From a virus: a stretch of 34,757 nt of DNA. The translations under genes were made by a program, and so were the position numbers. How positions within the stretch are numbered: position 1 is the first letter of the stretch; the number at the start of each line of letters is the position of its first letter. The notes under the pieces were generated by a model. It worked only from the letters and a program-made list of their open reading frames with translations. It was not told the origin of the DNA and did no database searches. The DNA lies in the IMG/VR virus record IMGVR_UViG_3300005519_000319, positions 1 through 34,757 of that record. One strand, given 5' to 3'. Shown piece by piece: positions 1 through 34,757 of this stretch.

Positions 1-1083
1 TTAGACACTTTTCTTGCGCGGGTTAGTCAAAACCCGTTCTCGTTTCGGGCTGGCTTGTATCACATTCGCCATGTCGATCAAGACCCCTGACACGTCTGCG
101 GACGAAGAATAATGCTCGGCCATCTCGATCGTCTCCTGGCCGAGGAAGTTCTTGATGTCTTCCAGCTTGTAGCCGAGCGTCCGCAACTCCGCCGCGACCG
201 TGTGGCGAAGGCCGTGCATGGTCAGGCCTTCGCCGGCAATGCCCTTGTCGACGCATTTGGCGAAGAATTTCCGAATCGAGGCGGTGAAGCCCATCTCCGT
301 CCAGGGCTGGCGGTCCGAGTTGAGGCAGAGCATCGTGACGTCGATCTCGGCGATCGGCCATGCGGTCAGCGCGTCATCTAGAATGCGCTTCAGCTCGCCC
401 AGTGCCGGAAGCTTCATCAGCTTGCCGTTCTTGCTTGCCCTGAACGAGATATAGCCGTCGCGGTAGGCCATCCGGGGCAAGCGGAGAATGTCGCCGCGGC
501 GAATGCCGAGGAAGCGGGCAAGCGCCAGGGGAACCTTGTAATGCAGCGGGGCGGCTGCCAGCACCTCGACACGCTCCGCCTTCGTCCAGGGCCGGTTCTC
601 CTTGCGGCGGTCGGCCGGGATCTTCGCCTTCTCCAGTTCGAGGCAGGGATTGGCGCTGACCAGCCCGTATTCCTTGCCGTGCCTGAAGGCCGATGACAGC
701 ATCGCCATCATGTGGTTGGTGAAGGCGCCGCGACGTGTTTTGACCGTCTTGTCGCGCAGCTTGGCCATGAACGCGTGATCGATCAGGGAGAGCGGAGTTC
801 CGGTGATCGGCTTCAGATGGTCCATGTATTTGAGGTAGTCGGCCCGGGTCCGGGGCGCGAGGTCGGTGAATTTCGGCGATTTCTTGTAGCTGGCCAGCAG
901 CCCGCCCAGCGTTCCGGCCTCGGGCTTCTGAGGCGCGTGCAACTTGTCGAGGCGATCGACCTCGGCGGCAAGCGCCTGGCCGGTCAATTTCGGGTCGAGA
1001 GGCGTGCCGCTTTTGCGGTGATAGGCGCGTTCGTTGCCCAGCCTGTCCTTGTAGCGTTTAACGCCCGTTATCTTCACGCGCAT
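1..1083 (-). CDS. int: Phage tyrosine recombinase / integrase
   Basis: This protein of 360 residues would catalyse site-specific integration and excision of the prophage between attP and attB. The C-terminal catalytic domain (about residues 165-345) shows the box I arginine in FLGIRRGDILRL (near R195), box II HGLRH (H290, R293, H294) and the nucleophile Y325 in EHYSSS. The N-terminal part (about 55-150) fits a SAM-like core-binding domain. The length is normal for phage integrases and the stop codon TAA is at the very edge of the window, so the gene is complete. Its ATG lies inside the 3' end of the excisionase-like gene (26-bp overlap), so the two are co-translated in a minus-strand operon. 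The att site is expected just outside position 1 and cannot be seen. Family assignment is firm. Confidence 0.96.
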   Translation of the reverse strand: MRVKITGVKRYKDRLGNERAYHRKSGTPLDPKLTGQALAAEVDRLDKLHAPQKPEAGTLGGLLASYKKSPKFTDLAPRTRADYLKYMDHLKPITGTPLSLIDHAFMAKLRDKTVKTRRGAFTNHMMAMLSSAFRHGKEYGLVSANPCLELEKAKIPADRRKENRPWTKAERVEVLAAAPLHYKVPLALARFLGIRRGDILRLPRMAYRDGYISFRASKNGKLMKLPALGELKRILDDALTAWPIAEIDVTMLCLNSDRQPWTEMGFTASIRKFFAKCVDKGIAGEGLTMHGLRHTVAAELRTLGYKLEDIKNFLGQETIEMAEHYSSSADVSGVLIDMANVIQASPKRERVLTNPRKKSV

Positions 1084-1309
1084 CGAGAAGCCCCAGCCAA
1101 TCGTCGCCGCTCAGCGGCAGCGAATCGTCCTTGCTATCCAACCACTTGTCAAGCGCCCGCACATCGTAGCGCACAAGGCTGCCGATCCGGACCGGCGTAA
1201 CCTTGACGTGTGCCTTGAGCCATTCGATCGAAGCGCCGCCGCAATATTGCGCGGCCTCGGCCGGCGACAGCATGCGCCTGGCGGGCAGGGGGACGGATCG
1301 TGACGTCAT
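1058..1309 (-). CDS. Excisionase-like / AlpA-type small DNA-binding protein
   Basis: This small basic protein of 83 residues begins at ATG 1309. An upstream TTG at 1339 would overlap the preceding gene and is less likely. The segment MLSPAEAAQYCGG followed by WLKAHVKVTPVRIG and YDVRALDKWLDS matches the winged-helix HTH_17 layout of MerR-like excisionases: a helix-turn-helix, then a wing, then an RxxLDxWL helix. Such proteins bend DNA at att sites and control integrase direction. The overlap with int and the 13-bp gap after the HD gene support the role. The family call comes from pattern recognition and position; direct DNA binding is inferred. Confidence 0.75.
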   Translation of the reverse strand: MTSRSVPLPARRMLSPAEAAQYCGGASIEWLKAHVKVTPVRIGSLVRYDVRALDKWLDSKDDSLPLSGDDWLGLLDAREDNGR

Positions 1310-1322
1310 CGCGGCTCGCTGT

Positions 1323-2042
1323 TCAAGCCCGCACGGCAATGCCGAGGTAGCGCTGCAGGCGCTCGAGGAAAGCGAGTTCGGCTTTCATCGCTCCCCATGG
1401 CTCGATGGCGCCAGTGAGCTGCGGCGGCGGCAGGTCGTTGCGGACGAGGGGAATGCCTGTCCTTGAGCCGTAAAGCGCGCGGGCTTCGGCCGTGCCCATG
1501 CGTTCATCCATCTCGGCGACCAGCCTGGCGTAGACCGGCGCGATCGGTGGCAACCGCGCCGCCGCGAGGATCGGCGCATCGAGCGCCGCCTTTGCGCGCT
1601 TGATGCCCTCGGCCACGGCGCCATGGGCAAGCTCGGCCGGCACGCCTCGCTCGACCAGATACGCGGCGGTCCGCAGATCGAATTCGACGACGACGGGCCG
1701 TCCGATATCGCCGAGCAGATATTCGTGGCCGTCGTGGAGCAGGAAGTAGCCGGCAAGGACGGCATCGCCGTTCTCGCGAAACAGGGCGTCCGCGCCCATG
1801 ACGCAGTGCTGCGCGACCGACACGGCGGCACCCTGGTGCCGGCCGTTGAAGCGCGAGACCTTCGACAGGGTGCTGGCCAGATGGGCGAAGTCGATCTGCT
1901 CGGCGCGGATTTCGGCGAGGTCGGCCACCTGCGCGTCGAACATGACGATAGGCGCGTTTGCCGCTGTTTCCGACGATCGACGGGCGGCCTGCTGCGCGGC
2001 CAGGCGCTCGTACCTGGTCTGGTGCTTGGCGGTCGCGCTCAT
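1323..2042 (-). CDS. HD-domain phosphohydrolase (5'-nucleotidase YfbR-like)
   Basis: This 239-residue protein has the metal-binding signature of HD hydrolases: FNGRH (H69), SVAQH (H79), LLHDGHE (H103-D104) and LLGDIGRP (D112). The HDxxE...GDI pattern is that of YfbR/YGK1-type deoxynucleoside 5'-monophosphatases, so it may dephosphorylate dNMPs in the cytoplasm. The N-terminal 45 residues are polar and not part of the domain. Its ATG overlaps the stop of the upstream gene (ATGA at 2039-2042), so translation is coupled. In phages such enzymes can adjust nucleotide pools, and HD enzymes can also remove signalling nucleotides. The substrate cannot be read from sequence. Confidence 0.85.
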   Translation of the reverse strand: MSATAKHQTRYERLAAQQAARRSSETAANAPIVMFDAQVADLAEIRAEQIDFAHLASTLSKVSRFNGRHQGAAVSVAQHCVMGADALFRENGDAVLAGYFLLHDGHEYLLGDIGRPVVVEFDLRTAAYLVERGVPAELAHGAVAEGIKRAKAALDAPILAAARLPPIAPVYARLVAEMDERMGTAEARALYGSRTGIPLVRNDLPPPQLTGAIEPWGAMKAELAFLERLQRYLGIAVRA

Positions 2043-2554
2043 TGGCTCGCCTCCGGCAGGCTCGTCTCGACCTTGCGGAGCACGGTTTGCCGGATGGCCG
2101 GGAAGATCGGCAGCCGGTCAAGATAGGAGGCGAGAACCTTCAGGCAGCGCTCGCGCTGGCCCGCCCAGGGATCGAGGAGCAGGGCGGCGCGGGCCGTGCA
2201 ATAGCGCCCCCAATCGACGAGCAGGGCCTGCGTCTCCGACGTATCGCGCGGCAGAGGCGGCCTGTGCGGCAAGGGCGTGCAGGCCTTGGCGATGAGGTCC
2301 GGCACCATGTCGGGACGGTTGTGAATCTCTCGCACGGAGGCGGCATTGGCGCGCTTCGCGGCGGCTTCCCTGAACTCAGCGATTTCGGCCCAGGTGAAAC
2401 CGGCGGCGATGAGATCGCGCGACCGCACGCCGCCGCCGGCGGCGAAAAGATCGCGCAATGTCTCGGCCATTTCGAGACAACGGGGATGGGAGTCCTCGGC
2501 TTCGTCGGGCAGGGCGGGCGAGGCTTCAGGCGTGCGGTATTCAGCGTCAAACAT
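2039..2554 (-). CDS. Hypothetical protein, first gene of the int operon
   Basis: This is a 171-residue soluble protein that I do not recognise as a named family. It has an acidic N-terminus, a helical middle with RSRDLIAAGFTWAEIAEF (about residues 44-61), which looks like a small DNA-binding helix pair, and a basic C-terminal helix region with WAGQRERCLKVLASYLDR. The middle segment resembles phage proteins in which a helix-turn-helix reads GFTxAEI. The start ATG at 2554 has a GGAG about eight bases upstream. It shares four bases with the HD-hydrolase gene and is probably the promoter-proximal gene of the four-gene excision operon. Confidence 0.7.
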   Translation of the reverse strand: MFDAEYRTPEASPALPDEAEDSHPRCLEMAETLRDLFAAGGGVRSRDLIAAGFTWAEIAEFREAAAKRANAASVREIHNRPDMVPDLIAKACTPLPHRPPLPRDTSETQALLVDWGRYCTARAALLLDPWAGQRERCLKVLASYLDRLPIFPAIRQTVLRKVETSLPEASQ

Positions 2555-2716
2555 GGACGGTCTCCAGGTTGGGGGTGGGGAAAGACGTCACGGCACGAGG
2601 CCAAGCACGATCGCGAAGCAGAACAGGATGGCTGCGCGCGCGGCGAGCGAAGGCAGTTCCCTGGCGAGTTTGGCGTGGTAAAGCTCGCGCTTCGGCGCGC
2701 GGCGGAGGCTTTGCGG

Positions 2717-3061
2717 ATGAGACGATGGCTGGTTGCGGCGCTGCTCGGCGCGATGGGCACAGAGCAGGCGTTCGCCTATTCCGATGAACAGATGAACGTC
2801 ATGTCCCATATCGGCCAGGCCATCGCGGCAACCAGGATCTGCTCCAGGGTCAAGGTCAGCGACAGCGCCGCCGCAATCTTGCTGGCAGCCTATGAGGTCA
2901 AGCTCGACGATCCCGTCGTCGCCGGTGTGGTCAAAAGCTAGATTGAGGAGACGGTCGCCGCTTGGGCGGGCAAGAGCGAGGATCTGGCCTGTGCGGCCGT
3001 GCTCATGCTGTACGGTCCCGCCGGGTCCAACGTCCCCAATTTGCTTCTGCCCAAGGATTGA
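2717..3061 (+). pseudogene. Small exported protein interrupted by an in-frame TAG
   Basis: A good ribosome site (GGCGGAGG, 2701-2708) precedes ATG 2717. The product starts with a clear signal peptide, MRRWLVAALLGAMGTEQAFA, with an AFA|Y cleavage site, and then a helical region beginning YSDEQMNVM. At codon 75 (2939-2941) there is a TAG. The same frame then continues for 39 further codons (IEETVAAWAGK ... NLLLPKD) to TGA 3059-3061, keeping the same alternating helical character. This looks like one 114-codon secreted or periplasmic protein carrying a single nonsense mutation, so the truncated form is 74 residues. The full form is a small unknown protein of a kind found in rhizobia. Alternatives are that the 74-residue form is functional or that the amber codon is read through. 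Confidence 0.65.
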
Positions 3062-3245
3062 ATCCACCACACGCTCCAACCGTTCAACGATGTGGAACGT
3101 AAGCGTTGCCTACCTACATCGTCAAGATGACGGAAGGTAAGTTGTTCTTACATGGCGTTGTGAAGCAGCCACGCCTTGTGTCAATCGTACTTGTTTTGTT
3201 CTCATTGCTGAGTCATGGTGACGCAGCCGTGAGTGGGAGCGCTTG

Positions 3246-3497
3246 ATGCTGACATACTTCGTTGTACAGAGTTATGAGAAGACAGCCAAAGGCGCGCTGG
3301 CAGCCGCCACGCCTATTCAGGTCCATGACGAGCAGCATGCGATGCGGCTGGCTGAAAAGCTGTCTAAAAGCAATGCCGGGGTGATCGCATTCAGCCGCAG
3401 CGGCGATCCGGCCAGTGGCGAATATGAAGACGCAAGGGTGCTCTGTTCCTACGGGTCGTTGCCCGCTTTGGAGGTCGAGACCCCGATCGCTTGCTAG
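3246..3497 (+). CDS. Small conserved rhizobial protein of unknown function
   Basis: This protein of 83 residues begins at ATG 3246 with GGGAG about ten bases upstream; a TTG three bases earlier is less likely. The sequence runs MLTYFVVQSYEKTAKGAL, then HAMRLAEKLSKSNAGVIAFSRSGDPASGEYEDARVL. I recognise this as a pattern common in rhizobial genomes, where an FVVQSF start is followed by an AFSRSGDPxxGxYxDA motif. No enzymatic residues or membrane segments are visible, and the function is unknown. It is typical of chromosomal genes rather than phage structural genes, which supports the idea that 2.7-6.1 kb is host-derived cargo. The 195 bases that follow hold no gene I can support. Confidence 0.8.
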   Translation: MLTYFVVQSYEKTAKGALAAATPIQVHDEQHAMRLAEKLSKSNAGVIAFSRSGDPASGEYEDARVLCSYGSLPALEVETPIAC

Positions 3498-3692
3498 GTA
3501 ATGCGAGCGAAACCGCTGCGCGAGCTTATTGCGTTCCGGCCACCTCGGAAAAATACGACAACAACCGTTGGAACCAATATCCACACGGGCTGTTGAGCTG
3601 TGCTGGTACAAATGTCTCGCGGTACATTTCCACCCGATTGGCGTGCTCGACACACGAAGTCAAAGCAAGACGCCGCCTGTGGGGGAGGGTAA

Positions 3693-4700
3693 GTGACTAA
3701 AACCGCGCTGCATAAGCCTATGCACTGGGAAGCAAAAAACCTGATCCGCGCCATTGAAGCGGCTGGGGTTGCGCTGTGGTGTTGGAATGTCGATTCCGAT
3801 GCCTTGGCCATGGATGAAAATGCTTACGAGCTGTGGGATGTACCGCTCAGTAAGGATGTTAACTTCGAGGATCTCTCGGCCCATATCCATCCCGCCGACC
3901 GCGATCGTGTGCGGGCCGCGTTTAATGCGACACGAGCGATTGTCGGGCCTTTCGAGATCGACTTTCGCATCATGGTTGGCGAAGAGGTCAAATGGATTTC
4001 CGCCCGCGGCCAAGGTGACGATGCCGGGATCGTTGAGCGCATCATGTTCGGCATCTTCATCGACGTAACCGGCCGTAAACAGGCGGAAGAAGGTCGCGAG
4101 CTGCTCGCCGGGGAAATGAGCCACAGGGTTAAGAACCTGCTGGCCATAGCAGCCGGCCTCACCGCCATCACGTCCCGCTCGACAACGACAACAACCGACA
4201 TGGCCCGCGAACTGACGCAGCGCCTGACGGCCCTGGGGCGCGCGCATGACCTCGTGCGACCTGTGCCCGGTCAGACCGAGGCAGCCTCAGCCCTGCTTGG
4301 TGATTTGCTCACTGTGCTTCTTGCGCCATACGACGATCTGGGCGCCTTCAGCGGCCGCATCAGGGTATCGGTGCCAAGGATGAGCGTTGGCGAATCTTCG
4401 ACTACGGTCCTCGCGCTCATCATCCATGAATTGGCGACCAATTCTCTCAAATACGGCGCCCTGAGCGTCGACACAGGTTTGCTGGATGTTGCATGCTCCG
4501 CACATGATGAAGCCGTCACCATCGTTTGGACTGAACGTGGCGGGCCTCCCGTGATCGGCCCTACTGACGGGCCCGGTTACGGCAGCAGGCTGGTAGAGCG
4601 AAGCGTTAAGGGTCACTTGCGTGGCAGGATTGGCTACGACTGGGAACCCTACGGCCTCGTCGTGACATTGACGGTCGATCCGGATCGCTTGGCGCAATAG
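3693..4700 (+). CDS. PAS-domain HWE-family sensor histidine kinase
   Basis: The 335-residue soluble kinase starts at GTG 3693, chosen because GGGGGAGGG sits directly upstream (3681-3689). Residues about 15-130 form a PAS domain (WCWNVDSDAL ... IHPADRDRV ... GIFIDVTGRKQAE). The phospho-acceptor is H144 in EMSHRVKNLLA. The ATP-binding domain has the N-box LIIHELATNSLKYGALS (H245, N250) and the WTE triplet (W279, E281), which define the HWE family, followed by GYGSRLVER. There is no membrane segment, so it senses a cytoplasmic signal or light through PAS, though the cofactor is unclear. HWE kinases usually act on response regulators such as the PhyR stress pathway, but none lies nearby, making this an orphan kinase carried with the prophage. 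Confidence 0.93.
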   Translation: MTKTALHKPMHWEAKNLIRAIEAAGVALWCWNVDSDALAMDENAYELWDVPLSKDVNFEDLSAHIHPADRDRVRAAFNATRAIVGPFEIDFRIMVGEEVKWISARGQGDDAGIVERIMFGIFIDVTGRKQAEEGRELLAGEMSHRVKNLLAIAAGLTAITSRSTTTTTDMARELTQRLTALGRAHDLVRPVPGQTEAASALLGDLLTVLLAPYDDLGAFSGRIRVSVPRMSVGESSTTVLALIIHELATNSLKYGALSVDTGLLDVACSAHDEAVTIVWTERGGPPVIGPTDGPGYGSRLVERSVKGHLRGRIGYDWEPYGLVVTLTVDPDRLAQ

Positions 4701-4879
4701 CGGGATCCAGCGCGACCATTGCCGACTGCCTCGTGCCGGCGGCGTCGGGAGCTGCGAAACTCGGGGGCGCAGTGTGCATCGCCTTCGCGGCGGCTTCATC
4801 GAGGCTCGCTCGCATAGCTCAGCTAGGTCGGGCCACCGGCAAGATCAGCGAGGAGCATCTTACCCAAGGATCGCCCGCG

Positions 4880-5116
4880 ATGGACCGCTACTTTTTCGAT
4901 TTGTATAGCAGCGAAGGTGCTGTTCTCGACCAGGACGGCCAGCTGTTTGCGTCACGAGAGACGGCTCGAAGCGAGGCCGTCCGTATCCTCCGTGACGTTG
5001 CCCACGACGAGATGCCCGACCAGGACCTGGTCAGACTCACCGTTAAAGTTCGCGGCGATAAAGGTGCAGCGGTCTTTGAGGCCTCGCTAACCCTCAGTTC
5101 TGGTTGGCAGTCTTAG
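4880..5116 (+). CDS. DUF6894-type small protein
   Basis: This 78-residue protein begins at ATG 4880, and AAGGA lies about ten bases upstream. An upstream extension in frame is alanine-rich and looks non-coding. The pattern MDRYFFDLYSSEGAVLDQDG, then ARSEAVRILRDVAHDEMPD and a final VKVRGDKGAAVFEASLTL is that of the DUF6894 family, abundant in Rhizobiales and often present in many copies. The fold is expected to be small alpha-beta and the function is unknown. Such genes are scattered near two-component regulators and stress genes in rhizobia. Here it follows the HWE kinase by about 180 bases and may share its transcript. Confidence 0.85.
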   Translation: MDRYFFDLYSSEGAVLDQDGQLFASRETARSEAVRILRDVAHDEMPDQDLVRLTVKVRGDKGAAVFEASLTLSSGWQS

Positions 5117-5218
5117 GGTCAGTCTGTCACCCGGCCGACGTTTTACCAATTACTGTCGATAAATTCTTTCCCGTCTGAATAACGGAATGTTCGCAGTCCT
5201 GCCATATCTCCTGTGGGT

Positions 5219-5755
5219 ATGCGTAGATGGATGGCGAACTGGCTTAGATCCGACCCCTTTATGAAGGGTGCGCTGCTGATGATGGCTATGGCGCTTTGGT
5301 GTATTTGGATGGCCATCGCCTCGCTTGATCCGAACTGGCATGTTTATTCATGGCCAGCGCGTCTGGTGGCGCTCATGCCGCCTATGGCGCGATTTGCTTT
5401 TCACGCGGGATTGGCCCTTTTCTGCGGGCTTGTGGCAATTGGGCTTGCACGGATCAGGCTTAATGTCGGTCAAGTCGAAATCGGGTTGGCCGGGATACGC
5501 ACAAAGAGCGTGTTAGGGTGGCAGGAGGCACGTTGGGCTGAGATCGACCATATTCTCTATCGCGCCACGACTGCGTTTCCGGCAATTGCGGTCGTGCGCA
5601 AGAACCCCACGGTCATGGACCGCATATTGCTGAGGAGCAGGTTCGGGGTTTTGCTTCGCCCTGACACCTTCGACCGCACCCTCCGCCAAATCCCTCCCCA
5701 ACACAGGAAGCTGCTGCACGCCCACCCGTTTGATGTGTTGCATCTGCGCCGGTAG
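5219..5755 (+). CDS. Two-helix inner-membrane protein, unknown
   Basis: The product has 178 residues from ATG 5219 (a GTG two codons earlier is possible, and no strong ribosome site decides). Two hydrophobic segments are visible: about residues 16-36 (GALLMMAMALWCIWMAIASL) and about 60-82 (FAFHAGLALFCGLVAIGLARI). A cytoplasmic C-terminal domain of about 95 residues follows (VEIGLAGIRTKSVLGWQEARWAEIDHI ...). The beta-rich pattern and the W-x-EI-x-x-I turn resemble bacterial PH-like membrane-associated domains, but I cannot assign the family. It stands alone between DUF6894 and a terminator hairpin. Confidence 0.7.
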   Translation: MRRWMANWLRSDPFMKGALLMMAMALWCIWMAIASLDPNWHVYSWPARLVALMPPMARFAFHAGLALFCGLVAIGLARIRLNVGQVEIGLAGIRTKSVLGWQEARWAEIDHILYRATTAFPAIAVVRKNPTVMDRILLRSRFGVLLRPDTFDRTLRQIPPQHRKLLHAHPFDVLHLRR

Positions 5756-5834
5756 CGAACGGTCCAGCCGTCCTTCAGTAGCAGCGCTTAAGTTTTCTGG
5801 ACTGTTGGCGGGGGCCGCGTTGTACGAAGAAAAA

Positions 5835-5863
5835 GCCCGTCGGCTTCAGTCGGCGGGTCTTCT
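5835..5863. terminator. Bidirectional terminator hairpin
   Basis: A GC-rich stem of ten pairs (5835-5844 with 5849-5858, several of them G-U on the plus strand) closes over TTCA. It is followed by TCTTCT on the plus strand and preceded by five A residues, which give a T-run on the minus strand. It lies between the convergent ends of the membrane-protein gene (5755) and the minus-strand gene ending at 5873, so it can serve both. Confidence 0.65.
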
Positions 5864-5872
5864 GTCGATCGC

Positions 5873-6094
5873 TTATCGCTTCGATCTTCGCCAGCCAGCC
5901 GCAACGGCTTCCTCTTCCGAGCAGAACCACCTTTCGCCTTTGTTTTGGCTAATGGCCGTCACGGCGTAATACTTTTGTCCCGGCACATGGTAGATGCGTT
6001 CTCCGCTCGCCGAAATGTTGCCTTTGATGGTGCAATCGGGGGTGCCGTTGCCGGTTGCAAAGAGATGCCAACTTAGGTCGCTGCGCGAATTCAC
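5873..6094 (-). CDS. Small sunset-type domain protein, possible gene remnant
   Basis: This 73-residue reading frame starts at GTG 6094, directly after an in-frame TGA. From about residue 19 it reads PDCTIKGNISASGERIYHVPG, then KYYAVTAI, GERWFCSEEEAVAAGWRRS. I recognise this as the C-terminal domain found at the end of SNase-like (thermonuclease/ExoI-like) proteins in rhizobia, with its CxIKGN and GERWFCxxxxAxAAGWR signature and paired cysteines. The nuclease part is missing. The frame starts abruptly, so the gene is either a stand-alone small protein or the remains of a longer gene. About 275 bases between this gene and the phosphoesterase gene hold no supported gene. Confidence 0.6.
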   Translation of the reverse strand: MNSRSDLSWHLFATGNGTPDCTIKGNISASGERIYHVPGQKYYAVTAISQNKGERWFCSEEEAVAAGWRRSKR

Positions 6095-6306
6095 TCATAG
6101 TGACGATGCTCCGTCCGACGGTACTCCGTGCGTTGGGAAGAGAACAACCGCTGCGGAAGAATGATATGAGACTATGTTCGGTGGCCAGCTCAATTGACGG
6201 GAGGCGGCAGCGCGTCAGCCCGGTGCAGACAATAGAGGGCTTTGCGCGCCTATCGGAACACAGTTGGTATTGTTCGGCGCGTGGATAAATTCTGACGGTG
6301 TTGAAA

Positions 6307-6327
6307 TGATCTTGCCCGAAAAGATCA
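6307..6327 (-). terminator. Possible terminator of the phosphoesterase operon
   Basis: A perfect seven-pair inverted repeat TGATCTT/AAGATCA with a seven-base loop lies 43 bases beyond the phosphoesterase stop codon. On the minus strand it is followed by TTTCAA, so the T-run is weak. Position supports a transcription end or an mRNA-stabilising hairpin. Confidence 0.4.
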
Positions 6328-6369
6328 GACGCCACGATGAGATTCACCGTCGCGGCTATTCCTGACTCG

Positions 6370-7728
6370 CTAGTCGAGCGTCTCGCTGAACAGAAGCCGT
6401 CCTCCTGTCGGTCCGACCTCATAGTATTCGGCGCGGCAGGTTTGCCGCTCCAGCGTCAGCAGAGCGTACCCATGGTGCCACACCCCTTGGCTGGCCCCCA
6501 TCAAAGTTCCGTCTACCAAAGTTGGCACATCATCGAGACCATCTAACGGTTTGTAGACGTTATCATGAATTGAGACCGGGATAGCGCCGTGACCAATGCA
6601 TCGCCCGCGCTGGATACCGGAAAAGGGCTGGTAAATGCTGAGCGTGTGTTCGTGGCCCCAGAACCAAGCTGAGATCGCTCCCTTTCTGGCTAGAGCATTG
6701 AACGCTTTTAGTAAATGAGGGTTAGCCGAACTTCTCCTGCCTTCAGATAATAGTGGCCCGATCTGCGCGAATGCTGAATAAGGTTGATGATGCGACAAAA
6801 GCAATGTCTTGCCCTTGAACTCCCGGACCCTGTCACAATGCCAAGCCAACTCATCTTCCTCGATCCATGTGAGTGCATCTTCTACGCCGTATGGACTGTT
6901 GTCGTGCAACCCAGTGTCCATGCCTAATATCTGCCAAGCCTCGTCTTCGGATCTGAGGCAGAAGAAGCTTGCCCGCTGAGATACCGATACTGGATTGAGC
7001 TGCTCTATCATGTTGTAGAAGCCCACCCCGCCGCAGTACATGTCGTGATTTCCCGGGACTGCATATACCGGCTTGCTGTTGGCAGGTCGAAAAATCCTGT
7101 CAATTGGTTCCAAAAAGTTCGCTCGGCATTCATCTGAAGTGCCCGAGTAATAGATGTCACCCAGGTGTAATAGGCTGCTCGCATCATGTTTGGCGATATC
7201 GGTCAGAACATTTAATGCCGGCCTTGCGCCAGTCCCCCAATCCGCGATGAGAGCGAGTTTGGCGTTAGACGGAATAGGTATTACATGCGGACCGAGGTTC
7301 GCCGCTCGAATATAGGGAATGGCCGCCTTGTCGCCGCTCATGCCGAAGTAGCGATGATACTCCTTGAGCGTTGATATCCAGGCCGCGTCGCAGGTACTTC
7401 CAATGTACTCAGCCTCCACGGCTGCCAAGCCAACGTTATCGTCCATCGCCGCGGCCTTAACGTATCGCCACGCCAATTCGGCACAGAGTCCAGCCGTCTG
7501 CGCTTTGGACAATCCTCTAGCGCCATCAGGCAATACAGCTTCTTCTGATAGCCCTAATTCCCTACGGGCTATTTGGGCCGCAAGTCGTGGCAACGCTAAA
7601 CTAGCTGAGCGCTGCAATGTCCTGGTCTTGAAGGAGGGCGATCGATCGATTTTCTTCGCAACCTCGGACACCGTTGACTGAAATACAGAGAGTAGGGGGT
7701 CTCTGAAAGTCTCGAAATCATCGGTCAC
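6370..7728 (-). CDS. Calcineurin-like metallophosphoesterase with N-terminal helical domain
   Basis: The chosen start is GTG 7728, which overlaps the upstream stop (GTGA) and follows AAGGGGAGC; this gives 452 residues. Residues about 1-150 are helical and unrecognised. Residues about 157-365 form a metallophosphoesterase with all metal ligand motifs: IADWG (D163), LHLGDIYYSG (D191), VPGNHDMY (N227-H228), LLSHHQPYS (H313/H314) and FWGHEH (H359, H361). The D-x-G and GDxxY forms resemble purple-acid-phosphatase-like or ADP-ribose/nucleotide hydrolases more than exonucleases. As the last gene of a TIR-caspase operon it may hydrolyse a nucleotide signal (off switch) or attack nucleic acid or NAD-derived substrates (effector). 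There are no signal peptide or membrane segments, so it is cytoplasmic. The biochemical class is firm; the substrate is inference. Confidence 0.9.
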   Translation of the reverse strand: MTDDFETFRDPLLSVFQSTVSEVAKKIDRSPSFKTRTLQRSASLALPRLAAQIARRELGLSEEAVLPDGARGLSKAQTAGLCAELAWRYVKAAAMDDNVGLAAVEAEYIGSTCDAAWISTLKEYHRYFGMSGDKAAIPYIRAANLGPHVIPIPSNAKLALIADWGTGARPALNVLTDIAKHDASSLLHLGDIYYSGTSDECRANFLEPIDRIFRPANSKPVYAVPGNHDMYCGGVGFYNMIEQLNPVSVSQRASFFCLRSEDEAWQILGMDTGLHDNSPYGVEDALTWIEEDELAWHCDRVREFKGKTLLLSHHQPYSAFAQIGPLLSEGRRSSANPHLLKAFNALARKGAISAWFWGHEHTLSIYQPFSGIQRGRCIGHGAIPVSIHDNVYKPLDGLDDVPTLVDGTLMGASQGVWHHGYALLTLERQTCRAEYYEVGPTGGRLLFSETLD

Positions 7729-8000
7729 CCGCGCTCCCCTTTCGCGAAGAGCCAACTCTCTATCATGGGAAGGTACTTCATAACCTGCTCCCGATCACTG
7801 TCCTTCTCTTCCTCGGTCAGGGTCATATAGTCGGAGTTCATCTGCTTCTCCCAGCGCCGTACAAGCTCGGGGGCGAGCCGCAGGGAGCCGTCAGGCTGGT
7901 GTTCTGCGGTCGAGTGCAAATACTTCTGCCAGTGGGACCACCTATCGTGCTCGATCGAAGCCAATGCTTCTATAAGTTCTGCTCGATTTTGTGTCGGCAC
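7725..8000 (-). CDS. RyR-like small protein of the TIR-caspase operon
   Basis: This protein of 91 residues starts at GTG 8000, preceded by GGAG about eight bases upstream. Key pattern: LASIEHDRWSHWQKYLHS (about residues 13-30), then DGSLRLAPELVRRWEKQ and LTEEEKDSDREQVMKYLP (about 61-78). The E-H-x-R-W helix and the later EKxxDR helix are the signature of RyR-type repeat domains, which in prokaryotes are thought to bind nucleotide-like ligands; this assignment is by eye. The gene lies 16 bases after the caspase-like stop and overlaps the phosphoesterase start, so all three are translationally linked. It could be a signal receptor or an adaptor that tunes the protease or the phosphoesterase. 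Confidence 0.75.
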   Translation of the reverse strand: MPTQNRAELIEALASIEHDRWSHWQKYLHSTAEHQPDGSLRLAPELVRRWEKQMNSDYMTLTEEEKDSDREQVMKYLPMIESWLFAKGERG

Positions 8001-8016
8001 GAATGGAACTCCGCAA

Positions 8017-9012
8017 TTAAATTAGACCTTTGGCAACGAGACGGTAGTAATGCTGCCCGAGAATTGTCAACTCACAAGATTTACTGTACATTGCAGCATG
8101 CCACATGTGTTCGGCGCCCACTGGGCGGACGAGATTTACCCTCGCATAATTTTGCAGGACTTTAAATGTCCTATTATTTTCTCGATCTGGAGGAGGGATA
8201 TTGGATTCCTGTCCCGGGGCTCGCTCCGGTTCAAAGGAAGGATCAAGCGGGAACTTATAGTCGACAGTTGGGAAGATCGCCGAGATCTGTCGCAGATCCT
8301 CAAGCAACAAGGGCGCGCGGACCTTCCTCAGGGAAACGAATGACTTCACGTTCGTTTTGAATATTGGCCTCTGACCGCCCCATTCCCCAAGGGACTGATC
8401 GATGTGGGCATAGACGCTGCCGGGCGTGATGTCGCCGACGAGATTCGCGGCGGAACCTTCTAAGGCGTCGACGAAGAGGTTGGTAAATACACCGGGTCCT
8501 CCATTACCTCCCTCGTACGAGTACTGCTGTTCGGATGAAGCAGTTAGAAGGGTCATCCCCTCATCTATCTCAGCGGTGCCTGTCCCAGCCTGGTAGTTTC
8601 CAAGTATGCCGCCATGACAACTGTCGAGTACGATTATTTTGTTTTTAGCTTTAGAGTTGCGTGCGAAATTCAATACCTCAACCAGTGGAACGCCATCGTC
8701 ACCGTCTTGGCAATCACTGGGGCAAAGAAATCCGCCAGCTTCGTCGATATGGCCATGGCCCGCGAAATAGAGCAGCGCGATCGCGGGGTCGTCTTCGAAC
8801 AAAGCCTGAATTGAGGAACGGAGGTCGCGCCGCGACACAGGCTTGAACCTGTCTTCCCCAAGCAGCAAACGTGGGGTCTGAAAATTGATCTCATCGTTGG
8901 CGTGACGGCTTAGCACCCTGGCCACGGATCGCGCGTCGTTCACACAGCCTTTCAGAGGGGTAAATTTGTCATAATAATCAACGCCTATGATTAAGGCTTT
9001 CCGCCGTTCCAT
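8017..9012 (-). CDS. Caspase-family (C14) protease with C-terminal adaptor-like domain
   Basis: The product has 331 residues from ATG 9012; an upstream TTG at 9024 is less likely. The caspase core spans about residues 1-235: MERRKALIIGVDYY, KGCVNDA, then the catalytic histidine in LYFAGHGHID (H86) and cysteine in IIVLDSCHGG (C132). TLLTASSEQQYSYE matches the usual strand after the catalytic cysteine. A linker rich in proline and charge (about 250-275) leads to a compact C-terminal region of about 55 residues (FKVLQNYARVNLVRPV ... MYSKSCELTILGQHYYRL), which resembles small adaptor modules attached to bacterial caspases and other effectors. It would act as a suicide or regulatory protease once triggered. 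It sits between a TIR-like gene and the RyR-like gene on one strand. Confidence 0.92.
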   Translation of the reverse strand: MERRKALIIGVDYYDKFTPLKGCVNDARSVARVLSRHANDEINFQTPRLLLGEDRFKPVSRRDLRSSIQALFEDDPAIALLYFAGHGHIDEAGGFLCPSDCQDGDDGVPLVEVLNFARNSKAKNKIIVLDSCHGGILGNYQAGTGTAEIDEGMTLLTASSEQQYSYEGGNGGPGVFTNLFVDALEGSAANLVGDITPGSVYAHIDQSLGEWGGQRPIFKTNVKSFVSLRKVRAPLLLEDLRQISAIFPTVDYKFPLDPSFEPERAPGQESNIPPPDRENNRTFKVLQNYARVNLVRPVGAEHMWHAAMYSKSCELTILGQHYYRLVAKGLI

Positions 9013-9117
9013 CGTTATTCCCAAGCTGTGATCGTGTGATTTGTCACGAGTAGTATTTAATGCTGGTGCATTGAGGTTGTGTCAATTATCTGGAAGGCTG
9101 GTTTTGTTGGGGATAGT

Positions 9118-9666
9118 TTAGTCGTAGAGCTTTGGTGGGTCGCCACGCCTTCTGTAAACCGCTTGAACCCTGCTTCCCCATTGATCGAGCAGCCGACGAA
9201 AAGCCTCTCCTGTGATGTAGGCCTGCCCGGCAGAGAGATTGAATTCCGGCAGGTACAGGCCGGTAACGCCTTTCTCAAGCACACCCTCGGCCAACACTCC
9301 TTCCTCGCGTAAGATCAAGATAGGTAGACCCAGTTGGAAGGCCATTGCGGGCTCGATCTGGCAGTAGGGGCTTGTAAGCCATAAATCGCCGTTTGTCGTC
9401 TCCGACATTCCGGCGATGTCGGCTCCGGGATACTTGGTGGCCGTTGGCGCATGGGTCCGTCTAAAGGCAATCGACACGAGACCGCAGCAATGAGTCAGAA
9501 GTCGTCTTATGCCCACAAGTGGCGCTTCGAAATCGGAGCTACTACCAGGTCCAAGCGTTAATGGTTCAAAGCCTCGCGCTTGAAGCTCCGCTATGAACTG
9601 GTTGATGAACGCGAGTTGGGCCGAAAGGTGCGGATTTGGTCTGCTGATGAAAACAGGTACTTTCAT
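9118..9666 (-). CDS. TIR/deoxyribosyltransferase-superfamily protein
   Basis: This 182-residue single-domain protein begins MKVPVFISRPN, a typical first strand of the TIR/DRHyd fold. A helix (SAQLAFINQFIAELQARGFEPL), a second strand region and CCGLVSIAFRR follow. The key segment TSPYCQIEPAMAFQLGLPILILRE puts glutamate E105 where TIR and nucleoside 2-deoxyribosyltransferase enzymes keep their catalytic glutamate, after a serine and an aromatic residue. It should therefore act on NAD or a related nucleotide by base removal or exchange. No membrane segment or extra domain is visible. It is the first gene of the minus-strand run, 105 bases upstream of the caspase-like gene. I am confident about the superfamily and less so about the exact family. 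Confidence 0.75.
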   Translation of the reverse strand: MKVPVFISRPNPHLSAQLAFINQFIAELQARGFEPLTLGPGSSSDFEAPLVGIRRLLTHCCGLVSIAFRRTHAPTATKYPGADIAGMSETTNGDLWLTSPYCQIEPAMAFQLGLPILILREEGVLAEGVLEKGVTGLYLPEFNLSAGQAYITGEAFRRLLDQWGSRVQAVYRRRGDPPKLYD

Positions 9667-10159
9667 GAGGTTCTTTCACCGAGATTTTAGGGCTGCTGTT
9701 AGGTGTTCCATACGGCCGTACAAACAGTAAATAAGTTGATGCCTTATCTAAACTGCCTACAGGGGTCGACGTCTTGTCATCTTCCCGATAGGGTCAAGGA
9801 CGCGTCACAGGAGGGCTTCGGCGTCGCCGACGGCATTGACGCATTGTCTCGATCGTCCAGGGTTGCAGCTTGGCCATGGATCCTGCACGGTAATATTCGC
9901 TGTCGGCGTGCATTATTAAGCGATCTCGTAGCTGGTATCACCAAGCTTTCGCATGAAATTCTTGTAGCAGTTTGCGTGCTGGTATTGTTGCTGGCCCAAC
10001 CAGCGCACCCTCGCGCTTCTGGCCGATTATCGAAGATAAAACACAGCTGGAGACCGATGTTATCCGCTGTTGATACACAAAGACTTTGTGACTTCTTGCT
10101 ACTCCGACCGTATGCATTAATCATTCAACAGAGCGCCGTTTGATTCGTGGGGCAGAAGC
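9667..10159. other. Divergent gene-free region between two TIR modules
   Basis: I see no supportable gene in these 493 bases. Reading frames across it have no protein-like patterns. It separates the starts of two outward-facing transcripts, so both promoters should lie here. The base composition is lower in GC than the phage structural genes. The only clear structure is the palindrome at 10076-10090. Confidence 0.6.
10076..10090. promoter_or_regulatory. Palindrome CACAAAG-A-CTTTGTG
   Basis: A perfect seven-base inverted repeat around a single A, centred about 77 bases before the TIR start. It has the size and symmetry of a dimeric regulator site. No regulator gene lies beside it, so its reader is unknown. 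Confidence 0.45.
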
Positions 10160-10648
10160 ATGGCGATAAAAGTATTTGTTTCGTACAGAAACACCGACCT
10201 TTCGCTGGCGCAACAGGTGGCCCGCCGGGTCAGGGTGAACGGTCTGGACACGTATCTCGATGCCGTAGACGATGCCCTGGTCAAGGATGGTCCGGACTTG
10301 GCCGACCACTTGTTGGGGCGGATAAGCGAGTGCCAGCAGCTCATTGCAGTCGTTTCCAACCACACTAAGGATTCCTGGTGGGTGCCGTGGGAAATCGGCG
10401 TGGGATCTGAGAGGGGTTTCAGAATGGCCAGTTATTCCGAACAATACGTGTCGTTGCCCAGCTATCTGGAGAAATGGCCCGCTCTACACACCGAGCGCCA
10501 TATCGACCTCTACTGTCACTATTCGAAGGCAACGGACGCGGCCGTCGATCGCCATGTGCGCGACGCCGCCACCGAACTCGGCCGAATGCAAATCAGAAAA
10601 TCACAGGCGACTGACTTTCACAAAACGCTCAAATCAGTCCTGCGCTGA
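10160..10648 (+). CDS. TIR-domain protein
   Basis: This 162-residue protein starts at ATG 10160 with GGGGCAG upstream. It opens MAIKVFVSYRNTD, the classical TIR box 1, followed by VRVNGLDTYLD and QQLIAVVSNHTKDSWWVPWEIGVG. The last holds the S-x-W-x-x-x-E arrangement with the presumed catalytic glutamate E78. The remainder (ERGFRMASY ... LKSVLR) lacks any sensor domain, so this is a stand-alone TIR like those of short Thoeris and related systems. Such enzymes cleave NAD or convert it to cyclic ADP-ribose isomers that act as signals. It is followed after 32 bases by a second TIR-type gene. Confidence 0.9.
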   Translation: MAIKVFVSYRNTDLSLAQQVARRVRVNGLDTYLDAVDDALVKDGPDLADHLLGRISECQQLIAVVSNHTKDSWWVPWEIGVGSERGFRMASYSEQYVSLPSYLEKWPALHTERHIDLYCHYSKATDAAVDRHVRDAATELGRMQIRKSQATDFHKTLKSVLR

Positions 10649-10680
10649 CCACCCATATTAGCATCAGACGGGAGATAAGT

Positions 10681-11070
10681 ATGGCGAAGACCAAGGTGTT
10701 CGTGAGTTTCGACTACGATCACGATGAGATACTCAAGACGTTCCTCATCGGGCAGGCAAAGCTCGATGACAGTCCATTCGATCTTGCCGACTGGTCGATC
10801 AAGGAACATATCGACGATAATTGGAAGAAGCACGCGCGCACCCGAATCCGCTCTGTCGATGTGGTTTGTATAGTTTGCGGTAAGCACACGGATACAGCGA
10901 CCGGCGTTAGTGCCGAGCTCAAGATCGCTCAGGAGGAGGGGGTGCCGTATTTCTTACTTGCCGGCTACTCCCATGGTGGCAATGTCAAACCGAAGGCTGC
11001 ATTAGCCACCGACAAACTTTACAACTGGACATGGCCGAACCTCAAGACCCTGATTGGAGGGGGGCGGTGA
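10681..11070 (+). CDS. ThsB/DUF1863 (MTH538-type) TIR-like protein
   Basis: This 129-residue protein starts at ATG 10681 with GGGAGA upstream. The pattern is characteristic: KTKVFVSFDYDHDEILKTF, DSPFDLADWSIKE, WKKHARTRIRSVDVVCIVCG, HTDTATGVSAELKIAQEEG and YNWTWPNLKTLIGG. This is the MTH538/DUF1863 TIR-like family, to which the signal-making ThsB proteins of Thoeris belong. The glutamate E79 in GVSAELKIAQ fills the catalytic position. No ThsA-type SIR2-SLOG or membrane effector lies next to it; the nearest plausible effectors are the caspase-like protease and the phosphoesterase on the opposite strand. The 155 bases after the gene hold no other gene. Confidence 0.92.
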   Translation: MAKTKVFVSFDYDHDEILKTFLIGQAKLDDSPFDLADWSIKEHIDDNWKKHARTRIRSVDVVCIVCGKHTDTATGVSAELKIAQEEGVPYFLLAGYSHGGNVKPKAALATDKLYNWTWPNLKTLIGGGR

Positions 11071-11225
11071 AGCGCTCTGGCCATTGGAGCGACGGCTATC
11101 AATACTAAGTTTTAGAGCTGAAATTAGAGGCAGTTCGCGGCCTCGCCGTATCGCAGGCTGGCTGGCTCGGATTGGGTCCAAGCTAACCGTTATTCGAGGA
11201 CATGGCCGGGGCGGTTACTGCTGGG

Positions 11226-11927
11226 CTACCGCGCGTTATACTTTCCCACCACCCGATGGCACACCGGCCAATCAATCCGGCTTTCGCTGAACGTGTGGGC
11301 AGGGCGGTACTGCTCCAGCGTCCAGTCGCGGTCGTTGATGCCGACCAGGCGCTTGATGATGGCTTCCTCGTCGCCCTGCTCTTTTGGCGGCGTGTGGAAG
11401 AACACGGCGTCGGTGTCGCGCGCCGGCTGCAGATGCGGGTTCACCAGGGCGGTGTCGCCCGGCCAATAGGCGGGGATCATAGATTCGCCGCGCACCAATA
11501 TGCCGTAGCCGCCCCTGACATTCTGCAGCACGGCCGGGCGCTTCACCCAGTCGATGGCTTCGAAGGTGACGATCATATGGCCTTCGCCGCCCATGGCGGC
11601 GGCGTAGATCGGAAGGTCGCGATTGCCGACGAGATCCTTGCCTGGAATGATCGGCGTCCTCGGCTGGCGCGGCTTCTCGACCTTTGGCGTGGGCGCCGGC
11701 GGGGCGCCCTGGCTGTTGAGCAGCCATTCCATGTCGGTGTTGAGCAGCGCCGCCAGCTCGGGCAGGCGGGTTAGCGCTGGCCGCGTCGTGTCCGATTCCC
11801 ATTGCGTGACCGAGACCCGCTTGATGCCGAAGCGGGCGGCGACGTCGTCCTGTGTCAGGCCAGCCGCCTCGCGCGCGCTGCGCAGCCTTTGGCCAAGTGT
11901 CGCGGTGTCCGGCGCCATTTTTGTCAT
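11226..11927 (-). CDS. CI-type prophage repressor with S24 peptidase domain
   Basis: The chosen start is ATG 11927, giving 233 residues; a longer frame upstream runs through the operator and is not real. Residues about 10-65 are a XRE helix-turn-helix (LGQRLRSAREAAGLTQDDVA, RVSVTQWESD). The C-terminal part is a LexA/CI S24 fold with the serine of ILVRGESMIPAYWPGD and the lysine of EAIIKRLVG as the catalytic dyad. The likely self-cleavage region is around IYAAAMGGEG. It should hold the phage dormant by binding the divergent operator and should be lost by RecA-stimulated self-cleavage during DNA damage. The divergent Cro-like gene and the operator fit this role. Confidence 0.95.
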   Translation of the reverse strand: MTKMAPDTATLGQRLRSAREAAGLTQDDVAARFGIKRVSVTQWESDTTRPALTRLPELAALLNTDMEWLLNSQGAPPAPTPKVEKPRQPRTPIIPGKDLVGNRDLPIYAAAMGGEGHMIVTFEAIDWVKRPAVLQNVRGGYGILVRGESMIPAYWPGDTALVNPHLQPARDTDAVFFHTPPKEQGDEEAIIKRLVGINDRDWTLEQYRPAHTFSESRIDWPVCHRVVGKYNAR

Positions 11928-12008
11928 GCTCGGGTTGTAACCATTACTTACATAATTGCACCTACGTAGGTGATTGACAAGTAGGTAGGCAACACCTACC
12001 GTCAGGCC
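11928..12008. promoter_or_regulatory. Lysis/lysogeny operator with divergent promoters
   Basis: The region holds a perfect 12-base palindrome ACCTACGTAGGT (11960-11971). A second dyad is built from the same half-sites, GTAGGT (11981-11986) and ACCTAC (11994-11999). A plus-strand -35 TTGACA lies at 11974-11979 with a poor -10 about 17 bases on. A minus-strand -35 TTGTCA (11980-11975) has AATTAT (11957-11952) exactly 17 bases downstream. The two -35 boxes overlap. This is the expected layout of a CI/Cro switch, with the half-site GTAGGT as the likely recognition word. Confidence 0.75.
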
Positions 12009-12281
12009 ATGATTCAGATCGTTGAACGTGGCGCCGCCCGAGCGGGCGGACTGGCGAAGCTCGCCTTCGCCTTGGGCATCCGGCACCAGGCCTTCTATTC
12101 GTGGAAGCGGGTGCCGGCGGAGCGGGTGCTGGCCTTCGAGAGGCTAACCGGCATCTCCCGGCATGAGCAGCGACCCGACCTTTTCGGCCCACCTCCCGAT
12201 GTCGCCGCAGCCGACATCGGCGCCGGCCCCGCTGCCTCCCAAGCCGGGGCCGGCCATCCATCAACCGGAGCAACAAAATGA
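12009..12281 (+). CDS. Cro-like YdaS-type DNA-binding protein
   Basis: This 90-residue protein starts at ATG 12009, the first plus-strand gene after the operator. GGLAKLAFALGIRHQAFYSWKRVPAERVLAFERLTGISRHEQRPDLFG is the YdaS/Cro antitoxin-like helix-turn-helix pattern, in which the recognition helix reads RHQAFYSWK. The C-terminal 35 residues are disordered (proline and alanine rich). It should bind the same operators as CI and promote the lytic choice. It overlaps the next gene by four bases (ATGA), so the early regulators are translated together. Confidence 0.85.
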   Translation: MIQIVERGAARAGGLAKLAFALGIRHQAFYSWKRVPAERVLAFERLTGISRHEQRPDLFGPPPDVAAADIGAGPAASQAGAGHPSTGATK

Positions 12282-12529
12282 GTTTTGTCTCGCCGGCATT
12301 CGATCCCGGCCATGTCGACTTCGAGGTGTTTGCCCTGTTCCTCGAAGCGCGCCGCGTCCATCGGGGCAAGACTCCAGGGCGCGTCGCCAGGGAGGCCGAG
12401 GTCGCGCTCGATGCGGTGTTCCGCGCGGCGCGCGGGCGCAATCCGGGCGCATTCGAGTTTTTCGCACTGTGCGACTGGATCGGCGAGGAGCCGGCGCTCT
12501 TCCTCAAAAAGGAGATCCGACATGGCTAG
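12278..12529 (+). CDS. Small early protein, possible helix-turn-helix
   Basis: This protein of 83 residues starts at the ATG overlapping the cro-like stop. It is almost wholly helical: FEVFALFLEARRVHRGKTPGRVAREAEVALDAVFRAARGRNPGAFEFFALCDWIGEEPALFL. The order of helices and the final CDWIGxxPxxF match the tail of a small XRE-like domain, similar to the next gene (CDWLSLSFRAFY), so the two may be diverged paralogues. It probably binds DNA as an early regulator. The target is unknown. Confidence 0.75.
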   Translation: MSFVSPAFDPGHVDFEVFALFLEARRVHRGKTPGRVAREAEVALDAVFRAARGRNPGAFEFFALCDWIGEEPALFLKKEIRHG

Positions 12530-12842
12530 TTCATGCGCGCCGGCGCGGCTGGCGTCATACGACTATCGAGAGCTGGGCAAGCTGCTGCGCGCCAGGCTGG
12601 AGGCGGATGGCCGCGGCTGGCGCGTCTGCGCCGTGGAGATCGGCGTCAGCGCCTCCGACCTGTCGCGCATCTGCAATGGCCAGAGCGTCTCGGCGCCAAA
12701 GGTCATCGCCGTCTGCGACTGGCTGAGCCTGTCGTTTCGCGCCTTCTACGACCCGCCCCCACAAGCGGTGAACGCACGCGGTTTGGCGAGACTGTTTCAC
12801 GGGAAGAGCACTGAAACAGGAGCCGCCGGCCATGTCGAATGA
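12522..12842 (+). CDS. XRE-family early regulator
   Basis: The product has 106 residues from ATG 12522, which overlaps the previous stop by eight bases. Residues about 15-75 are a helix-turn-helix: LGKLLRARLEADGRGWRVCAVEIGVSASDLSRICNGQSVSAPKVIAVCDWLSL, with the recognition helix around SASDLSRICNG. It resembles small phage Cro-like proteins. The C-terminal 30 residues are unstructured. Together with the two preceding genes it forms a three-gene set of DNA-binding proteins directly after the operator, which could control replication and methylase expression. Confidence 0.8.
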   Translation: MASSCAPARLASYDYRELGKLLRARLEADGRGWRVCAVEIGVSASDLSRICNGQSVSAPKVIAVCDWLSLSFRAFYDPPPQAVNARGLARLFHGKSTETGAAGHVE

Positions 12843-13110
12843 CCGCTCATCCATGACGGGAGCCCAAGCCATGACACGCGATACAAGGACGTGCTTCGGC
12901 GCGCCGGGGAGCATCGATGCCGCGAGGCTGTTCAAGCTGCCACTGCCGATGCAGGCGGAAGGCGTGCGGCTGCTGTTCGAGATGGGCCAGACGATGGAGC
13001 AGGTTACGGGTCGGCTGGGGCTTTCAGCTCGGCAGATACTCACCATGCTATCGCTTGAGGTCCGATTTGCGCGGATGGGCGAGCACCTAGTGTCCCCCGA
13101 GGGCAAATGA
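12832..13110 (+). CDS. Small early protein with sigma-like helix-turn-helix
   Basis: This protein of 92 residues starts at ATG 12832. The first 35 residues are polar. The second half (ARLFKLPLPMQAEGVRLLFEMGQTMEQVTGRLGLSARQILTML) contains a helix-turn-helix with the turn at GLSARQI, like the DNA-reading helices of sigma factor region 4 or resolvases. The function is not known. It overlaps the preceding gene by 11 bases and the methyltransferase by four (ATGA), so it is part of the same early transcript and may regulate the methyltransferase. Confidence 0.7.
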   Translation: MSNDRSSMTGAQAMTRDTRTCFGAPGSIDAARLFKLPLPMQAEGVRLLFEMGQTMEQVTGRLGLSARQILTMLSLEVRFARMGEHLVSPEGK

Positions 13111-14294
13111 GTGTGGTTATATCTCCCTCGCTCAACCTTATCTCCCTCTGCACAGGAGGCGGCGGGCTCGATCTCGGATTCGAGTTGGCAGTTCCGAGTG
13201 CTCGAACAATCTGCATGGTGGAGAGGGAAGCCTTCGCGGTCTCGCATTTGGTGGCAGCGATGGAAAAGGGTCTCCTACATCCGGCAGCTGTGTGGAGCGA
13301 TGCCAGAACCTTCAATGGCCGCGCATGGCGTGGTGCGGTTGACGGAGTCATTGGGGGCATTCCGTGCCAGCCGCACAGTCTCGCCGGACGCAAGCAAGGC
13401 AGTTTCGATACACGAGATCTCTGGAGCGACGCCCGACGCATCGTGGTCCAGGCACGCCCTTGGCTCGTCGTTATCGAGAACGTTGCCGGGATGCTCGCGG
13501 CGGGGGCTGACGAAATCGCTGGAGCCGAGAGGGTTTGGCGAGACCTTCGCAAGCTTGGTTTTTCGGTTGAGATTGGACTGTTCACTGCGGCGGAAGTTGG
13601 CGCGAGCCACGAGCGCGAGCGGGTCTTTATCCTCGGCATGGCCGACCATGAGAGCAAGTGCGGCTTCGATGCTGAGAGACCATGTGGACGATCCAAACGG
13701 CCGGCTGGAGGACGTGGTGGCGAATTGGCCGACGCCTGCAGCGCGAGACTACAAGGGGGCCAATGGATCGGACCATGTGACGAAAGGGTCTGGCCATCTG
13801 CACCAACTCCCGAATTTCGTGGAGCATCTTTGGTACACGCCCAACCCGCCGAACGGTGGCCGAACACTTCGGCCGGAGATTTCTCCCACCGGCATGACAC
13901 CGGACGGAACGAAGCGCCAAGTGGGCCTGGAGAACCAAGCACGCTCATGGCCGACACCGACATCGTTGAGCTTCGGCGAGAGCCATCAACCCGGAAATTC
14001 GAAATCGATGAACAAGACTCTGCGTTTGGCCTCTTCCCTCCCGGCCCCGCTGACGTCGAGACCTGGCAAGACATCATCGGACGGGCGCCGCATCTTGAAC
14101 CCGCTGTTTGTCGAATGGCTGATGGGTTGGCCGGCAAACTGGACACTGGTCGCGTGGATCGACTTCGCATGCTCGGCAACGGAGTTGTGCCTCTGGCGGC
14201 AGCGCATGCGATCCGCACTCTTTGCCATCGGCTTGCCCAGAGAGGCTCCGCCGGCGCAGCTAGCCTTGTTCGAATGATGAGCGCATCGGACTGA
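13107..14294 (+). CDS. DNA cytosine-5 methyltransferase
   Basis: This 395-residue enzyme would transfer a methyl group from S-adenosylmethionine to carbon 5 of cytosine, protecting phage DNA from host restriction. Motif I is SLCTGGGGLDLG (about 13-24), motif IV GGIPCQPHS with nucleophile C87, motif VI ENV (124-126), motif VIII SHERERVFILG (167-177), and motif X LRMLGNGVVPLAAAHAI (about 362-378). The region between motifs VIII and IX, which normally selects the target, is long (about 180-320) and holds recurrent MAD/LAD words. No restriction partner lies nearby, so it is an orphan methylase. The same DNA from 13648 on is also open in the +1 frame with a second protein-like pattern. The target sequence cannot be predicted. 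Confidence 0.93.
   Translation: MSVVISPSLNLISLCTGGGGLDLGFELAVPSARTICMVEREAFAVSHLVAAMEKGLLHPAAVWSDARTFNGRAWRGAVDGVIGGIPCQPHSLAGRKQGSFDTRDLWSDARRIVVQARPWLVVIENVAGMLAAGADEIAGAERVWRDLRKLGFSVEIGLFTAAEVGASHERERVFILGMADHESKCGFDAERPCGRSKRPAGGRGGELADACSARLQGGQWIGPCDERVWPSAPTPEFRGASLVHAQPAERWPNTSAGDFSHRHDTGRNEAPSGPGEPSTLMADTDIVELRREPSTRKFEIDEQDSAFGLFPPGPADVETWQDIIGRAPHLEPAVCRMADGLAGKLDTGRVDRLRMLGNGVVPLAAAHAIRTLCHRLAQRGSAGAASLVRMMSASD
13648..14277 (+). CDS. Overlapping +1-frame ORF with phage WPTP/LNPxFVEWLMGWP protein pattern
   Basis: Inside the methyltransferase gene the +1 frame encodes a 209-residue sequence from ATG 13648 (or ATG 13669). It contains NWPTPAARDYKGANGSDH, a second SWPTPTS, then ILNPLFVEWLMGWPANWT and a final WRQRMRSALFAIGLP ... 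LALFE. I recognise this WPTPxARDxKG ... LNPxFVEWLMGWPxxWT pattern from separate phage proteins often annotated near cytosine methylases, so it does not look random. No clear ribosome site precedes either ATG. The upstream part of the same frame (13111-13650) is not protein-like. It is either a true nested gene or a fossil frame retained after fusion; I keep it at moderate confidence. Confidence 0.45.
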   Translation: MRASAASMLRDHVDDPNGRLEDVVANWPTPAARDYKGANGSDHVTKGSGHLHQLPNFVEHLWYTPNPPNGGRTLRPEISPTGMTPDGTKRQVGLENQARSWPTPTSLSFGESHQPGNSKSMNKTLRLASSLPAPLTSRPGKTSSDGRRILNPLFVEWLMGWPANWTLVAWIDFACSATELCLWRQRMRSALFAIGLPREAPPAQLALFE

Positions 14295-14298
14295 GAAA

Positions 14299-15528
14299 AT
14301 GGACTTGGCTCTCGATCAATTCGTCGAAGACGCAAGGTCAGTGTCGATATCTGCAGCCGCAATGCAGCTCGGTCTCAGATTCACGCGCCACGGCTACGAG
14401 CATCCGCAACCTTGCCCCACCTGCGGCGGAATCGACACGTTCGCCTTCAATACGAGCAAGCAGAAATGGAACTGCCGCACCGGTGGTGCCGGCGGGAACG
14501 ATGCCATCGGCATGGCAGCGCATTGCTTCGGGCTCGATGTCCATCGACGGGACGGATTTCTTGAGGCCTGCTCGATCGTGCTCGCCCGGCCTGTGCCGCA
14601 CCACGCAGGGAGCAGCGCCGTAGGTACCGCGCTTCTGGAGCGGATTGAGCAGCGCCGACAGCGCAATCGAGCGGAAGCCGGCGCGAAAGCGGAGAGGCAG
14701 ACAGGCTTTCGCGAAAGAGAACGGGCGAAGGCGATTGCCATCTATGGCGCGGCTGCTCCTGTTGGCCGTTTTGGCCGACCGGTCGCAGACTATCTCGAGG
14801 CGCGCGGCTGCGGCCGCATCGGCGCGTCGCGCTGGCTGCGCTGTGTTTCCGCACTGCCTTACTGGCATGGCCAGGGTGATGACGGGCGGCCACGCGAACT
14901 GCATCGCGGACCGGCCATGGTCGCGCCCTTCGTCGGGCCGGACCTGCTCGCGATTGGCTGCCACATCACCTGGCTCGACCTGACGCGGCCGCCGAAATAC
15001 CGGCCGCGTCTGGTTGATCCGCTGACCGGTGATGTTCTGCCCACCAAGAAGATGCGCGGCTCGAAAAAGGGTGGGCTGGTCCCTCTGTTCGGCGAACCGC
15101 GCGCGTCGCGATGGGTCGGCGGCGAGGGCATCGAGAACAGCGCCGCCTTCGCGGCCTGGGAGGGCTGGCGCGCTGACACCTTCTATTTCGCCGCCGGCGA
15201 TCTCGGCAATCTCGCCGGCCCGGCCGAGGCCTCGTCGCGCTTCGCGCATCCGACCCTGCGCAAGCTCGACAGCAAGGGCGTCGCCCGCCCCATTATGGTG
15301 GCCGGGCCATTGCCGCAAGCCGACCGGGACCGCGACGACGCCATGTGGGTGGCGGGCCATGTCAGCGAACTGGTGCTGCTTGCCGACGGTGATTCCGAGC
15401 GCGTCATGACGGCCGCCGCCATGGCGCGCGCCCGGGCGAGGCATGCATGGGCGGGGCGCCTCATCCCGATCGTCTGGCCGCGCGCCGGCTACGACTTTGC
15501 CGGCATGGCTGCCGGGGCGAGGGCTTGA
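14299..15528 (+). CDS. P4-type DNA primase with zinc-binding and TOPRIM domains
   Basis: This 409-residue protein starts at ATG 14299, five bases after the methylase stop. Residues about 25-70 resemble the primase zinc domain: CPTCGG (C39, C42), then KWNCRTGGAGGNDAIGMAAH with C59. The usual fourth cysteine of the CRGCG form is replaced, so the zinc site may use a histidine (H31 or H35). The TOPRIM domain shows GGEGIENSAAF (catalytic glutamate) and VLLADGDSE (metal-binding aspartates) in the C-terminal third. It should make RNA primers for phage replication and work with the SF3 helicase encoded directly downstream (adjacent, no gap). Confidence 0.87.
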   Translation: MDLALDQFVEDARSVSISAAAMQLGLRFTRHGYEHPQPCPTCGGIDTFAFNTSKQKWNCRTGGAGGNDAIGMAAHCFGLDVHRRDGFLEACSIVLARPVPHHAGSSAVGTALLERIEQRRQRNRAEAGAKAERQTGFRERERAKAIAIYGAAAPVGRFGRPVADYLEARGCGRIGASRWLRCVSALPYWHGQGDDGRPRELHRGPAMVAPFVGPDLLAIGCHITWLDLTRPPKYRPRLVDPLTGDVLPTKKMRGSKKGGLVPLFGEPRASRWVGGEGIENSAAFAAWEGWRADTFYFAAGDLGNLAGPAEASSRFAHPTLRKLDSKGVARPIMVAGPLPQADRDRDDAMWVAGHVSELVLLADGDSERVMTAAAMARARARHAWAGRLIPIVWPRAGYDFAGMAAGARA

Positions 15529-17301
15529 ATGGCCAGGAAACAGTCCGCCATGCCGCCTGAGGTCGCGGCACTGCTCGATGAAGCGACGCGCCAGGCGCAG
15601 GCGGCCGGCTTGCCCCGCACCCCGCCTGACGACGCAGTCGACGAGCCGCAGGAGGGCGAGCCGCGCCGTGGCGGCAAGGTCGATCTCGACATCGTCCGCG
15701 CCTGTGCGTCGCTCGACCATTCCGACACCGACAATGCCGAACGCCTGCTGGCGCATTTCGGCGTGGATCTGCTTGTGCGGGCGCAATCGAAGGCGCGGAG
15801 GGCCGCCTTCGCGGTGTGGACCGGCACGCATTGGGACATCGAGACCGGAGAGACGCGCGCGCTGGCCATCGCCCAGAATGTCGGCGGGCGGATCGCGCTG
15901 GAAGTCGACTATATCGAGCCGACGCCGGCCGAAAGGCTGGCCATCGAACGCGGAACTGAAGCGCTTAAAGTGCCTGAAGAGGAGCGGACCCCTGCACAAA
16001 GGAAGCTGGCGAAGGTCGCCGAAGCCTCGCACGCCAATGTCGCCAGACGCGTCAGCCGCCGCATGACGCATGCGGTGTCCTCGAAAAACAAGGGGCGGCT
16101 GGAAGCGATGCTTGCCTGCGCCGCGCCGCATATCCAGCGCGGCCCCGACGAGTTCAACGCCGACCCGCTGAAGGTTGCACTTGCTTCGCACACGCTGTGC
16201 TTTCGCCGCACGACGAGGCAGATCCGCAATCCCGCCTTCGACGATCCCGACGATTGCCGCGAAGACCTGCCCGAGTTCCTGCAGGTGGCCGACGCCGAAC
16301 TCAAGATCGTCGACGGCCATCGACGGCAGGACATGATTACCCAGCGTGTGCCCGTCGAGTATGACCCGACGGCGAAATGTCCGAAATGGGACGAGTTCCT
16401 GCGCGACAAGCTGCCGATCGACGATGTCCGGCGCATGGTCCAAATCGCCTCGGGGCTAGGCCTCGTTGGCATCACCGTGCAGAAGTTGTTCTTCCACTAT
16501 GGCAAGGGGGCGAACGGCAAGTCGGTCTACATGGAGACGCTTTGCCGCCTGCTGGGCGAGGCGGCGGTGACGCTGCCCTCGGAATCCTTTATCGGCGAAG
16601 GCAAGGCCGGGGGTGCCGCCAACCCCGACATGGCCAGGCTTTATGGCCGCCGCTTCCTGCGCGTCAAGGAACTGCCCGAGGGCGAGGATCTTCGCGAGAA
16701 CCTCGTCAAGGATCTGACCGGCGGCGAGCACTTTACCGTGCGCGATCTGTTCGAGGGCTACTTCGATTTCAAGCCGGTGTTCACAGGCCACATGTCGGGC
16801 AACGGCTATCCGAAGATCACCGGCACCGACAACGGCATCTGGCGCCGCATGGCCGTCATCCATTGGTCGAAGATCATCGCCGAGGCCGACCAGCGCGAGT
16901 TCGAGGCGGTGATCGCGGAGTTCGTGCCCGAATATCCGGGCATCCTCAACTGGCTCGTCGAGGGGGTGATGATCTTCCTGCGCGAAGGCCTGGTCATTCC
17001 CGATGCGGTGCGGTTGAAGACGCAGGAATACCGCGACGAGATGGACCGCACCTCGGCCTTCTGTGCGCGCTGTGTCGTTGGCGATCCCGCCGGCGAGCTG
17101 ACCGCAAAGCAATTCTACCAGGCCTATGTCGACTTCACCGTCGATGAAGGCGGCAGGCCGATTTCGCTGACCGCCTTCGGGCTGATCATGAAGAAGAAAT
17201 ACGACCGGGTGGATGGGCGCATCGTCGTCTATCGCGGCCTGCGGCTGGTCGATGTGCCGGCGACGCGACAGACCCCGGACCTGGAAAGCCAGTTCCGATG
17301 A
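15529..17301 (+). CDS. SF3 helicase / P4-family replicative ATPase (D5-like)
   Basis: This 590-residue protein begins one base after the primase stop. The C-terminal part (about 300-560) is a superfamily 3 helicase: Walker A GKGANGKSVYM (about residues 325-335), Walker B RFLRVKELPEGEDL (about 375-388) and the motif C region GNGYPKITGTDNGIWRRM (about 423-440) with its asparagine sensor and arginine finger. The middle (about 100-300) matches the D5 N-terminal domain that precedes these helicases. Together with the upstream primase it equals a P4 alpha protein split over two genes. It should unwind DNA at the phage origin, which I cannot locate. Confidence 0.92.
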   Translation: MARKQSAMPPEVAALLDEATRQAQAAGLPRTPPDDAVDEPQEGEPRRGGKVDLDIVRACASLDHSDTDNAERLLAHFGVDLLVRAQSKARRAAFAVWTGTHWDIETGETRALAIAQNVGGRIALEVDYIEPTPAERLAIERGTEALKVPEEERTPAQRKLAKVAEASHANVARRVSRRMTHAVSSKNKGRLEAMLACAAPHIQRGPDEFNADPLKVALASHTLCFRRTTRQIRNPAFDDPDDCREDLPEFLQVADAELKIVDGHRRQDMITQRVPVEYDPTAKCPKWDEFLRDKLPIDDVRRMVQIASGLGLVGITVQKLFFHYGKGANGKSVYMETLCRLLGEAAVTLPSESFIGEGKAGGAANPDMARLYGRRFLRVKELPEGEDLRENLVKDLTGGEHFTVRDLFEGYFDFKPVFTGHMSGNGYPKITGTDNGIWRRMAVIHWSKIIAEADQREFEAVIAEFVPEYPGILNWLVEGVMIFLREGLVIPDAVRLKTQEYRDEMDRTSAFCARCVVGDPAGELTAKQFYQAYVDFTVDEGGRPISLTAFGLIMKKKYDRVDGRIVVYRGLRLVDVPATRQTPDLESQFR

Positions 17302-17552
17302 GCCCCGCAACCCCGCTTTGGGCGCTGGCCAAGCCGCTGACTGGCGCGACAGTCGCGACACTTGGCGACAGTCCGCGACAGGCTGGAAAGAGCAGATATG
17401 GAAATGAAATCAAAGACTTGAGGGAGTTCGCACCAGTTTTCGGATGCGTTGACGGGGACGACGGGGCAGGGGCCGGGGAGACATCTGGCATTCGCCCGGC
17501 AAGAACTGTCGCTACTCCCGCGCCGTCCACCCAACCCACGGGAATGCCTTAA
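17298..17552 (+). CDS. Small hypothetical protein after the helicase
   Basis: This 84-residue frame starts at an ATG overlapping the helicase stop (ATGA), which is the main argument that it is translated. The N-terminal 50 residues (PLWALAKPLTGATVATLGDS ... NEIKDLREFAPVFG) could form a small domain; the rest is low complexity. No family is recognised. The same stretch could instead be an untranslated region between the early block and the next gene. Confidence 0.4.
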   Translation: MSPATPLWALAKPLTGATVATLGDSPRQAGKSRYGNEIKDLREFAPVFGCVDGDDGAGAGETSGIRPARTVATPAPSTQPTGMP

Positions 17553-17617
17553 CAAAGCTCACTTTCAGACTGTCGCTTAGACTCTCGCAACCATCGAAAA
17601 CTATCGCAGGGACAAGG

Positions 17618-18454
17618 ATGAAAACGGTAACGATTGAAGAGCTGTTGACCTGGGCATTCGTCCACGAACTGCCGAAGGGCGGCGGCGTGGACGGGCTGGA
17701 AAATCCGAACTCGGCCTGGCGGACGCTGCAGGCTTCGTCATGGGGCAAGATCCTGAGTTTTGGCGAACTCGGCGCGCTGATCGATCGCGGTGCCAGGGAT
17801 TACGACAATTATTGGATCGAGCAGGGCGAGCCGCATGACGATGCGGTGCTGGTCGGCCGCGCCGTGGCTGGGCTGGCGCAGTGCGATGTCGTCGTCCCTC
17901 AGGGCTGGAACGCCTTGGCGGATTGGCCCGACACCGAAGGCCTGGCGCAGGCGGCGGTCGATCGTGCCGTCGAGCGCTACAAAGCGAGGCCACCATATCT
18001 GCGCGCGGAAGGCATCGTCAGCCTGGTCGTCGGCACCGCCATTCTCGGCCGCGAGCCGGATTATCAGGCGGAGCCCTCGAAGGTCAGGATGGTGGAACGG
18101 GGCGGCAGGCCGGCATGGTTCGTCCTGCAGCGGATACGCCATGAGGACGGCAAGACCTATGATCTCGAGGTCGACGGTTACAATGCCCGCTCTGGACGGC
18201 CGATGAGCGGCGCCTATCGCAAGCATGAACTGTCGGCCGACCCTGCCGGCGACATCCTTGGCAGGCTCGACTACCAGATATGGGTGGCCGCTCTGCGCCG
18301 GCTGGAGCAGGAGATCGCCACCCAGCTGACCGGTCACCGGTTGGTCTTCTCGGACAGGTCGATGACGCCTTGGCTGGACAGCGACCGGCCGGGCGTGAAC
18401 GTGATCGAAGGGGCGGCGGAGTACCCCTGGAAAAAAACTGGCTCCGCACGTTGA
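17618..18454 (+). CDS. Conserved phage protein of unknown function
   Basis: This 278-residue soluble protein starts at ATG 17618 with AGGGACAAGG upstream. It is rich in tryptophan and acidic residues: LLTWAFVHELPKGGG, WGKILSFGELGALID, DDAVLVGRAVAGLAQCDVVVPQGWN and DYQIWVAALRRLEQEIATQL. I recognise the general type from Rhizobiales prophages, where it lies at the end of the early region and before the packaging genes, but no function is known to me. The position, 50 bases before a strong terminator, suggests it closes the early transcript. A role in DNA processing or late-gene control is only a guess. Confidence 0.8.
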   Translation: MKTVTIEELLTWAFVHELPKGGGVDGLENPNSAWRTLQASSWGKILSFGELGALIDRGARDYDNYWIEQGEPHDDAVLVGRAVAGLAQCDVVVPQGWNALADWPDTEGLAQAAVDRAVERYKARPPYLRAEGIVSLVVGTAILGREPDYQAEPSKVRMVERGGRPAWFVLQRIRHEDGKTYDLEVDGYNARSGRPMSGAYRKHELSADPAGDILGRLDYQIWVAALRRLEQEIATQLTGHRLVFSDRSMTPWLDSDRPGVNVIEGAAEYPWKKTGSAR

Positions 18455-18504
18455 CGCGCGGCGGAAACTTGACCTACACCTGAACACGGTAAATCAGATC
18501 AAAG

Positions 18505-18533
18505 CCCGCCCGGCCAACCGAGGCGGGTTTTTT
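18505..18533 (+). terminator. Strong rho-independent terminator, end of early region
   Basis: CCCGCC (18505-18510) pairs with GGCGGG (18522-18527) around an 11-base loop and is followed by six T residues (18528-18533). It lies between the last early gene and the first late gene. Late transcription must either start after it or be antiterminated. Confidence 0.85.
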
Positions 18534-18547
18534 GTTGGGAAGATCGG

Positions 18548-19084
18548 ATGGCAATCGAGCTTCACGCCGACGCATCCGACTTCGCCCATCTGGCAAGCGG
18601 CATTGCCCGGTTGCCGGAAGAGATCAAGGTCAAGGCCGCAAGCCGTGCCCTACGCCGCATCACACAAATGGCGCGCACGCGCATCGTCAAGCGCAGCTCC
18701 GAGCATGTCCAGCTACCGCAATCCATCGTGCGTGGGCTGGCCAAGATCGTGTCCAATCCGCGACGTGATGCATCCGACGTGGTCCTAAGATCCAACTGGA
18801 TACCACTGGCCAAGATCGGTGCGCGTCAGACCGCCAGGGGCGTCACCGTTCGTATGCGAGGGTCTTATCGCTCGGCCTTCATCGCGGCGATGGGCAGCGG
18901 CCACGAGGGCGTATACATGCGGGCGGGGAAGGCGAGGCTGCCGATCCACGAACTCTACGGCCCGAACCCCGCTCACGCCGTGATCAACAACCCCGATGTC
19001 TATCTCCAGGTGATGAGCGACGTGATGGAGGGCCATCTCCTCCCTCGGTACCTTCACGAAGTCTCGCACCTTCTCCCTCGGTGA
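18548..19084 (+). CDS. Minor tail protein Z-like (GPZ family)
   Basis: The 178-residue protein starts at ATG 18548, directly after the terminator. ALRRITQMARTRIVKRSSEHVQLP, VRMRGSYRSAFIAAMGSGHEGVYMRAG and LPIHELYGPNPAHAVINNPDV match the lambda tail protein Z family, which helps complete the tail end that joins the head. In lambda the gene lies with the tail genes after the head module; here it lies upstream of the terminase, as I recall from rhizobial prophages. Its place next to the probable cos site means it would lie at the right end of the packaged genome. Confidence 0.85.
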   Translation: MAIELHADASDFAHLASGIARLPEEIKVKAASRALRRITQMARTRIVKRSSEHVQLPQSIVRGLAKIVSNPRRDASDVVLRSNWIPLAKIGARQTARGVTVRMRGSYRSAFIAAMGSGHEGVYMRAGKARLPIHELYGPNPAHAVINNPDVYLQVMSDVMEGHLLPRYLHEVSHLLPR

Positions 19085-19130
19085 CCCACCCCCTTCTAGG
19101 GACCGTATAACCGTCCATCCCCCGAACGGG

Positions 19131-19145
19131 CCGGGGCGACCCCGG
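19131..19145. other. Candidate cos cleavage site (cosN-like dyad)
   Basis: CCGGGG-CGA-CCCCGG is a perfect six-base dyad with a three-base centre, embedded in a GC-rich stretch 72 bases before the small terminase gene. Lambda cosN has the similar core GGGCGGCGACCT, also a dyad just upstream of its small terminase gene. The GpA-type terminase here makes staggered cos cuts in known relatives. The exact cut positions are not determined. Confidence 0.5.
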
Positions 19146-19175
19146 GTCTCGGCCAGACGGTTAGTTGCAAAAGTT

Positions 19176-19215
19176 GGGTTGTCAGGGTTGTCAGCGGCGT
19201 AAGCGAGGTTGTCTG
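19176..19215 (+). repeat. Three GGTTGTC repeats before the small terminase gene
   Basis: GGGTTGTCAG occurs at 19176-19185 and 19185-19194, and AGGTTGTCTG at 19206-19215. The repeats are spaced 9 and 21 bases apart on one strand, lying between the cos-like dyad and the terminase small-subunit start. In lambda the R sites bound by gpNu1 occupy the same place (cosB). They may be the binding sites for the small terminase subunit. Confidence 0.5.
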
Positions 19216-19216
19216 G

Positions 19217-19804
19217 ATGCCGTCTGAAGAGATCGTGATGGCGACGCCGGCCGACGTGGCCGCGCGTGACGGCGTCACCAAGCAAGCCGTGACAAAGCTG
19301 GTCCGACGGCTCGTCGAGGAGCACTCGTTGCCCGTCGAGCGCGATGGCCGAGACCGCATTATGCGGTTTTCGCTGGCGCACTACGACCATTACCGCGGCG
19401 AGTTCGCCAGCTCGGAGAAAGTGGCGGCGGCGCGCAGGGATGCGCCCTCGGCATCGCCGGCCAATTCCAGTACGTCGCGCGATGAAGCGCTTCGACAGGA
19501 AGCCTGGTTGAAGGTCGGGCGTGAAAAGCTCCGCCGGCAGGAGCATATCGGCCAGCTGGTTCGCGCTGACCGCATGCGCGAAGCCCTGACTGTTTGCGGG
19601 CGCGAGATCCAGTCGAGCATCGCACGTCTCCAGAACAAGGCCGACGATATGGCACTGGCCGTTTCGCGAGAGGGATCGCACGGGCTGCGCGTCCTGCTGC
19701 GGAACATAGCCTTCGACCTGAACACCGAGATCGCCGACAAGCTGCGCGCCATCGTCGAGCATGCCGCCGAACTCGACGAAGTGCTCGAGGATGACGAGCT
19801 TTGA
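19217..19804 (+). CDS. Terminase small subunit (Nu1-like)
   Basis: This 195-residue protein starts at ATG 19217. The N-terminus (PADVAARDGVTKQAVTKLVRRLVEEHSLPVERDG) is a winged helix-turn-helix, as in small terminases that recognise packaging sites. The remainder is a long helical region (EALRQEAWLKVGREKLRRQEHIGQLV ... LNTEIADKLRAIVEHA) that fits the oligomerisation and large-subunit-binding parts. It lies directly upstream of the large terminase gene, with a four-base overlap (TTGA), and directly downstream of the cos-like repeats it may bind. Confidence 0.88.
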   Translation: MPSEEIVMATPADVAARDGVTKQAVTKLVRRLVEEHSLPVERDGRDRIMRFSLAHYDHYRGEFASSEKVAAARRDAPSASPANSSTSRDEALRQEAWLKVGREKLRRQEHIGQLVRADRMREALTVCGREIQSSIARLQNKADDMALAVSREGSHGLRVLLRNIAFDLNTEIADKLRAIVEHAAELDEVLEDDEL

Positions 19805-21801
19805 GCATCCATGTTGACGCCGGCCATCCAGGCGCGCTGCGCCTCGCCGGCATGGCCCTGGCCGATGCCATCAGACCACGCCCGCCGGCGCGCTTCCGCG
19901 ACTGGCTGCCGAAGAACATCGTCCTGATCGACGGCCCGAAGAAAGGGGAACTCTGGGCGCTTGATGATGCGCCCTACCTTGGCGACATCGCCGACTGCCT
20001 GAGCATCGAACACCAGTGCAACCTGGTTACGGTGCGCAAGTCGCAGCAGACCGGCGTGACGATCCTGGCGCTGGCCTGGTCGCTCTATATCGCCGACACC
20101 GCGCCGGACAATACGATCTACGGCCTGCCGTCGATCGATTTCCTGCGCGACATGAACAGCCAGAAGCTGCAGCCGACGATCGAGGCCTGGCAGACCGAGA
20201 CCGGCAAGCGGGTGATTTTCCCGGCTGTCGATCGTTCAGGCGCCGGCTCGACCATGTATGAGAAACGCTTCGCGGGCGGCTCGCTGATGCTGGCCAACGC
20301 CAACGTGGCGACGGACCTGTCGGGCAAAACGACACGATACGGCGTCAAGGACGAGGTCTCCAAATGGCAGACCCACATCAATGGCGACGATCCCGAAACG
20401 CTGTTCTTCGGCCGCTTCACCGCGTTCCGGCGCACAAAGTCGTTCAAGATATTCGAGCTCTCGACGCCCGAAATCGACACTGGCGACGAGCTTGGCGACG
20501 CGCCAGGTCATTGCCGGATCGACCGATCCTTCCGGCGGTCCGACCAGCGCTTCTGGAATATCGCCTGCGTCGAGTGCGGGCACTGGTTCAAGCAGGTCTA
20601 TGAGGGCTTCCATCTAGACAGGCTGCATCCGCACAAGAGCTTCTATGTCTGCCACGATTGCGGTCACATCGTCAGCGAAGCGGAACGCGTCGTCGGTGTA
20701 AGGGCCGGGCGCTATGTCGCCACCGCCGAAGGGCCGGACCGGCACCCCGGCTTCCACGTCGATGCCTTCGATTCGCTCATGATGAGCTACGAAGCGATCG
20801 CCGAGGACGTGCTCAACCACACGAAGGCCGGCGGTCTCGGAGAAAAGGGCATCTTCAACCTGGTGCTGGGCTTGCCCGCCAAGGTGAAGGGCAACGCGCC
20901 GGAATTCGAACGACTCATGGAGCGCCGCGAGCCCTTCGCGGAAATGAGGATCCCTGCGGACGGGCTGATCGTCGTCGCGGGTGCCGACGTCCAGCACAAC
21001 GGAATCTGGGCGCTTGTCATTGCCTTCGGCGAAGATCGGCAGAGCTGGGTGCTGGGCGTTCGGTTCTTCGAGGGCGCAACCGATAACGCCGCCGATGGCG
21101 CGTGGACGCAGCTCGACGCGTTCTTTGCCAAGCCGCTCGAAGACGCATTCGGCAATATGCGGCGGATCGAGGCGCTCGCGGTTGACGGCGGCGACGGGGG
21201 CCGAACCAACCAGGTGCTGGAATGGTGTCGCCGCCGCGCCAACGCCTACGCCGTCAAGGGTGTCGGCGGGCGCGGCGTTCCGGCCATCAGCGTGCCGGCG
21301 AAGAAGTCGGTCACCAAGCGCGGCAAACGCAAGCGCTTCGGTAGCGCCATGTTGTGGCCGGTTGGCACATGGGGCTTGAAGGCGGAGCTTTTCGCCAATC
21401 TTCACAAGCTGGGGCTGCGCTCCGGCGAGCCATTTGATCCGCCAGGCTATGTGCACTTCGGCGAATTCCTGCCGAAGGAATATTTCCTCCAGCTCACGGC
21501 CGAAGCCTTCGTCGCTGAGGTGGTGCGCGGGAAATTCCAGGAGGAATGGAAGCGCCTGCGGCGGGAAAACCACTGCCTGGACGCGCAGGTTTACGCCATG
21601 GCCATGGCCGAGATGCTCGGCCTATCGACCAAGAGAGCAGACGATTGGGCGGACCTGCGCAAGCTGCTCCGACCGACTTCGGAACCGGATTTGCTTGATG
21701 CGCTGAGAGCAGCGTCAGCCACAACGGCCCCACCTGCGCCGGCGGAAAGACCGTCAGACGAGGCGTCGAAGGCCCGTCAACAGAAGTGGAAGAAGCGGTA
21801 A
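19801..21801 (+). CDS. Terminase large subunit, GpA family
   Basis: This 666-residue DNA packaging motor starts at TTG 19801, overlapping the small-subunit stop; ATG 19852 is the alternative and would give 649 residues. The N-terminal ATPase shows TVRKSQQTGVTI (Walker A-like, the GpA form KSxQxG) and YGVKDEVSKW (Walker B-like acidic pair). A zinc-binding loop follows (CVECGHWF ... CHDCGHIV), typical for GpA. The C-terminal nuclease part has VVAGADVQHNGIW with a metal-binding aspartate and a later AVDGGDGG. It cuts at cos and drives DNA into the procapsid through the portal encoded next. Confidence 0.95.
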   Translation: MSIHVDAGHPGALRLAGMALADAIRPRPPARFRDWLPKNIVLIDGPKKGELWALDDAPYLGDIADCLSIEHQCNLVTVRKSQQTGVTILALAWSLYIADTAPDNTIYGLPSIDFLRDMNSQKLQPTIEAWQTETGKRVIFPAVDRSGAGSTMYEKRFAGGSLMLANANVATDLSGKTTRYGVKDEVSKWQTHINGDDPETLFFGRFTAFRRTKSFKIFELSTPEIDTGDELGDAPGHCRIDRSFRRSDQRFWNIACVECGHWFKQVYEGFHLDRLHPHKSFYVCHDCGHIVSEAERVVGVRAGRYVATAEGPDRHPGFHVDAFDSLMMSYEAIAEDVLNHTKAGGLGEKGIFNLVLGLPAKVKGNAPEFERLMERREPFAEMRIPADGLIVVAGADVQHNGIWALVIAFGEDRQSWVLGVRFFEGATDNAADGAWTQLDAFFAKPLEDAFGNMRRIEALAVDGGDGGRTNQVLEWCRRRANAYAVKGVGGRGVPAISVPAKKSVTKRGKRKRFGSAMLWPVGTWGLKAELFANLHKLGLRSGEPFDPPGYVHFGEFLPKEYFLQLTAEAFVAEVVRGKFQEEWKRLRRENHCLDAQVYAMAMAEMLGLSTKRADDWADLRKLLRPTSEPDLLDALRAASATTAPPAPAERPSDEASKARQQKWKKR

Positions 21802-23417
21802 TGACCGACAAGCCTCGCGTCCGGGTGAAGGCCGGCTCTGCGATTGCGCCGAGCCGGCCAGCGCCGCAGGCCTCCTATCTGCGCGACACGCGATCAAGGA
21901 TCCTGTCGACACGTGGTGGCGGCATGCGCGACCATCGCGACGAGGTGCGCATCGCCTGGCGGCGTGCGGCCGGTCTTGCCATGGACATCATCCAGAATTC
22001 GGGCCGTCTGCGCGGCGCGGTGGATCAGGTCATCGCCGACACGGTCGGGGTCGAGCTGCTCCTCAACCCGATGCCCGATCTGTCCGGCCTGGGCTACGAT
22101 CGCAAGGAAACCGACGACTTCATCAAGCTTCTGAAGACCGAGTGGAAGCACTGGGCTTGGAATGCCCGCGAATGCGATCTCAAGGGCAAGTTCACCGCCC
22201 CGCAGATGGTCGACATCGCGCTGCGCCATGATGTTGTGTACGGCGAGGCGCTGGCGCTGATGGACTATATGCCCATCGCCGAGCGGCGCCGCTACGGCAT
22301 CGCGTCCGGCACCAAAATGTGCCTGACCACGCCGACGGCCCTGGTGCAGGATACCAACGAGATGGAGGGGCTGTATCAGGGCGTTGTCCACGACGAGAAT
22401 GGCCGGCCGGTCGCCTATCGTCTCTGCGAGAAGGAGACCGGCATTCAGGTCAAGCGCGATCATCTCGCCTATGACGCACAGGGCCGGCAGATGGTCGCCC
22501 ATGTCTTCGACCCGATGGACAGCAATGATGTGCGCGGCATTTCGCGGCTGGTGGCGGCGTTCCGCGATTACCTTCAGTGGGAAGTCCTCGTCGACACGAC
22601 GATTCAGGCGAGCATCCTGCAGACCGTCTTCGCCCAGACGCTGACCAGCGAGAAACCAACGGCCGAGGCCTTCGAGGCACTGGAAGCCCTGGGCGAGGGG
22701 GCTGGCGACAAAGAGCTGCGCGCGCAGTACCGCGATTATTTTCTCGCCGTCATGGACAAGGCGGCGGGAAGCGAGATCTCGGTCGGCAGCGATCCGAAGA
22801 TCTCTCACCTGGCCCCGGGTGAAAAGCTGGACCTGATGTCGACAGGCATTCCCGGCCCGCAGTTCCTGCCGGTGTCCAACGAGCTGCAGCGGGGTATGGC
22901 TCGCGCCATCGGCATCAGCGTCGCCAGCTACACCATGAATTACGAGGGCGCGACATATTCGTCGACGCGCATGGAGGGCGCTTCCCTGCATCCGGTGGTC
23001 ACCCGCCGGCGCGACCGCATCGCCTCGCCGATCTGCCAGATCGCTTACGAGCATCGTGTCGATGAGCTGATCGGCACGGGGCGCATCCCTTTCAAGGGCG
23101 GCTACGAGGCTTTCGCGGCGAACAGGGACAAGGTCCTCTGGGCCACCTGGCAAGGACCGGCCAAGGCCACCGCCGACGACCAGAAGAGCGCCAAGGCGGC
23201 GACCGAGCGACTGCTCAACGGCACGTCGACGCCGGATATGGAATGCGCCGAGATCGGTGTCGACGCGGAGGAAGTCTTCGAGCGCAGGCTCTTTTGGCAC
23301 AAGCGCTATCTCGCGGAAGGCATGCCGTCCCCGTTCGATCGCAATCCGGGGGCAGGCGCGCCGAAGGACGATCTTATCCCGGCCGGCAAGCCAGCGCGCA
23401 AGAAGGAAGATGCTTGA
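21801..23417 (+). CDS. Portal protein, lambda B family
   Basis: The 538-residue protein begins at ATG 21801, overlapping the terminase stop (TAATG). Features typical of lambda-type portals are the early SYLRDTRSRILSTRGGGMRDHRDEVRIAWRRA, the AVDQVIADTVGVELLLNPMP segment, HVFDPMDSNDVRGISRLVA, and LDLMSTGIPGPQFLPVSNELQRGMARAIGISVASYTMNYEGATYSSTRMEG. It forms the dodecameric ring through which DNA enters and leaves the capsid. The basic, disordered C-terminus is normal. It overlaps the next gene by one base. Confidence 0.95.
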   Translation: MTDKPRVRVKAGSAIAPSRPAPQASYLRDTRSRILSTRGGGMRDHRDEVRIAWRRAAGLAMDIIQNSGRLRGAVDQVIADTVGVELLLNPMPDLSGLGYDRKETDDFIKLLKTEWKHWAWNARECDLKGKFTAPQMVDIALRHDVVYGEALALMDYMPIAERRRYGIASGTKMCLTTPTALVQDTNEMEGLYQGVVHDENGRPVAYRLCEKETGIQVKRDHLAYDAQGRQMVAHVFDPMDSNDVRGISRLVAAFRDYLQWEVLVDTTIQASILQTVFAQTLTSEKPTAEAFEALEALGEGAGDKELRAQYRDYFLAVMDKAAGSEISVGSDPKISHLAPGEKLDLMSTGIPGPQFLPVSNELQRGMARAIGISVASYTMNYEGATYSSTRMEGASLHPVVTRRRDRIASPICQIAYEHRVDELIGTGRIPFKGGYEAFAANRDKVLWATWQGPAKATADDQKSAKAATERLLNGTSTPDMECAEIGVDAEEVFERRLFWHKRYLAEGMPSPFDRNPGAGAPKDDLIPAGKPARKKEDA

Positions 23418-23710
23418 TGGCCAACCCGGTCAAGATTGCCGGCGTCGAGGTCGACGCCGAGGATCCCTGCGCGCTCTATCAGGCGCTCTATGCAGCGAAG
23501 CTGAAGCTGCTCGCCGGTGAGCGCGTCGAGGAGACCGAGGTTCGCTCGCCCGTCACGCACCAGCGTATCCGGGTTTCGGTGGCAAGCATGGCGGCTCTCG
23601 ATTCCGAGCTGATGCGCCTCGCCGGGGCCTGCTCGGCAAAGACCAGCGGCCATCGTTCGCGCTTCGCCAAGCGTATGCGCTTCGTAGGGGGAAGCGGTTC
23701 ATGTCGCTAG
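23417..23710 (+). CDS. Head-tail joining protein, gpW-like
   Basis: This protein of 97 residues starts at ATG 23417, overlapping the portal stop (TGATG). CALYQALYAAKLKLLAGERVEETEV followed by RIRVSVASMAALDSELMRLAGAC reproduces the two-helix and hairpin layout of gpW (ALxxAxxxLLxGxxVxxVxxxxxxVxYxxADLxAL). gpW seals the packaged head and forms the binding surface for the tail. In lambda the gene lies before the portal gene; here it lies after it. It overlaps the protease gene by ten bases. The assignment rests on pattern and context. Confidence 0.72.
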   Translation: MANPVKIAGVEVDAEDPCALYQALYAAKLKLLAGERVEETEVRSPVTHQRIRVSVASMAALDSELMRLAGACSAKTSGHRSRFAKRMRFVGGSGSCR

Positions 23711-24624
23711 CTTTCGAGCGCGTCTGCGGCGCCTTGTTCGACCGCCCCCATCTTTATCATCCCGGCAAGGCGCAGACTTTGCTGCAAATGCTCGGGCCAC
23801 GCCTCACCGGCCTGCCGATCACCATCGTCAACGCCCCCGGCGCCGTCGATCATGTCGCCTTTGCCAATGGCCGCCCGTCGGCCGGCGTACTGGGCGATAG
23901 CATGGGCCGGCGCTTTGACCAGCGCGGCATCGCACCGTTCGAGGTGGTCGACAATGTGGCCGTCATCCCGGTCGAGGGCACGCTTGTCCAGAAAGGTGCG
24001 TGGGTTGGGTCGAATTCCGGCGAGACGTCGTATCAGGGCCTGATTACGCAGTTCGTCCGGGCTGAGCGCAGCACGGCTGTCAAGGGCGCCGTGGTCGAGA
24101 TCGATTCGTTCGGCGGGCAGGTGAACGGCGCCTTCGAAGCCGCCGCCGCGTTTCGCTCGCTCTCCAAGGCCAAGCCGACGATCGCGATCCTAACCGACTA
24201 TGCCTATTCGGCTGGCTATCTGCTGGCCAGCCAGGCGCGGCAGATCATCATGCCGGAGTTCGGCGGCGCCGGGTCGATCGGCGTCGTCATGATGCATGCC
24301 GACTTCAGCGGGAATCTGGAACAGGAAGGCATCAAGGTCACCTTCATTCATGCCGGAAAGCACAAGGTCGACGGCAATCCCTATCAGCCGCTTGCCGATG
24401 GCGTGCAGGAGAAGTGGCAGGCGCAGGTCGACCAGATGCGCGACCGCTTCGCCGGTGTCGTTGCCCAGGGGCGCGGCAAGCGCCTGTCGAAAACGGCCGC
24501 GCTGAAAACCGAGGCCGAAGCCTATTCCGCCGCCGAGGCGGTCGATCGTGGCCTCGCCGATGCCATCGGCGATGGCCAGGAGGCATTCGCCGCCTTCATC
24601 AAAGACATCAACGGAAAGGCCTGA
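23701..24624 (+). CDS. Head maturation protease, S49 family (lambda gpC-like)
   Basis: The 307-residue protein starts at ATG 23701. It has the ClpP-like fold of S49 peptidases: VAVIPVEGTLV, KGAVVEIDSFGGQVNGAFEAA, then DYAYSAGYLLAS with the catalytic serine (S170), GGAGSIGVVMMHAD, and the presumed catalytic lysine in FIHAGKHKVDGNP (K222). It would cleave the scaffold and portal or capsid proteins during procapsid maturation. In lambda the same frame contains the scaffold Nu3; here the scaffold seems to be encoded as a separate downstream gene. Confidence 0.93.
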   Translation: MSLAFERVCGALFDRPHLYHPGKAQTLLQMLGPRLTGLPITIVNAPGAVDHVAFANGRPSAGVLGDSMGRRFDQRGIAPFEVVDNVAVIPVEGTLVQKGAWVGSNSGETSYQGLITQFVRAERSTAVKGAVVEIDSFGGQVNGAFEAAAAFRSLSKAKPTIAILTDYAYSAGYLLASQARQIIMPEFGGAGSIGVVMMHADFSGNLEQEGIKVTFIHAGKHKVDGNPYQPLADGVQEKWQAQVDQMRDRFAGVVAQGRGKRLSKTAALKTEAEAYSAAEAVDRGLADAIGDGQEAFAAFIKDINGKA

Positions 24625-24627
24625 GCC

Positions 24628-25170
24628 ATGACCAGCATGTTGGCCGCAGTCCGCGCAGCAACGCTCGCGGTCGCGGATGAGCTTTCCCCTGAAGACGGGG
24701 AAGAAACCGAGGCGCAAGCCTCAACTGAAACCAACCGCCCCCCGCGGGCAAAGGAGACCGGAATGTCCGGAAATCAGGCGCCCGCCCCGGCGGGCATTTC
24801 ACAGGCAGACCACGATGCGGCCGTTGCAGCGGCTGAAACCAAAGGCCATGGCGTCGGCTTTGCCGCGGCCAACACGCGGCTGACCGCAGCGCTCGGCGCC
24901 GAAGGCGTCAAGGGTGACGCCGGCCGCATGTCGGCCGCGCTCGACCTCGCGGCCAAGTCGCCGGCGATGTCCGGCGAGGATGTCGCTGCCTTCGTCGTCG
25001 CAAATGTCGCCGCCTCGAAGCCGGCGGCCGGCACTGATGCGACGGAATACGAGAAGTCTCGACTTGCCGTTGCCGGCCTCGCTCAGCCGGGCGCGGCCAG
25101 GACCGAAGGCGCCGCGGCATCGGCTGGCTGGAAGAAGGCGGCCGAAAGCATCAACAGGCGCAACGGCTGA
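24628..25170 (+). CDS. Putative head scaffolding protein (Nu3-like)
   Basis: This 180-residue protein starts at ATG 24628, four bases after the protease stop. It is alanine-rich, acidic and low in aromatic residues: MTSMLAAVRAATLAVADELSPEDGEE, QADHDAAVAAAETKGHGVGFAAANTRLTAALG and the C-terminal SAGWKKAAESINRRNG. This matches the C-terminal scaffold half of lambda-type C/Nu3 proteins, with the conserved GWxKAxxxxN near the end. Position between protease and decoration protein fits. Alternative internal starts (ATG 24763) could give a shorter product. Confidence 0.75.
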   Translation: MTSMLAAVRAATLAVADELSPEDGEETEAQASTETNRPPRAKETGMSGNQAPAPAGISQADHDAAVAAAETKGHGVGFAAANTRLTAALGAEGVKGDAGRMSAALDLAAKSPAMSGEDVAAFVVANVAASKPAAGTDATEYEKSRLAVAGLAQPGAARTEGAAASAGWKKAAESINRRNG

Positions 25171-25217
25171 TCAGCCAGTCGCGCAGCCATCCCTCCATTC
25201 GTTGAAAGGCTGAAGCC

Positions 25218-25886
25218 ATGACGACTTTTACCGAAGGCCGGCACGCCGGCGAGTTCCTGCTCAGCGAGGCGAACTTCCATCGCTCGCGTGAGAACGCCAC
25301 CATCGCCTTTTCGCAGACGCTCCTCGCGGGCACCGTGCTTGCCAAGATCGCTGTCGTTGCGGGCGTTGTCGCCACTGCCGCGGCGGACGCCGGCAACACG
25401 GCTGGTTCGGGTGCGCTGACGCTGGCCAACCCTGCCGTGTCCTCAAGGGTCAAGGATGGCGTTTACGTCATCACCTGCACCGAGCCGGCGGCCAATGGCG
25501 GCACGTTCGAGGTTTTCGATCCCTCGGGCAAGTCGATCGGCAAGGCGACCGTCGGCCAGGCGTTCAACAAGGAGATCAAGTTCACGATCGCCGACGCCAC
25601 CGACTTCGTCGCCGGCGACCGTTTCACTGTCACCGTCGAGGCTGACGCCGAGGACTTCCAGTATATCGCCCTCAACCCGGCCGGCACCGATGGATCGGAA
25701 GTGGCTGCTGCCATCGCGATCTACGGCGTCACCACGCCGGCAGACGCGACCGCCGCCATCGCGATCATCGCCCGCGATGCGGAGGTCAACGGCCACCAGA
25801 TCGAATGGCCGGCCGGGATCACCGCTGCGCAGAAAGCCGATGCCGCCCAGGCGCTTCAGGCGCGCGGCATCATCATCCGCAACTGA
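25218..25886 (+). CDS. Head decoration protein (lambda gpD-like)
   Basis: The 222-residue protein starts at ATG 25218. EGRHAGEFLLSEANFHRSRENATIAFSQTLLAGTVLAKI is the conserved N-terminal pattern of the head decoration family, followed by a long beta-rich region with VYVITCTEPAANGGTFEVFDPSGKSIG and a terminal EWPAGITAAQKADAAQALQARGIIIRN typical of these proteins. It binds the outer surface of expanded capsids and stabilises them. It is longer than lambda gpD (110 residues) because of an inserted beta domain (about 75-150), a form common in alphaproteobacterial prophages. Confidence 0.9.
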   Translation: MTTFTEGRHAGEFLLSEANFHRSRENATIAFSQTLLAGTVLAKIAVVAGVVATAAADAGNTAGSGALTLANPAVSSRVKDGVYVITCTEPAANGGTFEVFDPSGKSIGKATVGQAFNKEIKFTIADATDFVAGDRFTVTVEADAEDFQYIALNPAGTDGSEVAAAIAIYGVTTPADATAAIAIIARDAEVNGHQIEWPAGITAAQKADAAQALQARGIIIRN

Positions 25887-25982
25887 CGGCGCGGCGGGTA
25901 ACCGCCGGCCACCGACCGAGCCCGCGGCACGCCCGCGCCATCAATCGCTCCCGCCAAGGCGGGCTTTCCAAGGAAACCGAAA

Positions 25983-27011
25983 ATGGACAACATTCTCGAC
26001 ATCTTCAAAAACGATGCGTTCAGCTGCACCTCGCTGACCGATTTCGTCAACGACCTGAAATACCGGCCCGGCCGCATCGGCGAGATGGGGCTGTTTTCGA
26101 CAAACCCGGTCAACACGACTTCGATCGCCATCGAACGCGTCGGCGACATCCTGCAGCTGGTCAAGCCGTCGCCCCGCGGCGGGCCTGGCGAAACGCGCGA
26201 CATGCCCAAGCGCAAGATGACAAACTTCCAGGTACCGCACTTCCAGCGTGACTGGGCCGTCTATGCAGACCAGGTGCAGGGCGTCCGCGCCAAGGGCACT
26301 TCGGACCAGCTTGCAACGGTGCAGCAGGTGGTCGGCGACGTGATCTCGGCCAACATGTCCGATTTCGACTTGACCGAAGAACATGCCCGCCTGGGCGCGG
26401 TCACCGGCATCATCACCTATGCCGATGGCACGACCCTTAATCTGTTCACCGAGTTCGGCATCAACCAGGTCGCCGAAGTCGATTTCGACCTCGACAATGC
26501 TAATCCTGCCGAGGGTGCCCTCCGACTTGCCTGCACCAAGGTCATCCGGGCGGAGAAGAAGGCACTTGGCGGCGTGCCCTTTGCATCCGTGCACGCTTTC
26601 GTCGGCGACACTTTCTTCGATCAGCTGCTGTCCCACAAGGAAGTCCGCGACACCTACAAGGGGTGGACTGACGCCCAGATCCTGCGTGACTCTTTCGTCG
26701 GCAAGAACCGGTCGTCCAACCCGATCTTCGAGTTCGGTGACATCGTCTGGGAAAACTACGGCGAGATCGATGGCGAGGGTGTCGGTATCGCCGCCACGAA
26801 GGCACGGTTCTTCCCGGTCGGCGTAGCGAACCTGTTCAAGACGTATTTTGCACCGGCCGATTACATCGAGACCGTCAACACGATGGGCGAGCGCCTCTAT
26901 GCCAAGCAGTTCCCGATGCCGAACGACAAGGGCATCAATGGCGAGCTGCAGATGAACGCGCTCCAGCTCTGCACCCGGCCCGGCGCGCTGATGGGCGCCC
27001 GCAATACCTGA
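25983..27011 (+). CDS. Major capsid protein (lambda gpE family)
   Basis: The 342-residue protein starts at ATG 25983 with AAGGAAACC upstream. FKNDAFSCTSLTDFVNDLKYRPGRIGEMGLF, VGDILQLVKPSPRGGPGETRD, KMTNFQVPHFQRDWAVYADQVQGVRAKG and a late LCTRPGALMGARNT are the signature of capsid family E, which adopts the HK97 fold. It forms the icosahedral shell. A hairpin (27035-27059) follows the gene and may lower expression of the downstream genes relative to this highly needed protein. Confidence 0.96.
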   Translation: MDNILDIFKNDAFSCTSLTDFVNDLKYRPGRIGEMGLFSTNPVNTTSIAIERVGDILQLVKPSPRGGPGETRDMPKRKMTNFQVPHFQRDWAVYADQVQGVRAKGTSDQLATVQQVVGDVISANMSDFDLTEEHARLGAVTGIITYADGTTLNLFTEFGINQVAEVDFDLDNANPAEGALRLACTKVIRAEKKALGGVPFASVHAFVGDTFFDQLLSHKEVRDTYKGWTDAQILRDSFVGKNRSSNPIFEFGDIVWENYGEIDGEGVGIAATKARFFPVGVANLFKTYFAPADYIETVNTMGERLYAKQFPMPNDKGINGELQMNALQLCTRPGALMGARNT

Positions 27012-27034
27012 CGTAAGCATCCCTGCTGAACCTC

Positions 27035-27059
27035 CAGCCGCCGGGTTCTCCGGCGGCTG
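27035..27059 (+). terminator. Hairpin after capsid gene, possible attenuator
   Basis: A perfect ten-pair stem CAGCCGCCGG/CCGGCGGCTG around GTTCT. There is no T-run after it, so it may be an mRNA-stabilising or partial-termination hairpin rather than a full terminator. Confidence 0.5.
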
Positions 27060-27079
27060 TGCCTTGAAGGAAGCGGACC

Positions 27080-27490
27080 ATGGTCGATTGGGAAAGCGCG
27101 TTGACCGTCCTCGAGGGCTCGATCGCGGACACCTTCGACAAAAAGGTCTTCCATGTCTTCCCGACCGCCAAGGGCCAAAGCGTCAATTCGAACCGCGTCA
27201 GCGATCCCGATCGCCCCGGCTTCGATTTCGCGGGCTCCATTCATTTTGGTCCGGCTGCTCTTGTGCCAGGCTTTTCGCACCCGCCGACTTTGATGACCGA
27301 CCGTGACCGTGTTCGCGAAATGCCGAGCCATGAGGCCGTCATCACCGCTCTGTCCACGGACTGGCCGCACCCGATCAGGGTCGACGACATCATCGGCCTG
27401 GGCGACGCCCGCTATGTCGTCGCTGCCATCCCCGACGATGGCGGCCGCCGCAAGGCCATCTTCGTCAACCGGACAAAGGTCGCCCTGTGA
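27080..27490 (+). CDS. Head-tail joining protein (gpFII-like)
   Basis: This 136-residue protein starts at ATG 27080. SALTVLEGSIADTFDKKVFHVFPTAKGQSVN, GFDFAGSIHFGPA and the final DIIGLGDARYVVAAIPDDGGRRKAIFVNRTK form the beta-barrel pattern of lambda FII/attachment proteins, which bind the head connector and dock the tail. The position after the capsid gene equals that of FII in lambda. It overlaps the next gene by four bases (GTGA). Confidence 0.75.
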   Translation: MVDWESALTVLEGSIADTFDKKVFHVFPTAKGQSVNSNRVSDPDRPGFDFAGSIHFGPAALVPGFSHPPTLMTDRDRVREMPSHEAVITALSTDWPHPIRVDDIIGLGDARYVVAAIPDDGGRRKAIFVNRTKVAL

Positions 27491-28224
27491 CAATCGCCGC
27501 CGAGACGACCCGCCTGGCTGCGGTCGAGAGCCTTTCGCCGACCGGCGCCACTGCCTTCCCGACGCTCGCTCGCGAGCGTGTTTTCGACAGCCGCCGGCCG
27601 TCGCTCGATATCCTCGCCCCCGGCAAGGAATACACGCCGGTCCTGTCGCTCTTCACCCGCCGCTCGGAATCGCCTCGCCGCGGCGCCGGGCAGGGAAGTG
27701 TGTCCCGCAACGGCCGCACCATCCTCGAGGTGGTCGCGGAACTGGCCGTCGCCTCGAAAGATGAAGACGGCCCCTTTGTGGATGCCATGGCGGGGTCGGA
27801 CCCCAAGGCGCGGATCGTGCTCGCGGCGCTGTGCGCCCAGGTACGATTCGCCCTGACCGTTGGCCCGACCGGTGTGATCTTTCGCAAGGCGGTCATCGCC
27901 GTCGAGAGCATCGACGAAGAAGGTTTTGCCGTACCGGAACTCGGCCTGCGCTGGCAGCGGACAACGATGCTGTTCGATTGCCTGATACCGGATGACGACT
28001 TCACGGCCGGCGGTCTGCCGCAGCCCGCGGCGCAGATAGCGGCCATGCTGCCGGACGATTCCTACGCGAAGGCGACACTCATCAGCATGGCTTCGCAGTT
28101 CGGTTCTGCCGACCCGCTGCCGGTACTCGAGACCTTTGCCTTCGAAACCAAAGTCAACGGCGTGTCCGGTCAGGCAGGCCCTGCCGCTGATGTGTCACCG
28201 CCCTTCGCCGACATCGGAGATTGA
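27487..28224 (+). CDS. Tail completion/terminator-type protein, unassigned family
   Basis: The 245-residue protein starts at GTG 27487, overlapping the stop of the joiner gene. It has no clear family motif that I can name. The central part (ILEVVAELAVASKDEDGPFVDAMAGSDPKARIVLAALCAQVRFAL) resembles tail terminator proteins, which contain an ELxxELxV strand followed by helices describing the target diameter. Its position between head joiner and DUF2635/sheath is where tail terminator genes lie in Mu-like tail modules. The role is inferred from context. Confidence 0.65.
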   Translation: MTIAAETTRLAAVESLSPTGATAFPTLARERVFDSRRPSLDILAPGKEYTPVLSLFTRRSESPRRGAGQGSVSRNGRTILEVVAELAVASKDEDGPFVDAMAGSDPKARIVLAALCAQVRFALTVGPTGVIFRKAVIAVESIDEEGFAVPELGLRWQRTTMLFDCLIPDDDFTAGGLPQPAAQIAAMLPDDSYAKATLISMASQFGSADPLPVLETFAFETKVNGVSGQAGPAADVSPPFADIGD

Positions 28225-28226
28225 TC

Positions 28227-28439
28227 ATGCCCAAACTCGTTTTTGCGCGGCTCGCGGACGAAACCCACCGGATGCCGCACCCCATCCGCCCGGCCACCGA
28301 TTTCCCGGCCGAGGGCCAGACCATCGACCGCGAGGATCCGGTGTGGATGCAGCTGGTCAATGACGGCTCGCTGATCGTCGATGAAGACAACAAGGCCAAT
28401 GCCGGTCCGGCTCCGGCCAAGCGCAAGGAGAAAATCTGA
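28227..28439 (+). CDS. DUF2635-type small tail protein
   Basis: The 70-residue protein starts at ATG 28227, two codons after an alternative TTG. LADETHRMPHPIRPATDFPAEGQTIDREDPVWMQLVNDGSLIV matches the DUF2635 pattern of small proteins encoded just before Mu-like sheath genes (compare Mu gp38). It probably takes part in tail assembly or sheath folding. Its last base overlaps the first base of the sheath gene. Confidence 0.75.
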   Translation: MPKLVFARLADETHRMPHPIRPATDFPAEGQTIDREDPVWMQLVNDGSLIVDEDNKANAGPAPAKRKEKI

Positions 28440-29950
28440 TGGGCATCCAGTTCAACAACATCCCCGGCGCCGGCCTCGTCGCGCCGCTCTTCGCCTTCGA
28501 AGTCACCAGCGGCGGCAGCTATCAGTCGGCGTCGCGGCTGCTGCTGGTCGGGCACAAGAATACCGGCGCGGCGATCCCCGACAACACTCCGCAGGCAATC
28601 GGCTCGGCACAGGAAGCGGTAGCGCTGGCTGGCGCCGGCTCGATGCTGGCCGAAATGGCCCGCGTCGCCTTCCTCAACGCTCCGGTGCAGGAAACGTGGA
28701 TTGTTTCGGCCGCGGCGACTGGCACGGCGCGCGTCGACACCATCAAGGTCAATTCGGCTCCGGCCGGCGGCGGCGCTGGCGTCATCGAGATCGCTGGGGA
28801 ACCCGTGCAGGTCCAGATCGCGGCCGGCGACAGCGCCAACACCGTTGCGGCGGCACTCGCCGCCGCCATCAACGGCTATTTCAACAGCCTGACCGGCGCG
28901 TCCCTGCCGGTCACCGCCACCGTCGTGACGGACACCGTGACCGTCACCGCGCGGCATTTGGGTGCGATCTTCTCCGATCTCGATTTCTTCGTTCCGACCA
29001 CGGTCAACGCCAATGCCTTTGCCGGCGCGGTGCTGACGCTCACCAACACCGTGGTGCCGACTGGCGATCCCGACCTGTCCAGCGCGCTGGCATCGCTTGG
29101 CGACGATCCCTATGACTGGATCGTGTCGCCTTTTGCCGACGCGACCAACATCGGGCGCTATGCCGCGCTGCTCAACGATACGTCCGGGCGCTGGGCTTAC
29201 AGCCGCCAGGTCTATGGCCACGTCTTCAGCACCTCGACCGGCACGACCTCCGCGCTCACCACGCTCGGCCTGTCGCTCAATGATCGTCACCTGACCATCC
29301 TGCCGCGCGTTGCTTCGGCCGGAAACGCCACGCCGGCCTGGCTGTGGGCAACAGGCCTCGTCGCCCGTGTCGTGCCCTGGCTGTCCGATGGCGTTACCGG
29401 CAACGTCTCGCGCAACCAGACCGGCCTGGTGGTCGAGGGCGTCAAGGGGCAGCGCAACCGCTCGACCGTGCCGACCTATGCCGGCCGCAACACGCTGCTG
29501 CGCTCCGGCATTTCGAGCTTTCTGATCACCTCGGATGGCCGCGTGGCGATCGACAAGATCATCACCACCTATCAGAAGGATGCCAACGCCCAGCCCGACG
29601 AGACTTTTCGCGATATCCAGGCCATCGGCCAGCTGGTCGCCATCCTGCGTTTCTTCCGGGCGCAGCTGTCCTATGAGCACGGCCAGAAAGCGCTTGCGGA
29701 CGAAAACCCCGGCGGCCTCGGCTCGCTGTCGACGCCGAAGTCGATCAAGGCGACGCTTGTCCATGCCGCCGACACACTGGAGCTTCAGGGCGTTTTGGAG
29801 AACGCGCGCGGCTTTGCCGACCGCCTGATCGTGCAGCGCAACACCCAGAATGCCAACCGCGTCGACATCATGGCGCCGATCGACCGCGTCAACGCCCTCG
29901 ACGTGATCGCCGCCAATGCTCGGCTCTACAGCCAGTATCGCGACTTGTGA
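28439..29950 (+). CDS. Contractile tail sheath protein (Mu gpL-like)
   Basis: This 503-residue protein starts at ATG 28439. IQFNNIPGAGLVAPLFAFEVTSGGSY and RLLLVGHKNTGAA are the conserved N-terminal handshake region; DPYDWIVSPFADATNIGRYAALLND, GRVAIDKIITTYQKDANAQPDETFRDIQAI and the C-terminal RVDIMAPIDRVNALDVIAANARLYSQYRDL match Mu-type sheath proteins. It polymerises around the tube and contracts to drive injection. It proves that the particle is a myovirus although the head genes are lambda-like. A reverse-strand moron follows before the tube gene. Confidence 0.95.
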   Translation: MGIQFNNIPGAGLVAPLFAFEVTSGGSYQSASRLLLVGHKNTGAAIPDNTPQAIGSAQEAVALAGAGSMLAEMARVAFLNAPVQETWIVSAAATGTARVDTIKVNSAPAGGGAGVIEIAGEPVQVQIAAGDSANTVAAALAAAINGYFNSLTGASLPVTATVVTDTVTVTARHLGAIFSDLDFFVPTTVNANAFAGAVLTLTNTVVPTGDPDLSSALASLGDDPYDWIVSPFADATNIGRYAALLNDTSGRWAYSRQVYGHVFSTSTGTTSALTTLGLSLNDRHLTILPRVASAGNATPAWLWATGLVARVVPWLSDGVTGNVSRNQTGLVVEGVKGQRNRSTVPTYAGRNTLLRSGISSFLITSDGRVAIDKIITTYQKDANAQPDETFRDIQAIGQLVAILRFFRAQLSYEHGQKALADENPGGLGSLSTPKSIKATLVHAADTLELQGVLENARGFADRLIVQRNTQNANRVDIMAPIDRVNALDVIAANARLYSQYRDL

Positions 29951-29986
29951 GGTCTGTCGTCGCTGATGCGTTCGCCGCGAGACATA

Positions 29987-30676
29987 TCAGGGGACCTTGA
30001 ACGCTCCGGAAGTCAGCGAATTGGCTAGGCGATTCGAGGCGGCCACTGTTTCGTAGCGGCCCCCGTCGAAGTGAACGGCGTAGTGGTCAGGTAGCCACTT
30101 TAAAATCTTCTCAATCGGACCGACCGTTACTCGTTCGTTGGTGATCTGCAATGTCATGCGCATAAGCGATACACCGGAGCCAAACGTCGCCCCGAGGTTG
30201 TCGGGATCGACCTCCTTCACGGACTTTGGGTCTGATAGATCATCGAAGGTTACAAGTTGTGGGTACTCACCACGCGGCACGATGCCCGTAAGGCGGATCG
30301 TCTCCAGCCGACCGAAAATCTGAGCGGTCGTGCCGTTGATGGCCTCAATTTTAGAGTTAAAGGTGTGGACCGCACGATCGGTTTCATCTTGTTCGCGGAG
30401 GACGGCAAAGAGGTACTTGCCGGGCGAAACTTCCACGAAGGACGATTCTCCCTTGATCCAGCCGTGCCCCCTGCCTGCCGTAATGGGGATCCATTTGGGA
30501 TTAAGGCTGACGCCGGCCGCAATCGTGCTTCCTCCTGATATGACACCATGCGGCGTGTGAACTTCAAGTACGAGCTTTTGATGCCACTCCCAGCTTCTGA
30601 AGCCAAGCAAACGCGGCCCAGCGAACCAGATGGCAAGAAGAAGAGCGGCCCAGATGGCAATAGTCCCACGGGTCAT
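29987..30676 (-). CDS. Membrane-anchored moron protein between sheath and tube
   Basis: This 229-residue protein is encoded opposite to the tail operon, between two genes that are normally adjacent. It begins MTRGTIAIWAALLLAIWFAG (one N-terminal membrane segment or uncleaved signal, about residues 6-22), and has a periplasmic beta-rich region with HTPHGVISGGSTIAAGVSLNPKWIP and a C-terminal DHYAVHFDGGRYETVA. Similar small exported proteins occur in rhizobial genomes but I cannot name a family. AAGGGG lies about 12 bases before ATG 30676. Base composition is lower in GC than in flanking genes, suggesting recent gain. It is probably made during lysogeny and may alter the cell surface or exclude other phages. 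Confidence 0.8.
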   Translation of the reverse strand: MTRGTIAIWAALLLAIWFAGPRLLGFRSWEWHQKLVLEVHTPHGVISGGSTIAAGVSLNPKWIPITAGRGHGWIKGESSFVEVSPGKYLFAVLREQDETDRAVHTFNSKIEAINGTTAQIFGRLETIRLTGIVPRGEYPQLVTFDDLSDPKSVKEVDPDNLGATFGSGVSLMRMTLQITNERVTVGPIEKILKWLPDHYAVHFDGGRYETVAASNRLANSLTSGAFKVP

Positions 30677-30714
30677 TAATAGCTGCCCCTTTGGCGAAGA
30701 TTGCCCACCATCTA

Positions 30715-30728
30715 CTCAATTGATTGAG
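30715..30728. promoter_or_regulatory. Palindrome CTCAAT-TG-ATTGAG in the moron promoter region
   Basis: A perfect six-base inverted repeat around TG, 39 bases before the moron start. The area is AT-richer than its surroundings. It may be an operator for the moron gene, expressed independently of the tail operon. Confidence 0.4.
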
Positions 30729-30832
30729 AAGATTTGAAAATAGCCGCTCGAATTTAAAGGCTACCTGGCTTTGAGGCTGCGGGTTCTCAGGCTGCAGCGC
30801 CAGTCCAATGATCCAATTGAAAGGGAACTCCG

Positions 30833-31198
30833 ATGCAGAATTTTGGTGGAGAGATGACGTTTGCCCTGTCGACGGGCGATCGCATCGTGGTGCGTGGGGC
30901 GGCGACGGTAATGTCGTCGAACCTCAATTTTACCGGCGCAGCCAACCAGGACGGATCGGTCTACCGGACGGCTGAGCCGACCGGCTACGGCTTCGAGCTG
31001 ACCTTCGAAGATATGCCGGCCGACGACTGGAATCGGCTCATGCGGGCATCCGGCTTCAATGTCACGCTGAACGAGTCTTTCAACGGCGCGCAGCATCTGT
31101 GGACGGAAGCCGCGTTCACCGGGCGGCCCTCCATCAATCGCGCAACAGGCGAGGTTTCCGGCGTCGCCGGCATCGCGCGCGCCTACAAGAAGATCTGA
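30833..31198 (+). CDS. Tail tube protein (Mu gpM-like)
   Basis: The 121-residue protein starts at ATG 30833 with AAGGGAA upstream. EMTFALSTGDRIVVRGAATVMSSNLNFTGAANQDGSVYRTAEPTGYGFELTFEDMP is the conserved beta core of Mu-like tube proteins. Subunits stack as hexamers inside the sheath to form the DNA channel. It is displaced about 880 bases from the sheath gene by the moron. Confidence 0.92.
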   Translation: MQNFGGEMTFALSTGDRIVVRGAATVMSSNLNFTGAANQDGSVYRTAEPTGYGFELTFEDMPADDWNRLMRASGFNVTLNESFNGAQHLWTEAAFTGRPSINRATGEVSGVAGIARAYKKI

Positions 31199-31200
31199 CG

Positions 31201-31506
31201 ATGGCTGAAAAGATCATTCCGCTTTCGAGGCAGTACGAGGCGCATGGCGAGGTCTTCAAGAGCGTCACCGTGCGCGAACCCGGCTTCGAGGATCTGCTGG
31301 CGCTAGGCGAACCCTATGAGATGCAGAAGGCGGCCGGGCAGAATGTCGTCATCGAGAACACCGCCACGGTCGCCGCTTATGTCAAGCGTTGCGTGACGGC
31401 GCCAGGCGTCGAAAAATTGGGCGTCCTTGGCCTCGCCGATGCCAGGCTGGTCAGGGAAGGCGTGCTTGATTTTTTTATCCGTACCGCGCCGCCGGCTGCC
31501 GGGTAG
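31201..31506 (+). CDS. Tail assembly chaperone, short frame
   Basis: This 101-residue protein starts at ATG 31201, directly after the tube stop. EVFKSVTVREPGFEDLLALGEPYEMQ and ATVAAYVKRCVTAPGVEKLGVLGLADARLVREGVLDFF match the short chaperone (Mu gp41/P2 gpE type) that binds the tape measure protein during tail assembly. The last codons run over a slippery heptamer (31470-31476), after which some ribosomes shift to the -1 frame and make the longer form. Confidence 0.85.
   Translation: MAEKIIPLSRQYEAHGEVFKSVTVREPGFEDLLALGEPYEMQKAAGQNVVIENTATVAAYVKRCVTAPGVEKLGVLGLADARLVREGVLDFFIRTAPPAAG
31470..31476 (+). promoter_or_regulatory. -1 programmed frameshift site T TTT TTT
   Basis: Seven T residues lie in register as X XXY YYZ (codons TTT TTT after GAT). 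A slip by one base moves ribosomes to a frame that is open to 31649. A GC-rich region follows and may form a stimulatory structure. Such a shift before the tape measure gene is a hallmark of tailed phages. Confidence 0.85.
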
Positions 31507-31649
31507 GCGATATTGTCGGCATCCAGGCCGATGACCTGATGTTCCATTTCGGCTGGCAGCCGAATGTGGTGCTGCCGCTGACCTTCTCCGAGATCAGTAT
31601 GCTGCATCATCGCGGCATCGAATTCCTGAAACGCAGGCCCAAATCATGA
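31476..31649 (+). CDS. Tail assembly chaperone, -1 frame extension
   Basis: From 31476 the -1 frame reads YPYRAAGCRVGDIVGIQADD, then LMFHFGWQPNVVLPLTFSEI, SMLHHRGIEFLKRRPKS and stops at TGA 31647-31649. It has no ATG or ribosome site of its own and makes sense only as an extension of the short chaperone, giving a fusion of 149 residues. The TFSEIxxxHxRxIEFLKR end resembles the extension domain of other phages (Mu gp42, P2 E'). The longer form binds the tape measure protein. The tape measure ATG overlaps its stop (ATGA). Confidence 0.8.
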   Translation, partial: YPYRAAGCRVGDIVGIQADDLMFHFGWQPNVVLPLTFSEISMLHHRGIEFLKRRPKS

Positions 31650-33448
31650 GCAACCGCACGATCGAGGCAATCCTGCGCCTGTCGGCGAAGCTCGGCCCGA
31701 TGGGAGCCTTCGGCCTGTTGTCAGGCAAACTCAACCAGGTGAACCAGAAGGCGCTGGCGTTCAACAGGACGCAATCCATGATGGCGCGGACATCGGCGCT
31801 TGCCATGAATGCGATGCGCGGCGTCATCGGCTATCAGATCGTGCGCGGGGCAGGGGCGCTGGTCACGAATTTTGCCAGTGCCGAACGCCGCCTGAACCGC
31901 ATCGCGATCAACGCCGATGCCGGCAAGGACACCATGTCTGAAATGTTCCGCACCGTCGACCGTGCGGCGCTCGATTACTCGACGACGCAGGACAGCGTCA
32001 CCGACGGCTTGGAAACGCTTGTTGCTGCCGGTCGCAACCTTGACGACGCATTGTCGTTCCTGCCGGCGGTGACGGCGACTGCGCAGGCTGCCGGAGCCGA
32101 GATAACCGACATCGCCACGACGGCCGATTCCATCGGCACGAACTTTGGCATTGCCGGAGGCCAGATGCAGCGCGCCTTCGACATCCTTGTCACCTCGGGC
32201 AAGCAGGGCAAGTTCGAACTGAAGGATATGGCGCAGTATATCCCGAGCTTGGCGCCCGCCTTCGCCGCGCTTGGCTACAAAGGCGAGAAGGGACTTGGCC
32301 GGCTGGCATCGGCGTTGCAGACCATCCGCATCCGCGAAGGCGACGCATCCGAGGCCGCCACCGACCTCCAGAATGTCTTGCAGAAGATGGAGAGCCAGGA
32401 GACGGTCAAGAACTTCGCCAAGTTCCATATCAACCTGCCCGAGGAACTGGCCAAGGCCCGCAAGGAGGGCAAGGACCTGCTCGATGTGATGATCGAGTTG
32501 ACCGAGAAGGCGACCAAGGGCGACCTTTCGAAGATCCCGCGTCTTTTCACCGATCTCCAGGTGCAAAAGGGTATGCGCGCGCTCGTTCAGGGCAAGGACG
32601 CCTTCCACCAATTCGTCGCCGACCTCGACAATGTCGACGGGTCGACCTTGCGTGATCTGGGCAAAATCCTCGACGACAACCAGTCCAAGATTGACCGCAT
32701 GGGCGCGTCCTGGGAGCGCATGAAACGGTCGATCGGCTCGGGCATCGCGCCTGCCGCAACCGATGCCATGGATTACATCAGCTCCAACATGGACAAGGCC
32801 CAGTTCATCAACGCACAGTTGGACAAGGAAGGCATGAGCTTCATACAGAAGCGCATGTGGTGGCTGCGCAACGGCTTCGACAATTACGATCAGGGGCTCA
32901 AAGCATTTCAGGGCGGCTGGCGTTCGCCGGAGGGCCTGCTTGCCGCCAAGGGCACGCCTGCCGTCAATCCCGAACTGCCGTCGCATCGTCAGGATGCGGT
33001 CAGCCACGGTGGCACGCCGGTCCCGACACCGCGCCCCGACGATCTGGGCAGGCCGTTCCGATATGCCGACACGCCGCGCTGGCGCGGATCAACGCTAGAT
33101 CCGCGCGTGCTGGCGCCGCACGCGCGGCAACCACAGGGCAGCATGATGGATCAGGCGGTGGGTGCGGCTCAATCTGCCGCCGCCGCCGATCTGAAACAGG
33201 CCGGCATCGAGACGGCTTCCTCCGTTTCCGATGGCGGCAAGAAGGCGCGCGACAGCCTCATGGAGGGCGCCGACAGCCTGTCGACCGTTGCCGGCGAACT
33301 GAAGTCGGCGCTGGTGGCCGGCGCCAACAGCCTTGCCGCCGCCGCGCGCAGCGCCGCCGCCGATCTGTCGCGCCCAATCGGCTCGTTGAAGCCGGTTCGC
33401 GCCGACACGGGCCGCTCCAATGCCGGCCTTGGCATAGGGTCAAAGTAA
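31646..33448 (+). CDS. Tape measure protein (TP901-like)
   Basis: This 600-residue protein starts at ATG 31646. The core (about 70-330) has the pattern of PhageMin_Tail proteins: FASAERRLNRIAINADAGKDTMSEMFRTVDR, TTQDSVTDGLETLVAAGRNLDDALSFLPAVTATAQAAGAEITDIATTADSIGTNFGI, ALGYKGEKGLGRLASALQTIRIREGDASEAATDLQNVLQKM. The C-terminal third is proline-rich, then alanine-rich and helical. It sets tail length; as about 0.15 nm of tail goes with each residue in other phages, 600 residues suggest a tail near 90 nm. It overlaps the gpN-like gene by one base. Confidence 0.93.
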   Translation: MSNRTIEAILRLSAKLGPMGAFGLLSGKLNQVNQKALAFNRTQSMMARTSALAMNAMRGVIGYQIVRGAGALVTNFASAERRLNRIAINADAGKDTMSEMFRTVDRAALDYSTTQDSVTDGLETLVAAGRNLDDALSFLPAVTATAQAAGAEITDIATTADSIGTNFGIAGGQMQRAFDILVTSGKQGKFELKDMAQYIPSLAPAFAALGYKGEKGLGRLASALQTIRIREGDASEAATDLQNVLQKMESQETVKNFAKFHINLPEELAKARKEGKDLLDVMIELTEKATKGDLSKIPRLFTDLQVQKGMRALVQGKDAFHQFVADLDNVDGSTLRDLGKILDDNQSKIDRMGASWERMKRSIGSGIAPAATDAMDYISSNMDKAQFINAQLDKEGMSFIQKRMWWLRNGFDNYDQGLKAFQGGWRSPEGLLAAKGTPAVNPELPSHRQDAVSHGGTPVPTPRPDDLGRPFRYADTPRWRGSTLDPRVLAPHARQPQGSMMDQAVGAAQSAAAADLKQAGIETASSVSDGGKKARDSLMEGADSLSTVAGELKSALVAGANSLAAAARSAAADLSRPIGSLKPVRADTGRSNAGLGIGSK

Positions 33449-34590
33449 TGCGCGACTGGTTGAAAGCCTTCCGCCCCGCATCCTTCCGGGGTGTGCCGTT
33501 CTTCGTCGAGGTCGAGAATGCCGAGGGTGGCCGCCGCGTCGCCGTCTCGCCGATCGCCTATTCCAACCTGCATGTCACCGAGGACATGGGCGGCGACGTC
33601 AGGCGCTTCAGCCTGTCGGCTTACGTCGCTGGCGACCTCGCCGATGCCGCGGCCCGTGGCTTCACTTCCGCGCTCAACGCGCCGGAGGCGGCGACGCTTG
33701 TCCTGCCGATGTCCGGTCCGGTTCTCGTGCGGGTGCCGCGCTGGAGCCTGTCCCGCGAGCGTGCGCGCGCAGGTTTTGTCGGCTTCGAAATCGACTTCGT
33801 CGCCGCCGGCCTGCCGTCGCTGCCCTTCGCTGCCGTGCCTGGGGCTCTGGCCATTGCATCGCTGATCTCGGCCGGCGCAGCACTCGTGTCCAACGCCGCC
33901 GCATTCCGTATGCGCGATACCGCGACCGGGCAGGCGGCACCTTCGGCGCTGGCCATAGCCACCGCCGCCGGCCAGTTGGCATCTGTGGCAAGCGCCGCGG
34001 GTCTGCCGGATGCGAGGCTATCCGAAATCGGCGATGCGATTGCCACGATAAACCGCCTGTCGAGCGAACCGGTGGTGCAGGCGGCAGCTGTCGCTTCGGC
34101 GATCGTCTTGACCTCTGGCGCGATTGCCGATGTTGGCGATCCCGCGCCCACGGTCGAGGCCTTCGCTTCGGCAGCCGTCCCTGCCGGGTCCGATGTTTTC
34201 GATCTGGTGGCTGCGGCGGCTTTTGCTGCCGGCTTCTGCCAGGCGCTTGCGGCGGGTGACTATTTCTCGCGCCAGGATGCGCGCCGCGCGCGCGACCGCA
34301 TCGCGCCCGTGGTCGATCCGGTTCTTGACGCTCTGGCGGGCGGGCTTGACGTGTCGGTCAATGAATGGCTGTCCGACATTGCCGCCACCGCCGCGTCCGA
34401 TCTGAGCACTGTCGCCGCAAACCGGGCGCCGCTGGTCAATGTCCAGACAGAGATATCGCTGCCTGCGACGGCGCTTGCCTATGCTCTTTATGGGGACGCG
34501 GGCAGGGCGGGCGAACTCGTGTCGCGCAACAGCGTTGCCACGCCGGCAGCCATGCCGGTCCAGTTCGAGGCCATTGCGCCAGCAACTTAA
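33448..34590 (+). CDS. DNA circularisation protein N / tail hub connector (Mu gpN-like)
   Basis: The 380-residue protein starts at ATG 33448, overlapping the tape measure stop (TAATG). WLKAFRPASFRGVPFFVEVENAEGGRRVAVSPIAYSNLHVTEDMGGDVRRFSLSAYVAGDLADAAARGF is the conserved N-terminal DNA_circ_N region. The middle is alanine-rich and helical, and the C-terminal part holds TALAYALYGDAGRAGELVSRNSVATPAAMPVQFEAIAP, as in Mu gpN. Despite the family name it is now seen as part of the baseplate hub that sits at the tip of the tail tube. Confidence 0.9.
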   Translation: MRDWLKAFRPASFRGVPFFVEVENAEGGRRVAVSPIAYSNLHVTEDMGGDVRRFSLSAYVAGDLADAAARGFTSALNAPEAATLVLPMSGPVLVRVPRWSLSRERARAGFVGFEIDFVAAGLPSLPFAAVPGALAIASLISAGAALVSNAAAFRMRDTATGQAAPSALAIATAAGQLASVASAAGLPDARLSEIGDAIATINRLSSEPVVQAAAVASAIVLTSGAIADVGDPAPTVEAFASAAVPAGSDVFDLVAAAAFAAGFCQALAAGDYFSRQDARRARDRIAPVVDPVLDALAGGLDVSVNEWLSDIAATAASDLSTVAANRAPLVNVQTEISLPATALAYALYGDAGRAGELVSRNSVATPAAMPVQFEAIAPAT

Positions 34591-34622
34591 AATCGGGCCG
34601 TCGGCAGTAAGGCGGACCTCAC

Positions 34623-34757
34623 ATGCTGAACCCAGATTGGAATGAAGAAGTAGATTACCCACTCGCGAACGAGCGCCTTCCAAAGAAGCGTATTGGTTGG
34701 ATCTGTCGTGTGATAGGCGCCCCACGCACCCCGGCCGGTCGCGTGATCGTTGAAGCC
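34623..34757 (+). CDS. Partial open frame at the window edge, unrecognised
   Basis: From ATG 34623 a frame stays open for 45 codons to the end (MLNPDWNEEVDYPLANERLP ...). AAGGCGGA lies about 11 bases upstream. It does not look like the Mu gpP/tail hub protein expected next. The opposite strand is also open here with an aromatic stretch (WVIYFFIPIWVQHV), so this could instead be the 3' end of another reverse-strand moron. Both are weakly supported. Confidence 0.3.
   Translation, partial: MLNPDWNEEVDYPLANERLPKKRIGWICRVIGAPRTPAGRVIVEA

What the first reader, a model, noticed from the sequence alone, without database searches (positions are those of the whole stretch)
6370..11070. Candidate immune island pairing TIR enzymes, caspase-like protease, RyR-like protein and phosphoesterase inside a prophage
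Seen: one minus-strand run of TIR-like, caspase-like, 91-residue RyR-like and metallophosphoesterase genes, facing a plus-strand pair of TIR and ThsB-type TIR genes across a 493-bp divergent region. Known: in Thoeris systems TIR enzymes of the ThsB type make NAD-derived signals after phage sensing. From memory, a TIR-plus-caspase-like version (type IV) has been reported, in which the signal turns on the protease. Inference: here three TIR-superfamily members might make one or more signals, the protease would execute, the RyR-like protein could bind the signal, and the phosphoesterase could degrade it or attack nucleic acid. This combination is not one I can match to a named system.
Basis: partly seen in the sequence, partly recalled or inferred. 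Interest (0 to 1): 0.85.

Follow-up and report, generated by a model that had tools for sequence, protein, structure and literature searches.

The report
TIR-caspase defence cassette with RyR gene
A prophage carries a rearranged bacterial antiviral system (signal-making TIR enzymes plus a caspase-like protease) together with a small ryanodine-receptor-like protein and a phosphoesterase; in the plasmids and bacterial genomes looked at, the ryanodine-receptor-like gene usually sits directly behind the protease gene, so it is probably a built-in regulator of the immune signal.

Summary
The six genes are real and look intact. They form a rearranged relative of type IV Thoeris (TIR enzyme plus caspase-like protease, messenger N7-cADPR) with recurring extra genes. 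On three plasmids five of the parts lie on one strand: TIR, ThsB-type TIR, caspase, RyR-like, metallophosphoesterase. The RyR-like gene is the main find. In 51 of 80 genome caspase loci it follows the caspase directly, gap -4 to +40 bases; that set was found with RyR-linked seeds. From the RyR side, 21 of 21 plasmid records and 2 of 2 sampled genomes place it with a caspase or a caspase remnant. A 2026 preprint (PMC13232231) shows that phage RyR proteins destroy or sequester cADPR signals; its catalytic His and Asp and its Trp are kept in 61 of 61 cassette RyRs. In 36 of 36 viral RyR loci no TIR or caspase was found in the held flanks. I read the cassette RyR as a built-in regulator of the messenger. 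The window is a hybrid: caspase-RyR-phosphoesterase of one lineage, ThsB-type TIR of another, plus a rare Rossmann-type gene, D. All functions are inferred.

The parts
10681..11070 (+). F: ThsB-type TIR protein (129 aa), presumed maker of the cADPR-type signal; Glu79
   Evidence: ThsB_TIR 27.7 bits vs cutoff 21.2; E79 invariant in 8 rows; 62-71% identical to five plasmid TIRs, of which the four looked at stand beside another caspase gene (in L110 that caspase frame is in two pieces)
10160..10648 (+). E: second TIR protein (162 aa), recurrent companion TIR, perhaps a second sensor
   Evidence: TIR_2 6.1e-10; relatives within 1500 bases of the caspase in 13 of 80 genome loci
9118..9666 (-). D: 182-aa protein, Rossmann-like fold nearest to DNPH1/N-glycosidases and TIR, conserved Glu105
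   Evidence: No Pfam; model pLDDT 74.0 from 5 sequences; DNPH1 Z 13.3, MilB 12.9, TIR-STING 12.2, but a flavodoxin-like fold also 11.5; 71% identical to a gene after a TIR-caspase pair in Mesorhizobium caraganae
8017..9012 (-). C: caspase-like protease (331 aa), His86 and Cys132
   Evidence: Peptidase_C14 2.7e-18; H86 and C132 invariant in 8 rows, 80% identical to L003
7725..8000 (-). B: RyR-like protein (91 aa), His18, Trp21, Asp69; starts 16 bases after the caspase stop
   Evidence: PF02026 E 5.3e-4, below the curated cut-off; family profile finds RyR chains in the PDB, best 5.9e-6; residues align with RyDEP H75/W78/D117 in 61 of 61; four-helix model pLDDT 91.7
6370..7728 (-). A: calcineurin-like metallophosphoesterase (452 aa) with about 155 residues before the catalytic domain
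   Evidence: Metallophos 2.4e-14; putative metal-ligand motifs invariant in 12 rows; GTGA overlap with the RyR stop
9667..10159 (.). 493-base divergent intergenic region between the two gene runs; no promoter shown
   Evidence: read directly; promoter-like sites no more than in shuffles
1..1083 (-). tyrosine integrase of the prophage
11226..12086 (-). HTH plus S24-peptidase repressor of the prophage

Best explanation
The island is a prophage-borne variant of type IV Thoeris. A TIR enzyme (F most likely, perhaps with E as a second sensor) converts NAD+ to a cyclic ADP-ribose isomer when another phage infects; the isomer switches on the caspase-like protease C, which degrades cell proteins and stops the infection (inferred by homology). 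The RyR-like protein B, encoded directly after the caspase, binds that messenger and hydrolyses or sequesters it, so that stray signal does not kill the cell and the response can be tuned or reset (inferred from RyDEP). The phosphoesterase A, whose start overlaps the RyR stop, acts in the same branch, either on the ADP-ribose product or messenger or as a second effector (inferred). D is an accessory enzyme of N-glycosidase-like fold (inferred). The present arrangement arose by reassortment: caspase-RyR-phosphoesterase of one lineage was brought together with a TIR pair of another and with D.
For: Shown here: the cassette recurs; of 80 genome caspase loci 69 have a ThsB-type TIR, 51 RyR, 13 the E-type TIR, 8 the phosphoesterase, 2 a D relative within 1500 bases. 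All 51 RyR genes are directly downstream on the same strand, gap -4 to +40, median 1. From the RyR side: 21 of 21 plasmid records have it with a caspase (19 within about 225 bases of a caspase match, of which one, CP125649, lacks the first 34 residues and is unannotated; one 3 kb on in the same gene run; one against a caspase remnant); 1 of 396 and 1 of 393 other genomes have it, both beside TIR-caspase. Residues matching RyDEP's H75, D117 and W78 are present in 61 of 61 and in 54 of 54 of a set with 14 viral rows. Literature: RyDEP and homologues hydrolyse or sequester 2'/3'cADPR (PMC13232231); N7-cADPR activates type IV caspases (as told in PMC12847820). Hybrid origin: caspase sister to L003 at 100, TIR with L109 (82, in a nine-row group at 90); AU tests p 0.0006 and 0.0076. 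TIR-caspase pairs without a found RyR exist (Providencia and E. coli plasmids; 20 of the 29 genome loci without RyR have a TIR), so RyR looks like a modifier, not the receptor.
Against: No activity was or could be measured. RyDEP's H75, W78 and D117 are conserved in animal RyR domains too (PMC13232231), so their presence does not show catalysis; H100 is not kept (R or K in 44 of 61); six of eight tested phage homologues bound 2'/3'cADPR and those other homologues did not cleave it, so sponge is as likely as hydrolase; N7-cADPR is not mentioned there. The window RyR is below Pfam's cut-off, and structure searches with its model listed no RyR. TIR and caspase genes of the window are not in one operon. 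The seeds of the 80-locus set all had RyR near by: 37 of the 40 highest-scoring caspases have it, 14 of the other 40; of 9 viral caspase loci over 400 bits none has it. In L007 RyR precedes the caspase. An F-type TIR (49% identical) occurs without caspase beside a PIN-domain gene (L113). A phosphoesterase 47% identical to A stands without caspase beside a papain-type protease gene (L166). The genome counts for RyR are minimal: only 12-13 candidates a genome were scored.
Confidence: 0.55

Rival explanations
1. RyR and phosphoesterase are effector-side parts: the RyR-like protein is a signal-binding adaptor or inhibitor subunit of the caspase, and the phosphoesterase is a pro-enzyme that the activated caspase cuts, giving a protease-then-hydrolase cascade like the canu systems.
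For: Direct coupling of caspase and RyR. The phosphoesterase has about 155 residues before its catalytic domain, and relatives stand beside other protease-type genes: CHAT in L010, papain-type in L166, caspase in L100. Precedent: caspase-activated pro-nuclease (PMC12799240, passages); calcineurin-like phosphoesterases as variable effectors (PMC7159879, passages).
Against: Phage RyR-domain proteins act on the signal by themselves (PMC13232231). The phosphoesterase's nearest solved relatives by profile are purple acid phosphatases, which says little about a nuclease role. No cleavage site was looked for.
Confidence: 0.25
2. The RyR-like gene is an anti-defence gene of the mobile element, as RyDEP is in phages, protecting prophage or plasmid from Thoeris systems of the host, and rides along with the caspase gene.
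For: 36 viral loci carry a related small RyR with no TIR or caspase hit in the held flanks; the cassettes occur on plasmids.
Against: In 51 of 51 genome loci with RyR, in several phyla, it is the gene directly behind the caspase on the same strand, which a hitch-hiker would hardly keep; it would blunt its own cassette.
Confidence: 0.12
3. The caspase run (D-C-B-A) and the TIR pair (E-F) are two unrelated defence cargo units that landed side by side; D would be the caspase's true signal maker.
For: Opposite strands; TIR and caspase from different lineages; D lies where the TIR usually lies, upstream of the caspase; an F-type TIR can stand without a caspase (L113).
Against: F's close relatives stand directly before caspases in L109, L111 and L112, and L100 has an F-type TIR with caspase and phosphoesterase. 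In L085 D stands after an intact TIR-caspase pair, so D is an addition there. L007 has a similar split: TIR genes divergent from RyR-caspase-phosphoesterase.
Confidence: 0.15

Closest known systems
Type IV Thoeris (TIR plus caspase-like protease, N7-cADPR; Rousset 2025, not held, known through PMC12847820 and recall)
   Same: ThsB-type TIR with Glu, caspase-like protease with His/Cys, neighbouring genes
   Different: TIR and caspase divergently transcribed; extra RyR, phosphoesterase, second TIR and D; messenger unknown
RyDEP, phage RyR-domain anti-Thoeris proteins (PMC13232231)
   Same: catalytic His and Asp and adenine-stacking Trp aligned
   Different: encoded inside the TIR-caspase cassette, not alone; phosphate-binding His replaced, mostly by Arg or Lys; different middle segment
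Agrobacterium tumefaciens pAtCG920 cassette (L003)
   Same: caspase 80%, phosphoesterase 70%, RyR 69% identical, same order of these three
   Different: ThsB-type TIR of another lineage directly before the caspase; no E-type TIR or D
canu caspase-nuclease systems (PMC12799240)
   Same: caspase with a downstream metal-dependent hydrolase
   Different: canu nuclease is a metallo-beta-lactamase-fold pro-nuclease; here a calcineurin-like phosphoesterase and TIR genes
ADPRibase-Mn (PMC4334965)
   Same: metallo-dependent phosphatase; shows that such an enzyme can hydrolyse ADP-ribose and, weakly, cADPR
   Different: membership not shown; A's profile finds purple acid phosphatases, not ADPRibase-Mn

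Membership tests
Type IV Thoeris | TIR protein of ThsB type with catalytic Glu | tested here: met
Type IV Thoeris | caspase-like protease with His/Cys and the C-terminal region shared with TIR-linked caspases | tested here: met
   H86, C132 and C-terminal residues invariant in 8 rows; NCBIfam caspase_w_EACC1 only below its cut-off
Type IV Thoeris | TIR and effector genes in the same operon | tested here: not met
   opposite strands, 493-base divergent gap; only D, of TIR-related fold, shares the caspase strand
Type IV Thoeris | TIR makes N7-cADPR that activates the caspase | not testable with these tools
   needs biochemistry
Type IV Thoeris | protects against phage | not testable with these tools
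   needs plaque assays
RyR domain (PF02026) | curated Pfam score 27.4 | tested here: not met
   20.6 bits; 32 of 54 aligned relatives match at E <= 0.01
RyR domain (PF02026) | profile similarity to solved RyR domains | tested here: met
   best 6uhi, E 5.9e-6 for the whole chain; 15 of 16 chains at E <= 10 are ryanodine receptors or putative ones; the scores are sums over short pieces that are weak singly
RyR domain (PF02026) | R12 fold | tested here: inconclusive
   confident four-helix model; no RyR among the matches listed
RyDEP-type signal regulators | catalytic His and Asp, adenine-stacking Trp | tested here: met
   61 of 61
RyDEP-type signal regulators | phosphate-coordinating His100 | tested here: not met
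   R or K in 44 of 61 at the aligned column, K52 in the window
RyDEP-type signal regulators | binds or cleaves a cADPR isomer | not testable with these tools
   needs biochemistry
TIR domain (for D) | TIR family profile match | tested here: not met
   no Pfam match up to E 10; no PADLOC or NCBIfam match up to E 1
DNPH1/TIR-type N-glycosidases (for D) | fold and a conserved Glu | tested here: inconclusive
   best matches DNPH1 Z 13.3, MilB 12.9, TIR-STING 12.2, but flavodoxin-like 6h0d 11.5; model pLDDT 74.0; E105 invariant in both alignments
ADPRibase-Mn-like phosphohydrolases (for A) | family-level similarity | tested here: inconclusive
   profile search lists 6 sequences at E <= 0.001, all purple (tartrate-resistant) acid phosphatases

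The most novel reading that the evidence does not exclude
Many TIR-caspase (type IV Thoeris) systems encode their own RyR-domain messenger regulator, a host-side counterpart and possibly a source of the phage RyDEP family: an immune off-switch in which a ryanodine-receptor domain recognises the cADPR isomer made by a TIR enzyme of the same cassette. The animal link of cADPR to the ryanodine receptor would then have a bacterial immune relative in which messenger maker and RyR domain are genetic neighbours.
Probability: 0.4. Interest if true: 0.82.

Novelty: new variant of a known kind. Interest (0 to 1): 0.68.

Why it matters
If right, a widely spread bacterial immune system carries a built-in regulator that my searches of the held library did not find described, and the regulator is of the same domain family that phages use to defeat Thoeris. 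That gives a clean test of whether RyR domains recognise cADPR isomers, an old question in calcium signalling: the presumed messenger maker, its protease target and the RyR-like protein are small neighbouring genes.

Tried and rejected
Structure searches with the RyR model listed no ryanodine receptor (Foldseek best E 2.9; VIA-align second look best Z 4.2, to unrelated helical proteins); small helical models are hard to match, so the RyR label rests on profiles and residues. A promoter or terminator reading of the divergent region gave no more than shuffles do. Single-sequence scans of the viral contigs with caspase and phosphoesterase gave 0 and 1 loci; alignments of caspase, RyR and D gave 17, 36 and 2. 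No remnant of the usual ThsB-type TIR was seen beside the caspase: tblastn of the L003 and L004 TIRs against the first 12.2 kb finds only F below E 0.2. No close known phage was found (two records, 195 bases each, in the methyltransferase gene), and the phosphoesterase has no match in the phage collection; the host was not identified. ADP-ribose hydrolysis by A, by analogy with ADPRibase-Mn, is kept only as one option, because the profile finds purple acid phosphatases. Many independent gains of RyR are not shown: at least 5 changes on the caspase tree, mostly one large clade. On the short RyR tree (96 columns) phage and cassette sequences cluster apart with at least 4 changes, of which starred branches force only 1, so the direction of exchange is open. 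Of seven D relatives outside the window whose surroundings I looked at, four have a TIR gene near by (L059, L085, L115, L161) and three had none found (L116, L162, L167). Rows dropped: only 9 of 17 viral caspase loci passed the 400-bit threshold of the tally; L001, L118, L121 and L157 were left out of the RyR tree (duplicates, or a cut row); the paired trees hold 91 caspases with a TIR near by, so caspases without one, and L007, are missing from them.
Full report
OBSERVATION. The sixth, D, matches no Pfam, PADLOC or NCBIfam family at the limits used. The window is a virus record of 34,757 bases with integrase, repressor and structural genes; the island sits between integrase and repressor, a usual place for prophage cargo (general knowledge).

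THE CASSETTE ELSEWHERE. The caspase has 110 plasmid records with a match, 43 of them over at least 80% of its length; the phosphoesterase has 10, 4 of them over at least 80%. Those 4 are the records of the four closest caspases. In Bradyrhizobium BTAi1, Rhodopseudomonas BAL398 and Methylobacterium currus the order on one strand is E-type TIR, ThsB-type TIR, caspase, RyR, phosphoesterase. Agrobacterium CG920 lacks the E-type TIR, and its RyR ORF is unannotated. P. aeruginosa and Curtobacterium plasmids have TIR, caspase and RyR but no phosphoesterase. R. rhizogenes pC6.5d has TIR genes divergent from RyR, caspase and phosphoesterase, a split like the window's. TIR-caspase pairs for which the RyR search found nothing also occur.

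SURVEY. Of the 80, 69 have a ThsB-type TIR, 51 RyR, 13 the E-type TIR, 8 the phosphoesterase and 2 a D relative within 1500 bases. All 51 RyR genes follow the caspase on the same strand with a gap of -4 to +40 bases, median 1. The seeds all had RyR near by, so 51 of 80 is not an unbiased frequency: 37 of the 40 best-scoring caspases have it, 14 of the other 40. Of the 29 without RyR, 20 have a ThsB-type TIR, and one (L084) has only 262 bases left downstream. The 9 viral caspase loci that passed 400 bits all have a TIR and none has RyR.

FROM THE RyR SIDE. tblastn of the window RyR in plasmids gives 21 records. By the coordinates lie within about 225 bases of a caspase match (one of these, CP125649, matches from residue 35 on and is unannotated; in R. 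rhizogenes RyR comes before the caspase); one is 3 kb downstream of the caspase in the same gene run (L109); one abuts a caspase remnant near an IS element (L114). In genomes drawn evenly from an order and a class, 1 of 396 and 1 of 393 others carry it (only 12-13 candidates a genome were scored), both next to TIR-caspase (L119, L120). In the phage collection 11 records match: one carries the caspase too (MT835687), the other 10 are not among the caspase matches. Among viral contigs 36 RyR loci were found, some near-copies, and none of the 36 has a caspase, TIR, phosphoesterase or D hit in the held flanks, some of which are short. So there are two settings: inside TIR-caspase cassettes, and apart from them in viruses.

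WHAT RyR DOES. PMC13232231 (abstract and opening; passages; [quoted passage not shown] Six of eight tested homologues bound the signals, these other homologues did not cleave them, and two that were characterised acted as sponges. The term counts show no N7-cADPR or 'type IV' in it, and one TIR-caspase title in its reference list. I aligned RyDEP (L117) with 61 cassette RyRs: H75, W78 and D117 match H18, W21 and D69 in 61 of 61, while H100 is replaced, by R or K in 44 of 61. The paper says these residues are conserved in animal RyRs too, so conservation shows likely ligand binding more than catalysis. A profile of 49 RyRs finds ryanodine receptor chains in the PDB, best E 5.9e-6 as a sum over short pieces. 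The model of B has four helices at pLDDT 91.7, but structure searches did not list RyR.

HYBRID ORIGIN. On a tree of 91 caspases the window is sister to L003 (support 100) inside 13 rows (99) that all have RyR and phosphoesterase; outside them only L100 has the phosphoesterase (L007, which also has it, is not in this set). Its TIR F instead groups with L109 (82) in a nine-row set with L110, L111 and L100 (90). Holding the window TIR with L003 is rejected (AU p 0.0006), and so is holding the window caspase with L109, L110, L111 and L100 (p 0.0076); the groups were named after seeing the trees, and the TIR tree has only 123 columns.

GENE D. D is 71% identical to a gene about 190 bases after a TIR-caspase pair in Mesorhizobium caraganae (L085), and relatives are rare: 2 of 297 genomes including that one. 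A cut relative (L161, viral, 44% identical) stands before a ThsB-type TIR and an octameric membrane protein gene, and the one in Halorubrum (L115) stands after a ThsB-type TIR gene. Three other relatives (L116, L162, L167) showed no TIR neighbour. The fold model (pLDDT 74.0, 5 sequences) matches DNPH1 (Z 13.3), MilB CMP N-glycosidase (12.9) and TIR-STING (12.2), with a flavodoxin-like fold not far below (11.5), and Glu105 is invariant. I read it as an accessory enzyme that acts on NAD- or nucleotide-like substrates (inference).

GENE A. Putative metal ligands are invariant in 12 rows. Nearest solved relatives by profile are purple acid phosphatases. ADPRibase-Mn shows that a metallophosphatase can hydrolyse ADP-ribose and weakly cADPR (PMC4334965, passages); canu shows that a caspase can activate a paired hydrolase (PMC12799240, passages). 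In L166 a 47% identical protein is next to a papain-type protease gene and in L010 a distant one is next to CHAT genes. The role of A is open; coupling to B (GTGA overlap) hints at the same branch.

NOVELTY. In the held library, searches for RyR with TIR, Thoeris, caspase or PF02026 returned one relevant paper among those listed, PMC13232231 (25 listed of 898; 20 of 37; 3 of 3; 3 of 3), and Thoeris with metallophosphoesterase, caspase and TIR none. Rousset 2025 and Chen 2026 (a phage sponge against TIR-caspase, seen only as a citation) are not held, so the link may be in print there. I therefore call it a new variant of a known kind.

Noticed in passing
L012, L014, L028, about 2.2-3.8 kb: Three Nitrobacteraceae loci carry a second TIR-caspase pair on the other strand, about 1.3-1.5 kb upstream of the first cassette (in L012 the second caspase frame is in two pieces).
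   Followed up: partly
L161:1-1337: D relative, ThsB-type TIR and an octameric membrane protein (8xMP) gene in a row on a viral contig: possibly a Thoeris type with a membrane effector.
   Followed up: partly
L109:6001-10619: Sphingomonas plasmid run: ThsB-type TIR, caspase, S8 protease, CHAT-type protein, TIR, RyR.
   Followed up: partly
   Followed up: partly
window 3693-5116: The stretch between integrase and repressor also holds a PAS/HWE histidine kinase and a DUF6894 protein, not usual phage genes.
   Followed up: no
L146:5989-6783: Viral RyR-like protein that seems, by eye, to run on into a methyltransferase-like domain.
   Followed up: no
alignment A9: One member of the RyR alignment matches Pfam T7 gp5.9 RecBCD inhibitor at 1.1e-11; which one was not looked up.
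   Followed up: no
L160:2498-2740: Microcystis phage Ma-LMM01 gp044 is an RyR-like protein annotated only as hypothetical; a candidate anti-Thoeris gene.
   Followed up: no

Follow-up and report, generated by a model that had tools for sequence, protein, structure and literature searches.

Two overlapping reading frames of a phage cytosine methyltransferase gene as the probable subunits of one enzyme

A cytosine methyltransferase gene of about 1.2 kb in the viral record IMGVR_UViG_3300005519_000319 carries two overlapping reading frames, and we consider it likely, with a probability of roughly 0.8, that the gene specifies a two-subunit C5-cytosine DNA methyltransferase whose chains are read from these two frames, begin at adjacent start codons and assemble in trans. 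Comparative data show, at the level of sequence, that each frame codes for protein and is preserved as an open frame, with protein-level selection mapped to parts of each. In the proposed enzyme, the alpha subunit (frame A) would provide the AdoMet-binding and catalytic part (motifs I–VIII), an unstructured stretch and motif X; the beta subunit (frame B, the +1 frame) would provide an N-terminal stretch, the target-recognition region (TRD), motif IX and a conserved tail; and the two would come together in trans in the usual fold to form the phage methyltransferase. The window, i.e. the whole 34,757-nucleotide stretch analysed here (1–34757; all features below lie on its plus strand), resembles a temperate tailed phage, with genes for an integrase, repressor, primase, terminase, portal and tape measure, and no restriction enzyme was found among the ORFs searched that flank the methyltransferase (ten window ORFs).

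Each frame is open across nearly the entire gene. Frame A (13107–14294) encodes 395 residues and is matched by Pfam PF00145 at E = 5e-27, over residues 10–181 only, and by PHROG family phrog_363. Frame B starts at a GTG at 13111, four bases 3' of the frame-A start, encodes 388 residues (13111–14277), is free of stops over 13111–14274 and matches phrog_27243, its nearest family and one annotated as of unknown function, as well as phrog_1008, which is labelled DNA methyltransferase. A preliminary description of this DNA had confined the overlap to the 3' half of the gene (13648–14277); the overlap stands, and its extent is nearly the whole gene. The catalytic region (13143–13640) lies in frame A, as judged from its motifs and from the variation discussed below, with motifs I (SLCTGGGGLDLG), IV (PCQ), VI (ENV) and VIII (RERVFILG) in the order that marks a C5-cytosine DNA methyltransferase. 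The TRD (13639–14094), with its WPT/WPTP repeats, is encoded instead by frame B, whose third codon positions vary there; frame A over the same bases resembles unstructured filler, so the earlier placement of the recognition region in the methylase frame does not hold. Motif IX (LNPLFVEWLMGWPANWT, 14095–14145) is likewise in frame B, as indicated by conservation in 71 sequences, in which L329 and F333–W340 are invariant, and by the order TRD-IX-X within the single frame of Rita gp76. Motif X (RLRMLGNGVVPLAAAHAI, 14160–14213) returns to frame A, with G357, N358, G359 and V360 invariant in 71 sequences, and is overlapped by the conserved C-terminal tail of frame B (FACSATELCLWRQRMRSAL...APPAQLALF, 14161–14274; consensus of 71 sequences). 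From MGWP in frame B (ending at 14133) to GN in frame A (14175), the gap is about 14 codons. We do not find the usual one-chain form of the C5-methyltransferases, in which a single chain carries the TRD and motif IX after motif VIII and before motif X: here both sit in frame B, and frame A is disordered and unconserved over that stretch.

Other elements of the preliminary description were borne out. The motif X string LRMLGNGVVPL is read in frame A and the motif IX string in frame B, as it had said, and the recurrent word TGGCCGAC occurs at 13639, 13726 and 13948 with no further copy within 13000–14400. In frame A these three copies read M-A-D, L-A-D and M-A-D; in frame B the first reads W-P-T-M and the other two W-P-T-P.

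Structure predictions for the two chains are of very different quality. The AlphaFold model of alpha has a pLDDT mostly of 85–98 at residues 11–180, falls to approximately 30–50 at 183–291 and is then ordered again; in other words, it is ordered at motifs I–VIII and X and disordered between them. In its catalytic domain (residues 8–180) the chain matches M.HaeIII and M.HhaI, and comparison with the PDB gives M.HaeIII (1dct) at E = 1e-13. The beta model is poor (pLDDT 57.8, pTM 0.23), and a search of the PDB with the beta sequence gave no match.

Selection on the two frames can be read from the phase in which related genes differ. For 18 independent pairs of related genes, we counted mismatches by frame-A codon position; over motifs I–VIII the rates at positions 1, 2 and 3 are.096,.050 and.195, the pattern of frame-A coding, and from motif VIII to motif IX they are.263,.101 and.099, the pattern of frame-B coding. 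From motif IX to the end the rates are.128,.050 and.116, i.e. both frames are constrained. The difference in phase between the catalytic and recognition regions is substantial (chi2 = 300, p = 4e-67). Stop codons were counted in 102 non-redundant loci and compared with the expectation from synonymous-codon shuffles of the other frame. The count for frame B over motifs I–VIII is 44, against 251 predicted by shuffles of frame A, and nearly all of the 44 are a single TGA just 5' of the frame-B start codon; for frame A over the recognition region it is 7, against 344 predicted by shuffles of frame B. No such depletion is seen in the third frame of the same genes (466 observed vs 533 expected, and 501 vs 463) or when 316 neighbouring genes are read in +1 (2513 vs 2484). 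With stops depleted in both frames, both are therefore apparently translated over almost their full length. Of the two readings offered in the preliminary description, true overlapping coding is the one supported. It had named normal synonymous rates in the methylase frame and a lack of stand-alone homologues of the +1-frame product as grounds for refutation, and neither applies: frame-A synonymous positions are suppressed over the recognition and IX–X regions, and homologues of frame B occur outside the nested layout in SheaKeira gp79, Rita gp76 and PFR1 Orf45.

How might two chains be started from one gene? The window has tandem start codons, ATGAGTGTG (13107–13115), with an ATG at 13107 (or a GTG at 13113) for frame A and the GTG at 13111 for frame B, so that GUGUG at 13111–13115 is itself an ambiguous start site of the AUGUG/GUGUG kind; a Shine–Dalgarno-like GAGGG at 13099–13103 is a candidate for serving both. 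Immediately downstream, frame B encodes W-L-Y-L-P (13114–13128), an instance of a family motif W-x-[YHFI]-[VILM]-P that follows a start codon and 0 or 1 residues in 87 of the 102 non-redundant loci. In all 87, the start codon is 3 or 6 bases 5' of the motif; the W and P never vary, and the other variation falls mostly at positions that are degenerate in frame B. ATGTG is present in 50 of these loci and GTGTG in 6 (56/87 in total), with frame B using the first start codon and frame A the second, and a Shine–Dalgarno-like word lies 3–14 nt 5' of the frame-B start in 71 of the 87. Synonymous constraint on frame A also peaks at the frame-B N-terminus, at a ratio of 2.20 to expectation compared with about 1.2–1.7 elsewhere over motifs I–VIII, values that are uncorrected for kinship. 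Because AUGUG/GUGUG sites and Shine–Dalgarno-like words recur at these starts, and because such sites have been shown to initiate both frames in Escherichia coli given suitable Shine–Dalgarno spacing (PMC9841429), we infer that dual initiation at adjacent start codons behind a single ribosome-binding site would be the simplest account of how both chains are made. In several distant relatives, the frame-B start lies inside the gene and not beside the frame-A start. The WLYLP peptide is conserved although the next ~165 codons of frame B mostly follow frame A; this early conservation is left unaccounted for by the dual-start model and counts against it.

Relatives of frame B were found in at least 270 places, comprising 72 bacterial genome loci and 201 viral contigs. 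We examined 160 loci: the 72 genome loci, the best 80 of the 201 viral contigs, a few phage records and the window itself. In 151, frame B lies at +1 with motif X encoded by frame A, and frame A is uninterrupted in 142 of these. Most of the bacterial genome loci belong to Alphaproteobacteria; Myxococcus, Chloroflexi and Acidobacteria are also represented, and a plasmid search returned three weak matches only. Profile searches recovered the +1 arrangement in Acidovorax Alfacinha1, in which the annotated gene is frame B, in Synechococcus Yong-M2-251, Microcystis Mae-JY24 and Mel-JY01, Paenibacillus Diva, C72C1, Acinetobacter ABMM1, Bacteroides BKO1-TP3 and ctjLE16, and in Salmonella epsilon15 and an E. 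coli EC20 prophage. The EC20 methyltransferase (NZ_CP084900.1, L161:1492-2661) appears in RefSeq as two partial pseudogenes; its frame A is uninterrupted, and its +1 frame, which includes the recognition region and motif IX, stays open over 343 codons. The arrangement appears to be conserved in many phages and prophages, and most annotations treat it as a single gene. The +1 position recurs in phages of Alpha-, Beta- and Gammaproteobacteria, Bacillota, Bacteroidota and Cyanobacteria, which disfavours a recent frame change as the origin of the TRD.

The layout does vary. Six loci (L031, L032, L036, L130, L133 and L134) carry several frame-A stops between motifs VIII and X with frame B intact, and a full-length alpha is therefore not universal; in this group, motif X is still conserved in a short frame-A ORF of its own. 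Motif X needs to be supplied another way in these cases, and the enzyme is possibly a three-piece one. Four actinophage loci (L182, L183, L185 and L186) have a PTP-repeat recognition region that is split otherwise between the +1 and methylase frames, with motifs IX and X both in the methylase frame. In mycobacteriophage SheaKeira, the frame-B homologue gp79 is a separate, partly overlapping gene that also carries motif X. In Rita gp76 and PFR1 Orf45, a single chain read in one frame runs through motifs I–VIII, the same recognition region, IX and X.

The interpretation of frame B as a beta subunit draws on several of these results: the phase of variation switches from A to B and variation is then suppressed in both at motifs IX–X; frame B supplies precisely the recognition region and motif IX that alpha is missing; Rita gp76 and PFR1 Orf45 unite the same parts in one chain; and, in the record of Paenibacillus phage Diva, this +1 frame is annotated as DIVA_50, a 'g49 internal gene'. 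Could frame B instead be a by-product that arises from biased codon use and a conserved frame A? G+C-rich DNA holds extra frames open longer, and over motifs I–VIII frame B does largely follow frame A. However, frame B is also open in relatives of 46–52% GC, and variation in the recognition region has the codon pattern of frame B. Moreover, against a profile of frame-B relatives from which the window was excluded, the window's frame B scores 206.9 bits, whereas 300 synonymous-codon shuffles of frame A average 31.4 and reach at most 71.9, i.e. shuffling abolishes the match; the shuffles carry 6.5 frame-B stops on average (minimum 2) over 13108–14291, where the real sequence has three, every one outside 13111–14274. 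We therefore regard a by-product as extremely improbable, and a chance or shadow reading of frame A is refuted by the phase of variation, the stop depletion with its neighbouring-gene control and the synonymous shuffles. A decayed gene was also considered and rejected for the window, in which both frames are intact and conserved.

Two further alternatives accept that frame B is translated. That it is no methyltransferase subunit and has a function of its own, for example in regulation or anti-restriction, would suit the unknown function of phrog_27243 and a beta model that resembles nothing confidently; we think this very unlikely given the match to phrog_1008, the fit between frame B and what frame A is missing, and the homologues of frame B that share a chain with motifs I–VIII and X in Rita gp76 and PFR1 Orf45. 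Programmed ribosomal frameshifting, in which translation starts in frame A and shifts by +1 after motif VIII to give a chimera of I–VIII and TRD-IX, is a better candidate, though still an improbable one. The parts selected as protein are colinear (I–VIII in A, TRD-IX in B, X in A), and the loci with frame-A stops between VIII and X would fit. Frameshifting alone, however, would not call for an open frame B over I–VIII or an open frame A across the recognition region, yet stops are far fewer than expected in each; a second frame used in this way would need to be open only 3' of the shift site, and frame B is kept open upstream too. Nor does it address the start codon and the conserved peptide with which frame B opens in 87/102 loci, and a second shift would still be required for the chimera to gain motif X. 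The same colinearity suggests descent from a one-chain C5-methyltransferase. The preliminary suggestion that the recognition region arose by frame change from a WPTP-type gene is better recast: the parts of a C5-methyltransferase keep their colinear order, and +1 is the frame in which its recognition region and motif IX are read.

If the two-subunit reading is right, many phage and prophage cytosine methyltransferases are annotated with one of their two subunits only, and a recoded construct of the annotated gene would yield an inactive enzyme; the same overlap is likely the reason that some such genes are called partial pseudogenes by automatic annotation. We lean slightly towards a broader proposal, namely that in a large class of phage C5-methyltransferases a single ambiguous start site gives rise to two overlapping proteins, both full-length, with one ribosome-binding site setting the subunit ratio and recognition regions changeable without disturbing the catalytic frame. 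Under that proposal, AUGUG-type dual initiation would be in widespread natural use, and the near full-length overlap of the two subunits of one enzyme would be unusual among bacterial viruses. These loci offer a natural system in which to test dual initiation at AUGUG/GUGUG and a large set of dual-coding genes for the study of overlapping selection. Two-polypeptide C5-methyltransferases and ambiguous start sites are already known; we found no prior description of this arrangement in phages in the open-licence full-text literature.

Among known systems, the closest parallel is M.EcoHK31I, whose small chain is read from another frame within the gene for the large one. This two-polypeptide C5-methyltransferase (YGGCCR) has motifs I–VIII and X in its larger chain and motif IX in its smaller chain, and its predicted recognition domain has been assigned to the larger chain (PMC3404938). 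By this published description, the window system would work like M.EcoHK31I: alpha, the large chain, holds I–VIII and X, and motif IX is found only in frame B, which would be the separate smaller chain. Unlike in M.EcoHK31I, selection on the recognition region follows frame B, and the two frames share nearly their entire length and start side by side; because the recognition region is in the other chain and the comparison is by description, we do not class the window system as a member. M.AquI (CYCGRG) similarly divides a catalytic part and a distal recognition part between two chains, but it has IX and X together on the smaller chain, whereas motif X of the window is in frame A; SheaKeira gp80/gp79 looks AquI-like. 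By analogy with these two enzymes, alpha and beta would be expected to assemble. The start region resembles the AUGUG/GUGUG sites and Thermus rnpA-rpmH, the sole earlier bacterial case known to the authors of that study, in having two starts in different frames a few bases apart behind one Shine–Dalgarno sequence (PMC9841429). The alternative frames in the E. coli cases are very short, whereas here both are of ~390 codons, conserved and apparently subunits of one enzyme. Diva DIVA_49/DIVA_50 likewise has the motif IX region in the +1 frame inside a cytosine methyltransferase gene; unlike in the window, its frame B starts inside the gene, ~180 bases after frame A, and the record assigns it no function.
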